From positions 558,001 through 622,000 of the forward strand of contig AP026139.1 of assembly GCA_030295235.1 (NCBI GenBank): a stretch of 64,000 bases of DNA, in the 5' to 3' direction. Source of the DNA: Fistulifera solaris. Taxonomy: Eukaryota > Bacillariophyta > Bacillariophyceae > Naviculales > Stauroneidaceae. The notes beneath the pieces are model-generated. The model ran no database searches, was not told the origin of the DNA, and worked only from the letters and a program-made list of their open reading frames with translations. Position numbers and translations under genes: made by a program. This document shows, in pieces, positions 1 to 64,000 of the stretch (its first letter is position 1; the number at the start of each line of letters is the position of its first letter).

Positions 1-717
1 ATTCTCTGGTTTCGAACATCATTTTCTTTGTCGTTTTTTCGCTGTTTCTGCTCCTCGTTGGGCTCCTCTCTTGATCTCGTCGTTTTTCGTTTCAGTTTAG
101 GATCATTTGTATTGTTATTTCGCTTTCGTTCCCCTTCGGGCGTCGGTGGCATTTTGGAACGCATGGGTCGTCGCGCCTCTTTCTTTTTTATTCTTTTTCT
201 TTTTGGATTTTTCCTTATAATTTTTGATGTCTTCTTTTTTCTCTTCATGCAAATAGGTGACACTTTGGATGCGGAATTCCATCTGTTCGATTTCGCAGGA
301 CTTTTGGTACAATAAATCGTCCGTTTCTCGGACCGCCTGACGCAAAAACGCAATAGTCTTTTTCAATCCTTCACATTCTTTGCATTTTCGTTGATAGAGC
401 TCTTGCAAAATCTCAATTTCGGTGTCTGGCAAATAAGATGTTTCTACAAACGAACCGCCATTTTCTCGGGTGCCACCAGCTAGAGATTTTTCTGACGAAT
501 TATCCTGCGCGTCTCTTCCTGCCTCCAGGCCTTCTGTCGGTAGCTCCAATAAATCCTCAGTGTCTGGTTTGTCGACGAACGATGGCTCGTGAATCATCCT
601 CGCCGGCTTAATAACCGAATCATCATCATCGCCCCAGGTCGGAATGTTACCTATGACGCGTAACTCCTCTTCGCTCCGCGGCCCGTCAAATACACCACCA
701 TGATCTGGTTCGACCAT
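1..717 (-). CDS. Partial coiled-coil hypothetical protein
   Basis: I do not recognise this gene. It starts at ATG 717 and gives 200 aa before an apparent stop at 115. The first 85 residues are acidic and low in hydrophobics. Residues about 95-150 form a Glu/Lys-rich coiled coil with Cys-rich CKECEGLKK, followed by a very basic Lys run. Just before the stop another minus frame opens and stays open to the window edge, encoding a Lys/Arg/Glu/Asn-rich tail. A one-base shift in the CCC or GGGG run near 140-150 would join the two. The protein therefore probably continues past the left edge, and the stop at 115 may be a base-call artefact. Function unknown. Confidence 0.5.
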
Positions 718-1157
718 CTCAGTGGACGATGCTTCGAACCAAAATCTTCATCGATAGGCAAAGATGCAAAGTTTCCTTAATGCTTTCTTTTGGGCCGGTC
801 ACAATTCCTGCAAATGTAATGCAAGGCAATAAACTTTATGCCTGTACTTTTTTATTCGCGGTACGCTGATTTCTTGTTTCGTAGTGAGGTACTTGGTGTG
901 TACTACTTTGTATACACCCCTGTCCTATGCGCGTGATGTTATTCTCAACTGGAATGTACCTGTACGACTTTTTCATGGCATTGCGTGTTTCGACTTTCGA
1001 CATTCGCGCACTTCATTGCAATGCAACAAATGGAATGACAAAAGCGTTGGTAGTGAAGAGGATACGATCGATATCGAACGGTTTTTTTGACTCGTTTTTC
1101 TTAATAATTTCCTGAAAAAACAATTCGATTGCGCGAGACTAGTCGGACGAGTACGAC
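718..1157. other. Intergenic, divergent promoter region
   Basis: This 440-bp stretch lies between two divergent genes and probably holds both promoters. The short ORFs inside it overlap each other and lack any coding character. I see no RNA gene or repeat here. Confidence 0.4.
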
Positions 1158-2246
1158 ATGATGGGAATGAATACGTTCAATAATCGGCATAGGAGAACTC
1201 TTTTCTTGTGGTTTTGGATTACGCAATGCCTACGGCAAGCCTCTGCCGACGAGGACCCTCAATTGTTTGTGACGGGTACGACTCCTTTTCTGAACCGCAA
1301 AGATTCGAATCCGTTTGCTCCTGATCGAACTTCACAGGCTCCCTACGTGCACTGGACTTGTTACGACCGCCAAAAATCAACAACGCCATTGCAGTGCTGT
1401 CAAACCATTTATCAAATGATCCAAACGGATCCTGAAACACTCCGCTGGAGAACTAAACAAAAAGGGCCTTCGAAGTTTGATAAGAAAGACTTTTTGCAGT
1501 ACTGTACCAAGAATCTACGACCGATACCGAATTCTCCCCATCCTCCTGGACCTAGGGCTCGCTATACACTCGTCCGAGTACCGGAAGGAACGAAACTAAA
1601 CATTCGCAATTGGTCTCAAATATTCGGGTCGGCTACCGAAAGTAGAGTTCCTACTCACCAGTGGTCTTCCGATGACGTGATCTCACCGATTGCCCCATCC
1701 CGGAAAGCCAGGCAATTATTTCTTCCGAGCAAAGAAGAAGAAGACGAACGTATCTCGTCGTCCCCAGCAACCTTTAGTGCCCAATTACAGACGGTCTTTG
1801 TCGCCGATGAAGACTATGACACCAAACGGTACCTCCGACATACATTGACTACACCAGCACTGTCCGAAACATCGGTTACCATCGAAATGCAATTATTATT
1901 GTTTCTTCCCGAAGGGGTCGCTTTGGGGAAACAAAGTCGCGGCGTGACTCCTTGTATCACAAAGGGATGCGAAGTCGAGACTCGCACGGCGTTATCCACC
2001 CAAACGTCCTTGACGCAATTGGATGTGGTGACTACCCAATTGACGGCAACGCTCGAGGGAAATTCGTTGCAGTGGATGACGCAGTTGATTTTAGAAGACG
2101 ACGAAAGTTACACGATACCGGCTCCGATCCTTCATTACGGAAAGCTGATAATGGACGATAGAGTACTCGAATTTGACGGAGAAGCTACCATGGCAAATCC
2201 GATTGTGACCGATTTAGAGGAAGCATGGAAGGGGGATGAGTTGTAA
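1158..2246 (+). CDS. Secreted or ER-lumenal protein ending GDEL
   Basis: Single-exon ORF of 362 aa from ATG 1158. An N-terminal hydrophobic segment (TLFLWFWITQC, about residues 14-24) followed by ASADE looks like a cleavable signal peptide. The mature part has a Cys cluster near residues 75-85 (TCYDR...QCCQTIYQ), a Lys-rich patch, then a Thr/Ser-rich beta-like half. The last four residues are GDEL, close to the KDEL/HDEL class of ER-retrieval signals, although Gly at the first position is unusual. I cannot assign a family. ER residence is an inference from the two end signals. Confidence 0.7.
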   Translation: MMGMNTFNNRHRRTLFLWFWITQCLRQASADEDPQLFVTGTTPFLNRKDSNPFAPDRTSQAPYVHWTCYDRQKSTTPLQCCQTIYQMIQTDPETLRWRTKQKGPSKFDKKDFLQYCTKNLRPIPNSPHPPGPRARYTLVRVPEGTKLNIRNWSQIFGSATESRVPTHQWSSDDVISPIAPSRKARQLFLPSKEEEDERISSSPATFSAQLQTVFVADEDYDTKRYLRHTLTTPALSETSVTIEMQLLLFLPEGVALGKQSRGVTPCITKGCEVETRTALSTQTSLTQLDVVTTQLTATLEGNSLQWMTQLILEDDESYTIPAPILHYGKLIMDDRVLEFDGEATMANPIVTDLEEAWKGDEL

Positions 2247-2517
2247 GTTCATAAAAAGCAGTATGTATGGCGCTCACAAAAGAGCGATCTGGAACCATGG
2301 ATTCGAAGTGAATAAAAGTTGATTCGTCTAGTCGTTCGTCGAGTCGCAGTACACATCTCTTTGAGGATGGATTGGATGACAAGCTAAAAGAAACAACCTA
2401 AGCTAGTTTTAGGTCGTATAGGACTAAAATTGTATGCCGCAACCGGAAAAACTAAATAAGGTATCTCATTTATGTTCCCGTTGCAAGGATAGATCAGAGA
2501 CTTACTAGGAAATTCGT

Positions 2518-3360
2518 TTACTTGGTGTCGACGCTCAACAAAAGATTGGATCCACCAGATTCGCCACCACCGCCCGGTAAATAGACGATATTGCGCGATT
2601 GCGCCAACTTTCCGGCAATTTCTTTCGCTGCATCAATACGACGAACTTCCACAATGGCGTTTCCTGTCTTCTCCATCGCCTTCGTGATGATACTCGCCGC
2701 TTCGGCTTCTCCCTCTGCACGAGTCACCACCGCAATACGTTCTTGCTCCGCCTTTTTGACGACCCACTGCTGACGTTCCGCTTCCTGCGAAGCCACCTGT
2801 TTCATTTCGATGGCTTTCATAAATTCTCTCCCGAACGTCAAATGCGTAATCGCCACATCATCCAAGGTCAAATGAAAGTGTCTAGCTCTCTTGGTCATGG
2901 CTTCCTTAATGCGGTTGGAGACTTCCGCACGCTTTGACAAGAGCTCTTCGGCATTGTACTGCGCCACAATGGACTTCAAGACTTCATTCCCAATCGAGGG
3001 CAAGACACGCTCATCGAAATCGGTACCAAGTTCACGGTACAGGGCGGGCAACTCTTCGACAATGGGACGCCAGAGCACACGTAGTTTGATATTGACCATC
3101 TGCAAGTCCTTGGTACCGGTAATGGAGGGAATTTCGCGGGGTTTGGTACGAACGTCCATAACAATGGGTCGTTGCACGACGGGAATCATGAAATGAGTGC
3201 CTTCTCCTCGTACATCGGAACGAATACCACCGCGGAGCGTATCGAAGAGAACCGCACGTTCTCCTCCGTCCACATTGTATATGCACTGCGAGACCGTGAA
3301 TGTTCCCACCGCGAGTACTCCAGAGAGACGACCGAGTCGATTTAAAGCTGCTTCTGCCAT
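2518..3360 (-). CDS. PHB1: Prohibitin (PHB1 type), mitochondrial
   Basis: Intact intronless ORF of 280 aa, the usual length for prohibitins. After a short N-terminal hydrophobic anchor (LSGVLAVGTFTVSQCIYNV) comes the SPFH/Band-7 domain: GGERAVLFD, GTHFMIPVVQRPIVMDVRTKP, then IVAQYNAEELLSKRAEVS and an alpha-helical region rich in Ala, Glu and Lys. These are family signatures. Prohibitins assemble as PHB1-PHB2 rings in the inner mitochondrial membrane, where they scaffold lipids and regulate m-AAA proteases. Residue pattern fits PHB1 better than PHB2, based on recall of the families rather than an alignment. It has no frame break. Confidence 0.95.
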   Translation of the reverse strand: MAEAALNRLGRLSGVLAVGTFTVSQCIYNVDGGERAVLFDTLRGGIRSDVRGEGTHFMIPVVQRPIVMDVRTKPREIPSITGTKDLQMVNIKLRVLWRPIVEELPALYRELGTDFDERVLPSIGNEVLKSIVAQYNAEELLSKRAEVSNRIKEAMTKRARHFHLTLDDVAITHLTFGREFMKAIEMKQVASQEAERQQWVVKKAEQERIAVVTRAEGEAEAASIITKAMEKTGNAIVEVRRIDAAKEIAGKLAQSRNIVYLPGGGGESGGSNLLLSVDTK

Positions 3361-3876
3361 TGTTGAATGAATGGGAAAAGAAATTTATGCAATGTTGCGA
3401 GTTGTATTGTTTATTATTTGCTCGTATCTCCACCGCTGCGCTTTTTTTTCATGGAGCAGGCGAGTGATCGGGTCTCGAGTTTACGAGTTACGTGACGGGG
3501 AGCATGTAGTGTAGAATAAAAAGTTGATGTAAATACCATGCATGCGGCACTTCTGTAAACTCCCCGGAGAAACGAAAAGATCGGGTGGGAACGAAAAAAC
3601 GCACAGTCAGTCCGTCTCACTGCTTGGCAACATAACCTGTTCCGATTATGATTCACGCCATCGAGTCACGAATCTGGCGTCCTCCAATTCCGAATGCGTC
3701 AGTGCGTCAACGCAAAGTTCTGTTCTGCGTTTTCTTTTCTTGACACACTTTTTGACCACTGGCCACACACTTCCGTTGACCCGCCGATCCACCGAACGTC
3801 AACAGCGTTCATCCAAACATGCTGTTGTACGAACAATAGTCAACAATCATCATCCAAACAATAGTCAACAATCATC
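3361..3876. other. Intergenic, divergent promoter region
   Basis: 516 bp between prohibitin (-) and a small plus-strand ORF. The right end holds a short direct repeat in which CAATAGTCAACAATCATCAT occurs twice just before the downstream ATG. No RNA gene seen. Confidence 0.35.
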
Positions 3877-4206
3877 ATGGTCCCACAAATGAGAGACAAG
3901 GCGGCACCCAACCCTTCCCATTATCACATGAAGAAAACAAACGACGAACCCATCTCGTCGACACCACCCATTTCACGCTCGATCAAAATCGTTCCCGCTC
4001 CATTGAATTCGTTGCAATTGCAACAAGAGAATTACGAGGCTTTTGTGCATGGACGGGATGACAAGATGTATTCCCGCATTGCGATGGGTCGAAGTCGTGG
4101 GAATCCTCCTCTCGTGGTCTCAATCACTCACCCGACGATGTTGAACCAGAGAAGGAGACGTCGTATGAGGAGGAGGAAGGGATTTTTGAAATCGATCTCT
4201 GATTAA
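3877..4206 (+). CDS. Small hypothetical protein
   Basis: ATG at 3877 opens a 109-aa ORF with no recognisable domain. The middle (about residues 40-70, NYEAFVHGRDDKMYSRIAMGRSRG) looks coding. The annotated frame ends in an Arg-rich tail, but from about 4110 a neighbouring frame gives an acidic tail (PDDVEPEKETSYEEEEGIF...) ending at 4202 that looks more natural. One-base errors are common in this window, so the acidic tail may be the real C-terminus. I cannot decide between them. Confidence 0.45.
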   Translation: MVPQMRDKAAPNPSHYHMKKTNDEPISSTPPISRSIKIVPAPLNSLQLQQENYEAFVHGRDDKMYSRIAMGRSRGNPPLVVSITHPTMLNQRRRRRMRRRKGFLKSISD

Positions 4207-4379
4207 TTTCACCCATGGTCGATTCAGGGAAAAATGGTATTTTGGTTGCGGTCGTTTTTGTTACTTTTTCAAGAACGAATGAACATTTTGAAGCTTTTTT
4301 TGCATGCTACACTTTTCCCTGAAGCGCATCTCTTTATTTTTGGCTACTTGAACCAATTTTCTGGCTAGCTTTTCTCAAT

Positions 4380-5474
4380 TTAAATTAAAATCTTTTGCTT
4401 ATCATATGAGGATACTGAAGATAAATTGCCTGTCAAGCGATTCAATATCTTGTCTGTTTCGTTCTCCTGTCTGGACATTTTGTAAATCCATGTGTTATCA
4501 ATCATTTGGTGCCGATCGACATGATAAGCCGTCCCAAATGTTGCATAAAATGGCACAGCTACAAAGGCCGAAGTCCCCGCTGCGATGCTTTGATTCGCCA
4601 TGATCGATCGAGTAAAGGCGAGCGTGATGGTTTCCGTTGGAGCATTTCGAATCGTGACAGTCGTCTTTGGAACCAGAAAGTATCGCACAACGACTCGTAT
4701 CCTTACGATCATTCTTTCGGACCTGACCATGGAACGGTTGTGTGATAGTGCCAATGGAACGCGCTTCTTCCGAAATAAAGCGGGCCAGTGTAGTAAACGG
4801 AGCATATCCATAGTCAGGACCATGTTTCTCCTCGAGTAAATCACCACAACGGAATAATGAATGGTCACAACATCGATTTCAATACCGGTAAATAAAGGTA
4901 ACAAAGGAGTCGGTAAATGCAGTCTTTGTTCTCTGTATTCATCCATCTGAAAATTTGCCGCGGGATGGTGTGCAGAAGGAAATTACCTATCATACTCACG
5001 GCCATTCTTCGGAGTTCATACCGAATATCCTCGACAATCCGACCATCCATATCCATGTGGCATGACAGGCTGTTTCCAGCGAAAGTCGAGAGAGTTACGT
5101 TGATAAGACCCAAATTTCCCCATGATCCAGAATATGACTAACTGGCTCTAATTTTCGGTCTCCCGACATTCCATTTCCAGTTCGACATGGCCCATCCGGT
5201 ACACCGCTTGACGAACACTGTACAAAAACCACAATCAATTCCCTGTTCCGCAACCGCTGGTATACATTTCTTCGCAATCGAATTGATAATAGTACCGAAC
5301 AATGTCGTCGTCTATTGAATGATGATTCAACGCGAGATGTTTCGCCACATCCTCGCACAAGGGGATCCGGCTTCTTTCGAAAAACTGGCGAAGGTGTTTG
5401 TAAATTATTTTTGGTTGTGAAATATCGATCGAAGTACTTTTTCTTCGGTAGTGTTTTATGGAGTTACTTGATCT
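4380..5474 (-). CDS. Poorly resolved gene with possible ubiquitin-like fold
   Basis: No single frame covers this stretch, but successive minus frames give coding-like segments: EDVAKHLALNHHSIDDDIVR (about 5340-5280), VPDGPCRTGNGMSGDRK, INVTLSTFAGNSL...VEDIRYELRRMA (5110-5000), a 53-nt GT-AG intron (4947-4999), then MDEYREQRLHLPTP, EEKHGPDYGYAPFTTLARF and TTVTIRNAPTETITLAFTRS. Four or five one-base corrections at homopolymers would join them. The segment INVTLS...VEDIRYELRRMA...YREQRLHL resembles a ubiquitin-like fold (beta hairpin, V-x-DI/LK helix, then QRL), which is a weak inference. No convincing ATG is visible at the 5' end. It could also be a decayed gene. Confidence 0.35.
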
Positions 5475-5713
5475 TCACGAAGAGGCACAGTCGAAAGTTT
5501 GGACGAATAAACAGAAGATCGCAGCAAAGAGTGCACGGCTAGCAGGGACGAGCACAGAGCATAGACTTGCTGTGTGCTAAGGGAAGCCATCACCCCGCTA
5601 CAGCATTTTGATCGTATCGTCTACTTGCAACTGAGGGCGACAGCAGGATCTTGAGGAAAAGTGACCAACAATTCAATGCAATGGGTCACATTTTTGCAAA
5701 TCTTCTTCGTACC

Positions 5714-5800
5714 GGAAACGACGTTAAAATTCTGCCTCCAGTACAAGATGAGTCGAGCTACGAAGCGTAGACGTCGACGCAGAATTTTAACGCCGTTTCC
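5714..5800. repeat. Foldback element, copy 1
   Basis: Inverted repeat of 22-nt arms (5714-5735 and 5779-5800), 21 of 22 positions complementary, around a 43-nt centre. The arms share the core GTTAAAATTCTGC / GCAGAATTTTAACG with a second element at 6426-6505. It looks like a small foldback or MITE-type element. No ORF inside. Confidence 0.75.
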
Positions 5801-5846
5801 CCGATGAAATAAGCGTTTCTGTACTATAAGTTTTGCAATGATAAAC

Positions 5847-5964
5847 AGGAACGACCATACTACGATGACAGCACCGCTTCCCGTCTGCTCAGCGAAGTTA
5901 AGCATCGTCAGGCCCGGTTAGTACTACGGTGGGGGACCACGTTGGAATCCCGGGTGTTGTTCTT
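5847..5964 (+). rRNA. 5S ribosomal RNA, copy 1
   Basis: 118 nt with all eukaryotic 5S landmarks: ACCGCTTCCCGTCTGCTCAG, CGAAGTTAAGC, CAGGCCCGGTTAGTACTACG, GGTGGGGGACCACG and GGAATCCCGGG. The two ends (AGGAACGAC and GTTGTTCTT) form a perfect 9-bp helix I with three G-U pairs, which fixes the limits. The loop E sequence TTAGTA is canonical. A second copy lies 11 kb away with similar downstream flank (TTTGCTTTTTCCTC...CAGCGCGAAA). This looks like the functional copy of the two. It is transcribed by RNA polymerase III from internal promoter elements. Confidence 0.95.
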
Positions 5965-5967
5965 TGC

Positions 5968-5972
5968 TTTTT
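5968..5972 (+). terminator. Pol III T-tract terminator of 5S copy 1
   Basis: A run of five T residues starts 4 nt after the 5S 3' end, the usual Pol III termination signal. The same layout is found after the second copy. Confidence 0.7.
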
Positions 5973-6039
5973 CCTCTCCAGCGCGAAATCGAAATGGCCT
6001 TGCATGTTTGGTTTGATATCAGAACCAAAGGAAGAATAA

Positions 6040-6258
6040 TACGGAGTACCTACTAACTATTAAGCAATCGTGAACCATATTAAGCAATCGTGAACCAACT
6101 ACTATGAATGAATTACTGCGCTCCTATACGGTGCACACGGTTCCAGTACTGTACCTGGTAGTGTATAAAATGCTTCGATGGCAATAATTTGCGTTCGGCC
6201 CTTTTGCGTTCAAAGGAACACAACCAAAGTAAAAGAATAATACGTAAGCAATCGTGAA
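6040..6258. repeat. Short tandem/direct repeats TAAGCAATCGTGAA
   Basis: TAAGCAATCGTGAACC occurs at 6061 and 6081 as a 20-bp tandem, and TAAGCAATCGTGAA recurs at 6245. Flanks are also shared: AGAATAATACG precedes both clusters and CTATGAATGAATTA follows both (about 6103 and 6272). The region looks like a decayed duplication of about 180 bp. The rest of 5965-6588 holds only this, the second foldback element and the promoter of the next gene. Confidence 0.6.
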
Positions 6259-6425
6259 GGAACTATCCAGAACTATGAATGAATTATTGCACTCTTACTC
6301 TTGCGTCCCGAGCTCCCCGCTCCCCGGGCAACAAAATACCCGCCGCTCTCCTCACCCGGGTCGCATGCTTTTGCTCTTTCAACATTATTTTCTGTTGGAT
6401 TCTTTCCTAGCTATACAGAGCACAG

Positions 6426-6505
6426 GGAAGGACGTTAAAATTCTGCCTCCCAGTACAAGGTTCTACGTAGCGTCCACGACGAGGCAGAATTTTAACGCCG
6501 TTTCC
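6426..6505. repeat. Foldback element, copy 2
   Basis: Left arm 6426-6449 and right arm 6481-6505 are nearly complementary, with the same GTTAAAATTCTGCCTC core as copy 1 and a shared CCAGTACAAG next to the left arm. Same orientation as copy 1, about 710 bp away. The centre differs and is shorter (31 nt). Confidence 0.75.
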
Positions 6506-6588
6506 AGACTATTTCTCGAAACATCCAAACCCCCTAGCCGATAACAATATTCAATTATACATTGCCCATTTAGCTAAGCATATTTTTC

Positions 6589-8182
6589 ATGAAGAACGAC
6601 GCCGAAGAAGGAGCCTGGGATGTCTTTGGGAGCGAGGAGGAAGATGATAATTCGAGTCACTCTACGAACGACGTGCGGAAAGACTCTTCGGCCGTTCCAC
6701 TTTTGTTGCAACAACTCACGCAGATATGGATGTTACAAAACGCAGGAGTTCGTTTGTCGGAGCGAATTGTCGGGTTATACGGGGAAGCAACAATGTGGAC
6801 AACAGCACTTGCGGAAAGAGAAATACAACCACAGCAAATCGATCATGCTACACCGAAGCCGTTCCATCAACCGTCGTATGATGCTATGATACTTTGTCTC
6901 GCACCGAATCAAAGTTCAGACGATATTTACTCGTTCTTGAAGGATTTTCGACGAATCGTACGGATGGTAGTTCCGGGAGGAATCATCATCCTTCCATTGA
7001 ACATTCGAGAGGCAATCATCCAATCGAGCAAAGAAGACTGGATGTTCAGCGAGCTCACAACACTGCAAAATAATAACAATGATCCTACAGACTCGAGTGG
7101 ATGGGAACTCGTGCAGAGGCGATTTTGTACAATACAATGGAAAACGTGTCGTTGGTTACCTTCCAATTACGATCTCGAAGCGGAATACGAACGAGCTCGT
7201 AAAGCTACGGTAGCTTTGTCCATGAGGGAACACAACCAGCGCAAGCTAACAGCACAATCCATCCAACGAGCCATCAAGGCTTTACAACAGTATGGCTATT
7301 GCATTATATCGGGTGGATTGATTCATCCGGAACAATCGAATCTCTATGGGCAAGCCGCATTGTCGGATCTCCAACAAGTGGCAGATACTTTACGGCAAGA
7401 AAAGGGATTGCAGCTCTTTGAGTCGGGTGTCATCTCGGAAGAAGCAGCTGTATATCGAGAAATCTCACAGAGGGAACATTTTCGTGTCGACATTCGACAT
7501 GGTCCTACGATGGAGAAGCTTCGAGGTACCTCAGGCAATGTCTCTCGTACGATGACGGCTTTGGAGAACGAAACAAATGATTTTTTGCGCGGGAATGCGG
7601 ATTTGTTGGAAATTATACGCCGTGTCATGAATCCTGTCAATGAAAACTTGTCACCGGGAAATTTCGGACGGTACAATTTTGAAGGACGAGGTCCTGATGG
7701 TAGCTTTCAAGATGTTCGCGTGGGTCCAGTGGGTGCTATCGTTACCTGGCCCGGTGCCACGGATCAAGCCTTACACGCCGATACGCCGCATCTATTTGAG
7801 CACATGGCGGCACTTCCGGCGCATTATATCAACGTGTTTACACCAGGATCGATGATCGTGAGCGAAGACGATGCACACAAAGTGGGTCAAACGGCCTTTT
7901 GCATGAAACTCATAAACTGGATGTGACTGCAAAGTACGAAGGCAATTCACGCGATTCATCTTTCGGTACTTCCGAGATGTGGCGGAAGCATTTGGTTCGT
8001 CCTCAATTGAATATGGGCGACGTTGTCCTTTTGATTGTCGCATCCTGCACTTTGGACTTCCTAACGAGTCCGAACACAATACATTTCGACCGTTGCTTTA
8101 CACCAACGTGACGATGCATTGGTTTCATGATCCGAAAAATTGGGACAATGAGAAGCGGATATTTTCCTCGTATGAAAGCTAG
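6589..8182 (+). CDS. 2OG-Fe(II) dioxygenase (PhyH-like) with methyltransferase-like N-terminal region
   Basis: ATG 6589. The frame breaks twice, at T-runs 7897-7900 and 8029-8032. Both read CCTTTTG, and in both one more T restores a single frame ending at TAG 8182 (about 531 aa). The C-terminal half is a phytanoyl-CoA-dioxygenase-like fold: His396-x-Asp398 in HADTPH, a distal His in CRILHFGLP and an Arg in FRPLLYTNVTMHWF. These are the Fe(II) and 2-oxoglutarate ligands of the family. The front contains SYDAMILCLAP (96-105) and a RIVRMVVPGGIIILPL segment (122-137) that resemble motifs of class I SAM methyltransferases, but motif I is weak. Substrate unknown. Its stop is 10 bp from the convergent DTW gene. 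Confidence 0.8.
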
Positions 8183-8192
8183 CAATAAAACT

Positions 8193-8969
8193 TCAGCTAG
8201 AATCTGTTGTTTCGGCTCCTTCTTTTTGTTTGTTATATCTAAATGCGTTCCATTGTGACACCATCAAATCTAGCGGCTTCATCAGAGCCGTATGTATTTG
8301 ATTGTTGTGTTCTAAAGCAGCGAGAACCCACGAAATGGCTTCCGCGGTACAAAATTGATCATCGGCTTTCGCTTTACGAATTTCAAAGCGTCGCGGTTGG
8401 AATGATTTTTCTTCCAAGTCCTGTAAATCGATACTGATCCGCACAATATCTTTTGGATACTGATTTCGTTCCTGTAAAGTACGATCCATCTCACAAGCGT
8501 ATTGCCAAGTGGCATCTAAAAATACCACCGTCACAAACACGTTTTGCGTGTCTTCCTCTATTGTCTCTAATCGCTGCAGAGCCGTCGATAGCGAAATGGC
8601 CTGTGGACCCGGAAAGACTAACCACGTCTGATGGTGCGCCTGGGGATGCCGTGATCGACATTGCGCCTCCAAAATATTAGAAAGGGCATTCCCAGAGGCC
8701 ACATCAAATCGACGACCTATTACTACCGTCAAATGATCGGGATCGATCGAATGCTGTACGATGGGCAAACTGCGGTTTTTACGACGGAGTTCGTGGGGAT
8801 GCTGCAATACGAGACAGTGGGAACGATGTAATGTAAGCACAGGATGGGGTAACGCGGGGCAATAACAGGTCGAAGGCGTCGGCCGTTCACACTGAGGACA
8901 AATGGCCCGTGGTTTTCGGGATGAAGTCTCTGTTTCCTCAGTCTGCCACAACCAATCGTCAAGATTCAT
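8193..8969 (-). CDS. DTW-domain tRNA aminocarboxypropyltransferase
   Basis: 258 aa from ATG 8969. The frame is open further upstream but has no earlier ATG. A zinc-binding cluster (Cys24, Cys27, Cys35, Cys37) is followed by LVLQHPHELRRKNRS, TWLVFPGP and the family motif VFLDATWQYACEM (D-x-T-W). DTW/TapT-type enzymes transfer the 3-amino-3-carboxypropyl group of SAM to uridine in tRNA (acp3U), and eukaryotic relatives are DTWD1 and DTWD2. I cannot tell which tRNA position it modifies. The ORF is intact. Confidence 0.88.
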   Translation of the reverse strand: MNLDDWLWQTEETETSSRKPRAICPQCERPTPSTCYCPALPHPVLTLHRSHCLVLQHPHELRRKNRSLPIVQHSIDPDHLTVVIGRRFDVASGNALSNILEAQCRSRHPQAHHQTWLVFPGPQAISLSTALQRLETIEEDTQNVFVTVVFLDATWQYACEMDRTLQERNQYPKDIVRISIDLQDLEEKSFQPRRFEIRKAKADDQFCTAEAISWVLAALEHNNQIHTALMKPLDLMVSQWNAFRYNKQKEGAETTDSS

Positions 8970-9065
8970 CTTGTTGCGAAAGTCGCTGATCCCTGTAGCA
9001 TAAAGGTTGCCTTCAACTTGTTGATCTTTACATGTCAATCTCGGCAATCATTTGCAGAGGCCTCG

Positions 9066-9082
9066 TGACTGAAATCCAGTCG
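9066..9082. repeat. Dispersed palindromic motif GACTG-N5-CAGTC, copy 1
   Basis: TGACTGAAATCCAGTCG, with 5-bp complementary arms. Related copies lie at 10253, 10476 and 58791, and partly at 36283. Confidence 0.5.
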
Positions 9083-9215
9083 CAAAAATTTATAGAGGAA
9101 ACGTTTGGATCTACGATAAGTTTTCCTACAGTGCCCGGCCCTGTGTTTCATATAGAGTATTTCTTTTAAGAATACTTCATTGCTTAATCTCCTTGTGATC
9201 ATAATCGATTTCGAA

Positions 9216-10045
9216 CTAGTTCATAGTACAATCATCTTTCATCAATCCCCACGACATCGCATCGAATTGCGTCAAATCGGTCAAAATTTCATCCGCAATT
9301 CCCACAAACGGACCATAATTGGGCATTCGTACATCGGGAACCGCCACCACCCAACAACCGGCGGCTTTCCCGGCTTTGGCACCCGCTACCGAATCTTCAA
9401 AGACCAAACAATGCTGCGGATCAACTTGCAAAAGTTCCGCCGCGTGCAAATAGATTTCGGGATGCGGTTTGGCGTTTCGAATCATATCACCCGTAACGAT
9501 GTGTTGCATATGACGGAATATTGTCGAGTGGTGTTTTCGTTTTTGTTGGACCGATTCCTGGCGCGATGAAGTGGCCAAACACATGGGAATATTGTTTGCC
9601 GCCAGTTGTTCGACCAATGCGGTCGCACCTTGGCATTCTTGTATTTGATCGGACATGTCGTGAAGTATCGATTCTTGTTTCTCCCAAAATACTTGCCATG
9701 GAGGTAATGGTTGGGTCAGTTCAAAATGCTGTTGCGCATAATCGAGGATCATGGGAACCCAGGCGTCACCGCGAAGACCGAGTGTCGGTTCTTTAATGTC
9801 CCAGGGAAGACGATCTCCGAGCTGCTCACGTAGTTTGGGGTCGACTTGGAGTGCTTCGAAGATAGAGATATCGCTCAGTGTTTCTGTATCCAGCAGAGTG
9901 CCTGAAAGAATGTTGGCAAACAAGAAGGATTGTGTCAACACAGTAAAGTTATAGGAACCAGCAAGTGTGATTGTGTATTCAGCCTACCATCCATATCCCA
10001 CAATACGGCTTGGATATAACGATGATTCAAGGTTGATAGAATCAT
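9216..10045 (-). CDS. HAD-family phosphatase (pseudouridine-5'-phosphatase / beta-PGM-like)
   Basis: Two exons: 10045-9988 and 9901-9216, with an 86-nt intron. Splicing is needed to complete the catalytic motif, because exon 1 ends at WDMDG and exon 2 continues TLLDTET. Together they give the HAD motif I DMDGTLLDTE, with the nucleophile Asp and acid/base Asp. Motif II is in CLATSS, the motif III lysine in NAKPHPEIYL, and motif IV is VFEDSVAGAKAGKAAG. 247 aa, typical of HAD subfamily IA with an alpha-helical cap (HDHD1, beta-phosphoglucomutase). The substrate cannot be read from sequence. The region 10046-10686 upstream is non-coding. Confidence 0.9.
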
Positions 10046-10252
10046 AATGGAACTTAGAAATATAGTTCTTCTCCGACCGCACCCAACAGTTCTGTTTTTG
10101 CGCCTTTTTGTTTTGTTTTCGTTTTTCGAAAAAAAGTGAAGATCAAAAAACGTTTCGTAGAAAATCGATGTTCAATACCGATAAGACGAGGGAGTCTTTT
10201 TTAACTCGGGCTACTATAGGTCCATAGTGTGCACTGTGCACTCAACGTTATC

Positions 10253-10271
10253 ACGACTGCATTCCAGTCAT
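10253..10271. repeat. Dispersed palindromic motif, copy 2
   Basis: ACGACTGCATTCCAGTCAT, followed by GAATC. The copy at 58791-58814 on the opposite strand matches 23 of 24 positions including this extension. Confidence 0.6.
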
Positions 10272-10475
10272 GAATCTCGATTTTTCCGAGCCAGACTACT
10301 ACCCAACCTTCGTTCGTTCTGCACGTTTTGTACGCTACATGAGTCTTTATCACGATGTAATAGCCTTCAACATCACTTATAATATAGACGTGTCGATTCT
10401 TTACATCGAATAGTTGTGAAGAGTTGTTCTGCGTTTTCACTCACATAGTCTCCAATGTGTCCGCGACTATTTGCC

Positions 10476-10494
10476 ACGACTGCATTCCAGTCAT
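10476..10494. repeat. Dispersed palindromic motif, copy 3
   Basis: Identical 19-mer to the copy at 10253-10271. The flanks differ, so this is not part of a longer local duplication. Confidence 0.6.
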
Positions 10495-10686
10495 TAGGCG
10501 TCGCGACCAAGAAGTAGCAAAAAAGCAAGACGGATGATGCGCGACAGAATGACAAATGCAAAATGCACGAAGACCAAAACTGGTGATAAAGTCAAAGGAT
10601 AACAAGTTCAATTACCTGGTATTCTAGACCACGAAACACAGTCCTTCCCCTTTGACCACTGCTCATCCAGAATATTAAAACCGAAT

Positions 10687-12721
10687 ATGGCGATTCGACC
10701 ACAATTCCGCAAATTGCTGGCCGTCCTATGGAGTACTTATTCGATGTTGTGCTGTCGTTGCGTTTCGGCAAATTTAAATAACAATCCCATACTGAATACA
10801 ACGCACGTTTCACAAAATGCCGTACCAAGACGACAAACACTGGCGGAAATATCCTTTGCCGAACGCACGAGTTTAGAAAATTTACTAGAAAATTATGCAA
10901 GGGCCAAAGACAGGTTAACGCAAGTACTCCGTCATGATTATGGCAATGAATATTATTCGATGATCTTTGAACCAGGACCATCCCGAGGTCGGACTTTCAT
11001 TCAACCCCCGGGTGGTTTTGATGTCGTTTCGAATTCCTGGGATCGTTTGAAAGCCCGGATCATGATCAAACTGATCCATGTTCTTCATTCTCTGACACCC
11101 CAACCCTTTGTTTGGGCGACCGGGGGTCATTCGTCGGCAGCGGGACACGGGAATTTTTACGACGAAAGTTATACGGCCGTGTTGGAAAGAAATGTGAAAC
11201 AAATCTTTGAGGCGGTGGGGATTCAATTCACCGGACGGAACTACGCCATGGGTGGTTCCGATGCGGCACCCGAGGCGGCGTGGTGCAATGAAGAAATCTT
11301 TGGAACCGATTTGGATGTTCTCGTTTGGGATTATGGGTAAGTTATGGTGACAATAAATGAAACCATGCTATGCTTTTGCCATCCAACGAATCTCATTCGC
11401 GACAAACTCCTCTAGAATGACAGATGGTCGAGATGTCACCAAAATGGCCATGTATTGCTACCGGGCGGCTTTGAATCCCAGCAAACCCGCCTGTATTGCA
11501 CTTCATTGCGGTAAACCATCGCAACAACCTCGTGCTTCGGCTTTGCGCACACTGGAACAGTTGGGAGCCACGGTTCTTATATCGAATGAAAATGTCTTGG
11601 AACAATGTATGGACGCGATACCCGATAGTCAAGGGATTAGTGACTACGAGTTGCAAAAAATGCCGCTGTTTGTTCGACATTTCAAGTGTGGCGGATTGGT
11701 GGAAAGTGGCGATCCGTATTGTGGCGCGGAAAAGTACAATCACACCGACTGCACGCAACGCAAATTTATGGCAAAATGGCATCAAGGATGGTACGTCGAT
11801 GTAGTGTGCTTGTGCAAGAATTCGAATTATCTAACAATTCTGTAGGAGATTCCATGCTTTACATGGCAACTTGATGGCTCTCTTTCTCACGGAAGTAGTC
11901 GGTGATGCTTTGCAATCGTTGAAAGATAGCACTCAAAGTTTGGAAGACTTGCAAAAGGACTTGATTCGCGACGAAAATGAACGCTATGATTTGTTGACTA
12001 CGTCTCCGCTGCCCACCTATTTTGAAGATATGGTGAAAGATCGCGGTGATCTGCAATTAGAACACATTTTAAAACACCCTAGTTTTTGTCACACGGCACG
12101 GGTTCCAGCAGAAATTCGACACAAAGGAATACTAACAGGCGGTCCACCGGGAAATTTGTTTCATTACGACGAGGGTGTGCCAGAGGGCCAAGCACGTAAT
12201 GTCGAAAATGATTCCGAGTTTATGTGGCTAGTGCAGGACCCCACGACGCGACAAAAATGTGACATTCCGCTAAATCTCGACAACAAGGACTACTTTTACG
12301 TCAAAGGTATGGATGGAAAGAAAAAGTTGATTCTGCCCAACGACGCCGAAGTCGCAGAATACGGTAGAGGTCAAACGCCTATTGGGCTTATAGCCATGTG
12401 TCTCTCAGTCTGTGATTGGGGCAAGTGTCCAAAAGGTGAGAGAATCCGTCTATTGTTTCGAGAGTTATTGTGCGGAGGAATTCATTTACTGACCACTTTC
12501 GTTCAGGTGACGTTCAAATAGAACAATTCGAACAAAATCAAGGAACCATTGAAATCAATGGTGAGAAAGTATCGGGATGTACTAAAATCGGAAGGTGTAG
12601 TTTTTTACGGCATGATAATGGTCACTATTTCACTCCAAATTCCGATTCCAAGTTTGAAATCAGTATCAACATTGCGTTACACTATTCGTTTACACGAATA
12701 GGAGCCTTCGTCATCTTTTAA
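10687..12721 (+). CDS. SGNH-hydrolase-like secretory protein
   Basis: Four exons: 10687-11336, 11416-11790, 11846-12435 and 12507-12721, all GT-AG with introns of 79, 55 and 71 nt and consistent phases. 609 aa. The N-terminus has a hydrophobic segment (LAVLWSTYSMLCCRCVSA) that could be a signal peptide or anchor. Middle: WATGGHSSAAGHGNFYDESY (Ser and Asn of an SGNH-like arrangement), GRNYAMGGSDAAPEAAWCNEE and VWDYGMTDGRD, where Asp and Gly-rich turns recall GDSL/SGNH blocks. The C-terminal part is Cys-containing. I infer an esterase-like or carbohydrate-acting extracytoplasmic protein, and the catalytic triad is not proven. Confidence 0.8.
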
Positions 12722-12754
12722 AGAGTAGTAGCAAATCTCATAACGATCAATTCA

Positions 12755-14038
12755 TCATATCTTGTTATTCATTATATCTTGTCGAAGCTGCGCCATCAGA
12801 TCGTTCATATATTGAATGTTATGCTGTGTAGCCAATGTGGTGGCCAAGGGCTCATTTGCTTTGAACAAATGCCATAAATAGGATCGATCGTACGTTTGAC
12901 AAGTTCTACAGGAACATTGATCATCGATCTTGACCCCAAAGGATCGCGAGTGCTTCCCACTTTTCAGACGAATCGGACCCGTTCGAGTCAGAACAGTTCC
13001 ATGGCGCGCTACTCTCGTTGGATAACAAGAATCCATCGTGTCCAAACCGCACGCCACGGCATTGCGTATACTTTCCTCATCCGCTATACCCAATAGATGT
13101 CGTGGCTTTTGTTTGCGTGACCCTTCATCGAACTGGGGCATCATCCACTGCAGCAACTCCTTGAGCTCCTCACGACCATCACCTAAAGCGCCTCCAATGG
13201 CGTAGCCGTCAAACGGCAAGGATGTCAAGTAGTCAATGCTTTTCGTTCGCAATTCTCGATCCACACCACCGTGAATCACGCAATACATGGCTTGTTCATT
13301 CACATTCAATAAATGTTCTTGCAAACTCCGAGCTTCCCATCGGTGCGTACGATCCACCGACTCGACCAATTTCTGTCGATCGACATAATATCCCGGCAAT
13401 TCGTCCAGTGGAATAATGATATCGGCACCAATTTTCTTTTGCGCTTGTACCGTGGATTCCGGTGTCAAGAGAAACTTACTCCCATCCCGATAACTACGAA
13501 ATCGCACTCCTTCTTCGGTCACTTTAACAGCATCCGCTCCCATGGCATCGGGACGATCTTTCCGTTTCCCCGTGCGTTTGAGTTCACCCTTGGAGGACAA
13601 TTCTTCAAAGACAGATCCATGTTGCAGTGAAAATACTTGAAAACCTCCCGAATCGGTAATAAAGGGCCGATCGGTCCGTCGCGTGAATTGATGAATCCCA
13701 CCCGCCTCGGCAATCAAGTCGGCACCGGGATGTAACATCAAATGGTACGTATTGGAAAAAATCAATTGTTGACCGGAACCATCGGCATCGCGAAAATCAA
13801 CCCCCTTGAGAGCGGCATTGGTCGCGACCGCCACAAATCCTGGTGTATCAATGATTCCGTGCGGTGTATGAATGCGACCGACCCGAGCGAGGGATTGTGT
13901 GGATTCGTGCAGAATTTCAAAGCGGAAAAAGGAACGTTCCTCGTAGGCCCAAGTCGGAAATTCTTCGGGAGAAGGTGATGGAAAAATGACGGGGCGTCTC
14001 CGAAATCGGTTGGGAGTCGATGATAATTCATCGGCGGC

Positions 14039-14089
<51 letters not shown>

Positions 14090-14260
14090 TGTTGTTGTTG
14101 TTGTTGTTGCTTGAGGGGCTTCTAGCGGAGATCCACTGGTAGTCGACCAACGAATGATAGACGTTTGTCGTAGGGTCGATGGCATCCGTAATGCGAAAGA
14201 ATTCGGAACGACAAGGATAAAAGTCATGGTGAAACCGAGTATATGTTGCTTGAGGATCAT
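12755..14260 (-). CDS. Queuine/guanine tRNA-ribosyltransferase with poly-Thr tract
   Basis: Intact 501-aa ORF from ATG 14258-14260. The N-terminus (FTMTFILVVPNSFALRMP) looks like a signal peptide with a possible NS|FA plastid cleavage site. It is followed by about 24 consecutive Thr residues encoded by a triplet microsatellite. The catalytic domain starts near residue 105 (RFEILHESTQSLARVGRIHTPHG). Key motifs are TDSGGFQVFSLQHG with the catalytic Asp, DELPGYY, HGGVDRELR, DGYAIGGALG and the zinc site CSCRTC followed by a His. The enzyme swaps guanine 34 of GUN anticodons for queuine or preQ1. Organelle location is inferred from the N-terminus only. Confidence 0.92.
14038..14109. repeat. Triplet microsatellite (AGT)n/(TGT)n within TGT gene
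   Basis: About 17 AGT units then about 7 TTG/TGT units on the plus strand. On the minus strand all units read as Thr codons (ACT, then ACA). Two codons alternate in blocks, so the tract grew by replication slippage of two units. Confidence 0.9.
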
Positions 14261-14316
14261 ATTTCCTCGAGTGAGACGGCCTATAAATCAATAATAAACC
14301 CAACAACTAGACCTAT

Positions 14317-15906
14317 GTGTGCGCCATGGTCAATTGTGTTTTTGTGCTTTCTCTGTTTTTTTTTTGCGGTGATGGGTTTGGCATATCAAAATCGAGAGTA
14401 TTGATGGACGGAGGGACGGACTTCCACCCAAAAACACATCACACAGAATTTCCGTGTGTTTCGATACCTAGTACGGAGTTCGAAGAATACACAAAGTTTC
14501 TGTTAACTCGAAGCGCTTCACGCCACTCACAAAGTTTTTGCGGATCGCAAAGAAAAGAAGAAAAGATCAATCATCACAATCATCATGACAACAATGAAGC
14601 AGAAGTATTTATAGCCTCTTCAGAATCCACCATAAACGATGACATGGATCCGCAACTGTGTAATACATTAATGGAGGAAAATCAGGACGATGATGATGAC
14701 GACGACGACGACCCCAATTCTCCCTCACGCAACGTTTCGGCGGCGGGGGTCGTTCGTGGAGTTTCCCGATCGATTGCTCGATCCATTGCCAAGCCCATTA
14801 CGAAAACAATTCCCAAACAAGTTCCCAAAATTACCAAACAACTGTTTACCCGCCGAGGACAATTGCGTGTGAAAGGTGTCGCGAAAGTATCGGATCGTCT
14901 TTCGACGGGTTGGGAAGTGTATTCCTCCGCGAAAGAAACGGTAGACGAAGGAAATGTTCCACAGAAAAAGACACGTTCGTGGATTCCGGTGTGGAATACG
15001 GTACGAATGTTTACAACTAGTTGAGTTTTGAGTTTACCTTGTGTGTGTGTGTTCTCTGTCGAAAAAGTGGATTCTCTGGACCTCACACATTTTTACATTC
15101 GCTATCTCCACTTTTTCTATTCTCTCAGCGCTCTTGCGAAACTCCCTTGTCGGTACAGCCGTCTTTGAGACTTATGTTTATACTATTGCGAAAACTGCGA
15201 CTGGTAGTCGTCCTGATCATGAAGGAGAGCAGATTCCTACAACTACTACTACTACTTATCAGCAGGATGCAACAAGCGATTCTCCTCTTGCAATCCAACA
15301 CAGACGTAATGACACGATGAACGACGACGACGACGATGACGACGACGCAGACGACGATGATGACGAAAAGAAATAATCCCTGTGGATGCACCGGATGATT
15401 TTTCTCGGGCTTCGATCCGAGCACACGTGGGAGCCGGAGCTCTCGCGGGGTCGGTGGATGGATTGCTTTCCTCTCTCTGGGAATCCAAATCCCAATCAAA
15501 AATACCATTCTTTCTTCAAAAAGCTCCTTATCTTATTCTGCAGCAATGTCTATCACACGCTCTACTGTTTGGATCGTACGAATGGTGGAAACGAAAATTG
15601 ATTCAACAACTACATTCATCGCCATGGGGAGAATGGAAAGACTCGGGTTTGTCTCATTTGATTTGTATTGGTCTTGCCGGTGGTGTGGCAGGACAGTTAC
15701 AAACTCTTACGAATCATTACGGTGAACAAATCATAGAAAGGCAGCCCTCCGCCGAACGATTATTGCGAAGCAAGCCACGGTCGGTCCAACTGCGTTTCCT
15801 GTTGAGAGGAATGAAGCATCCTTCGATGGGATCCATGATGGCAGCATTTGTACCCAGCGCCGTGGGCTTTGTGGCGTTTGAATACGGAAAACGACTGGGA
15901 TCTTGA
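14317..15906 (+). CDS. Membrane protein with mitochondrial-carrier-like C-terminal half
   Basis: ATG 14317 opens a frame with a hydrophobic N-terminus (VFVLSLFFFCG), an Asp run near residue 130, and a basic stretch rich in Ile/Pro/Lys. A likely intron runs 15001-15128, after which the frame ALLRNSLVGTAVFETYVYTIAK continues. The junction phase is off by one base, so either the splice choice or the read is wrong. A second break sits at A-run 15366-15369 (one more A gives DEKEIIPVDAPDDF). The end, HVGAGALAGSVDGLL...SHALLFGSYEWWKRK...LAGGVAGQL...FVPSAVGFVAFEYGKRL, resembles mitochondrial carrier family repeats but is degenerate. About 485 aa. Transport role is inference. Confidence 0.6.
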
Positions 15907-15999
15907 AAGAGCCAAGCTGCGACGAAAGTCGAGTAGATTCGATTCGAACTCAAGAAGGAATTCGGATTGTGAATTATGAAAGAGGAAACATACGCACGT

Positions 16000-16716
16000 T
16001 TAGTAATTCTTTTCGTACCGAAAAAATCGAATCCCTTGCCATTTTCCGTAATTTTGTGTCTTGGTTTTAATAAATCCCATAGTTTCATACAAACGATGTG
16101 CGGCGTATTGGACACTGGAACATGTAAGATAGATTTGTTGTTTGGTGGGACCCAATTCATGTTCCAATCTTCGAATGAGTTGTTTCCCAATCCCCCGTTT
16201 TTGTGCCTGTGCCTGTACCGACATGCGTCGTAATTCAAACACTCCATCCTGGGGTGTCGATTCGGCCGCGACCATTCCCAACAACGTCCCCGTCGCATCA
16301 TCTTCCGCCACAAGGAAAACTCCGTTGCCTCCAAAGCGTATTTGTAAGTGTTCCGGTGACTTCATATCTTCTTGTTCCAAAACATGCTGAATCCAAGAAC
16401 TAAATCCCTGGATCGTCAAATAACAACCAATGGCTACCGGTATCGACGCTGCGACCAGTCCTGAACACACCGTATAGAACCATGGGCGGAAGGTAGATCG
16501 TCGCGATACCAGAACGGCCACCGTGCTCGACCACAACAACGTGGGAACCGCTAATGCCGGTGCCTGTATGGTGGCCAATGCGGCGTCTCCCATTAAGGAT
16601 TCCATACCTTGACGAAATAAAATGCGAACTTGTTCGTGATCGGATGGTTGGTAGCGTCGTATGGTGAATGGGAGATGTTTCGATGAAGTTGTAGTAGAAG
16701 GTGTAGTAGAAGGCAT
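16000..16716 (-). CDS. GNAT acetyltransferase, NAT8-like
   Basis: Intact 238-aa ORF from ATG 16714-16716. N-terminal Thr/Ser-rich leader, then IRRYQPSDHEQVRILFRQGM (GNAT beta1-alpha1). Two hydrophobic segments lie near residues 50-110 (ALAVPTLLWSSTVAVLV and LVAASIPVAIGCYL). The acetyl-CoA site is LRRMSVQAQAQKRGIGKQLI, matching Q/R-x-x-G-x-G/A, and the C-terminal YLTCSSVQYAAHRLYETMGF is the usual GNAT end. The membrane hairpin before the catalytic core is the NAT8/camello arrangement, in which related enzymes act at the ER. Substrate unknown. Confidence 0.85.
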   Translation of the reverse strand: MPSTTPSTTTSSKHLPFTIRRYQPSDHEQVRILFRQGMESLMGDAALATIQAPALAVPTLLWSSTVAVLVSRRSTFRPWFYTVCSGLVAASIPVAIGCYLTIQGFSSWIQHVLEQEDMKSPEHLQIRFGGNGVFLVAEDDATGTLLGMVAAESTPQDGVFELRRMSVQAQAQKRGIGKQLIRRLEHELGPTKQQIYLTCSSVQYAAHRLYETMGFIKTKTQNYGKWQGIRFFRYEKNY

Positions 16717-16961
16717 GTCGGAAACGCGCTTATCAACAATGAGCTCACGTAAAAATGGTCCTTTAGTAAAGATCTCTCTCCTTCTCTTTCCTTACCAAGT
16801 CAAAGAAAGAAAAAATCAAGCTATTTATTGTCAAGGAGAGGAACACACTAAAGTTACCAGGTAACTTTTTCTTTGGAACGAAGAGAAATGTATCGACGAC
16901 GGATGCAATTTGCCTTTTTCGTTATATACAGAATTATAAATGTAAGTTTCTTCCCATCATC

Positions 16962-17079
16962 AGGAACGACCATACTACGATGTCAGCACCGCTTCCCGTC
17001 TGCTCAGCGAAGTTAAGCATCGTCAGGCCCGGCTACTACTACGGTGGGGGACCACGTTGGAATCCCGGGTGTTGTTCTT
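16962..17079 (+). rRNA. 5S ribosomal RNA, copy 2 (variant, possibly pseudogene)
   Basis: 118 nt with the same ends and helix I as copy 1. It differs at three positions: GATGTCAGC for GATGACAGC, and CCCGGCTACTACT for CCCGGTTAGTACT. The second change hits the conserved loop E strand (TAGTA), which forms the bulged-G motif contacted by TFIIIA and ribosomal protein uL18/L5 in known 5S RNAs. The bulged G itself becomes C. It may be a dead copy or a variant expressed at low level. Confidence 0.85.
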
Positions 17080-17083
17080 TTGC

Positions 17084-17088
17084 TTTTT
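17084..17088 (+). terminator. Pol III T-tract terminator of 5S copy 2
   Basis: TTTT at 17078-17081 (overlapping the RNA 3' end) and a five-T run at 17084-17088 after the 5S sequence, with flank similar to that of copy 1. Confidence 0.6.
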
Positions 17089-17215
17089 CCTCGTCAGCGC
17101 GAAACGGCGGTCTTGGATTATTTTTGCATGCGACGAACATGAAACTAGACCCCCGCGTTCGAAAATAGGTTACAGTTGCTCATTATCTTTGTTAACAATC
17201 CACAGCAACACTAGA

Positions 17216-18885
17216 ATGATAATGAAGCAGTGGGGGTTCCTTTTGTCGATGGCTGTTACGACACTGCGCTCGTTGACGGACGCAGCGTCCTCGACCGGTA
17301 CCAGCTTTCTGCAAGTTCATGTAAGTCAAAGAAATGATGATCTTTCTTCTCTTCCGTAAAAGTCCTTCTCACTCATACATAAAAAATATGATACAACACA
17401 CTATCAGATCCCCCAAAAACTCAGCAAACCCGACGGATACGATCATCGCGATGCCTTGTTTGGTATTCCCCCGTACGGTGGTTCCATTGCCCAACAAGTC
17501 TATTATGCCGACGCCGATTTGTGCAGTCCGCAAGTCGACAAACGACGGGGATATCCGGAACGCAATCGCGACAGCGACGGGAATCAAGAACCGTGGCCGG
17601 CACCCTTCATTTTAATGATTGATCGGGGCAATTGTGACTTTGTCGAAAAAGTCCGGAATGCCCAACGCGCGGGCGCATCCGCGGTTTTGATTGCCGATAC
17701 GTCCTGTCGTTGTGCCGATGATATTTGTATGAATGAAACCGGTGATTTGACCTGTGAAGCCACGGAACCGTACATGGCGGATGATGGATCCGGTACGGAT
17801 GTTTCCATTCCGTCCTTCCTCGTCTTTAAGCACGATGCTGACACATTGCGGCAAGTGTTGATTTCGAATACACCCATACAAATTGAAATGCGATTTTCCA
17901 TCCCGGCACCCGACAATCGTGTCGAGTATGATTTATGGTCGACGCCCCGGAATTTGGTGGCCCAAGAATTCATTACCGACTTTGAACCAGCGGCCTTGGC
18001 GTTGGGGGCGGCGGCGAAATTCACGCCGCATATGTACGTGTTGGATGGTGTGCGGAGTGGTTGTCGGGGACCGAATGGAGAAGACCAATGTTTCAATTTG
18101 TGTACCAACAATGGACGGTATTGTTCCACCGACCCGGACGATGATCTATACGCCGGGGCGTCGGGAGCCGATGTTGTCGCAGAAAGTTTGCGAAGTTTGT
18201 GCATTTGGCAAATCTACAGTCCAATGGATGATGGTATTGGAGCGAAATGGTGGAAGTATGTGAACGAATTTCGGGACAAGTGCATTCCAGATGTGACCAA
18301 TGACGAAAATTACAACAGTGCGGAATGTGTCCACGGGGCCATGGCCACGGCGGGTGTGGATCGAGCCCAAGTCGAAAAGTGTATGGCGGAATCGGGTGGT
18401 TTGGAAGGTGATGTCGAAAATACCATCTTTGAAAAGGAAATGAAGGACCGAGATACGACAAATGTTGTGTTGATTCCTTCTTTTTCGTCAATCAAGCGCC
18501 AGTGCGCGGTGAATTGGGATTTTCTACCGCCTTTAAAGCTATCTGCGCCGGATTTGCCGCTGGCACTCGACCCGAAATTTGTGCAATTTGTGCGAACTGT
18601 GCCAATGAGAAACTGTGTGTAGAAAAAGGAAAGTGCGAGGCTCCGAATGGAAGCGCGGGTCAGATCTCCCCTCGCATGTTCCTTCTTTCGATGTTGGGTT
18701 TATCACTGGTCTTTTCGACAGTAGGTTACATTCTGCATCAGAGACAGCAAGCTCATATGCGGCAACAAATTCGCGGCATCGTACAAGAGTACATGCCGGT
18801 CGGAATGGACCGGAATGGTGAAATCATTGATAATTCGCTGGCTTTGGACGAAGAAGACGATGGACCGCAATTCACGATCATCTAG
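17216..18885 (+). CDS. Vacuolar sorting receptor, paralogue 1
   Basis: Exon 1 17216-17320 (35 codons), 87-nt intron, exon 2 from 17408. A frame break at T-run 18481-18485 is repaired by one more T, giving FFVNQAPVRGELGFSTAFKAICAGF as in the paralogue. About 528 aa. Order: signal peptide (GFLLSMAVTTLRSLTDA), protease-associated (PA) domain with PPYGGSIAQQVYYADADLC and ILMIDRGNCDFVEKVRNAQRAGA, the central Cys-rich receptor domain (CTNNGRYC), a transmembrane helix (MFLLSMLGLSLVFSTVGYIL), and a short tail with EYMPVG. The tail Tyr motif resembles the YMPL adaptor signal of plant VSRs. These receptors carry hydrolases from Golgi to vacuole. Confidence 0.9.
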
Positions 18886-19135
18886 CGATCATTTAAGCAA
18901 CAACCAATTTTCATGTAAATTTTTTATCTATATTCAACCTTATACGCAAATGATTCTGCACTCTAGCGTCCTACATGCTGTTATCTGTTTTTAACAAAGT
19001 TTTTATTATATTCGTAAAATTATCATAATGTGCCGTCACGCTCTGCTTTCCATCCCTCATCAAAACACTATAGTATGCAAATAATTGAGTTTCACTTTGT
19101 TTCTTTTGCCAAATAAACAAACTCATAGTAATCCG

Positions 19136-21143
19136 TTACGACATGAGGGATGTGGAAATTCCTCCCGACGCAAAATCCATCGGATTATTGTGCATCATGG
19201 CATCTTGATCCTCGAGGGGCAAGTAGTCCGCCAAAATTCCGCGTACTTGATTGCGCATGTCGTCTTGGGTCTTTTTGTAATGCCACACCGACAAGCCACC
19301 AAAAACAGCAATGACCATGAACATGGAAGAGACAAAGGTGTGCTTTGAGACTCCTTCGCCCGATCCAGCCGCGGATCCATTGGTAGTGCCCGCCTTGCAG
19401 TAACCGAGGCTGACACATTCCGCGGCATTGGCACAAGATCCACATTTTTTGCAGATATCGGGAGTGGAACCCGCCGAATAACCGGCACAAATCGCCGCAA
19501 ACACATTGGAAGCGGTCAATGATCCACGAATGACCACATTGTTGACAAAGGTCGAAGGAATGACTACAACTCCGCGCTGTTCTTGATTTATAATTTCCCC
19601 CGACAGCTTGGTGTTGATTTTGTCATCGGCAGTACCACCCGAAGCACTCATGCAATTTTCAATCTTCTTGGCATCAATTCCGGCCTTTTTGTAGGCATCT
19701 TTGATGCAATCTTCGTTGGAGAAGTAATCCGGGTCTTTCTCGCGACACAACGTAGTGAATTTATCCACGTACTCCCAGAAAGGAGCTCCGACTCCATCCG
19801 ATACTCCGTAGGCTTCCCAAATACAAAGACGACGCAAACTTTCCCTGACGACATCCTGCCCGCTAATTCCTTTGTCTAAATCATTGTCGGGATCGGTCGC
19901 ACAGTATCGTCCGTTGTTGGTGCACAACGTGTAACAGAAATTCTCTCCCTCCGAACTCTGGCAACCCATTTTGAGTCCATTGTGGATGTACATGTGCGGA
20001 GTAAAGTACGCATGTTCTCCCAAGGCTTGTGCCAGTGGTTTAAAGTTTTTGAAAAAATCTTTCGTGACAATATCCGACGGCGTCGTCCACAAATCGTACT
20101 CGACGCGGTCGTCCGGAGTGGGCAACGCCCAGGCCATTTCCACTTGCACGACGCGATTGGCCTTGAGTTCTTCCTTGACGGGATCCGCATCGTGCTTGAA
20201 CATGAGAAAGGACGGAATGGAAATATCGGCTCCGGACCCATCGTCCGCCATGATGGGCTCGGAATTCTCGCAGGTCGAAATGCCCGTTTTGGATTTGCAA
20301 TCCAAATCGGAACAAAGGCAGGTATTGTCGGCAATCAAGACTCCAGCCGCCCCGGCCTTTTGGGCGTTGCGTACTTTTGCACAAAGGTACAGCCGCCCCG
20401 ATCGACCATGAGGATGTAGGGCGATTCCCACGGTAGTTGTTGACCGTCGTCTCCTTTCTTTTGGGGATATCCCTTGCGAGTGTCGACGTCGCTATCACAG
20501 AGGTCGGCGTCGGCGTAATAGACTTGTTGCGCAATGGATCCACCGTAGGGTGGCATACCAAAGAGTGCTTCGCGATGATCGTATCCGCCTTCCTTGTTGA
20601 GTCTTTGGGGAATCTGATGATTGGGATATGGGAATAGAGAACACAAACACAAACACACGCATACACACAAGGTCATTGCAAGGAGGAAACGAGGAAATTG
20701 TGTCGCAAAGTAAAAAAGAGAAAGCGTGTTAGTAAATCTGTGCGGTGGCTTGTGTGTAATACAACGATAATAGATATGTGCAAAAAATAAACATAGAGTT
20801 GGTATCTCGCATCGCATCGCATCGCATCACCCAATCGCGCGGGTCGTTCTTTTCCCGGAACGAAAATCGGTGCGGTGGCTCCCTTGCGATCATGCCGTTA
20901 CAATGCATCGAGTTTTCTTGTTGCATCAACTATAAAAAGAATGTTGTGTATTTCTCGAGTCGTATCTATTCTTATAGAAGCAAACGAATACTCTATATTC
21001 GTTTTCTTCCCGAATCCTACATTCACACCAACACACATCCTTACCTGTACGGTTAACTTGCTCGACACATGATCCGGTGCACTGCTTTGTCCTTGTACAC
21101 TAGAGAAGGATGCGAAAAGAAGAGATGTTGTGAATAGACGCAT
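19136..21143 (-). CDS. Vacuolar sorting receptor, paralogue 2
   Basis: Exon 1 21143-21045 (signal peptide MRLFTTSLLFASFSSVQG), then a long 431-nt intron (20614-21044), exon 2 from 20613. The intron sits at the same place and phase as in paralogue 1. One base is missing in the AAAA run (plus strand T-run 20375-20378), at FVQK|VRNAQKAGA. About 525 aa. Same order as its partner: PA domain, Cys-rich receptor domain (CTNNGRYC), TM helix (FVSSMFMVIAVFGGLSVW), tail with DYLPLED. The two genes are convergent, stops about 250 bp apart. The tail fits the Tyr-x-x-hydrophobic rule better than that of paralogue 1. Confidence 0.9.
20806..20829. repeat. Pentamer microsatellite (GCATC)n in VSR intron
   Basis: Four to five GCATC units inside the 431-nt intron of VSR paralogue 2. 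A CA-rich stretch near 20640-20670 lies in the same intron. Together they may explain the intron's length. Confidence 0.6.
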
Positions 21144-21751
21144 TGTTCTCTTTTTATTATAGAACAAAAGAAGAAGACGATGTTGTTTTGGTTGATGCTT
21201 TTTTCCTAGTGTGTCGTGTCGAGAGCAGAAAATGCCTCACGACAAGCGGGAGGCGCATTTTTACAAGTATCTCAAGTCTCCACACATACTCCGTACTACA
21301 GTAAAAAAAAGAACGACGAACGAGGTGGAATTTTTTTTCACAAAAAGGCGCAGAACCGTTTGCTTGTGATGACAATGCGTACTGTTTCACTATCATTTTG
21401 GCAGTGACCCTCGGGCGTATACATACAAACTGTTGCATGGGACTTTCACCAGTTGCGCTTCGACACTTGGTGACGTTTCGACGGTCCGTCCCCCCTACGT
21501 CACGCGGCATCGCGGTACGGGCCTCTGCGCGAATGACAATAACAACTATACTACTACCACTACAACCTACAACACACCATGGTGATGAAGATTACTACTT
21601 GTTGAATTATTGCTGTCTGCTAATCGATCCATTCATCCTCTTCCTAAATTGTTGTTTGTTTGTCTTCGCTCGCCAAGTCAATTCTCCATTGTCTTGATTA
21701 CATTTATTTAAATTGAATAATTAGTAGTAGTAGTACTTGTTGGATTGAAGA
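21144..21751. other. Intergenic, divergent promoter region
   Basis: 608 bp between VSR paralogue 2 (-) and the complex I gene (+). It contains TACTCCGTA at 21287-21295. Short ORFs here have no coding character. Confidence 0.35.
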
Positions 21752-22927
21752 ATGTTAACACGACAACTTGCTTCGCGCAACAACAACATTTTCCGCCGCA
21801 ACTTCTCTTCGTTGTACGCTCCCACTCTCACGGAACGCCGTCCCGGTGAAGCTGGTCCCGGTGGACGCAGTTCCGAAGCCGCCCGCAAGGTCGCTCTCTT
21901 TGGGGCATCGGGATTCTTGGGAAAATACGTCAGTGCCGAACTCGGCACCAACGGATACATGGCCTACTTTGCCAATCGCGGTGATGATATGGAAATGCGA
22001 CACTGCAAACTCAGTTTCGATTTGGGACGCACGCGATTTGTCTTTTATAGTCCCCGAGATAAGGCGTCGATTCAAGAAGTCATCGCCGATGCCGATGTTG
22101 TTGTCAATATGATTGGTAAGTATTACGAATCCGGCCAGCCCTATCAAACGGACCAATTTCCGTACGTATCGTACCGCAAGAATTATTCGTTTGCCGAAAC
22201 CAACGTGAACATTGCGCACACGATTGCGGAAATTTGTCGCGACATGCAAGTCGATCATTTGGTGCACGTGTCCAGTGCGTCCGCTCACCCCGATGCTCGT
22301 TCCGAATGGTCGCGTACCAAATACGAGGGCGAAAAAGCCGTCCAAGAAGCCTTCCCGTGGGCGACCATCCTTCGTCCCACGCAACTCTTCGGACAAGAAG
22401 ATACCTTGATGAATTGGTTTGCCCGTATGGCGCGTTGGCACAAAATGGTACCGTTGGTAGACGGTGGTCGAGCCTTGACGCAACCGGTCTTTGTTGGGGA
22501 TGTCGCCAAGACCATTCTGCGCATCTGTGACGATCCGGCCAAATTTGCTGGCCGATCCATTGATTGCTTCGGGCCCACGGACTACTCGTATCAGGAATTG
22601 GCCACCTTTGCGAATGATATCACGGAACGGAACAAGCCCATCTTCAACTTGCCGTATGACTGGTACCGTCGCATTGCGCAAGTATTGCAATATCAGCGCA
22701 ATCCGTTGATTACGCCGGATTTGGTCGAGTTGTGGATGGAAGATTTCTTGCCGCGCATGGCGCCAGATATGTACGCGCAACAACCGGGAGGTGTCCTAAA
22801 TCCCAATTACGTCTTGACCATGAAAGATTTGGGTGTGGAGGCGACGCCTTTGGAGAAGATTGTCTTTGCCTATTTGCATCATTATCGTGAAGGTGGACAT
22901 TTTTTCAAAGTGGAGGGTTACCATTAG
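21752..22927 (+). CDS. NDUFA9: Complex I 39-kDa subunit (NDUFA9-like)
   Basis: Intact, intronless 391-aa ORF. An Arg/Ser/Asn-rich N-terminus (MLTRQLASRNNNIFRRNFSS) is a typical mitochondrial presequence. Then comes an NAD(P)-binding Rossmann fold of the atypical SDR family: VALFGASGFLGKYVSAELG, NMIGKYYESG, HLVHVSSASAHPDARSEW, SRTKYEGEKAVQEAFPWATI and LRPTQLFGQED. This block order is that of NDUFA9, an accessory subunit of respiratory complex I that binds NADPH structurally. Length and all blocks fit. Confidence 0.93.
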   Translation: MLTRQLASRNNNIFRRNFSSLYAPTLTERRPGEAGPGGRSSEAARKVALFGASGFLGKYVSAELGTNGYMAYFANRGDDMEMRHCKLSFDLGRTRFVFYSPRDKASIQEVIADADVVVNMIGKYYESGQPYQTDQFPYVSYRKNYSFAETNVNIAHTIAEICRDMQVDHLVHVSSASAHPDARSEWSRTKYEGEKAVQEAFPWATILRPTQLFGQEDTLMNWFARMARWHKMVPLVDGGRALTQPVFVGDVAKTILRICDDPAKFAGRSIDCFGPTDYSYQELATFANDITERNKPIFNLPYDWYRRIAQVLQYQRNPLITPDLVELWMEDFLPRMAPDMYAQQPGGVLNPNYVLTMKDLGVEATPLEKIVFAYLHHYREGGHFFKVEGYH

Positions 22928-22991
22928 GCTCTTTGTGCCAAAGGAAGTAAGCTATAAACACGTTATCGTATTCTATTGGTTTTTGTAGTAA

Positions 22992-23854
22992 TTATCCGAG
23001 TGTGATCAGTGATGGAAAATCCGTCATCAGATCGTGACTGGTTAAAGTTTCGTCGCGGGCACTGGGTGTCCACAATACTTCGGCCGCACTCAATACTTCT
23101 CCTTCGGCGACTACAGCATTGTTGGCCAGACTGGTCAGCACTTGTCGAGTCGCTTCCATGCTGAATCCGGCACCATTGAATCTACAACATTACAAGCGAG
23201 TGAGAGAATGGTCCTGCTCGAGATATGCTGTTCCGAAAGAATCATCATCCACTTACTGGGTGCTATCACCTTCTATTTCTATAATGAGACTGACGACCAC
23301 CATCGTTGATGAGCCTTTGTCTGCCGTATCTATTCCTGGAATATATTCCTTTGAAGACATCTCGTTGTGAGCTCGTAGATAGATAGATAAATATATATAC
23401 AAGCCAACGGAATTATCTGTGGTTGCTGTTACCTTTTCGAATTTCAAAGCTTCTGCGTCCGCCCACTCGTGAAATTGAGCTTCCGCTCTGGCAGATTCAC
23501 GGAATTTGAACCATTGACTTTCACTGCTGGCCGCGGTCCAATCATCACTTCTTCGCAACAACGCGAGACAAACTTCTTTCACGAGTAGGGCCAAATGCGC
23601 CGATGATCCACCGGTCGATCGTGCTTTCCGTTCCAGATCACCAAAAATAGAATCTTTTCCTCGTTCTTTCGAAAGAGAGCTACTTGTACTTTTCCCACGG
23701 TGATGCCTTTGCCCAATACGCCCTCTTCTTCGAAGAATTTATCAAACAGAAAGAGTGAAGGATTGTGGACGCGTTGTTTCGAAATTCTGGGGGCAGGTGC
23801 AAAGCTCGCAATCAAAGAAAAGCCCCAAAAGTACACAGCGAACCAGCTTTTCAT
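22992..23854 (-). CDS. DUF1517 plastid protein, paralogue A
   Basis: Exons 23854-23433, 23348-23257 and 23181-22992, with introns of 84 and 75 nt. One base is missing in the minus-strand TTT run (plus strand 23672-23674), joining KVQVAL to SKERGKDSIFGDL. About 234 aa. N-terminal hydrophobic segment ending IASFAPAPR fits a bipartite plastid signal. The core matches DUF1517: ITVGKVQVAL, VCLALLRRSDDWTAA, TMVVVSLIIEIEG and AAEVLWTPSARDETLTSHDL. Members in plants and cyanobacteria are thylakoid- or plastid-associated with unclear function. The 84-nt intron is absent from its neighbour paralogue. Confidence 0.85.
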
Positions 23855-24332
23855 TCGTTTTGAATTTTCAAGTTGATTCCTGTTTCTAATTGCTCCGATG
23901 ATTTGACTTGTTATTGCTATTGTGGCATTCCAAAATAATAATGAGAAACGGAATTGTCTCGTGACTAAAATTAAGTCACGTGAAAAGGTCGCTTACATTC
24001 AGGATCATAGTGATTTCGTGCGCTCAACAGTCATGGAAGAAGGTCAACGCAATTCTTATGATCGATCTATAAAGTCGCAATTGTCAAATAATGAATGAAC
24101 ATACTGCAAACGAAAAGGTGATGTTCATCGTCACAGTGAGGAATGATATCACAACAACCAACAAATCAAATGAAGCGTTCCTGACTCATAACTACCGGTT
24201 TGATCAAGAGAACAACATTCGGGAGTCGGGAGGCTTCTGTAGACTTAATGAGGCTCGCAATCTATTCATTCTAAATTGTAATGCATATGTAGCGCAAATT
24301 GTCTTTGACGACTGTCACGGCGCCGCGTCTTA
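23855..24332. other. Intergenic between tandem paralogues
   Basis: 478 bp, probably the promoter of paralogue A. It contains a short inverted repeat GTGACT...AGTCAC near 23961-23980 around an AT-rich centre. Nothing else recognised. Confidence 0.35.
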
Positions 24333-25120
24333 TCATAGCGAAATCAGCTCTGGGAAATCGGCAATCAAGTCACGGTTTGTCACTGTTTCCGTTCGCTCAC
24401 TGGGCGTCCAAAAGAGTTCTACGGCATTCACAACTTCCCCTTCGGCGACCATTACATCGCTGGCGATACTAGTCAAAACTTCCTTGGTTCCAGCTAGACT
24501 AAAACCAGCGCCATCGAATCTGACAAGAGAATATTTTAGCTCAGCACAATTTAATGATAATTTCAACCACGCAGTCAGAGTACTTACTTTGTTTCATCTC
24601 CCTCAATTTCGATAATGAGACTGACAACCACCATGGTCGAAGTTCCTTTCTCCTCATCATCTTCGCTTGGAATGTATTCCTTCTCGAATTTTAACGCTTC
24701 GGCATTCGCCCAATCGTTAAATTGACTTTCTGCTTTTCCAGCGTCATCGTATTTAAACCATTTACTCTCACTATGCGCAGCAGTCCAGTCGTCACTTTTT
24801 CTCAACAGAGCCAGGCACACATCTCGTGCTAAAAATGCCAATTCTTCCTGGTCTTCGTTGGATTCTCTGGAAAGATCTTCCAGTTGCCCGAAAATGGATC
24901 CCTTTCCTCGATCTGATGCAATCAAAGCTACCTGAACTTTCCCAACAGTGATTCCTTTCCCCAGCGGCCCTTCTTCTTCGAACAGTTTGTCGAAAAGTCC
25001 GAGCGGACACGTGGCCGATGGGCGGTGGCTGACACCCCAGAAATTCGGTGAGAAAGACGATACATGAGCGCTCCACAGAATCAATAGGGCTGCTTTTGAG
25101 ACGTAATTGATTTTGTTCAT
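24333..25120 (-). CDS. DUF1517 plastid protein, paralogue B
   Basis: Two exons, 25120-24588 and 24519-24333, with a 68-nt intron at the same phase as the last intron of paralogue A. 239 aa, no frame break. The N-terminus (AALLILWSAHVSSFSPNFWG) fits signal peptide plus ASAF-like cleavage at SS|FSP. Core motifs as in paralogue A: GKGITVGKVQVALIASDRGKG, VCLALLRKSDDWTAA, TMVVVSLIIEIEG and VELFWTPSERTETVTNRDL. Tandem duplication in the same orientation, with roughly half the residues identical by eye. B lacks the middle intron of A. Confidence 0.9.
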
Positions 25121-25730
25121 TGTTCTTTCGGTCAGTTGCTATCAGGGGTGGCGAAGTCGATCTTCTTCAGTTATTCAAAGTACGGAGTAAATTTTTGAAA
25201 AGCCAATAAATGTTAGAAAGTACTAATCCGAGTGAACAAAAAATAAAAATGAAGAAGCTTTTGGTTTGCGGTGTGGATGGAGTTCAAGAAGAATCTCCAC
25301 CATGATGACGTGTCACATCAAGCTGATGAGAAACGAAGAGACAAAGGGAGTGTCCTCGTTGCCTCGTTGTGTGTGCAAACTTGGCGCCATGACCCTGAGT
25401 GCCGCATCTGCAATGATGTATTTTTCAATTTAACAATTAACCTAAATTCCTCACGATTTCTATTTACTAGATTACCCGAAACATCCTATAATAACAAGAA
25501 TTCCTGTAACTGTGACAAATATTTACATAGAAAAAACGTTGTATAAGTAGCTCTAAGTCACGCCAGTCCACCTTTCCTTTTTCTCAAATGCTTCTTTTCG
25601 ATCACAAGTCCGACAAGAATCACCGAAACAGAAAAAATAAGCCTCTGCGTAACTCTTTCCCTCCACTACACTCAGATTGGCTTCACTATTCAAGCATAAC
25701 CGTGCCTCCGACCTACTTTGTCAGAATAGT
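25121..25730. other. Intergenic, divergent promoter region
   Basis: 610 bp between paralogue B (-) and the giant coiled-coil gene (+). TACGGAGTA lies at 25181-25189. No RNA gene or other repeat recognised. Confidence 0.35.
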
Positions 25731-28700
25731 ATGGCTCCCAGAAATTCAATGTCACGTGGGTCGCCGAGCCTCCTGAGCGTGCGGGCGAAACTTGCTTTGT
25801 TCGATAACAAGCAAGGTAACCCTCCGGATGGTCATGGTAAAAACAATGAAAAGAAAGCTAGTGTGGAGCCTTTGATTCGCAGAAGATCTCTCGCAGAGAT
25901 AAGATCCCCTTGACGCCAATGACACCGAACGCAGGAAGGCTGTCGATTTCGTCTCCAGAAGCTCAGAAAAATAGCTTGGTTACGCCAGAAAAAAAGATTA
26001 TCGGCTCCGATGGCAAAGATAAACCCAAGTCCTTCTTCTACCGGCTCTAAGAATCCTCCGAAGAAAGTACCTTGGAATTCAAAATGGAAAGTTTCCAAGA
26101 GTCCGCAACCAAAACAAGCGGTCCAAGTCTCTATGGAAAACAGAGAAGGTGCGAATCGAGCAGAGATGCCAGCAGCTGAGCATTCTCGTGACCGTCTGTA
26201 TCAGCTATCACGGAGACATTCAGCGAAACTCATTGCGGCTAGAGCATCTCGCCAGAGCCAGGGTAATGCTTTGGATACTACGAAAACCACATCAGCCGAT
26301 GAGACAGACCCGAGGGTAAAGCCTGTGTCGCGGAAAATCGTAGCAACTCCGCCTAAGAATTTGCTTGAGAAGCGCGACAAGGCGATTCGTAAAGTGTATG
26401 GTGGGGATATTGTCAATAAAGTGTCGTCCAGTAGTGAGGAAACAGATCAAAAGGATAGACAAGAAAAGGGTACACCTACGAAGCCTAAACGCCATGCTTT
26501 TAAAGTGTCAGTTATCAATAACTCTTCGGCGCCGAGTGCTTACAATGCTTTTCAACCGAAGATAGCGGGTGTCATGACTAACACGGAAGGAGAACCGAAG
26601 GGCAAGGTGCCAAAAACCAATAGTTTCTCAGCCGATGACAATGCCAGAAACATTTTCCGATCTTCGTTCATGGGGGCCTTCCCAGGCACTCAAGAGCATC
26701 TTGCTTCAGAAGACAATAAGGCTAAATCTAACAACGTTCAAGAGAAGGGAAGAGATCTCGTTCCCCCGAATCGAAGGAGTAGTTTTGTCCATCGCACTCG
26801 CCAGGCGGAAAACGGAGGAGAGCCTTTGTCTGAAGATGAGATTATCGAAGAGAATCTCCCTGGTGAAACAATGTATTCTAGAATCCTGGGAAGGGCAAGA
26901 GGTGGACCAGTCAGTGTCGTGGAGATACGGCGGGCTGCTAGCCACGATAGCCGAATAACAGATATCACGGAGTTCACGGGGGAAAATGGATTTCCAGTTC
27001 GGACATCAGTTGTGTTTCCGCACCAAAAGTTTATTCGCAACGACGGTCAAATGTTTGAGAACGGCAAGGATATCGGTCATAAATTTGCAATGAACAAACC
27101 GAAACCATGGGAAGGCCTGGTGCCGCCACCCCCTCCCCCTCTTCCTCCTCAAAGTTTGATGGCAGCGAAGACGAATAGTTCAGACGAGTCGACCCCAGTC
27201 GCTGCGATGAATCAACCTAAACTCTCTGTAAGAGACCGCATTGTTGCTCACAATAGACAACGCTTTGAAAAGGTGCGCATTCGCGAGCGATAGAGTCCAA
27301 AGACAACAATGCATGGGCCCTTGGATACACGGAACATGGAAGAAGAAATGTCACTAAGTCGTCATCCATGAACGATAAAGACGCTTACCGATCTTTCCAT
27401 CAGATCGACGCCAAAATGGGATCGTTCGGTACTCTATCAAGTTCCGAGTTGACCTATCCCCAAGATGATTCACAGAGGGATACAAAAGCTTCCACGATTT
27501 TTCATCTGTCTGTGAAAGAGCGAGTTGCATTTCACAATCAAAATCCGATCGAACCGTCTGGTGCGACGCCGAAATCCAACTTTCAGCACCATCTAACTAA
27601 GGTAAAGCAACGTGGACCCAAAGAGCCAGTCGGGGCAACTTCCAATGCTAATGGAAAAATAGATCCAATGGCAGGGAAACGATTGGACCCAGAGTCAACT
27701 GCTATTATTGCACGGAAGCTACACTCTGATCCAACTGGGCCGCCTTCTAACGACGATTCAGAGTGTCTTCCTTCAGAGTCAACAGTGAATCAAGTAAAGC
27801 ACAGCGAGGAAACGGACCCGGAAATAAGCGAATGTCATAGGAGTCCAATGGACCCAGAATCGTCTGAAGGAATCACTTGCTCTGTACAGCAGCGCATTGC
27901 GTCTCTCTCAAGAGATGTGGAGCCATCGCAGAATACCAGTAAGAGAAGCAAAAGTTTGTCTCCGAAAAGAGCAGTTGCTGGAAAGGACGCTCGTAACACA
28001 GACGAAATTGTCAAACTTCAGTCAGAAGTCTCAGATCTTCGGTTGCGAATTAAGATCTTGGATAAGGACGGTAATCGAGCGGACCTTCTGGACCTTATCG
28101 AAGCTAAGGAAGACGAATGTCGAGAAAAGAGCGATCAATTGCGAAAACTGAACGAAAAACTTGACAGGATAGAGAGAGGGCTAGCAGAGATTGAGGCGGA
28201 ACGCCTTTGTTTAACGAACAGAGTTAACGAGTTGGAGAAGGATAATGAGCGAACAGAGAAGCAACTTAGACTTCGCGAGGCCGAGATTACAAGCCTTTCG
28301 AAGCGATGCCTGGATCAAGCTGAAGAGCTCAAAATCGTTACAGCATTCCGCGTTGACAAAAATTCGATGACGAAAGAAATCGAATCATTAAAAGAGTCCA
28401 TGGAGAAGAAGTCTTTGGAAGACGTAACAACTATCGATTGCTTAAGGAACAAATTGAACGAGACCAAGAGGGCTCGAGATGAGCTATCCATTCAGCTATC
28501 AACTATTAAACGAGATCGGGATGACTGCAGTCGACGCTTGCAAGAATGTCTAATTAGTAATCAACAACTATCGAAAGAGAGGTCGCGATGGGAAGCAGAA
28601 AAGAGTAGTCTCCTCAAAGATGTCGAGCAACAAATCAATGAGCTGAAAAGAAATCACGATAAAGAGCTTGTTAAGTTGCAGAACGATGCAAGAGTGCGCG

Positions 28701-31700
28701 AAAGAGAAAATCAGAGATTAAAGTCCAATTTTGACGAGAACGAAATCAAAATTGTTGACTTGAGCAAACGATTGATGGATGCCAAAGCATCTGCGGAAGA
28801 AACTCTGAAGGCTTTGGAGAGCACCTTTGAAAGCAAGCTCGAGTCACAGAATCGATATATTGACGCGTTAAAACTGGAGCTTACAGAAACTGCCGCTAGT
28901 CTTAAGTTTGCTCAAGAAATGCTCCATGAAAGCGAGAAAACGGTTGCCGAACGCGACATTATTGTGGAAGATCTTTTGGAACAGCTCTCTGAGCAAGAAC
29001 GCCAAGCAGCCGAAGCCCTGCAATCGGTCAGAAACGAGTTCGAAAGTCAAGCCATAGAAGCACTACATATGGCGAAGGCTAATTTTTGCACACTTTGCAA
29101 GAGTTTGTAGCCCATAGCGAACTCGAGGTCAAACAGCTCCGTGAAGAATACGAAGAGCAGATTTCAAGTGTCCAATCTCGCCTCGACAAAATTACAGACG
29201 ATAGTGAAGGAAAGGTTGAAGAGAGCAAGTCACTGATCGAGCGCCTTAATGCACAGCTTTCTGACGCCGAGGGCAAGCTAAAATCTATTTTCGAGAAACA
29301 CGAGCAAGAGATGGAGCTATCCCGCAAGCAATACGAAGACTCAAGGACTGCCTTTCAACAAGAACTTGATAAATTAACAGCGAACTACGACAAAGAGATA
29401 TTGCAGAAGAATAATGAGATTGAGAGACTTTCGCAAGTAAACGCAGAAGAGCGGAATCAACTGGAAACTCGGATCCGTCAACTAGTGACCGAGGCCGAGA
29501 AAAGCGAAGAAAAAATTCATTTAAGCACATCGGACTTCGAAAATCAGCTGCAATCTCTGAAAGGCAATCTAGACGAAAAGACGATGGTACTTGAGTTGCA
29601 AATTACGGAACTTCAAGACAAACTTGCCGAGGCCAGCGCCGAGCACTTACAAGAAGTTACGAAGCAAAAAACAGAGATCGAGTTCCTGAAAAGCAATCAT
29701 ATCGCACAGCAGATGAAGTTCTTAGGCGAACTGAAAGTGCAGGAGAACGAAGCGGATTCTTTGAGGTCTGAATTGATACGGACAAAAGCCGAGAGCGACT
29801 CTACGATTTCGAGACTTGCAGAGCAAGCAGACTCGACTGAACGTAAGTTAAGAGAAGCAATCGAAGAACACGAGAGAGAAATGCTACTTCAGAAAGAAAA
29901 GATCGCATACTTGGAGTCAAACGGATTCGATGAGAAGAAAAATCTACTATCGATGCTACAGGAGACCGAAGACTCGAAGAATGAGTTGATCAAAAGACTA
30001 GAGTCGGAGCTCAGTGAGCTTAAGGCAACCAGTTTGACACGAATAGAGTCGTTGGACGCGCACGTAGCCAAAATAAAGTCCGAGCATAAAGCACAAATCG
30101 CAAGCCTTGAAGAAGAAAAGGCAAAACAGCTTTCACTCATCATGCAATCGATAGAAGACAAGGAAAAGGAAATCGGCGCTAAAAACAGTGAAGCATCGGC
30201 ACTTCTAGTCGAAAAATGTGCTCTACAAGCTCAAGTCGACGAATCGGCTGAGAGACTACAAGAAAAGGAGACAGCTATTCAAGATCTCAAGTCTCAGCTT
30301 TCTAAAAGGCAGGACCAATTGGAAGCCAAAGTTGCATCTTTCTCTGAAACGGTTGCATTACTAAATGCTGAACATGAAAACGACATTGACAAGCTGTGCG
30401 TTTCACACAGGACGGAAGTGTCTATGCTTGAAGCAAAGTTGGTCGAACGCAATATGATGATAGAGTGCTTAGAAAAAGATATGGAAGCGCAAATGCGGCA
30501 ACTTATGGTCACAACGACGAGATTGGAGGAATTACAGGGCGACGGTGAACTGGTGGACGGGCTTACTGCCGATATCGAAGCCCTCGAACTCGAACGTGCA
30601 GCCCTGATGGAAGATCTTCACGAAAAAGATATGAATATTGCCGAGTTATCTGCTGAAATATTGAAACTTGAGATTGAGAAAGAAATTATTGCTCAGGATT
30701 CGGTAGAAGCGAAGAAAGCGAATGCGAAACTATTGGCTCAAGAAAAGCAACATGCGTCTCAGCTCAAGGAAGTATTAGAGTCTAGCGCCCACGAACAGCA
30801 GAAATATTCAGCTGTAGTGGCTTCATTGCAAGAAGATTTGCAGCAAAAAAGAGACCACATTGTCAGTTTACAGGAATCACTCAGACGGGCAGAATTGTCT
30901 CTCGAAAAAGCTTCCGACAACGCAAAACTCTCTGATCAAGTTCTCAATGAAAAGACAAGATAATCGGCGAGCTTCGTTCAGAATTGTCGAGGCAAATGGT
31001 AGAGAATCGCGGGTTGGCCTCAAAGCTTGCTGTCAAAGAAGACGAAATTCGCGATCTTGAAGTGGTGGAGATGTACGACAAGAATGAAAAGATCCGTCTT
31101 CTCCAAAATAATGTCGACAACCTTAGCGCCCAACTTGACTTCAAATCAGAGCAGTTCAACGTAAAAACCTCAGAGCTCGAGAACGAAGCATCGGAACTAA
31201 GGAAGAAGCTTGCTCAAATGTGTAAACAGGCGACGGACCAACGGGATAACATGCAACGTGAGATCGACATCTTACAGAAGCAGTGCGAAAACTCAAAACT
31301 TGAATCTGACTTTGCAAAAATCAAATTGGAGGAGACAGAGCGGAAGCTAAGGGACGCCAAGCACGAGACGGAGTCTTTTTCGACAAAGATCCATGACTTG
31401 GAAGTGGCGTGCAAAGAACTGCAAGACAACTGTCGTGAGTTTCAGCTCGCTCAGGAAGAAGTGAATAACGAGCGCAACGAGCTCACACTACGACTGGAAA
31501 AGGAGATGGGACTGGTGCGTGAACACGAAGATATCCGATGGGATCTGGAGAGACGATGTGAAGATTTGAAGCAGGAACTTGACTCGCGCGACGAGAACGC
31601 GTTAGAACTAACCAAGAAAATCGAGGGTTTTGAGAGGGCCATGAATGAGAAGATCTTGCTCAATGAAGAATTAAGTCGTCACAACAAGGAACTGGAATCT

Positions 31701-32213
31701 TTCCTACAAACGCAGAACCAGGCCGTTGACCAAGTACGGGCAGAAGTGGACTCACTGAGAATTAAGCTTCAAGCTCGAGATGATCAAATCAAAGAACTCA
31801 AAGCGGAGAAAGCCAACCAAGAGCAAAGTTTGTTGGATGAACTTGAAACTGAACGCCAGAACCTGCAAATTGTTACCAGCGAACTCGAAGCGACACAGCA
31901 AAAATTAGGAGTCTTGCTCCGTGAAAACAAAGACATTGTCGAGCTCGAGAAGGAGAGAGAAGCTCTGCAAGACAAGGTGCGCCGACAAGAAGCCTACCTA
32001 AAACGAAAACTTGATAAGGAAAAGATGGGAAGAGCCACTGCTCGACCGAACGGCTTGCATGGATCACCGACGAGGCGATTAGCGAATCCTAGCAAGCGTC
32101 AGTCGACGCCTATATCACCCGAGCTGAAGGTTGTGCCCACCCAGTCTACAGCTACCACGTCTACGGGGGGATCAAAACTTGACTGGGAACTTGACTGTTT
32201 GTTGGCTGATTAA
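25731..32213 (+). CDS. Giant coiled-coil protein (about 2,160 aa)
   Basis: I read this as one gene broken by about five one-base errors: C-run 25906-25909, TCCTTCTTCT near 26031, GAG near 27285, T-run 29083-29087 and A-run 30950-30953. Each repair joins adjacent open frames. Start ATG 25731. The first ~520 aa are basic, Ser/Pro-rich and disordered, with several RDKAIRKVYGG-type segments and a poly-Pro stretch (PPPPPPLPPQ). From about 27990 to 32010 the product is an almost unbroken Glu/Lys/Leu coiled coil of about 1,350 aa, then a basic Ser/Thr/Pro tail. No motor head is visible. A golgin-, centrosome- or tether-like scaffold is plausible but not shown. Its stop codon overlaps that of the convergent next gene. 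Confidence 0.75.
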
Positions 32214-33101
32214 TTACTTGTTATTATGAGATAAACTGTATTGTAAAGTGAATGTTGGAAATTTTTGTAGCCATGTTCACGACAAAATGCCCGATGCACT
32301 GATGGAAAAGGGATCTGCAAAGCTTGGACTGTCGCTAAATATTCATGACCGCCCGTCACCGCATTTCGCTGCAATCGCACGCGCTGTGTAATGAAACGGT
32401 CCCATTCAAAGTTCCGCTGACTGGAGGATGCCGTCACCAGTACCACCGAACACTGTTCCAGCAGGCGGGACAATTGTCGGACAATTTCCGTGCGCGCTAC
32501 ATCATCGTCATGCTCCAAAAACCCGTCCCACAAAATCAACGTGGGATAATCGGATGCTGATACAGCCAACTGATGACGCCAACACTCCAAAAGGGGCACC
32601 CAGTCGTCGGTCGCCACTCGCGCCACGTGGATGCGTTCGCAACAATCTTGCAGATCGTGGGCCAACTGTCGTTCGTCGTTGACATCGGCCATGGCGGTAT
32701 TCATGTGGCGCAATAGCGTGGATCGGACGACGTGTGCTAATTGGGAAGCGATCACTTCTTGGTGGGAATCCAGCCAGAGGACTTGCGGAAGTATATCGGC
32801 ACTAGTAGTTGTGAAGGTGAATTGAGAAGGACGTGTTTGCACCACGAAACGTGCCGCCAGTGATAGGAGCGTCCACGTCTTGGCGACATCTCCCATCAAA
32901 TGAATGACGGGAAGTGTATCTGTCGTGTGTCGACGAAATGCCGCGTCCATGAAGGATATTCCGGATCCGGAACGAAAAAAAAGACCATGCGGCGGACGAG
33001 GGATCTTTGGGAATTTCATCTTGGGCTCTCTTTCGTTTCGATCTTTGGAACCAATCGTACGCTGTTTCGGTCCATGAAGTGTGTGGGTTGACGTGAGTCA
33101 T
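32210..33101 (-). CDS. RecA/Rad51-like ATPase, possibly XRCC2-like
   Basis: ATG 33101. An 8-A run on the plus strand (32975-32982) appears one base too long, and with seven the frames join as AAWSFF|RSGSGISFMDAAF, giving 296 aa. IHLMGDVAKTWTLLSLAARFV sits where Walker A would be, but GDVAKTW lacks the usual GxxxxGK[ST] spacing, so ATP binding is uncertain. LWLDSHQEV follows, and YPTLILWDGFL could be Walker B. Order and length fit the short Rad51 paralogues of homologous recombination such as XRCC2, where Walker A function is dispensable in some species. The assignment is tentative. Confidence 0.7.
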
Positions 33102-33758
33102 GGTGAATCAAGTTGGTACGCCTGTCGAATAAATTAATTTACCAAAGATAATGAGAAGCAGAGATCGAAACAAAGGATAGAATAAAGCAACAAAGGAACC
33201 CTCGCGGGTCGCAGTTTTGGCGTTAGATGAAAACGAGTGCGCGGCCTTGTCATGTTGACGACTGACTCGTGATTCGATTGTTCGCAGGAGGCTGAATGAA
33301 TAGGCCATTTCCGTTATGGTGCAGACATGAGGCGCGTGAGGGCCGCACGGGTATTTTCCGTTGGATCGATTTCTTTCGTCGAGGCGAAACGATTTGCAGC
33401 CGTTGCGCTGACGGCACTCTCTTCCAAAAAGTCGAGGTCTGACGTCGAACGTCGAACATGTGCGAAAAAGCACGAACGATGATGCGAGAAGATCGAGGAT
33501 GCGATGCGATCGATCCAAGATAACAAACAACAAGCGGACCTTTTTTGTATCAAGTCAGTGCTTTGCTTGTAACCAACGCTAGAGTGTGCAGATTACCGAC
33601 GCGGATGTTTTAAAGCTCAAATTCGCGATTATTTGCAATCAACATCTCTATTTGAAACGAAAAAGCATCGGCACTCCTCACCCTGTTGCGTCCCTTGCAC
33701 CCGTCAATCTAAGTTTGCCTTGCTAAACTGAAGCTTTCTTTTTGTGTAAACGGAAAAT
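33102..33758. other. Intergenic, divergent promoter region
   Basis: 657 bp between the RecA-like gene (-) and the PDZ gene (+). The minus-strand ORFs seen here have no ATG-supported coding character. Nothing recognised. Confidence 0.35.
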
Positions 33759-35691
33759 ATGGCGAATCCTTTCGAACAGTTTGCTTGGCCGACGTCCCCG
33801 CCTCCTGCGGAACCCATGTACGCCGCACCGCAGCCACCGATGAATGGCTACGGAGCACCACCTCCGCAGCCATACGGCGCCTCTCCCTACGATGCTCCGC
33901 AACAGTACACTGCACCACCCACTCAACAACCATACGGTGCGCCACCGCAATCCTATGGGGCGTACGGAGCACCGCTTCCGCCGCAACCTTCTTACGGAGC
34001 GCCGTATGGACAGGCGCCCACTTATGAGCAACAACCTCCGACCTATGAGCAACCACCAACCGCGTACGGACAACAACCTCCGGAGCCGCCTGCTTATGAT
34101 GCCGGTAACCCTTTTGGCGCTCCTCCGGCTGCTGCTCCTCCAGTTGCTGCTGCTCCTCTGGCCCCGGCACCTCCAGTTTACGATTCTTCTCCTCCAGCGG
34201 TAGAACCCACCAATCCCTTTGCCCAGCCACCACAACACGCAGATGCTGCTGGGAATCCGTTTGGTGCTCCCGAAAGTCAACCTCCTGCTCCACCGGTAGC
34301 GGACCCGTGGGGTGCTGCACCTCAACAACCACCTGCTTCGTATCAGCAGCCCCCAAATCCTTACGGGGCTCCTCCTCCGCAACAACCCTACGGTGCGCCT
34401 CCGCAACCGTACGGGGCACCTTCATATGCAGAAACACCTGATAATTCTATGGGTGCTTTGGTTCCAGCGCAGCAGCAATCGAACCCTTATGCCGTCAATC
34501 CGTACGGTCAACAACTTCCCGCGTATGGAGCACCGGCCTATGGAGCACCGCCACAAGACCCTTACGGATACCCTCCTCAGCCATACGGTCAACCAGCTCC
34601 ACCGCCGCCGCCGCCTGCAGTAGATCCTTTCTCGGTATTTGAAAGTCAGGCAATCGTTCCGGCGGCCCCGCCTTCAGCTTATCCGGGCGCACCGCCGGCG
34701 CCGGTCGTTGCGGCTCCGGCGCCCGCGAGCAGCAGTGATGACGACTTTTGGGGAGGCTTTGGAGGAAATGCTGCTCCGCCATCGGCTTCCGAAGCACCAT
34801 CGGTGACCGAAACCAAAACTGGAGAGGATGGTTTGCCACCCGGTGGAGAGTGGTACGATGCCAAAATCTTCACACCCACTTTAGGTGTCATGTTTTTCAA
34901 GCCGCAGGAACTGACCGACTCGTTATTCTTGAATACGGACAAGGCCATTGTAGATGCTTTGGGGGAACGACCCGTGGTGGCATTTATTGTGGAAGGATCG
35001 TCGGCACGAGCGGCGGGAGTCGAATTGGGCCATGTTTTGTTGAAGGTGAACGGTGTGGACGTGAAAAACCCCAAAGATGCTTCGCGATTGATCAAAGAAG
35101 GCCCTCGACCACTTCCTTTGCTCTTTTATGTTCCCAATACCGATGTCGTGGTGGCCGAAGGAGAACACATGGTCAAATACGATACACGAGACACCATTGC
35201 GCCCAACAGTGCCAAGGAATGGAAACCGAAATACGTGGTGATTGGGGGTATTATCGCGCAACCGTGGATGATGAACATGTATCGTTCCAAGGTAAGTTGT
35301 GTTACAATGAAAAGGGCGCTCTTTTGACAACAAAGTATGGTCAACTTACTGTACTGCCTTTCTCGCTCAACAGTCGGAATATGATATCGCAGTTATTGAA
35401 ACACAAGCTCGTCGACCTGTATCCGTGAAAGTAAAACAATTTTCGTTGCAAGGTGCTCGCATTCAAAATGATTGGCAGGGTCCCCAAATGGTCAAGTACA
35501 AGAATAAGTTACAACCATGGAAATACATTGTTGTGCTTCCCGTGGCACGCAACCCGATCAAGATATCTTCACCGAATCTTTCGCAGCTCAAGCCCGTTCA
35601 TGAAGGTATTCGCCGAGTTTTGTTGGCTCAACAACGCAGTCGAGGAGATCGCGACGACCACGACCGTCAACAAGAACCGCATAGGTACTAA
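33759..35691 (+). CDS. PDZ-domain protein with long Pro/Tyr/Gly/Ala repeats
   Basis: Exons 33759-35291 and 35374-35691, with an 82-nt intron in phase 0. 616 aa. Residues 1-310 are low complexity with dozens of PYGAPP/YGAPPQ units plus NPFGAP and NPF motifs (NPF is an EH-domain ligand in endocytic proteins). About residues 360-470 look like a PDZ domain: GVMFFKPQEL, VVAFIVEGSSARAAGVELGHVLLKVNGVDV and DASRLIKEGPRPLPLLFY. The C-terminal 140 aa (EWKPKYVVIGGIIAQPW...YIVVLPVARNPIKI) may be a PH-like domain. This arrangement suggests a membrane-trafficking scaffold. Family not identified. Confidence 0.85.
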
Positions 35692-36247
35692 ATGGGGTTG
35701 TTGCAAAGCTATACATCCGCCAAACGTCGGGCATTTGTTAGTCACAATTAAGGTCAAACTGTCATTATTTTTAGTAATCATGTCTTGGGGGGTCAACGGG
35801 ATCATCCTTCATGCTGCCTTTCAACAAGCTACTTTTGTTGATTCTCTATCGTGACTCAGGACCAAGATCCAGTCGTGAAGAGATTTCGTCTACACTTGTG
35901 TTTATAGTGAATTCTGAGTCGCACCATTGTGGAGGATTTTCGACGTCAATAGAGCCGAGGAATACATTGAACTGCTGCTTACCATACAGAGTGATCTTCC
36001 TCAAAACGCAAATGTATTAATAGTGTTCCATTGTATCTGTGGTGCTTACGGGAAAGACTAAACTAAACCTGAACTTATAAAATTGCTACGACCGTGAAAC
36101 TGAATTGCGATCAATTTCATTAACGTTTCAACATTACGGAATGCCATTACGAGGAATTCGGGTGTTATTGTTGTTGATGATTTTGCTGGATTGATAAACA
36201 AGAAACGGAGTACGTCATAGGCGTGAAAAATCAAATCGATTTTTCTA
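35692..36247. other. Intergenic
   Basis: 556 bp after the PDZ gene. It holds probable 3' UTR sequence and an imperfect TACGGAGTA match (AACGGAGTA near 36205). No coding or RNA gene recognised. Confidence 0.3.
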
Positions 36248-36490
36248 TTAAGTGTATAAGGTGCTGGCTACTTTTCCGACTGAACTGAAATCCAGTCCTG
36301 GAATTTGGCGGTTCTCTTTTTGCCGCGTGGCAATTACATCTGGTGACCATAGTCGTTTTTGATCTGTAGGCTTGGCTGTGGAACCTCTTCGACTGGACGC
36401 TGGGTGAAGTTCATTCCATCGGAAACATCCCATTGTGATTAACGATTGTGATCCCTTCCCTTCATCACTGATACCAGGTACTGGTAGCAT
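36248..36490 (-). CDS. Small ORF, 80 aa, uncertain
   Basis: ATG-started ORF divergent from the helicase gene. Composition is reasonable for a protein (GSTAKPTDQKRLWSPDVIAT), but no domain is recognised and it contains the palindromic motif ACTGAAATCCAGTC near its 3' end. It may be a small gene or chance. Confidence 0.25.
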   Translation of the reverse strand: MLPVPGISDEGKGSQSLITMGCFRWNELHPASSRRGSTAKPTDQKRLWSPDVIATRQKENRQIPGLDFSSVGKVASTLYT

Positions 36491-36549
36491 TCTTTATTCA
36501 ATTCCTCCATTCTAACTCCTTTTCCATTAACCTACACAATAAGAAAGAT

Positions 36550-38639
36550 ATGCTTGCTACAATACGATTCATTGCAATAGTAGCCTGGCATGCCATCCTT
36601 GTTACTTCATGGATACCCATAATGCAGCATCGACCGACGATTATCCTTTGTGCGTCCAACAATATGAATTCGGAAGAAGATCGCATGGGATTGAATGAAT
36701 TGCATACGTTATTACGAGACGCCGTTCTTCGAGAAGATTACATGGAAGCGGGGCGATTGTCGGATACGATGCTTGAACGATTGCACGGTTCTTCTCTCGA
36801 CAAGGAGGAACGCAAAGCACTCCGACGACGCATGTCGTGGCGAGGACTCGGCGCCGCACCGTGGCTCAGTGAACGATTGGATGCCTTGAATTATACCTTC
36901 CCCACTACAATACAAATTAACGCCATGGAAGGAGTGAATGCTATACTCAATAGCACGGCCGAAGAATTAGACGAATCGTCGTTGGAAGCGCGGATCGATC
37001 GGAATGGGGCTAAAGATATGGGAATTGTGGTCACGGGAACCACGGGATCGGGGAAGACTCTCTCGTATTTAGTTCCGCTGCTGAGTACACTGAGTGATTC
37101 GTTATTCACACGACAGAGAATTCGAGTGGGAGCGGAAGAAATGGTGGGAGACACGACAGGTGATTTACTCGATCGATTGGCGGTCGTCACTTCACCCGTC
37201 GTGCGGTCCAACAGTCGCAAACAAACACGACAAAAGGAGCCATTGCTGCGGGAGCATCGATCTCGACGTTAGGAAAAAGTGGAAAGGATGTCAAGAGTCC
37301 GTTGGCGCTCATTGTTGTCCCTACCAGGGAGTTGGGTGTGCAAACCGCCATGCTTCTTTACCAACTCATCGGGGGAGTTATTAAGGATGATCCCACACAA
37401 AGCTCCGGACGGGCCAACATGTTCAAGTATAAAGGTCCCAAGGGTATTCGAATAGGTTGTGTTTTGGATGACGAAGAGTCTTCCTTTGGCCTGAAGCTGC
37501 AAACCGATGTCGCTATTACTACGCCAAAATATTTGGGAAAACTGTTAGAGGACGGAGATATTCTTCCGTCCAAATTGAGAGTCGTTGTGTATGACGAAGC
37601 CGACTTGGCACTCGAAGAAACAGATGCCGCTGATTTGAGTAAACTGTTTGACGATGATCCCGAAGAGCGCGAGTACAGTCGTTTGGTGTTTTTGGTCGGT
37701 GCCAGCGTCACGGAATCGTTAGGGAGTTTGGCTATCAGTTCTCGGGTACTGCCGAAGGGGAAGAGTTGGATTGCGTCTGCCACAAATTATCGACCTCTCG
37801 AGTCGCAAGAAAGCGAAACCTTATCTGGATTGGTTGGGAAACAAACATCATCCTTGAAAGACCTCAATCTGTGTCTTTATCCGGGATTGAAGCACGAACG
37901 TGTGATACTCAAAAACGGCCGTGACCTGCTGGTTCTCGCGCGTCTTTTGCGCAAAGCACTCTATGACTACGAACAGTCGGTGGCATCACCCTCACCAGGG
38001 ATTACATTGCAACGTCCTCGAGTGGTCGTGTTCTTTCCCGACGAAGCTCAAGCACGGGCCGCCATAGAGCCACTCCGTGATGCCATGTGGGGAGATCATC
38101 GCCTCTGTGTACTTCTTCCCAAGTCTGGTGTCAATCCATTGACCATAATGGAGCAATTTAAAAGAACGAGACATCGGTGATGCTGGCGACGCCCAACTCG
38201 GTTCGCGGCTTGGATTTTCCCGCCTTAACACACGTGTATACGCTGTATTTGCCCATGGAAGACCCCCCGTGAGTACGTTCATTTGGCGGGTCGTGTGGGT
38301 CGTGTGGGACAACTTGGAACCGTGCAGGGAGATGGTGGTCACGTTATTTCCATACTGAAAGAAGAAGACGCCAATCAAATGGATTTACTGGCCAAGGAAC
38401 TCGGGTTTGATTTTACGGATGTCGATGCAAGTTCCGTGGAAGATATTGTTATTTTGAATGCGGAAGGAAAAGTAGACGAAACAATGTTTGATTTGGAAAA
38501 AACGAGACGATTCTTAGAAGATACGCTGACCCTAGTTGAAGAAGCAGAAGATCCAGTTGTTGATGTCGATGCGATTGATGCTACCCGACCACAATATGTT
38601 TACGACGACGAAGAAGAAGACGATGAAAAGGACGAATAA
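36550..38639 (+). CDS. DEAD-box helicase with UVR motif, organelle-targeted
   Basis: ATG 36550. Three one-base breaks (A-run 37232-37235, AA at 38165-38166, C-run 38263-38268) separate frames that together give a complete helicase of about 697 aa. N-terminus: hydrophobic leader suggesting plastid or mitochondrial import, then a UVR-like helix (LNELHTLLRDAVLREDYMEA). Motifs: Walker A TGTTGSGKT, Ia PTRELGV, DEAD box VVYDEADLAL, motif V ATPNSVRGLDFP, motif VI HLAGRVGRVGQ. The C-terminus is acidic (DDEEEDDEKDE). Motif III is VGASVT rather than SAT. RNA unwinding in an organelle is inferred. Confidence 0.82.
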
Positions 38640-38692
38640 AAAGGTATTCCTGTATTTAGTATGCTAATAGTTATATAGTATTTTTGCCACCT

Positions 38693-40348
<1,656 letters not shown>

Positions 40349-40829
40349 TTTGAAGGTATAGAGAGAACGTTTGTTAGATATCTGTCAACAATTACTTGCA
40401 ATAGGAAAATGCAATACGAATAATAGCTGTTGAGGACTGCATACGACGGCATCATCTTCATCATCATCATCATCATCATTCTTGTCGGTGCGCCTTTCGT
40501 CTCTCGTGGAGGGAACAGGTCGCGCATTCCTCGTAGTACTGCTTTTCGTCACTCTCTTGAAAGGAGTATATGGCTCTATAGATCTTTGCTCTCTCCGTCA
40601 ACGGAAACGCCGGCATCGCTCAAGAAAGACAAAAGATACCGCCAACGAATGAGATGGAGTCACGAACCAAACAAGATTCAATCCTCCCCTCCACCAAAAA
40701 AAATACGATGAGCATCATCGTTTTGAAAAAATAAAAAATAATAATGCACGTATGTACGATACGTCTCGCTCTCATTACAACGTCCATTTCTCATTTATTA
40801 TTATTTCTCGGAAACCATCCAAAAATATT
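40349..40829. other. Intergenic with CAT microsatellite
   Basis: 481 bp between divergent genes. A (CAT)n tract lies near 40451-40480. No gene recognised. Confidence 0.4.
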
Positions 40830-42098
40830 ATGATGTTTGCTTCCTTCTCGACTCCCCCGTTTATTCTTAAACACCATGTCTTCACACTCCAACGACGAAC
40901 GTTCGCTACCAAAATATCGGCACTATCGTTGACGTCCAAAAAACGCCACGGCCACAAAATCACCATGGTCACGGCCTACGATTATCCATCGGCGATGCAT
41001 GTCGCCCGGGCCGGGATTGATATTGTGTTGGTGGGAGATTCTGTAGCCATGGTGGAACTAGGACATCCTACGACACAACCCATGACTCTCGAAGCCATGT
41101 TGCATCATTGTCAAGCCGTCCGACGGGGCGTTCAGCAAGCGAATAATAATAATCATAATAATGCCGAGCCATTGTTGGTGGGAGATATGCCGTTTGCGTC
41201 GTACGAATATGAGGATACAGATATTGCCTTACGGAATGCGTACCGTTTCATTCAAGAAGCGGGAATGGATGCGGTCAAGTTGGAGGTGAGTGAGTGAGTG
41301 AGTGAGTGAGTCGTTGCGTGCGTGCGTGCGTGAGATACACCTAGATAGATAGATAGAAGTTGCCAAGTGCGTGAGTGAGTGAGATACACCTAGATAGATA
41401 GATAGAAGTTGCCAAAAGTCCTTGTACATACAGCTGACACACTCGTTTGGCTCCAAAAGGGAGGCAGTGTGGCACGGGCACGTACCGCTCGTAAACTTGT
41501 CGAAGGAGGTGTCGCAGTTATGGGACATGTCGGATTGACACCGCAATCGATCAGTGTCTTGGGTGGATTCCGGGCCCAAGGTCGGACGGCCATACGAGCC
41601 CGAGCCGTCTTGGACGATGCCTTACGACTCCAAGACGCCGGATGCTTTGCCGTTGTCCTCGAATGTGTTCCATCCAATGTCGCAGCCGCCATTACCGAGT
41701 CATTGGAAATTCCGACCATTGGGATCGGCGCCGGTAATCACACGTCGGGACAAGTGTTGGTCTTTCACGATATGCTCGGCATGACCAGTCATCCGCATCA
41801 TGAACAATTTGTTCCCAAATTCTGTAAGCGGTATGCCCAATTGGGGCATATCATTCAAGAGGGATTGCAAGAATTCAAACGCGATGTGGAATCGGGGGCG
41901 TTTCCGAATGAAGAATATTCACCCTACCAAATGAAAGAGAACGAGCGACGTGACTTTGAAGCCCTGTTGGCGCAAGATCAAGAAGAGCGTGAAACACACC
42001 ATTTGGCGGCGGCAGAGAAATACATTCAAACGGACGAATACGAAAAGTTGCATTTATATGGAGGAGATGATGCAACCGAAACGGACACGAAAGAATAA
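40830..42098 (+). CDS. panB: Ketopantoate hydroxymethyltransferase
   Basis: Exons 40830-41285 and 41460-42098, with a 174-nt microsatellite-rich intron in phase 0. 364 aa. N-terminus (FASFSTPPFILKHHVFTLQRRTF) looks like a mitochondrial presequence. PanB motifs: MVTAYDYPSA, VLVGDSVAMVELGH, VGDMPFASYE, DAVKLEGG (across the junction), VMGHVGLTPQS, GCFAVVLECVP, IPTIGIGAG and FHDMLGM. The enzyme makes ketopantoate from 2-oxoisovalerate and methylenetetrahydrofolate in the first committed step to pantothenate. The C-terminal tail beyond the barrel is charged and extended by about 40 residues compared with bacterial PanB. Confidence 0.95.
41286..41459. repeat. Microsatellite and tandem duplication within panB intron
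   Basis: The intron begins with seven or so GTGA units, then GCGT units. A 35-bp block (41332-41366) containing ACACCTAGATAGATAGATAG is repeated at 41381-41415, a period of 49 bp. The donor GTGAGT is itself the first unit of the microsatellite, so many equivalent GTGAGT sites follow it. Confidence 0.85.
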
Positions 42099-42381
42099 AT
42101 ACATAGACGCATTCGAGTGCAAAGACTAACGAGTGTTCCACATAAATTAGTGCTTGCATACTATCATAGAAGAGCTTCAAGAACACTTCTGTCGCTCGCT
42201 ATAGGAAATCCATTCATCCATCATTTCCCTCTTTTTTTAAAAATCCTCCTTCCTCTATAACAAACCTTCCACACCATCAACCCAACCACCGGATGTATAT
42301 CCTATTCCATCCAGCCGACCATTCTAAGATACACATCATCATCAACATCATCATCAGAAATCTCCCAATACTAGTCATTAT

Positions 42382-43097
42382 TTACGAGGAGGAGTTATCC
42401 TTCTTGTACGCAATGACCTGCTCAATACCGACGGCCGCCTGGACGGTGACCATGACCTGGCTTTCACCACCATTCCAAGCATTTCGGATTTCGTCGGCCA
42501 TGCCTTCGGGGAAAGTGGGTAGGTTGAGATCCGTCTTCTGGTTTCCGGCTTCATCCATCAATGTCATTTCACCTTCTTCACCAATATCAATGAGCTCCCA
42601 TTCGCTCTTGTTGACAATGGGAACGGTCGTACCGTGGGAAGAAGGAATCATATCTTCGTACTTCTTTCCCGTGAAAATGTCGGTGGCGGTGAAGTTGCAC
42701 TTGGCGTGTCCGTGCTTTCCAGTCTTGGAGACGGAGATGTTGAGGACTTTGCAGGGAAAACCTTTGATCATCATGTATCTAACGAAAGAAAGAGAGAGAA
42801 AGTGAGAGAGTGAGTGTAGAAGAAACAAGGATATTGAAAGTAAGGCGAATGATGTGTGCGATCCTTCCGAAATCGCATTGAGAGAGAGAGAGAGAATACC
42901 TCACTCCAGTTGCATTCCTATCGTTCTCGTATGAAACGAACACGTGAAGCAAGCATCGTTGTACGACAATAAAATACCACACGGTAGCAGCAGCGCAATC
43001 GAACGTACCCTCCCTTCTTAATCTGTCCAGCTTCCATGGGAATGGTAGCGGAAGCACCGGCATCGGCCGACTCAATGTGGTAATCGTCGTCAGACAT
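42382..43097 (-). CDS. eIF5A: Translation factor eIF5A
   Basis: Exons 43097-43009 and 42778-42382, with a 230-nt intron carrying GA repeats. 161 aa, intact. The hypusine loop is STGKHGHAK-like: VSKTGKHGHAKCNFTATDIFTGKKYEDMIPSSH, with the Lys of TGK-HGHAK as the site modified by deoxyhypusine synthase. Then the C-terminal OB fold (EWELIDIGEEGEMTLMDEAG). eIF5A binds ribosomes stalled on poly-Pro and promotes elongation and termination. Confidence 0.97.
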
Positions 43098-43588
43098 GGT
43101 AGCAAGAAGGAAGAAAAAAAAAGTCAAACGACGACGAAGGTGAATGAAATGATTAATAATAAGAAATGGTTTTGGAACGATGAACGGTCACCCGCACGCT
43201 AGCTAAGGAGTTGCCGCAACGGAATCAGACGAGTGTGGAGTGTGTGGAGGAGAGAAATCCTACAAATCAACATTCCTGTTAGACTATCGAATATACTGTA
43301 GGCACGCATTGGAGTCACGGTCTGTCTGTCTCCCAGGCTCATGACCTGCCAAGCAGCACCAACCATTGCATTGCTGATTATTCGTGAATGCAGGATTGAG
43401 TCTTGGGAATCGGAGTGCCACGTAACAACGTCTGTCTGTCATTGCGAGCAAACGTAGGTACCCACAAACCCATCGCAATCGTAAACGCAGAATAACAACA
43501 ATAATAAAGAATACCTTGGCAACAAGAGCAATAGCAAACGTGAATATAGGTAAAACAAAGTAACCAATCAGCTAGACTCCAGAAAATA
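43098..43588. other. Intergenic, divergent promoter of eIF5A and DPH3
   Basis: 491 bp. No RNA gene or repeat recognised apart from short GTCTGTCTGTC runs near 43321 and 43430. Confidence 0.35.
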
Positions 43589-43867
43589 ATGTCAATTTAC
43601 GAAGAAGTCGAAATTGAGGACATGTTCTTTGACGAAGAGCTGTTGGTGTACACGTATCCCTGTCCCTGTGGAGACAAATTCCGAATTACACTGGAAGAAC
43701 TGCACGAAGGAGAAGACATTGCCAAGTGTCCTTCTTGCACGTTGCGAATTATGGTGATTTATGAAGAGGCGGATCTTCCGGAATTGCCTGAGGATTATGA
43801 CGAAGAAGAAGAAGAAGAAACAAACGAAATCACCAAACAGATGCAATCCGTGTCGGTCAAGGGATAA
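43589..43867 (+). CDS. DPH3: Diphthamide biosynthesis protein 3 (CSL zinc finger)
   Basis: Intronless 92-aa ORF. N-terminus [12 protein letters not shown] followed by the CSL zinc finger: Tyr-Pro-Cys-x-Cys ([12 protein letters not shown]), and [13 protein letters not shown] with Cys-x-x-Cys. Length and motif match DPH3/KTI11, a small electron-carrying zinc/iron protein needed for diphthamide on eEF2 and for Elongator-dependent tRNA modification. A Glu-rich tail ([10 protein letters not shown]) follows. Divergent from eIF5A, another elongation-related gene; co-regulation is only a suggestion. Confidence 0.95.
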
Positions 43868-44314
43868 TGCAGACAATCGGAATGTCAGAACATCGAAGAA
43901 ATAGACAAAAATGGAACACGCAGGTACGTGGAAGCATGTTCGCTAACACACACGCTTGGCCAGCTAGCCGAGGTATGCCATCATCCACATACCCTGGCCC
44001 GTTCATTTCCGAGCCATACTGTTCGCGACCCGAAGATGACCTGAGGATAAGAGTCGAGGACTTCATCATCCTTACCTTTCCATCTTGTTGTCGCTGGGAT
44101 TGAATCACTAAAATGGTGATGGGTAACAGTCTCGTTAGTCGGTTTGCTACATTTTTTGTCAACGTATCTGACACTCCGTATCGTTCGTCGTGTACAGAGA
44201 GATGAAGCCACAAACTTTACAATTCAAATGCAGCAAATTAGAACTCAAACATTTGGGCGATGAAAAATCCCCTTTTTAAACAAAGACAGCTTCTATGCTC
44301 GAGCTCGGGGTCTC
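43868..44314. other. Intergenic, convergent
   Basis: 447 bp between the DPH3 3' end and the FkbM-like gene 3' end. Probable UTRs. No gene recognised. Confidence 0.3.
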
Positions 44315-45286
44315 TCAAACGTCTCGATACGCATAATGTTCGGTGTCCATGTCCAAAGCCGATAGATCCAAATCAGCAGTAATAGCCTCGTGAGCCCAGA
44401 TGGTTTCACCCCAGCTCCTTAACTTTTTCAGTAATTTATAACCGTTGCGATCTAACAAACGACACAACTCATCGTCGGGTCTTTCAATCGTCAATAAATT
44501 GAATCGATACCGATCAAATGGAAATGTCGACATGACAAAAGATTCCGCTCCCTCCACATCCAGCGACAAATAATCCATGACCGAAGGCGCACGAAAGTAC
44601 TCCAGGATGTGCGCGAGTGTTACGGTATACCGCAACTGGTCTTCCCCAAAGGCACTCTGGACGGTATTGTCAAATCGTCGATCGACGATCCCTCCTTTCG
44701 GGGCTGCTCGATTCGGGAACCGGAAACGAACTTCTTCCATCATTTCTTTCCCAACGACGGCCGCAATGGTCGTACAACCGGGTCGATACGCCAGTCCAGC
44801 CCAGTAGACAGAATTTGCTTCCAGACACAAACCTTTCCAACCGTGATGTGTTTCTAACGCATAGGTATTCGAGATGCGGACCGCGTCATTCGAAGCCAAG
44901 TCGACGAAATAGCCGTTACGCTTCCCTCGGAGTAGTCGACTCACCAATTCGTCTTGTTGTACTTGTGAAAACCATTTTTTAGTAATTAAGGAGGTGGCAG
45001 GTAACTGGGTTACTTGATTCAGGTGAGTTGTATTGCCATAGAAAACGTGAATTGTATTCCATCCGGTTGTCGTATCCGCATTGATTGTGGTTGTTTTTGT
45101 TGATGGTTGTTGTATACAGCCCTGAGTTTGTTCGATTCGACGAATCTTTTGTGTTGAGACAGAGAATGAAGAAAGAAGAGTCGAAGCCATGCATCCCAAA
45201 CAAACACCCATGACGAGAAACGAAATGTTGTTTACAGAGATTCGACATCGTCGCTGTCGACGTATTGAAGCAGCTCGAAAAGTCAT
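44315..45286 (-). CDS. Membrane-anchored FkbM-type methyltransferase
   Basis: Intact intronless 323-aa ORF. Type II membrane anchor near residues 20-45 (NISFLVMGVCLGCMASTLL), with a basic N-terminal tail. The catalytic part has GYFVDLASNDAVRISNTYALE, LCLEANSVYWAGL, NRAAPKGGIVDRRF and VMDYLSLDVEGAESFVM, the last matching the FkbM D-x-E-G motif. Such enzymes methylate sugars or other hydroxyls, and the anchor suggests Golgi or ER lumen. Substrate unknown. Confidence 0.85.
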   Translation of the reverse strand: MTFRAASIRRQRRCRISVNNISFLVMGVCLGCMASTLLSSFSVSTQKIRRIEQTQGCIQQPSTKTTTINADTTTGWNTIHVFYGNTTHLNQVTQLPATSLITKKWFSQVQQDELVSRLLRGKRNGYFVDLASNDAVRISNTYALETHHGWKGLCLEANSVYWAGLAYRPGCTTIAAVVGKEMMEEVRFRFPNRAAPKGGIVDRRFDNTVQSAFGEDQLRYTVTLAHILEYFRAPSVMDYLSLDVEGAESFVMSTFPFDRYRFNLLTIERPDDELCRLLDRNGYKLLKKLRSWGETIWAHEAITADLDLSALDMDTEHYAYRDV

Positions 45287-46015
45287 TCTGAACGTCTATT
45301 CACTCGTTCACAACTTTTCGTGTATTCAAGTGGAAAGCAGAACCTTCGCTGTTGAATTGCGAACTGCGATTACAGGAAAACGAGGTATGTTGTGGCCAGT
45401 GACACGCTGTACCAGGTACAAAGAAAGAAAATGAAATACTCCGGAGTAAAATAATAACGAAAAAAATGTTTTGTCATTGCCCGAAAAATTCAAATCAATC
45501 TCGGAGGATCGGGTTCAGAACCTGAGCGACAAGGACCAAGGCCTTTAATGACTATGATTGGAAGTGTTTAAGATTTTTCCAAGACTTGTCTTTTCAGCCA
45601 TGATCCAGAACATCGAAAACCGACAGCTCAATCAGTTTCAATTGCTCGCAGATGTCAAAAACGCAACCCATTTCCGGTCGAGATATATTATCTTATCAAG
45701 AATGAATCATTTGGCATGCAATGCTCGATGAACGGACGCCAAAAGCCTCCCGGATCGTTCTAAAGAGTATCATTATTTACGGTACCGGTACCGGTACCGT
45801 ACCTGGTACGGCGTTAAATTGCTGTCCGATTATCGCCAAGACTGGATTTTGAATCGTGAGTTTGTACAACATTGCTCGGATCTAGATAATCCTTGTACAG
45901 TTTAGAAAGGATCCTTTAACGTTGATTGTTCATACTTTGTAACTCGAAGCTACGCTCACCTAATAAAATTACCCTAGTATTCTTGACATTAGAGCCTTAT
46001 GTTTATTAAGTCTGT
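45287..46015. other. Intergenic with palindromic GGTACC repeats
   Basis: 729 bp. Holds TACTCCGGAGTA (45438-45449), a perfect 12-bp palindrome, and three tandem GGTACC units at 45781-45798 followed by GTACCTGGTAC. No gene recognised. Confidence 0.45.
45781..45811. repeat. Tandem GGTACC palindrome
   Basis: Three perfect GGTACC units then GTACCTGGTACGG. Almost self-complementary over about 28 bp, so it can form a cruciform. Confidence 0.6.
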
Positions 46016-46996
46016 TTAAAGCGTCACAACCGTTCCACCAGTGCCACTTCCCATACCATCGGCACCGCCACCAAGAACTTCTTTCAATAAGGCATGAGGA
46101 ACTCGTCCATCAGTAATGAAAGCGCCTTGTACACCCAGCTCAACTGCACTCGTGGCAAAAGATACCTTGGGAATCATGCCTCCTGTAATGGTCTCATCCG
46201 CAATCAGATCCTGAATTTCGGCAATACTCAATTTGGGGAACAGTTCCTTGTCCTTGTTGAGCACTCCAGCAATATCCGTCAAAAAGAGAACACGAGCAGC
46301 TTTGATTTCTCCCGCAATACGACCCGCAGCAACGTCTGCGTTGACATTGTAGGCGGTGTCGTCCCCCGGAAGGCCCGTGCCGATCGGACTGACGACTGGG
46401 CAAATACCACAATCCAACAGTTGCCTTAAAGTCGCCGTATTGACAACTTCGACTCTTCCCACATTCCCTAAATCATAACCATCCTTATTGATTTCTTTGA
46501 CACACTGCAGGATGCGGTCGTCACGTCCGGACACCCCGATCGCTCGCCCACCGGCGGCACAAATTTTGGAAGAGATTTCCTTGTTGACAGCCCCACACAA
46601 GACCATCTCGGCCACATCGACGACTTCGGGAGAACTAACGCGCATTCCGCCTTCAAAACGCGACTCGACACCAACTTTTTCCAACATTTGGTTGATTTGC
46701 GGACCTCCACCGTGCACCACAATGACGCGGATGCCCAAATTCTGCAATGCCGCGACATCTTGACAGAACATGGTCTTGAGTTCGGCCGATGTCATGGCAT
46801 TACCACCGTATTTTACCACAATGGTCTTTCCTCGTAACGAAGAGGCGGCTCCGGCAATGGTCAAGGCGGCATCGGCGAACGTGCTTTCTTCAGCGAAAAG
46901 GGATGTCGTGCGTCCAGCAGCAAGACGAGGAGTCACAAAGGCCAGCGTTCCTTGTGCGAGAGCGGTGAATACTGCTACTACTCGAACAATCTTCAT
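46016..46996 (-). CDS. argB: N-acetylglutamate kinase, plastid
   Basis: 326 aa from ATG 46996. N-terminal signal peptide ending GTLA|FVTPRL fits the diatom ASAF-type plastid presequence. Motifs: VVKYGGNAM (phosphate-binding Lys/Gly), RVIVVHGGGPQINQML, GVSGRDDRIL, NVNADVAAGRIAG and LTDIAGVL. The enzyme phosphorylates N-acetylglutamate in the arginine/ornithine pathway and in phototrophs is controlled by PII and arginine. The C-terminal GGGADGMGSGTGG tail matches NAGK. Intact frame; upstream in-frame residues lack ATG. Confidence 0.96.
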   Translation of the reverse strand: MKIVRVVAVFTALAQGTLAFVTPRLAAGRTTSLFAEESTFADAALTIAGAASSLRGKTIVVKYGGNAMTSAELKTMFCQDVAALQNLGIRVIVVHGGGPQINQMLEKVGVESRFEGGMRVSSPEVVDVAEMVLCGAVNKEISSKICAAGGRAIGVSGRDDRILQCVKEINKDGYDLGNVGRVEVVNTATLRQLLDCGICPVVSPIGTGLPGDDTAYNVNADVAAGRIAGEIKAARVLFLTDIAGVLNKDKELFPKLSIAEIQDLIADETITGGMIPKVSFATSAVELGVQGAFITDGRVPHALLKEVLGGGADGMGSGTGGTVVTL

Positions 46997-47365
46997 TGTG
47001 AATTTTGTTCTCTCAAGTTTTCGGCGTTTTTTTTTCAAAATGAAACAAACAAAAATGGCATCCAAAAAAAGGGAATGTTTTCTTTGTTTTCTTGATGTCT
47101 CTTGGTTGCCGTGGATTGCAGTTGCACGCGATCTTTTTCTTGGCTACTTTGTATCCGATTATTCATTCATATGTGTCGGACAGGTATTTGCATACCGTCT
47201 GGCCTCCTCACGGTAGAAATCGGACACCGGAACCAACAAAAAAAAACATAAGTTGTTTCTTTCTTCGTTCTTTCTTTTCACGGAAGGATCCCATATATAT
47301 GGACCATTCCATCCACCAAAGGATCGTCACGAGAATCATCATCTCCCATTGCTTAATAAACAAAA
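46997..47365. other. Intergenic, divergent promoter of NAGK and EBP2
   Basis: 369 bp between two divergent ATGs. No RNA gene or repeat recognised. Confidence 0.3.
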
Positions 47366-48671
47366 ATGGCAAGAAAGAATAAAAAGGAGCGCCCCGAGGC
47401 AAAGAAACCATTGATTACAATGGAGGATTTGGAAGAAATGTCCGGTGATGAATTGCCTCCGGAAGATGAATGGGATGAAGAGGCGAAAGCCTTGAAAGAA
47501 GCCATATTGGGAGGTGCTTATGATCATCTTTTGAAACGAGAAGACGGTGGTGATGAAGATGATGAATCAATTGAGGAAATTGAAGTTAATTCCACCGATG
47601 AAGACAGCGAGAACGATGGCGAAATCGACAACAAAGAAAGTAAAGGCAATAAAGTCGTCGAGGAAGAGTCTCAAAGCCATTCTTCGGAAGAAGCATCCGA
47701 ATCAGAAGTTGAAGAGGTGGACGAAGAAGAGCACGATGAACACGACGACGACGACAGCAACAACAACGACGACGACGACGATGAAGCATCTTCCGATGAG
47801 GAGGACAGCGGTAACGACAGCAACAACGAAGAATCCGATGTCCACCATTCCTCGAACCAACAGAGTGGGTCAAAAGCCCTCCATATTATCACTAATCAGC
47901 TCATAGCAGAGAAGTCAGGCTGGCCATGGGCGGAGACGTTCGCTGTTGTTGCGCCAACGCCACTCCCTTTCAATGTCGAAGGCGAAGATCACGTGGATAT
48001 TCATGATGATCTTAAGCGAGAGGTCGCCTTTATGATATGGCATTGGCATCCGTATTTCAAGCTCGTGAGCAATGTAAGAAAGCAGGCATTCCGATAAGTC
48101 GTCCCGCCGACTTTTTCGCAGAAATGGTCAAATCGGATGGTGAGTGAATGATGAATGTGTTGGTTTACTCTTTGGTGCTCTCTTGGTTCCTCACACACGT
48201 CTTGTACTAACAGAACACATGGCTCGAGTCAAGGACCGTCTCATTTTTGAAACCAAGAAGATTGATGCTGTCAATCAAAGAAAATCAAACAAGGAACACA
48301 AATTGCGCAGCAAGGAAGCTCAGGCCAACAAACTTGCCGAAAAAGCCAAAAGGAAGAAGGATCATTTCAAGGCTGTTGAGGAATGGGCGAACTCGGCCGA
48401 ACGAGGTCAGGACAATCGTCTCATGGATGCATTGAACGGAAAGAAGGGACCCAACAAGAAACGTCAACTCGCCGACAAGAAGTACGGCTTTGGCGGCAAG
48501 CGAGGACGATTCAAACAGAACGATCCAAAGTCAATGAACGACATGTCGGGATACAACCCGAGGGGTAACTTTTCGGGAGGGATGAAGAAAACCAGCAAAA
48601 GTTCCAACGCCGGCGCTGGACGAAAGGGAAAGCGCGCACGAGATGCTAGTAGGTCACGCCAGAGAAACTGA
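47366..48671 (+). CDS. EBP2: rRNA-processing protein EBP2
   Basis: Exon 1 47366-48139, 74-nt intron, exon 2 48214-48671. T-run 48029-48031 needs one more T, which turns FMIWHWH into the conserved FYDMALASVFQAREQCKKAGIPISRPADFF. About 411 aa. The N-terminus is strongly acidic (DEEEHDEHDDDDSNNNDDDDDE), as in nucleolar EBP2. The core is EVAF...FAEMVKSDEHMARVKDRL, then a basic nucleolar tail with GGKRGRFKQND and a Lys/Arg-rich end. EBP2 is required for 27S pre-rRNA processing in 60S biogenesis. Confidence 0.92.
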
Positions 48672-48831
48672 ATATTGTTTAGTCATTAGCCATTTAAACA
48701 TCACAATGAGTTTACCATTATTTCGTAAAAGTTAAGTTCTCTATTGCCGTTTATCCGCTGTGAAATGAATACAAGAGTTAGAAACAGAGTAGGACGTGAT
48801 CCAAATGAGACAGAACAGAAAAGAAAAAAAC

Positions 48832-49765
<934 letters not shown>

Positions 49766-50453
49766 GGTCAAAAGCTGCTTTGTTTCAAAAAGACCGAACC
49801 AGCAGATTTTTGTCCCTCGACGTAACAAAGTGATGATTCTTGCGAGCGACGAAAGGCGCTCGCTCGATGCGTGGACTGATCAATGACTGACTCGGACTGC
49901 CCCACAATGTCCCAATGCCGAATTCCTACTTAGGCGTGTGCGACCAGTACTCAATTCTACAAGAACGGCACCTCGAAAATGCGACCGTTGAGGTCAAAAA
50001 ATGCCGCAGGCTTTGGTATCCGACAAAAAGTACTAAAATTTAAGTAAGTGGCCCATTCGATACGAATGTTTACTGGAAGCGAGACAGTGGAGGCGGCGGT
50101 TTTCGAGCCGAAATCGCATGACTCGTGACTTATGATTCAAGACTCATTCCCATCCCTTTTCGTCGAGCCGCCAAATACGAGTCAACTTGATTCTTGTTTC
50201 GTATCCATCAATTAATTATTGACATCTGGAACATTGCGGTGCATGTCTGGATTGCTAGTCGTTGCACTAAACACGTCTCTAGATTGTGGTTAGAATTGCT
50301 CAGGAGATAATAGAACGAAATGATCAAGGCATGCCCTAGACTAAAGCGCGATTGATATGATGAAGGTAAAACTATAATATACTTTTATCAAGACACCATG
50401 GCTATAGCAAACAATATAATTTATGATCATGTCAAAATAGCTGAAGCCGAATT
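49766..50453. other. Intergenic
   Basis: 688 bp upstream of ARF1 and downstream of the phosphoglycerate mutase gene. It holds no recognised gene, repeat or RNA. TACTCCGTA at 49615-49623 lies in the first ARF1 intron, not here. Confidence 0.3.
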
Positions 50454-52099
50454 CTATCTGATCAAGTTTTCTACCTCCAATTCCGATGCAAGATTTTCGT
50501 ACCATTGTTGCTCTCGCTCCGCTCGATCTTGTCGATCGGCTAGCGCTATAAAAGGCTCTACTACTTTCCCTTCCGTATCCAAATGTAGCTGGTTCATCAT
50601 TTGCTCGTACGTTCGCTTGGTAATATATTGTTGTTTTCGAGACAAGAGCTGATCTAACATGTGCTCCATTCGAACCAGCAGAAGCATATTGCCGTAACCG
50701 TCGGAGTGAATCTTATCATGGACCTTCCACCAAAGCTTGCGTGTTTCGACCACCAAAGGATCTTTGGACACCCGAGTACTCTCTGGTTCGCGGCCGAATT
50801 CCCAGCCAAACGATTTTCCGATGTTAGCGAGAATGATGCGCTGCCAATCACGATTCGTTTTGTCTCGCTTCTTTTGAATATCTTGAAGACGCTCTAAATC
50901 GCCCAAGTAAACACCGTGAAAGCCTTGAGCGTGACTGGTTCCCCATGTGAAACTAAAAGATCGATAAGACTACGAAATGTCATACAAGCGGGAGGATCGA
51001 CGAAAAACACTTACCCCTTGGGTTGCACCATATATTGGAACTCAAGCTCAATGTGCGGATCCACGGGCTTCATATCCTTGTCTAGTCGATAGAGGAGGGG
51101 AATGCCAGTTGGTATGGTCATTCCTTTAATATCCTCGTCACTGATGTTGTCAATATGCTTTACCAAGGTACGGATAGTGTTAGCGTGCGATACAATCATA
51201 CATCGATTACCAGCTCTCATCGATGGGACGATGACCGAGTTGAAAAACGGCATGATCCGGTTGGCGGCATCTTTCAGAGATTCTGCTCGAGAAGCTTCCA
51301 ATTGTTCTGCTGAAAGTGAACGATACCTGTTGTGCGATAGCACATTTAGTTGAATTCAAACAAAAGTGGATACGGAATGCATTTTGTCGTCGTACCTTCG
51401 GTCATTACCGTGCCAATGTTTATGATCATTTTCCATTCGTGGTGGCCGTACATCGTACGCTCGTCTCATTTGCATCACGAGCTCTTGGTCGAGACCCATC
51501 TCTTCATACGCCGTATCCTTGTTGTAACCTTGCAAAGCCCCATAGTGACGCTCATTCAAACGCCACGATTTGGTGACGGGAATCCAGTGTTGTTTTGAGG
51601 TATTCAAGGCCATATTACAACTGAACGAAGCTCTCCGCAGGACGGAAGTGAAAGCATGATCAATTTCAATTTGATTTTCGTACAAAAGTCTCCCCGCTGT
51701 CCGAGCTTCCATACGGCCTCGTTCGGTCAAATTGACATCACACCAGCCCGTATATCGATTCTGTAAATTCCATTCCGATTCGCCGTGTCGTAACAATACG
51801 AGAGTATATAACGATTCTTCACCGTAATCCGCCAATCGGAAGGGTGGAGGAGGCGTATCGCACGGCACCAAGCCATTCCAAAACAGGTTGGAAGGTATCG
51901 CCGTATTGAGTGTCGTCGATACCGCTAGTGTTTCTCTCCGGGCTTTGACTCCGCGAGGCGTTTCTTTCAGTTTGACAGGTCCGCTTCGTTTCTTTGGGGC
52001 GTTGGAATCGCCATTCTCGTTCGAAGAAGAAAACAAGCGGACGCACAAATGATCCCCCCAAAGAGCCCGCTGACTACGCCGCCGAAGTGAAGTGATCAT
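50454..52099 (-). CDS. Mitochondrial-type phosphoglycerate mutase with C-terminal extension
   Basis: Exons 52099-51396, 51326-51015 and 50952-50454, with introns of 69 and 62 nt. 504 aa; an upstream in-frame ATG at 52285 exists but the short start gives a clear mitochondrial presequence (MITSLRRRSQRALWGDHLCV). dPGM motifs: VLLRHGESEWN with the phospho-His, NLTERGRMEA, SWRLNERHYGALQGYNK and MIVSHANTIRTLVKHI with the second His. After about residue 340 a helical extension of about 160 residues has no obvious match. Diatoms are known to run lower glycolysis in mitochondria, which the presequence fits. The first intron is the point where the two catalytic blocks join. Confidence 0.9.
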
Positions 52100-52486
52100 T
52101 TTATAGTTTGTGTATTCAATGCGTGATGACTGTGTGCTGTTTTCAATGAGCCTTGTTCTCTTTAGAAAAGAGAATGGACTCGTTGTTGTCAAAATTCTAT
52201 TATTGATGTCGTCGCTGCTTTTGTCTTGAACAAATGTCACAACTGTTGCTCTACCAGGAATGGGGTGACAAACTAGTCCATTCATCGTGACAACAAAAAT
52301 GAGTCACGAGATTGACGACTGTTTTGTCGAATTAATCATCATCCTACATCCTACATCCTACTCTAGTACTACAAGTACGTAATTTCGTAAGGTTACCGAA
52401 ACTAGCAAAATTATGGATAAGGGACCATCATAAATCATAAACACACTTGTCATTCAAAGGAACCCTAATCGACAACAGTTCCCAAA
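52100..52486. other. Intergenic
   Basis: 387 bp between the mutase start and the downstream gene's stop. A CATCCTAC repeat (CATCCTACATCCTACATCCTAC) lies near 52330-52352. Nothing else recognised. Confidence 0.35.
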
Positions 52487-55400
52487 TTAAAATCTTGAGT
52501 TTGGTTTCAATTCTCGTTTCATGAGAAAGACTCGAGCTTCGATTGCACTAGAAATATGCTGATGTTCCATGACGACGTCGATCCATCGATCAGCCAGTTT
52601 TTTCAGGCAGCGCCCCCGTGGAGTCCAGTAATGCTGCAGCAATCCAAGGCGTGCTACTTCCACCACATTTTGCTGGACTCGACGGCTCCAGTTGGGAAGA
52701 TTAGGCGGGAGACTCACTGATGGATCGGCTGGAATACGCTTCAAACTTTTTCGTGATGGAGGTATAAGATAAATATCGGCAGACCCATTCAGCTCAGGAA
52801 ACAGTCCCTTCATTAATTGGGCCGAAGAAGTAGCCATCGTAAACGATTGCCCTTTGGGAAACTGAAGTCAGCCAGAGACAAGTGCAGCAAAAACATGATA
52901 CGTGTGGTGAGACTTACAAACATTCTGAGCAAGCCATGTTTTCTTGTAACGCATTTTTGTTGGACAACCGAGATCACGGCAAAATGTTTTCAGCATCTCA
53001 TCATCATCTTTCAAGACCAGACGCTCGTAAATTTGCAAGCGCTCAGTAGCTTCTCGACTACTGCGGGTATTTTTGGGGATGTCCATGTAATCGCTGGATA
53101 CACAGACTTGCCGTGCCATCCAGTACAACTCCATCTTGAGTCCTAACTGAAGATTCAGTAGCTCATCATCAAATCTGTCATTTGGGCGGACTTTTTTGGA
53201 AACAAATAAATCCGTGCTTCGATGCAAATTATTCCAAAGTCGCCGTAGTTCCTCTTCCAAAAAGGCGTGTTGCAAAAGCAACCTCCCTGATGAACAAGAC
53301 CAAACCAAAGTCCGATGTGTCAAGGGTGTGTGATCATGCTTCCACAACTCGAATACACACTTTCGATATACATGGATTCTTCTGGGTAGTACGGTGCGAA
53401 ATAGCTGCTTTCGGAGAAGCAGACCACGCACATGGGCCTGGATACGCGCGATAGCCTTCTTGAGCCAATTATAAGCAATTCGCACTTTACGTCCCCGGAT
53501 GCGGGCTGTAATTAGGCTTGCTAACCACCGAGTAGTTCGAAACTGTTTTTTCAAGAGTACACCACGAAAAAAGTGTTGCAATACGTGTGCTCCAACATCA
53601 GGATTCATTGCCATCGGAGCCGTCGCCTCTAAAGATAGAGCCCTCAATTCCGTCAGTTGATGATTCTGCTTTTTCGAGATATACAAGCGCCCATGCCGCT
53701 GTAATGCCATAAAAATACCGATTAGAATGCTTTGTTTCCTGCGAGTATTCCAAATCATTTCTTGGCTTTCAGTTTTGCGTTGAAAGGAGAGATTGCTAGA
53801 TGCGTGTCCACGTTGTAGTCCGCGGAGACTGCGTGCTGTGGGCGACGGTCCAAAAGGCGCCATCATGGTGCCGAGAGCTTGTTCCAAGCGTGCCATGACA
53901 CTGAAGGGTTGTTTTTGGGCAGCCTGTTGAAATAACCGTTGCGAATAATTTTGCCAAGGATGCAAACCAGCAATAAGGCCATCCCCGGAAATCGCAGCAC
54001 TTCTTGTATTAGCTGAATAATCGAATTGCCTGGGTGCACGTAGTGGACCGATTAAAGATAAATCCAAAGTTGGAAAGGAAGCATATTGCCAATTACTTTG
54101 ATCTTCTGGCAATCCTATATGCGATGGAGGCGGTGGAGTGTACGTTTCATGAAGAGCATGCTCCAGCTCATTGGGTAAATAGGAAGATGAATGATTGCTC
54201 ATTTGTCGCTGCAAGACACGTTTCATGTAGACGCTTTTCGCTTGAATTGCATCATCCAAAAATTGCACATGAGGTGAGGGTGGCTCTTGGTGGCACTCCT
54301 GCAAAAAAAGAACTGAACAGTTGTGTGTTCAAAACGCTCTTCACATAATTCTGCTGCTTAGCGTTGATTGAGAGACTTGCCACAAATGCATTGTATTGAA
54401 AAGTTTCTTCATCGGGGCGAATAAATTGGCGATAATCTCGAAACACCGAAACAAAAACTTGAAGAACGAGGATCGGATATCACTGGAACAAAACCCATCA
54501 GGATCTTGCAACGAGAAGAGATTGCTATCGTCCACATTTCTGGGAGATGAGTTGCCGAATGAACCCGTTTTCGATCTTGCTCTCCTCTTACGGGGAAACC
54601 TTGAGCTTGACAACGATGACTTCACAGAAGGGGATACTGTCGCCCTAGGACTGCTTGTAGATATAGACATGGCTCCTTGTTCTATCAGTCGAACAGGCTG
54701 ATACAATTCGGCATCGCGGTAGGCGCGATTAATCGAGCTCAAGATTTCTTCCCTTGTTTGAGATCGATTGGATATTAGTTCAACTGGCAGACATTGTGCG
54801 TATCTGAAGCCCATAGCATTGCTGTAACTACTTCGAAGCTTGCTTCCCGAATTCACACTCATAGAATCATCCACAGGACTGAACGGCATGTAAAGTCCTG
54901 CAGCACAATTCTAGCAAACGGTGCTTCAATTTATTTGCATCTCGTTCGGGCAACGCCGGCAACCCACCGCAACCACCACCCAAAATAACCTGATCCGTGT
55001 CAAGTCCGACCCACACAATATCATCATCCTGGGGTCGGTTTGTCGGAAGCGGACCCTGCAGCCCCAACAAGAAAGGCACAGGTGCCTCCAACAATTCCGC
55101 CATGTGCTTCGGCATGACGGGCAGATAGACGCCCTGCCATTGAAAGGGATACAGTAAACATATCAAAGCTTCTGCTACCGGTGTCAACAAGCTACTGCTT
55201 TCTTGTTGCGTGCACAAAACGACTTTTTGTTCACGGAGTAAACACCCCCAAACGATGAGAATGTGACTGATCCGCAAACACGAGAACAACGGCTGAAAGG
55301 AAAATTCGCGCAACGGCCAACGTCCCGATTGTAAAATCGTCCATGGTGGTGCAGCAGCGGTATACGAAAGCTGGATTTGTACATTGGGCGGCGGAATAGG

Positions 55401-56731
55401 AACTTGCGCTACAAAATGAGCAATGTAACGTTCGAGTGGTAAGGGAGCGGGCGTCAAAGCCACGCGATAAATCAAACACAAGAATTTGCGAAACAAATCC
55501 CAATAAGGATGATAGCTCAAGAGCACCAAACATTTGGGAAAAAGAGTTCTTGCGGTGGCTGATTGGATTTGTTGGGTGGATGATCCTTGCGAGGTGGATG
55601 CAATGACGCACTCTCCCAAATATTGTACAAGTGCTGCGCGTCGTGCACATCGTCGTACACTTGCAGAACTGCTCCATACAAGCGTTCTCCTGTACCAGTT
55701 GTGACACAAAACGTAAAAAAAGGAAGGGGGTGACCGACGTGTCCGGGCATGACATCCCTGGGGAAAGACGAGTAAGCCCAAATGCGAAGGAAAGTCGTCC
55801 TCTGGTTCCGGGAAGCAGTCAGCAACTTGGGGAGCTAAAAATATTTGTTCCGGATGTGGCGATTGTGTATGATGATGATTTTGTTTCAGATTCATTGTCA
55901 TAAGAAGAGTATCCAGTGTCTCGGAAGGAGTCAAAACACAAAAATAGCGAACCAATCTGTTCCTTTGTAAATCAGTGTTCTGTGCGTGCGTGGTGGTGTA
56001 AAGATGCGTGGAACGTGAAAATGAGGACTCCAAATGACACAACTGCGGAAACTGTTGGTCCCAGTGATGTCTTTGTAGTATATTCGTCCAAGCTTGTTTC
56101 GCCATGACATGATGCTGTGTGGGAGGCAAACAAAAGCCAAGGCTTCATACTTGGCTCGCACAAAGAGCCACCGTTCCGCTTTGGAGCAGTCACTGGACGG
56201 TCGAGGAAGTATACTTGGGTTGTAGTACGCCTCCAGTGTTTGCGCGGCTCGTTGATTGTGAATGTAGGGCAGCAGGGCCGGCGGTGGGCGCGGTACGTGC
56301 TGATACAGCAGCAAGTCGTGTGCGTCGGCACACAAGGAACAAATCAGGACTCCCATGAATGCAACACGATCAGCCGCCTCATCGGCTGGATCTGGCACTG
56401 TCCTGCCTTCTTCTTCTTCGTCGTATAGAATACTGTTGTCATCGTCCGTGTCGTGTTGCGGGAAGGATACAAATACTTGTGATGCATCGACCAAAATGCT
56501 ATGGCAATCTGCACAAACTCGATTCGACGGAATAGAAAGTAACTGATTCAATGTTGTTGACGTGCACTTTGTGTCAGGAATCATTTCAATCGCACATGGT
56601 GGTGACAAACAGCCGCACAAAGGAGGAACGCTTGTTTGGTGTTTTCCTTGTGGAGTTGAAAATTGGAAATAATTAAAGCAGCGCGAGAAAAACCGTTGAA
56701 AGTCTGTTGACGGTGTGACATCGGATGACAT
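52487..56731 (-). CDS. ArfGAP-like + DENN + IQ fusion protein
   Basis: One gene of about 1,396 aa, ATG 56731, with one clear intron (52862-52917) and several one-base breaks (AAAA 56132-56135, A-run 55715-55721, CCC 55615-55617, near 54935, near 54450, A-run 54303-54309). N-terminus: a zinc finger Cys73-x2-Cys76 and Cys131-x2-Cys134 in an ArfGAP-like fold (LLSIPSNRVCADC, GVLICSLCADAHDLL, NPSILPRPSS, FVRAKYEALAF). The ArfGAP arginine finger position (CxxHR) reads His138-Asp139. Next the DENN domain (LYGAVLQVYDD, CLVLLSYHPYWDLFR, FQWQGVYLPVMPKHMAELLEAPVPFLLGL), its C-terminal part (VFRDYRQFIRP), then an IQ motif (ARIQAHVRGLLLRKQ). Rab GEF activity is likely; GAP activity is doubtful. Confidence 0.8.
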
Positions 56732-57022
56732 GTCGGATCACGGATGTTCTTCCAGAGCAACGACGGACTGACAGAAAGGCGACTGACATCATCACCTTTC
56801 ACCACTCACCGCACAAGCAGTAAGCATTAGTACAAAGTACTGTGGCATGTAATTGTAAGCACCGCTGGGTGTCGCCATCAAAACTGAACTGCAATACGAA
56901 ATACGAAACGAGAGATGCACAGGGCAACGACGAGATAGATAGAAGGATTGGAACCGCAATATCTTGACAAAATTGATTTAAAAAGAGCCGTCTCGTTCCT
57001 TTTAAACGACAATTTATCCACT

Positions 57023-58698
57023 ATGATCAAGCCGCTCGCCTTTTTGTTTTGGCTACAATTGTCAACATGCACCTACGCCTTTCAATCACTGCCTTCCACA
57101 CAGTCGACAACATTGCACTCCACGGAATTGTTTTTAGCCAAACGAAGACAAACGAAACAGAACAGAGAAATTGAAAAGACTCGTCCCAAGTCATTTTACG
57201 ACAAAATTGATGCCAAGAGCGCCACGAGCACAGCCGAACTCACGGAGGAAGAACGGGCCCGCGAAGAACGCGCCCGCGCCGCACCGGAACGCATGGAGAA
57301 GCGTCCGACCGTTTCGACACTGATTGTGGATGAAGAGTCGGGGACCGAAATTGTTGCACAGGGACAGAATGTGATGGATGTAGTCACCCGCAAAGCCGTC
57401 CAACTGAGTCCGCGTGGACCTGACTACCGATTGGCGCAATTCTTTCCGGGGGTGCCACCGGAAATTCGTCAAAAGTACCGTTACGCCAATTGGAGTACCA
57501 TTGAAGTACCAGAAATGGTTGAAGCGTTGCGAGCGGCCTGTTCAACGCGCGATGGAACGATTCCACCGCATCCCAGTGTCACCAATAAGGGCATTGATTT
57601 TGTACTCGCCAATCGCGATCGGCTGGGATCGCGCATGAAGCAGACACTGGGACGGTTGACAATGCGTGCGGCTTCACAGGAAATATAGAACAAATGAAGC
57701 AAAATCAGATGCTGTGGAAGAACTACCTCACGTTGGAGAATCACATTTCGGCGCCGTTTCGTCAAATGATGATGGATGCAGAAGGAAGGATTGGGCCAAA
57801 CTTTGGTAATCTCGATCTTCAAGCGTACGCCAATGGAGCCCTATATGAGAGATGTGCTAATTATCTTGTTCTCAAGGGAATGGTGGCGCATTGGGAGAAG
57901 AAAGTCGTCGATGCTGACGCCAACGAAAAAACAGTACAAACGCGCGAAAACTACATTCGCAGTATCTCTCGTGGCGATCCCCGGCGTTATTTGCCGGATC
58001 CGCCGATCCTCTTTACGCTCAAAGAATGCACACAAGTGTGCTACATGGCGCAGCAAATGACCAAAGCATTCGTAGACACGCCCGAATTGTTCCAAGACTT
58101 GCCCCCCGAAGTGCGTTTCGTGGAAGCAGCACTCAACATTCAGGGAGGCACGCCTCTGCGTCAGTTCATGTTGGAAGAATTTTGCCCGGCCGAAGGAATC
58201 GACGGTGCTGGTTTGCGAGAGGGTGTTCGTCGCTTGCGTGCACAAATGGAAAACATGCAGATCGATCCTTACGGTGATTTGACTCGATTGTTGGAGAAAC
58301 TCGAAGCGGCCATGGCAGTGGGCACCGAAGATGAACGGGATCCGTATCTACCTTATTTGACCAAGAACGATGGTCCCGGATCGTTCCAGACCTACACATT
58401 TAATCACGAAAAGCTGAGTTTGGTCCGATTCCTCGATGGCCAATACAACAACGTCGAAAATGCTGCTAGTAAACCTAAAGGAATGGGACTCGGAGACCTC
58501 TTCAACTTTGGAGGCTCATTACCGACAGCACCATCTTCACCGGTCCCGTCGGCTGATTCGTACAAGGTTCCAGAAGCCCGTGCAATGGGACGACCCCACG
58601 AATTGGGTTGGTTGGATCTACTCAATGACAAGCCGGAAGGTGAGAAGCTTCAATTAGGAAAAGTCCCCGCCGGTCGCATTATTCCGGATGATGAATAA
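57023..58698 (+). CDS. Plastid-targeted hypothetical protein
   Basis: ATG 57023. A missing A at 57681-57683 splits the frame (GAAA to GAAAA joins SQEN-IEQMKQNQML). 558 aa. The N-terminus (LAFLFWLQLSTCTYA|FQSLP) is a signal peptide with ASAF-like cleavage, so plastid import is likely. The middle contains LAQFFPGVPPEIRQKYR, ENYIRSISRGDPRRYLPDPPILFTLKECTQVCYMAQQ and TPLRQFMLEEFCPAEGID, with no domain I recognise. An Asn/Gly-rich linker and a conserved-looking LGWLDLLNDKPEGEKLQ end follow. Upstream residues in the frame lack ATG. Confidence 0.8.
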
Positions 58699-59214
58699 GG
58701 AAATGAAGAATTCTTTAAAAGCACACTTTTATGTTGAACTCCGTATAACCGCATGTTGAACCTTGTCTATCATGCCTTAGAAACAGCCGTGATTCATGAC
58801 TGAAATGCAGTCGTGAAGAAGGTCGCCCACATTGGCAAGTTTTTCCCACGAAAAAAAATGAGAAAGACCTTGTACATGCCGTTGAATGAAGTTGCATCTC
58901 AATGATAAATGATGATAACATAATATAGAGCTTATTCATGCATGCAAAACGAACGGAGATGAAACAGTATTGCAATTAGCTAAAACCAGTTGTTGGGTAC
59001 CAGTACGACACGGATGCGGTTGACATGATGGAGCCTTCCAAGTGGAAGTTGAAATCCAAGAAAATCCGACGAGTGAAATTCCTTTCACGTTGAAGTTCCT
59101 ACAACGACGTATTTTGCGTTTGATTTCTCTCTCCTTCATCAAATAATGCGAGATCGGCGTCTGCCGCTTTTCCAATTCATCTTCATTATTTCTCCTCCTT
59201 CTTCAGCAACAACC
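58699..59214. other. Intergenic with palindromic motif
   Basis: 516 bp between two plus-strand genes. Contains the palindromic motif GATTCATGACTGAAATGCAG plus TCGT (58791-58814). Remainder is AT-rich 3' UTR and promoter. Confidence 0.45.
58791..58814. repeat. Dispersed palindromic motif, copy 4
   Basis: Reverse complement reads ACGACTGCATTTCAGTCATG then AATC, matching the 10253 copy at 23 of 24 positions. About 48 kb from the other full copies. Confidence 0.6.
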
Positions 59215-61263
59215 ATGGCGCGGTTCTCTGCAGCGCTCGCCGCTTTACTGGCGATTCCTTCGTCCGCCTTTGTTCCTTCAACGAAACCGGCGACTCGCAG
59301 CTTCTCCCTTTCTTCAACGACGGAAAACCGAAATGTCAAACAAACTGAAAACACTTCGCGCGAGGAAATCATGACATTCTCGTACGACATGTCGCTGGAA
59401 CCAAAATACGAGAAGCCGACGTATCCAGGCACCGGTAACGGCCTGTCGGGTGATGCCGGAGAGTACGATGTTGTGGTGATTGGGTCCGGAATGGGTGGAT
59501 TGGCGTGTGGTGCCCTTTCGGCCAAGTACGGTGATAAAGTGCTCGTCCTCGAATCGCACATCAAATGCGGTGGATCCGCTCACACGTTCTCGCGTATGCA
59601 CAAGGGAGAAAAGTATTCGTTCGAAGTCGGTCCGTCCATCTTTGAAGGATTGGATCGTCCCAGTTTGAATCCTTTGCGCATGATCTTTGATTTGTTGGAA
59701 GAAGAAATGCCCGTCAAGACTTACACTGGACTCGGATACTGGACTCCGACCGGATACTGGCGATTCCCGATCGGCAGTAAGAGTGCGTTTGAGCAATTGT
59801 TGCTGGAGCAAGCCGAAGATGGTCCCAAGGCCGTAGAGGTAAGTCAGCAACCTTTACTCGCTTCTTCGATTCAAATGCACAAGGTCTGACTGTAGTTCTT
59901 ACTAAGGAATGGAATCAATTGAGGGCACGATTGAAGACCTTAGGTGGATCCACAACTGCGGTTTCCCTTTTGAATTTGCGTCAAGACGCTGGTTTCTTGG
60001 CGACTACCGCAGGTAGTCTTCCTTTCGTTGCGACCCATCCGGATGTATTTTTGGACCTCCCTTTGACATTCGACTCGCTTCATAAGACTGTGGATCAAAT
60101 TGTCACCGTGCCTTTCCTCCGCAACTTCATCGATACCATGTGCATCTTTTGTGGATTCCCTGCCAAGGGGGGCCATGACGGCTCACATGCTGTACATCTT
60201 GGAACGTTTCTTTGAAGAATCGGCTTGTTACTCTGTTCCCATTGGTGGAACGTGCGAAATGGGCAATACTCTTCAACGAGGGCTCGAAAAGTTTGGTGGC
60301 AAACTACAGCTAAATGCCCACGTAGACGAAATTATTGTAGAAAACGGACGTGCGACGGGTGTTCGCCTGAAGAACGGCAATGTAGTCAAGGCCAAGAAAG
60401 CTGTTGTCAGCAATGCAACTCCATTCGATACTGTCAAAATGTTGGGAACCAAACAGGATTTGCCCGAGGGTGTTGCCAAATGGAAGGAACAACTGGGAAA
60501 ATTGCCACGTCACGGTGCCATTATGCATCTCTTCATCGCCATTGACGCCAAAGACTTGGATTTGTCTCACATTGATGACCCTGCTCACCTTGTTGTTCAA
60601 GACTGGGGTCGCTCGCTTCAAGATTCTCAGAACCTCTGCAGTTTCTTCATCCCTAGTATCCTCGATAAGTCTCTTTGTCCGGAAGGAAAACACGTCATTC
60701 ATGTATACTCTTCGGGTGGAGAACCTTACGAGCCGTGGGAGAAGCTAACACCAGGATCAGCAGAATATGAGGCATACAAGGAAGAACGTGCGAACGTTTT
60801 GTGGCAGGCTGTCGAGCGTTGCATCCCTGATATCCGTGAGAGAGTCGAATTTTCCATTATTGGCTCACCTTTAGCTCACGAGGCATTCTTACGACGTGAC
60901 CGTGGAACATATGGAATGGCGTGGGCTGCTGGTACTTCAGCCCCGTATGCTGGTCTGCTAAGGAATATTTTACCTTTCCCATTTCCCGACTTGAAAACGC
61001 CAGTCGACGGGTTGCTACGATGTGGTGATTCGTGTTTCCCGGGTATCGGTACTCCCAGTGCTGCTGCTTCGGGTGCCATCGCAGCAAACACAATGAATCC
61101 TGTTGGCAAGCACATTGAAATGCTCAAAGAGGCTAGTACGCGCGACCCTACCTATAAGTTTCTTGACCCTGGTCCGCTCGCAAACTTCTATCGATACGGT
61201 CTCTTTTTAGATGCCATCACTCCGAGCCCAGAGCTGAAAGTAGAGCAAGTCACAACACCGTAA
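59215..61263 (+). CDS. CRTISO-like carotenoid isomerase/oxidoreductase, plastid
   Basis: Exons 59215-59838 and 59907-61263, with a 68-nt intron in phase 0. An upstream in-frame ATG (59146) exists, but 59215 begins a perfect bipartite plastid signal (MARFSAALAALLAIPSSA|FVPSTKP). G-run 60167-60172 is one base too long, and five G join FCGFPAKG to AMTAHMLYILERFF. 659 aa. FAD-binding Rossmann motif DVVVIGSGMGGLACGALSA, GGSAHTFSRMHKG, and the C-terminal CGDSCFPGIGTPSAAASG. The family isomerises poly-cis carotenoids (prolycopene to lycopene) or acts as related desaturase/saturase, so the exact reaction is not proven. Confidence 0.9.
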
Positions 61264-61495
61264 AGATGCACGCCTAATCCACATATGCCGACAATAGTCT
61301 ACAGTATTTTCTGAAATAACATCTTTATTTTATATTGTACAAGAGATGCGAATGCCACATGCGTCAAGAACACCCCGTAAAAGTGTACGAGTAGGACAAT
61401 GTTTTCAGCAGAGGTGCACGCTTCGAGGGGTGAGTTTGTAAATGGGAGATGTGTGAGGAATTATACTGTGTGACAGCTCTGTGCGAGCTGCTTCT

Positions 61496-62746
61496 CTAGG
61501 AGAGGCTATCTTCGGGGCGGCAGCCGTGGGTGACACAGACTGGAGAAACCGTATCGTCTCGCTTATCAGACGAGGACGATGTGGGGCGAGAATAGCCGCC
61601 TTTGAAATATAGCAGACGAAGACGCTCGCGACACTGCGTGACTTTGTCCCCCGAAGGTCGGACTCCAAATTTGCGTTCCAGATCTTGCGTGAATACGTCA
61701 ATAGCCTGAGCTGCACCAGGGGTATCTTCCATCGCATTCAAGAGGGCTGCAATAGCGACGTCAGAAGGGCGATGGGCGACAAAATAGTAGTCGATCACTC
61801 CGAGTTCTGTCAAAAAGCGCGCGAGTTCTAGAACATCATAGCGAACGTCATTTCCAATTACGTTTTGCGGCAACAAGAAGAGCATGTGCTTAGCAAAGCA
61901 GTAGGCACTGGGTGGGTGAACATGCCAGGAAAGAGCTCTGCAAAGATTGAGAAGAAAGAAAGACTTAGTGTTAGACAGTGGTATTTGCTCGCAAGCAAGT
62001 AGGGACTTGATGTCGAAAACGCTAGCTGAAAGTTCCACCAAAATGGAGGGAAAATTGATACTTAAGAGGTCGGACATTCGAAAGACACGAATCACCGATT
62101 CGAAATCCGCACATGTGACGTCGACATCTCAATTGATTGCTCGATAGTGGAGGAAATGTGTACTTAAATTCTGCACTGTGCAAAGACGTTGAGGCTTCCT
62201 TTCTGAGCCGACAGTTCTAGAAACTTGAAATCGTCTTCGGGTGGTGGAGTATGAGGGTGCGCAATGCGAGCATGAATACTCACCTTAAAATAGAAGCTTC
62301 CATGGCGACCATTTGATCAACACTGAAGTATCCGCGGCTCAATCCGATCATTGAAGCCATACTGATCTTTCCGGGCTCGTAGAGCTTGATTGCGAGAAAC
62401 AAACTGGTCATAGCAGCCAGCTGAAAAAGCTTCTTGTTGACGGTCCGAGTCGCCAAATATCTATCCAAATAATGAATAGCTACACCGACGACTTCTCGAG
62501 AATAGTCGAAGTGATCAATGACTTGGTAAGCCCACTCACATATTTTTTTCTCTCCAGATTTCGTTGATGCTGGATGTCGAGGAGGAGGATTTAGATGAAG
62601 AATGACTTCCAGACGATGACAAGAAAAAGGATTCGCAGAAATGGTTAAAGCTGCTGTTGGAAGTGAGGCGCCAAGTAATCTTCTGTTTTATAGAAACAAG
62701 CCTCTTGATGGAGCATCACATCCATTCGTTCTTGCAAGTCTACCAT
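61496..62746 (-). CDS. Cyclin (diatom-type)
   Basis: Exon 1 62746-62284, a 346-nt intron, exon 2 61937-61496. The GG at 62671-62672 (minus strand) is one G short, and its repair gives EDYLGASLPTAALTISANPF. About 301 aa. Cyclin N box: KKICEWAYQVIDHFDYSREVVGVAIHYLDRYLATRTVNKKLFQLAAM...LAIKLYEP. Exon 2 gives the C-terminal cyclin fold (ALSWHVHPPSAYCFAKHML). It resembles the expanded diatom-specific cyclins. CDK partner unknown. A Pro/His-rich linker (HLNPPPRHPASTKSGEK) separates the N-terminal tail from the box. Confidence 0.87.
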
Positions 62747-63375
62747 CGTCTCGAGAACTTGAGAGGATCGAACGTTGGTAGAATTTTATTGTGAAATCCA
62801 GGACGGAAATTAAATGGGGGTGTCGAATGTCAAAGCCAAGATCCAAAGTCCACAGCGCCTGCTGGCTGCTGGCACGTGGTGGCAAATGCAAGACATACGA
62901 GGTAAACAGAGGAATCCGTAAGTAGAAAACGTACCGTCACGCCTGATAATAGGCTATAAAGTATGTTGTTGACTAAGTACAAAACCCACACCTGCGACAC
63001 AGAAAGGGAGCTGCTATCGGTAAGAGTGTACCTGAGCCAGCCGACCAGTGAAATCAGGTCGAAAGCAGACGGCGGAAGATTTTTTTGTTTGTTGTATCTT
63101 CTTTGCCGCCGAGCGGAATTATCAACAGAGTCGGTACTCAACACATAGGACTAATTGGGCATCGCTACGTAGTAAGTAAAGTGGCAGAAAGAGGTACAGT
63201 AACAAGCGAGCAAAATTCAGAGACAACCATTTCTATTTGCTGGCGTTTAACAAAAATCCCAGGGCCGCTCTCTAACTTGCTAGGATTAAAATGGCAAGTT
63301 CCCTCCAACTAATCAGCATTTTCGCTAAGGGTCTAGCTAAAGCGCCCACACCTTCCGTATTAATAAAATACACTT
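62747..63375. other. Intergenic
   Basis: 629 bp between the cyclin start and the partial gene at the right edge. Short ORFs inside it lack coding character. No RNA gene recognised. Confidence 0.35.
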
Positions 63376-64000
63376 TTACAGCGCTAGGCGCTTCAAATCG
63401 GCTGCTAGAGATTCTCCCAGTGCACCACTCGTAGCCTTGATGTCTAGTTTCAGGCTGGACTCTTTTATCTTCACTAGGACTCTTACCCGAGCTCCAGAAC
63501 TAGAGCGACAGGCTAGTGTGCATGTCAAAGGATCATTGCCGTCAACAACAAATGCCCGAAGAGCGTCTACTAACGCCGCTCGTAATAAAGAAGGAGGAAG
63601 AGCGCCTGAATGAGGGATTCTGCACGTGTGTTTTGTCCATCCCGAAGAAGCAAGCTCTGCCGCGACATTTTCAAGAGTAACCCCTGGTTCAGGTCCACAA
63701 TGAAAGAAAGATGGAAGCACAATTTTTACGGAAACGTTTTCATTCTGCGTTTGTAAGTGACCCTTGATTTCCTGGGACTCGTCAAGCGGTGGACCAGGAA
63801 GTGGCCCCATTTTGAATTCGCTATGGCTCCCCGGCACGACATTACCTAACGTTGCAGGTTGTTGACCTTTCATGACCACGACGACGTCACTTAGTGGGGA
63901 CAAGGATTGATTCTCGAGCATCATAATCACCAGTAAACCGTCGGGAGACTGCTCAACCAGATATTTGATTATCACAGCAGACCAGTCAATGCTTGAGCTA
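63376..64000 (-). CDS. Partial gene, possible adaptor-type appendage domain
   Basis: Open frame from the right edge down to stop at 63376 (208 aa), so the N-terminus lies outside. No ATG start is present near the edge, which confirms it is truncated by the window. The start (VEQSPDGLLVIMMLENQSLSPLSDVVVVMKG) and the LGNVVPGSHSEFKMGPLP stretch resemble an immunoglobulin-like appendage (ear) domain, as in adaptor-complex large subunits. The assignment is weak and I do not name a subunit. Confidence 0.45.
   Translation of the reverse strand, partial: SSSIDWSAVIIKYLVEQSPDGLLVIMMLENQSLSPLSDVVVVMKGQQPATLGNVVPGSHSEFKMGPLPGPPLDESQEIKGHLQTQNENVSVKIVLPSFFHCGPEPGVTLENVAAELASSGWTKHTCRIPHSGALPPSLLRAALVDALRAFVVDGNDPLTCTLACRSSSGARVRVLVKIKESSLKLDIKATSGALGESLAADLKRLAL

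Follow-up and report, generated by a model that had tools for sequence, protein, structure and literature searches.

An ArfGAP-like zinc finger fused to a DENN module, with a likely IQ arm, in a gene of a probable diatom genome

DENND1A is an exchange factor for Rab35, and both DENND1A and DENND1B (connecdenn) are built around a tripartite DENN module, as is the gene product described here; to our knowledge neither carries an N-terminal ArfGAP-like domain or an IQ array. ADAP1 (centaurin-alpha 1) and other ArfGAPs (PF01412) share with this product a Cys4 motif followed by a His after the second pair, and canonical members contact Arf through an LGVHxSxVRS stretch. They differ from it in having a catalytic Arg where it has Asp, about 16 rather than 54 residues between the Cys pairs, and an LGVHxSxVRS stretch, which is unrecognisable here. 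According to an excerpt of PMC13405217 that cites Kulasekaran 2021, Arf5 activates DENND1 towards Rab35, and DENND1B is mentioned as a Rab35 exchange factor in an excerpt of PMC12803157. C9orf72-SMCR8 and Avl9, presented in excerpts of PMC8213707 and PMC12803157 as DENN-fold Arf GAPs, also tie the DENN fold to Arf-family GTPases; unlike in the protein proposed here, the DENN/longin fold is itself the GAP, and Avl9 is described in the excerpt of PMC12803157 as being without a canonical ArfGAP domain.

We analysed a window of 64,000 nucleotides that lies on contig C29. The genome is eukaryotic, measures 51.7 Mb and contains pairs of homeologous contigs; the host of the gene is probably a diatom. 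In the window copy, ArfGAP-like, DENN and IQ segments follow one another in this order on the minus strand, and a second copy (L002) lies on the collinear contig C28, with 89% DNA identity between the two. A preliminary description had judged this architecture not to be standard, and our literature search likewise found no protein combining the three parts, the genome comparison being confined to this genome. NCBIfam profiles gave no match for the gene, and a pattern search of viral contigs returned 15 matches, none of them a relative. Our preferred reading, to which we assign a probability of roughly 40%, is that the gene encodes a DENN protein with several domains, some 1,240-1,340 residues long, that combines a DENN Rab exchange factor, a non-catalytic docking module descended from an ArfGAP zinc finger that lost its catalytic Arg and gained a long insert, and a calmodulin-binding arm. 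The features are as follows.

56135..56584, minus strand: ArfGAP-like zinc-finger domain at the N-terminus, beginning with the conserved Met and held in a single frame (PF01412, hhalign, dN/dS)
56504..56515, minus strand: first Cys pair, C24-x2-C27 (sequence; matched by hhalign to the corresponding ArfGAP pair)
56342..56503, minus strand: 54-residue stretch between the Cys pairs (both copies compared)
56330..56341, minus strand: second Cys pair, C82-x2-C85 (sequence in both copies; hhalign alignment)
56315..56320, minus strand: His89-Asp90, where ArfGAPs have the conserved His-Arg of the arginine finger; identical in both homeologs
55658..55961, minus strand: uDENN/longin part (PF03456), with an internal frame change near 55721
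54993..55541, minus strand: central DENN domain (PF02141)
54304..54475, minus strand: dDENN (PF03455, below cut-off), with frame changes near 54455 and 54309
53408..53581, minus strand: three IQ-type motifs (LQHFFRGVLLK, ITARIRGRKVR, IQAHVRGLLLR) in 23-residue steps
52862..52917, minus strand: probable intron (GTAAGT donor; acceptor AG either at 52862 or ten bases beyond it), its signals shared by C28
52487..52861, minus strand: frame open in C29 and C28 alike, possibly the last exon, with little sign of protein selection

The gene probably starts at the Met at 56584, which is conserved in both copies. A start further out, at the Met at 56731, is less likely: that Met sits in sequence that aligns poorly between C29 and C28, and in C28 no in-frame Met precedes the conserved one. 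With the start at 56584, the Asp139 of the earlier numbering therefore becomes Asp90.

We then asked how firmly the N-terminal domain can be placed among ArfGAPs. PF01412 was the best Pfam match both of the window fragment, on its first half (6e-5, 23.6 bits), and of the C28 copy's second half (0.019, 15.5 bits), but these scores, like that of the whole C28 protein (18.1 bits), fell below the curated family cut-off of 28.7 bits, and a genome-wide PF01412 search returned 26 matches with the place of this gene absent among them. Alignment with hhalign against eight of the genome's own ArfGAP types covered the whole domain (probability 87, score 38.8), and all 300 shuffles with Cys and His fixed scored lower (maximum 31.2). 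An ArfGAP HMM gave the domain 18.5 bits against 8.9 for the best of 5,000 shuffles. In the hhalign register all four Cys and the following His match other ArfGAPs, both copies carry the motif, and the C-terminal ArfGAP signature is retained. The C-x2-C...C-x2-C-His pattern predicts zinc binding. AlphaFold2, run on the single sequence, gave no usable information on the domain's fold (mean pLDDT 42).

Two peculiarities noted in the preliminary description, a long insert between the Cys pairs and an Asp replacing the arginine finger, held in both copies: the insert measures 54 residues in C29 and 51 in C28, and His is followed by Asp in each. Because of these two features, the ArfGAP-like part is predicted to be non-catalytic. 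Nine other ArfGAP types were found in the genome; their Cys-pair spacing, measured in eight, was 16 residues in six of the nine, with 19 and 28 also seen, and the finger position held Arg in eight of the nine and Gln in the other.

The most serious competitor to the preferred reading, still tentative in our view, is that the domain is a relic zinc finger, retained because it aids folding or makes contacts unrelated to Arf, the protein being simply a DENN-family Rab exchange factor with a decorated N-terminus. Besides the lost Arg finger and the 54-residue stretch, it draws on the LGVHxSxVRS stretch being unrecognisable, so that Arf binding may have been lost along with catalysis. It also draws on the Pfam score under the cut-off and on the comparison with solved structures, in which the ArfGAPs retrieved with the C28 domain had E values no better than 1.5-2.3, an antibody chain ranking among them at E 2; a stretch resembling ADAP1 (RP..SDC..RAKYE) did so only at E 1.5. 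Against it stands selection on the domain: between C29 and C28, dN/dS was 0.05 and 0.04 in its conserved segments and 0.13 in the insert, albeit on small counts (6.5 non-synonymous and 27.5 synonymous changes in the domain), and the ArfGAP-like region as a whole was as strongly constrained (0.06) as the DENN core (0.05). The low dN/dS shows that the domain is not decaying, although selective constraint does not by itself demonstrate that Arf is bound.

The idea that the fusion is more widely rooted in this genome was rejected, as only this DENN gene pair, among the seven found, scored with the ArfGAP profile. Over all 16 DENN loci, with 1.5 kb flanks read in six frames such that parts further out would escape, E was 4.4e-4 and 0.0066 at its two loci and 2.6 at the best of the others. 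Proximity of DENN loci to PF01412 matches is a weaker test, because the PF01412 search misses this gene. Of the DENN genes found in the genome, the nearest to this one is a paralog on C5/C6 (L029/L030, L055/L056), about 34% identical over 274 residues, and no plus-strand ORF of at least 70 aa in the surrounding 8 kb scored with the ArfGAP profile (best E 1.2).

The DENN module was clearer. The HMM search proposed for it returned a strong match of PF02141 (3.7e-42 in the window copy; 6.5e-43, 147.3 bits against a cut-off of 23.4, in C28), preceded by uDENN. PF03456 exceeded its cut-off of 22.3 in the C28 protein (1.2e-11, 45.3 bits) and in the window copy was divided over two frames (1.9e-4 and 3e-4). 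The dDENN match that follows (PF03455) was below its cut-off of 26.8 in both the window copy (0.0033, 17.9 bits) and C28 (0.026, 15 bits). When the C28 protein was compared with PDB sequences, DENND1A (7.3e-16) and DENND1B (1.1e-14) were the sole two chains at E up to 1. These matches suggest that the module may act as a Rab exchange factor. The DENN module could instead be a GAP for an Arf-family GTPase, as reported for Avl9 and DENND6A, making the protein a double Arf regulator with no Rab exchange; an excerpt of PMC12803157 states that monomeric DENN proteins can be Arf-family GAPs. We regard this as very improbable, given that the nearest solved relatives are DENND1A/B and that the loop joining longin strands b4 and b5, in which the same Avl9 preprint (excerpt of PMC12803157) places the arginine of DENN-type GAPs, is one of the less conserved segments here; as assigned by eye, it is among the faster-evolving segments (82% identity between homeologs, dN/dS 0.37).

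That the ArfGAP-like and DENN parts belong together is, at the level of sequence, confirmed. In the C28 copy, one unbroken frame of 803 codons opens before the ArfGAP-like part and runs through uDENN, DENN and dDENN to the dDENN end, with other indels relative to C29 of 9, 3 and 3 bases; the linker is under selection (dN/dS 0.16), as are the parts on either side of the junction. The earlier claim of one minus-strand product is thus supported for these two parts. The window copy requires six frame changes (near 56135, 55721, 55540, 54912, 54455 and 54309), whereas C28 keeps two, at the dDENN end and before the IQ array. Introns behind the window breaks in the ArfGAP-DENN part were rejected because C28 reads open across them. 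Both copies also change frame at the end of dDENN; an intron there was thought unlikely because the dDENN differences just before it are mostly synonymous (4 non-synonymous, 12 synonymous; dN/dS 0.07).

Frame-changing gaps, mostly of one base, occurred at a similar rate in most compared window ORFs, as expected of assembly errors. Among window ORFs of at least 250 aa, 22 of the 25 aligned to C28 contained such gaps (57 in 28,787 bases, 45 single-base, some of them shared between overlapping ORFs), two further ORFs being without counterpart in the C28 stretch compared, and codon position three was the most diverged in all 25. The reverse comparison gave 86 gaps in 30,719 bases, affecting 25 of 27 C28 ORFs; in 24 of these 27, divergence was again highest at codon position three. 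As most other compared ORFs have similar gaps, the breaks in this gene are ordinary for the assembly, and, with the protein under selection, the idea that the window copy is a pseudogene was not supported.

The "IQ-like" label of the preliminary description proved too modest: three motifs stand in series at the same 23-residue spacing in both copies, a spacing reached in none of 20,000 shuffles of either, using a pattern chosen after the sequence was seen ((I/L)xxxxRGxxx(R/K), about 23 residues apart). A PF00612 match was obtained, but below the cut-off of 20.3 in both the window copy (0.0074, 16.4 bits) and C28 (14 bits), and the array is less constrained (dN/dS 0.29) than the ArfGAP-like and DENN parts. 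It is a candidate calmodulin-binding arm. As to a single continuous product, the order of the segments was confirmed, but the frame change before the IQ part remains in both copies; a shared product with the ArfGAP-like and DENN parts is likely, and one transcript may continue through the IQ part. Two or more genes or transcripts read as one, their parts made separately, would account for this change and for the six window breaks. It would sit poorly with the single C28 frame, its indels of multiples of three, the selected linker, the similar breaks elsewhere and the IQ part itself, which in the window copy reads without a stop for 486 codons starting at the dDENN end, and we give it little credence.

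At the 3' end, the intron from 52917 is probable and the frame after it uncertain. Were the first acceptor used, the protein end would move to 52794; past this point, substitutions by codon position (10/15/21) show a weak third-position excess, and dN/dS over the possible last exon is 0.67. The 3' end of the gene is uncertain.

Least probable of all is an ArfGAP-like domain still active through another arginine: arginines such as R99 of the window copy are nearby, but R99 lies in a Pro-rich stretch and is out of register with any conserved Arg of the other types aligned, and both copies have Asp at the finger position.

Under the preferred reading of a DENN exchange factor with a docking module and a calmodulin-binding arm, the ArfGAP-like domain would no longer speed GTP hydrolysis and would serve for docking, its partner most likely still being Arf-GTP on membranes; active Arf would place or switch on the Rab exchange activity of the DENN module, and calmodulin on the IQ arm would add Ca2+ control. 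The Arf and Rab systems may in this way be coupled. A bolder form, which we consider rather unlikely, is a single-protein Arf-to-Rab relay under Ca2+ control, with an ArfGAP fold turned Arf-GTP reader that activates the fused exchange factor and a calmodulin lever.

In model organisms, separate proteins form the relays that connect Arf switches with Rab switches. If true, the single-protein relay would combine in one covalent chain what the Arf5-DENND1-Rab35 relay is reported to do in animal cells, and the gene would be a case of an ArfGAP fold strongly selected after its catalytic residue was lost. A natural fusion would name both partners directly and would make Arf-to-Rab signalling readily testable in organisms other than animals and fungi.

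A preliminary description of the window had proposed one minus-strand product spanning 52487..56731 and joining ArfGAP-like, DENN and IQ segments. The 51.7 Mb eukaryotic genome comprises 61 contigs, of which C29 holds the window at bases 558001-622000. Over its first 100 kb, contig C28 was collinear with the window from approximately 6.5 kb of the latter onwards, with collinear pieces longer than 300 bases being 81-92% identical, and profile searches of the genome found ArfGAP and DENN genes on further paired contigs (C1/C2, C3/C4, C5/C6, C11/C12 and others). Such paired, collinear contigs look like the pattern of an allopolyploid genome and would fit Fistulifera solaris, an oleaginous diatom described as allopolyploid (PMC5935921). 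The window features discussed here are:

56584 (probable start) to 52794 or 52487, minus strand: gene under study (ArfGAP-like part, DENN module, IQ array)
51359-52303: adjoining phosphoglycerate-mutase-like ORF (named by eye)
25923-32210, plus strand: four adjoining long ORFs (456, 613, 626 and 420 aa)

The product passes through six frame changes in the window copy. On C28, a single 803-codon frame of the homeologous copy (L002) encodes the ArfGAP-like part and linker together with the complete uDENN, DENN and dDENN, leaving two frame changes, one at the end of dDENN and one ahead of the IQ array. When window ORFs no shorter than 250 aa were compared with C28, frame-changing gaps occurred in 22 of the 25 aligned (57 gaps, 45 of them single-base, in 28,787 bases; two more ORFs were without counterpart in the C28 stretch compared), and the third codon position was the most diverged in all 25. 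The reverse comparison of C28 ORFs with the window gave gaps in 25/27 ORFs (86 in 30,719 bases) and a most diverged third position in 24/27. From its start to dDENN (~2.3 kb), the gene under study carried six frame-changing gaps (2.6 per kb, the mean being 2.0), and by eye five of these fell in runs of T; the adjoining phosphoglycerate-mutase-like ORF had none. The simplest reading of the breaks in the gene is assembly error. Across the conserved frames of ORFs of at least 250 aa at window 6574-61260, homeologs differed by about two frame-changing gaps per kb, so frequent breaks are likely in gene models built on this assembly. The four ORFs at 25923-32210, possibly one very long protein, are conserved in C28, lie mostly where the AT skew is close to 0.2-0.3 and had no Pfam match at 0.001.

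Both ends of the gene were re-examined against C28. The Met at 56731, previously taken as the start, lies in poorly aligned sequence, and in the C28 frame no Met precedes the conserved one, making 56584 the likelier start. If a GTAAGT donor at 52917 is spliced to the AG at 52862, the window-copy protein would end at 52794, with a corresponding ending in C28; an alternative AG ten bases further would keep the longer frame to 52487. In both copies this last frame stays open, with 10, 15 and 21 substitutions by codon position, a weak third-position excess and a dN/dS of 0.67.

Pfam ArfGap (PF01412) was the top match of the window fragment, in the first half (6e-5; 23.6 bits, under the cut-off of 28.7 bits), and of the C28 copy's second half (0.019); the full-length C28 protein gave 0.003. 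The gene was absent from the matches of a genome-wide Pfam ArfGap search, and a sequence search of the C28 domain against solved structures returned ArfGAPs at E 1.5-2.3 only. Against a reference alignment built from eight of the nine further ArfGAP types that the genome yielded, hhalign aligned the whole domain with the four Cys and the His all in register (probability 87, E 4.1e-6), scoring 38.8 versus at most 31.2 for 300 controls in which Cys and His were fixed and the remainder shuffled. A plain HMM built on that reference alignment gave 18.5 bits versus 8.9 for the best of 5,000 shuffles. Because these scores exceed those of the shuffled controls, the ArfGAP homology of the N-terminal domain, though under the Pfam cut-off, is probably real but distant.

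Asp in place of the arginine finger, noted earlier in the window, was present in both homeologous copies; of the other nine ArfGAP types found, eight carry Arg there and one Gln. That one, a His-Gln type (L015/L016; G000:C23:905915-906253, C24:866464-866802), lacks the arginine finger and nevertheless lies above the PF01412 cut-off at 57.7 and 57.6 bits. The long insert between the Cys pairs likewise held, with 54 residues in the window copy and 51 in C28. Among the nine other types the spacing was 16 residues in six, 28 in one and 19 in one, the remaining type being split by an intron. In the 28-residue type (L010; G000:C15:704679-705146), whose arginine finger is intact, the 12 excess residues are Pro-rich and occupy the same place as the insert. 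The ArfGAP-like domain is under selection, with a dN/dS between homeologs of 0.06 (6.5 non-synonymous, 27.5 synonymous changes; second half 0.04, insert 0.13) compared with 0.05 for the DENN core.

The C28 copy matched Pfam uDENN (1.2e-11) and DENN (6.5e-43), with dDENN at the expected position scoring under the Pfam cut-off; the nearest solved structures by sequence were DENND1A (7.3e-16) and DENND1B (1.1e-14). The ArfGAP profile, run on 16 DENN loci (seven gene pairs, 1.5 kb flanks), scored only at the gene's own two loci, and no ArfGAP-like part was found in the vicinity of its nearest DENN relative in the genome. That relative (L055/L056; G000:C5:459000-467000, C6:429500-437500) precedes a long ORF containing an acidic stretch and a CxxC...CxxC element; by eye it looks DENND4/PPR-like. 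In both homeologs of another region (G000:C11:301909-310756; C12:273333-282371), distinct ArfGAP and DENN genes share a strand and are ~8.5 kb apart.

The proposed IQ segment was borne out as three (hydrophobic)xxxxRGxxx(R/K) motifs spaced exactly 23 residues apart in both copies, but PF00612 remained under its cut-off on the third motif (0.0074 in the window, 0.043 in C28). For this pattern, picked after inspection of the sequence, the spacing recurred in 0/20,000 shuffles of the 170 residues around the array in the window copy and 0/20,000 for C28. The array's dN/dS of 0.29 indicates weaker constraint.

Among the papers listed for ArfGAP combined with DENN or protist terms, or for DENN with IQ or calmodulin, none reported a fusion of this kind in its title or in the opening of its abstract, and the passages on ArfGAP and DENN in PMC8923023 and PMC12803157 treat the two as distinct proteins or domains. 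Our eukaryotic comparison covered this genome alone, so diatoms may commonly have this architecture, or databases may already annotate it. Avl9, DENND6A and like DENN proteins are reported as Arf-family GAPs in PMC12803157, but it is unlikely that the DENN module itself acts in this way here, as the loop due to carry the arginine (assigned by eye) belongs to the gene's faster-changing segments. The ArfGAP-like domain may bind Arf, although its loss of a recognisable LGVHxSxVRS stretch counts against this. The best-supported reading makes the product a DENN-class Rab exchange factor that carries a docking domain derived from an ArfGAP but non-catalytic, and an arm for binding calmodulin. Given these DENN Arf-family GAPs, and the activation of DENND1 toward Rab35 by Arf5 that PMC13405217 reports with reference to Kulasekaran 2021, a link to Arf is plausible.
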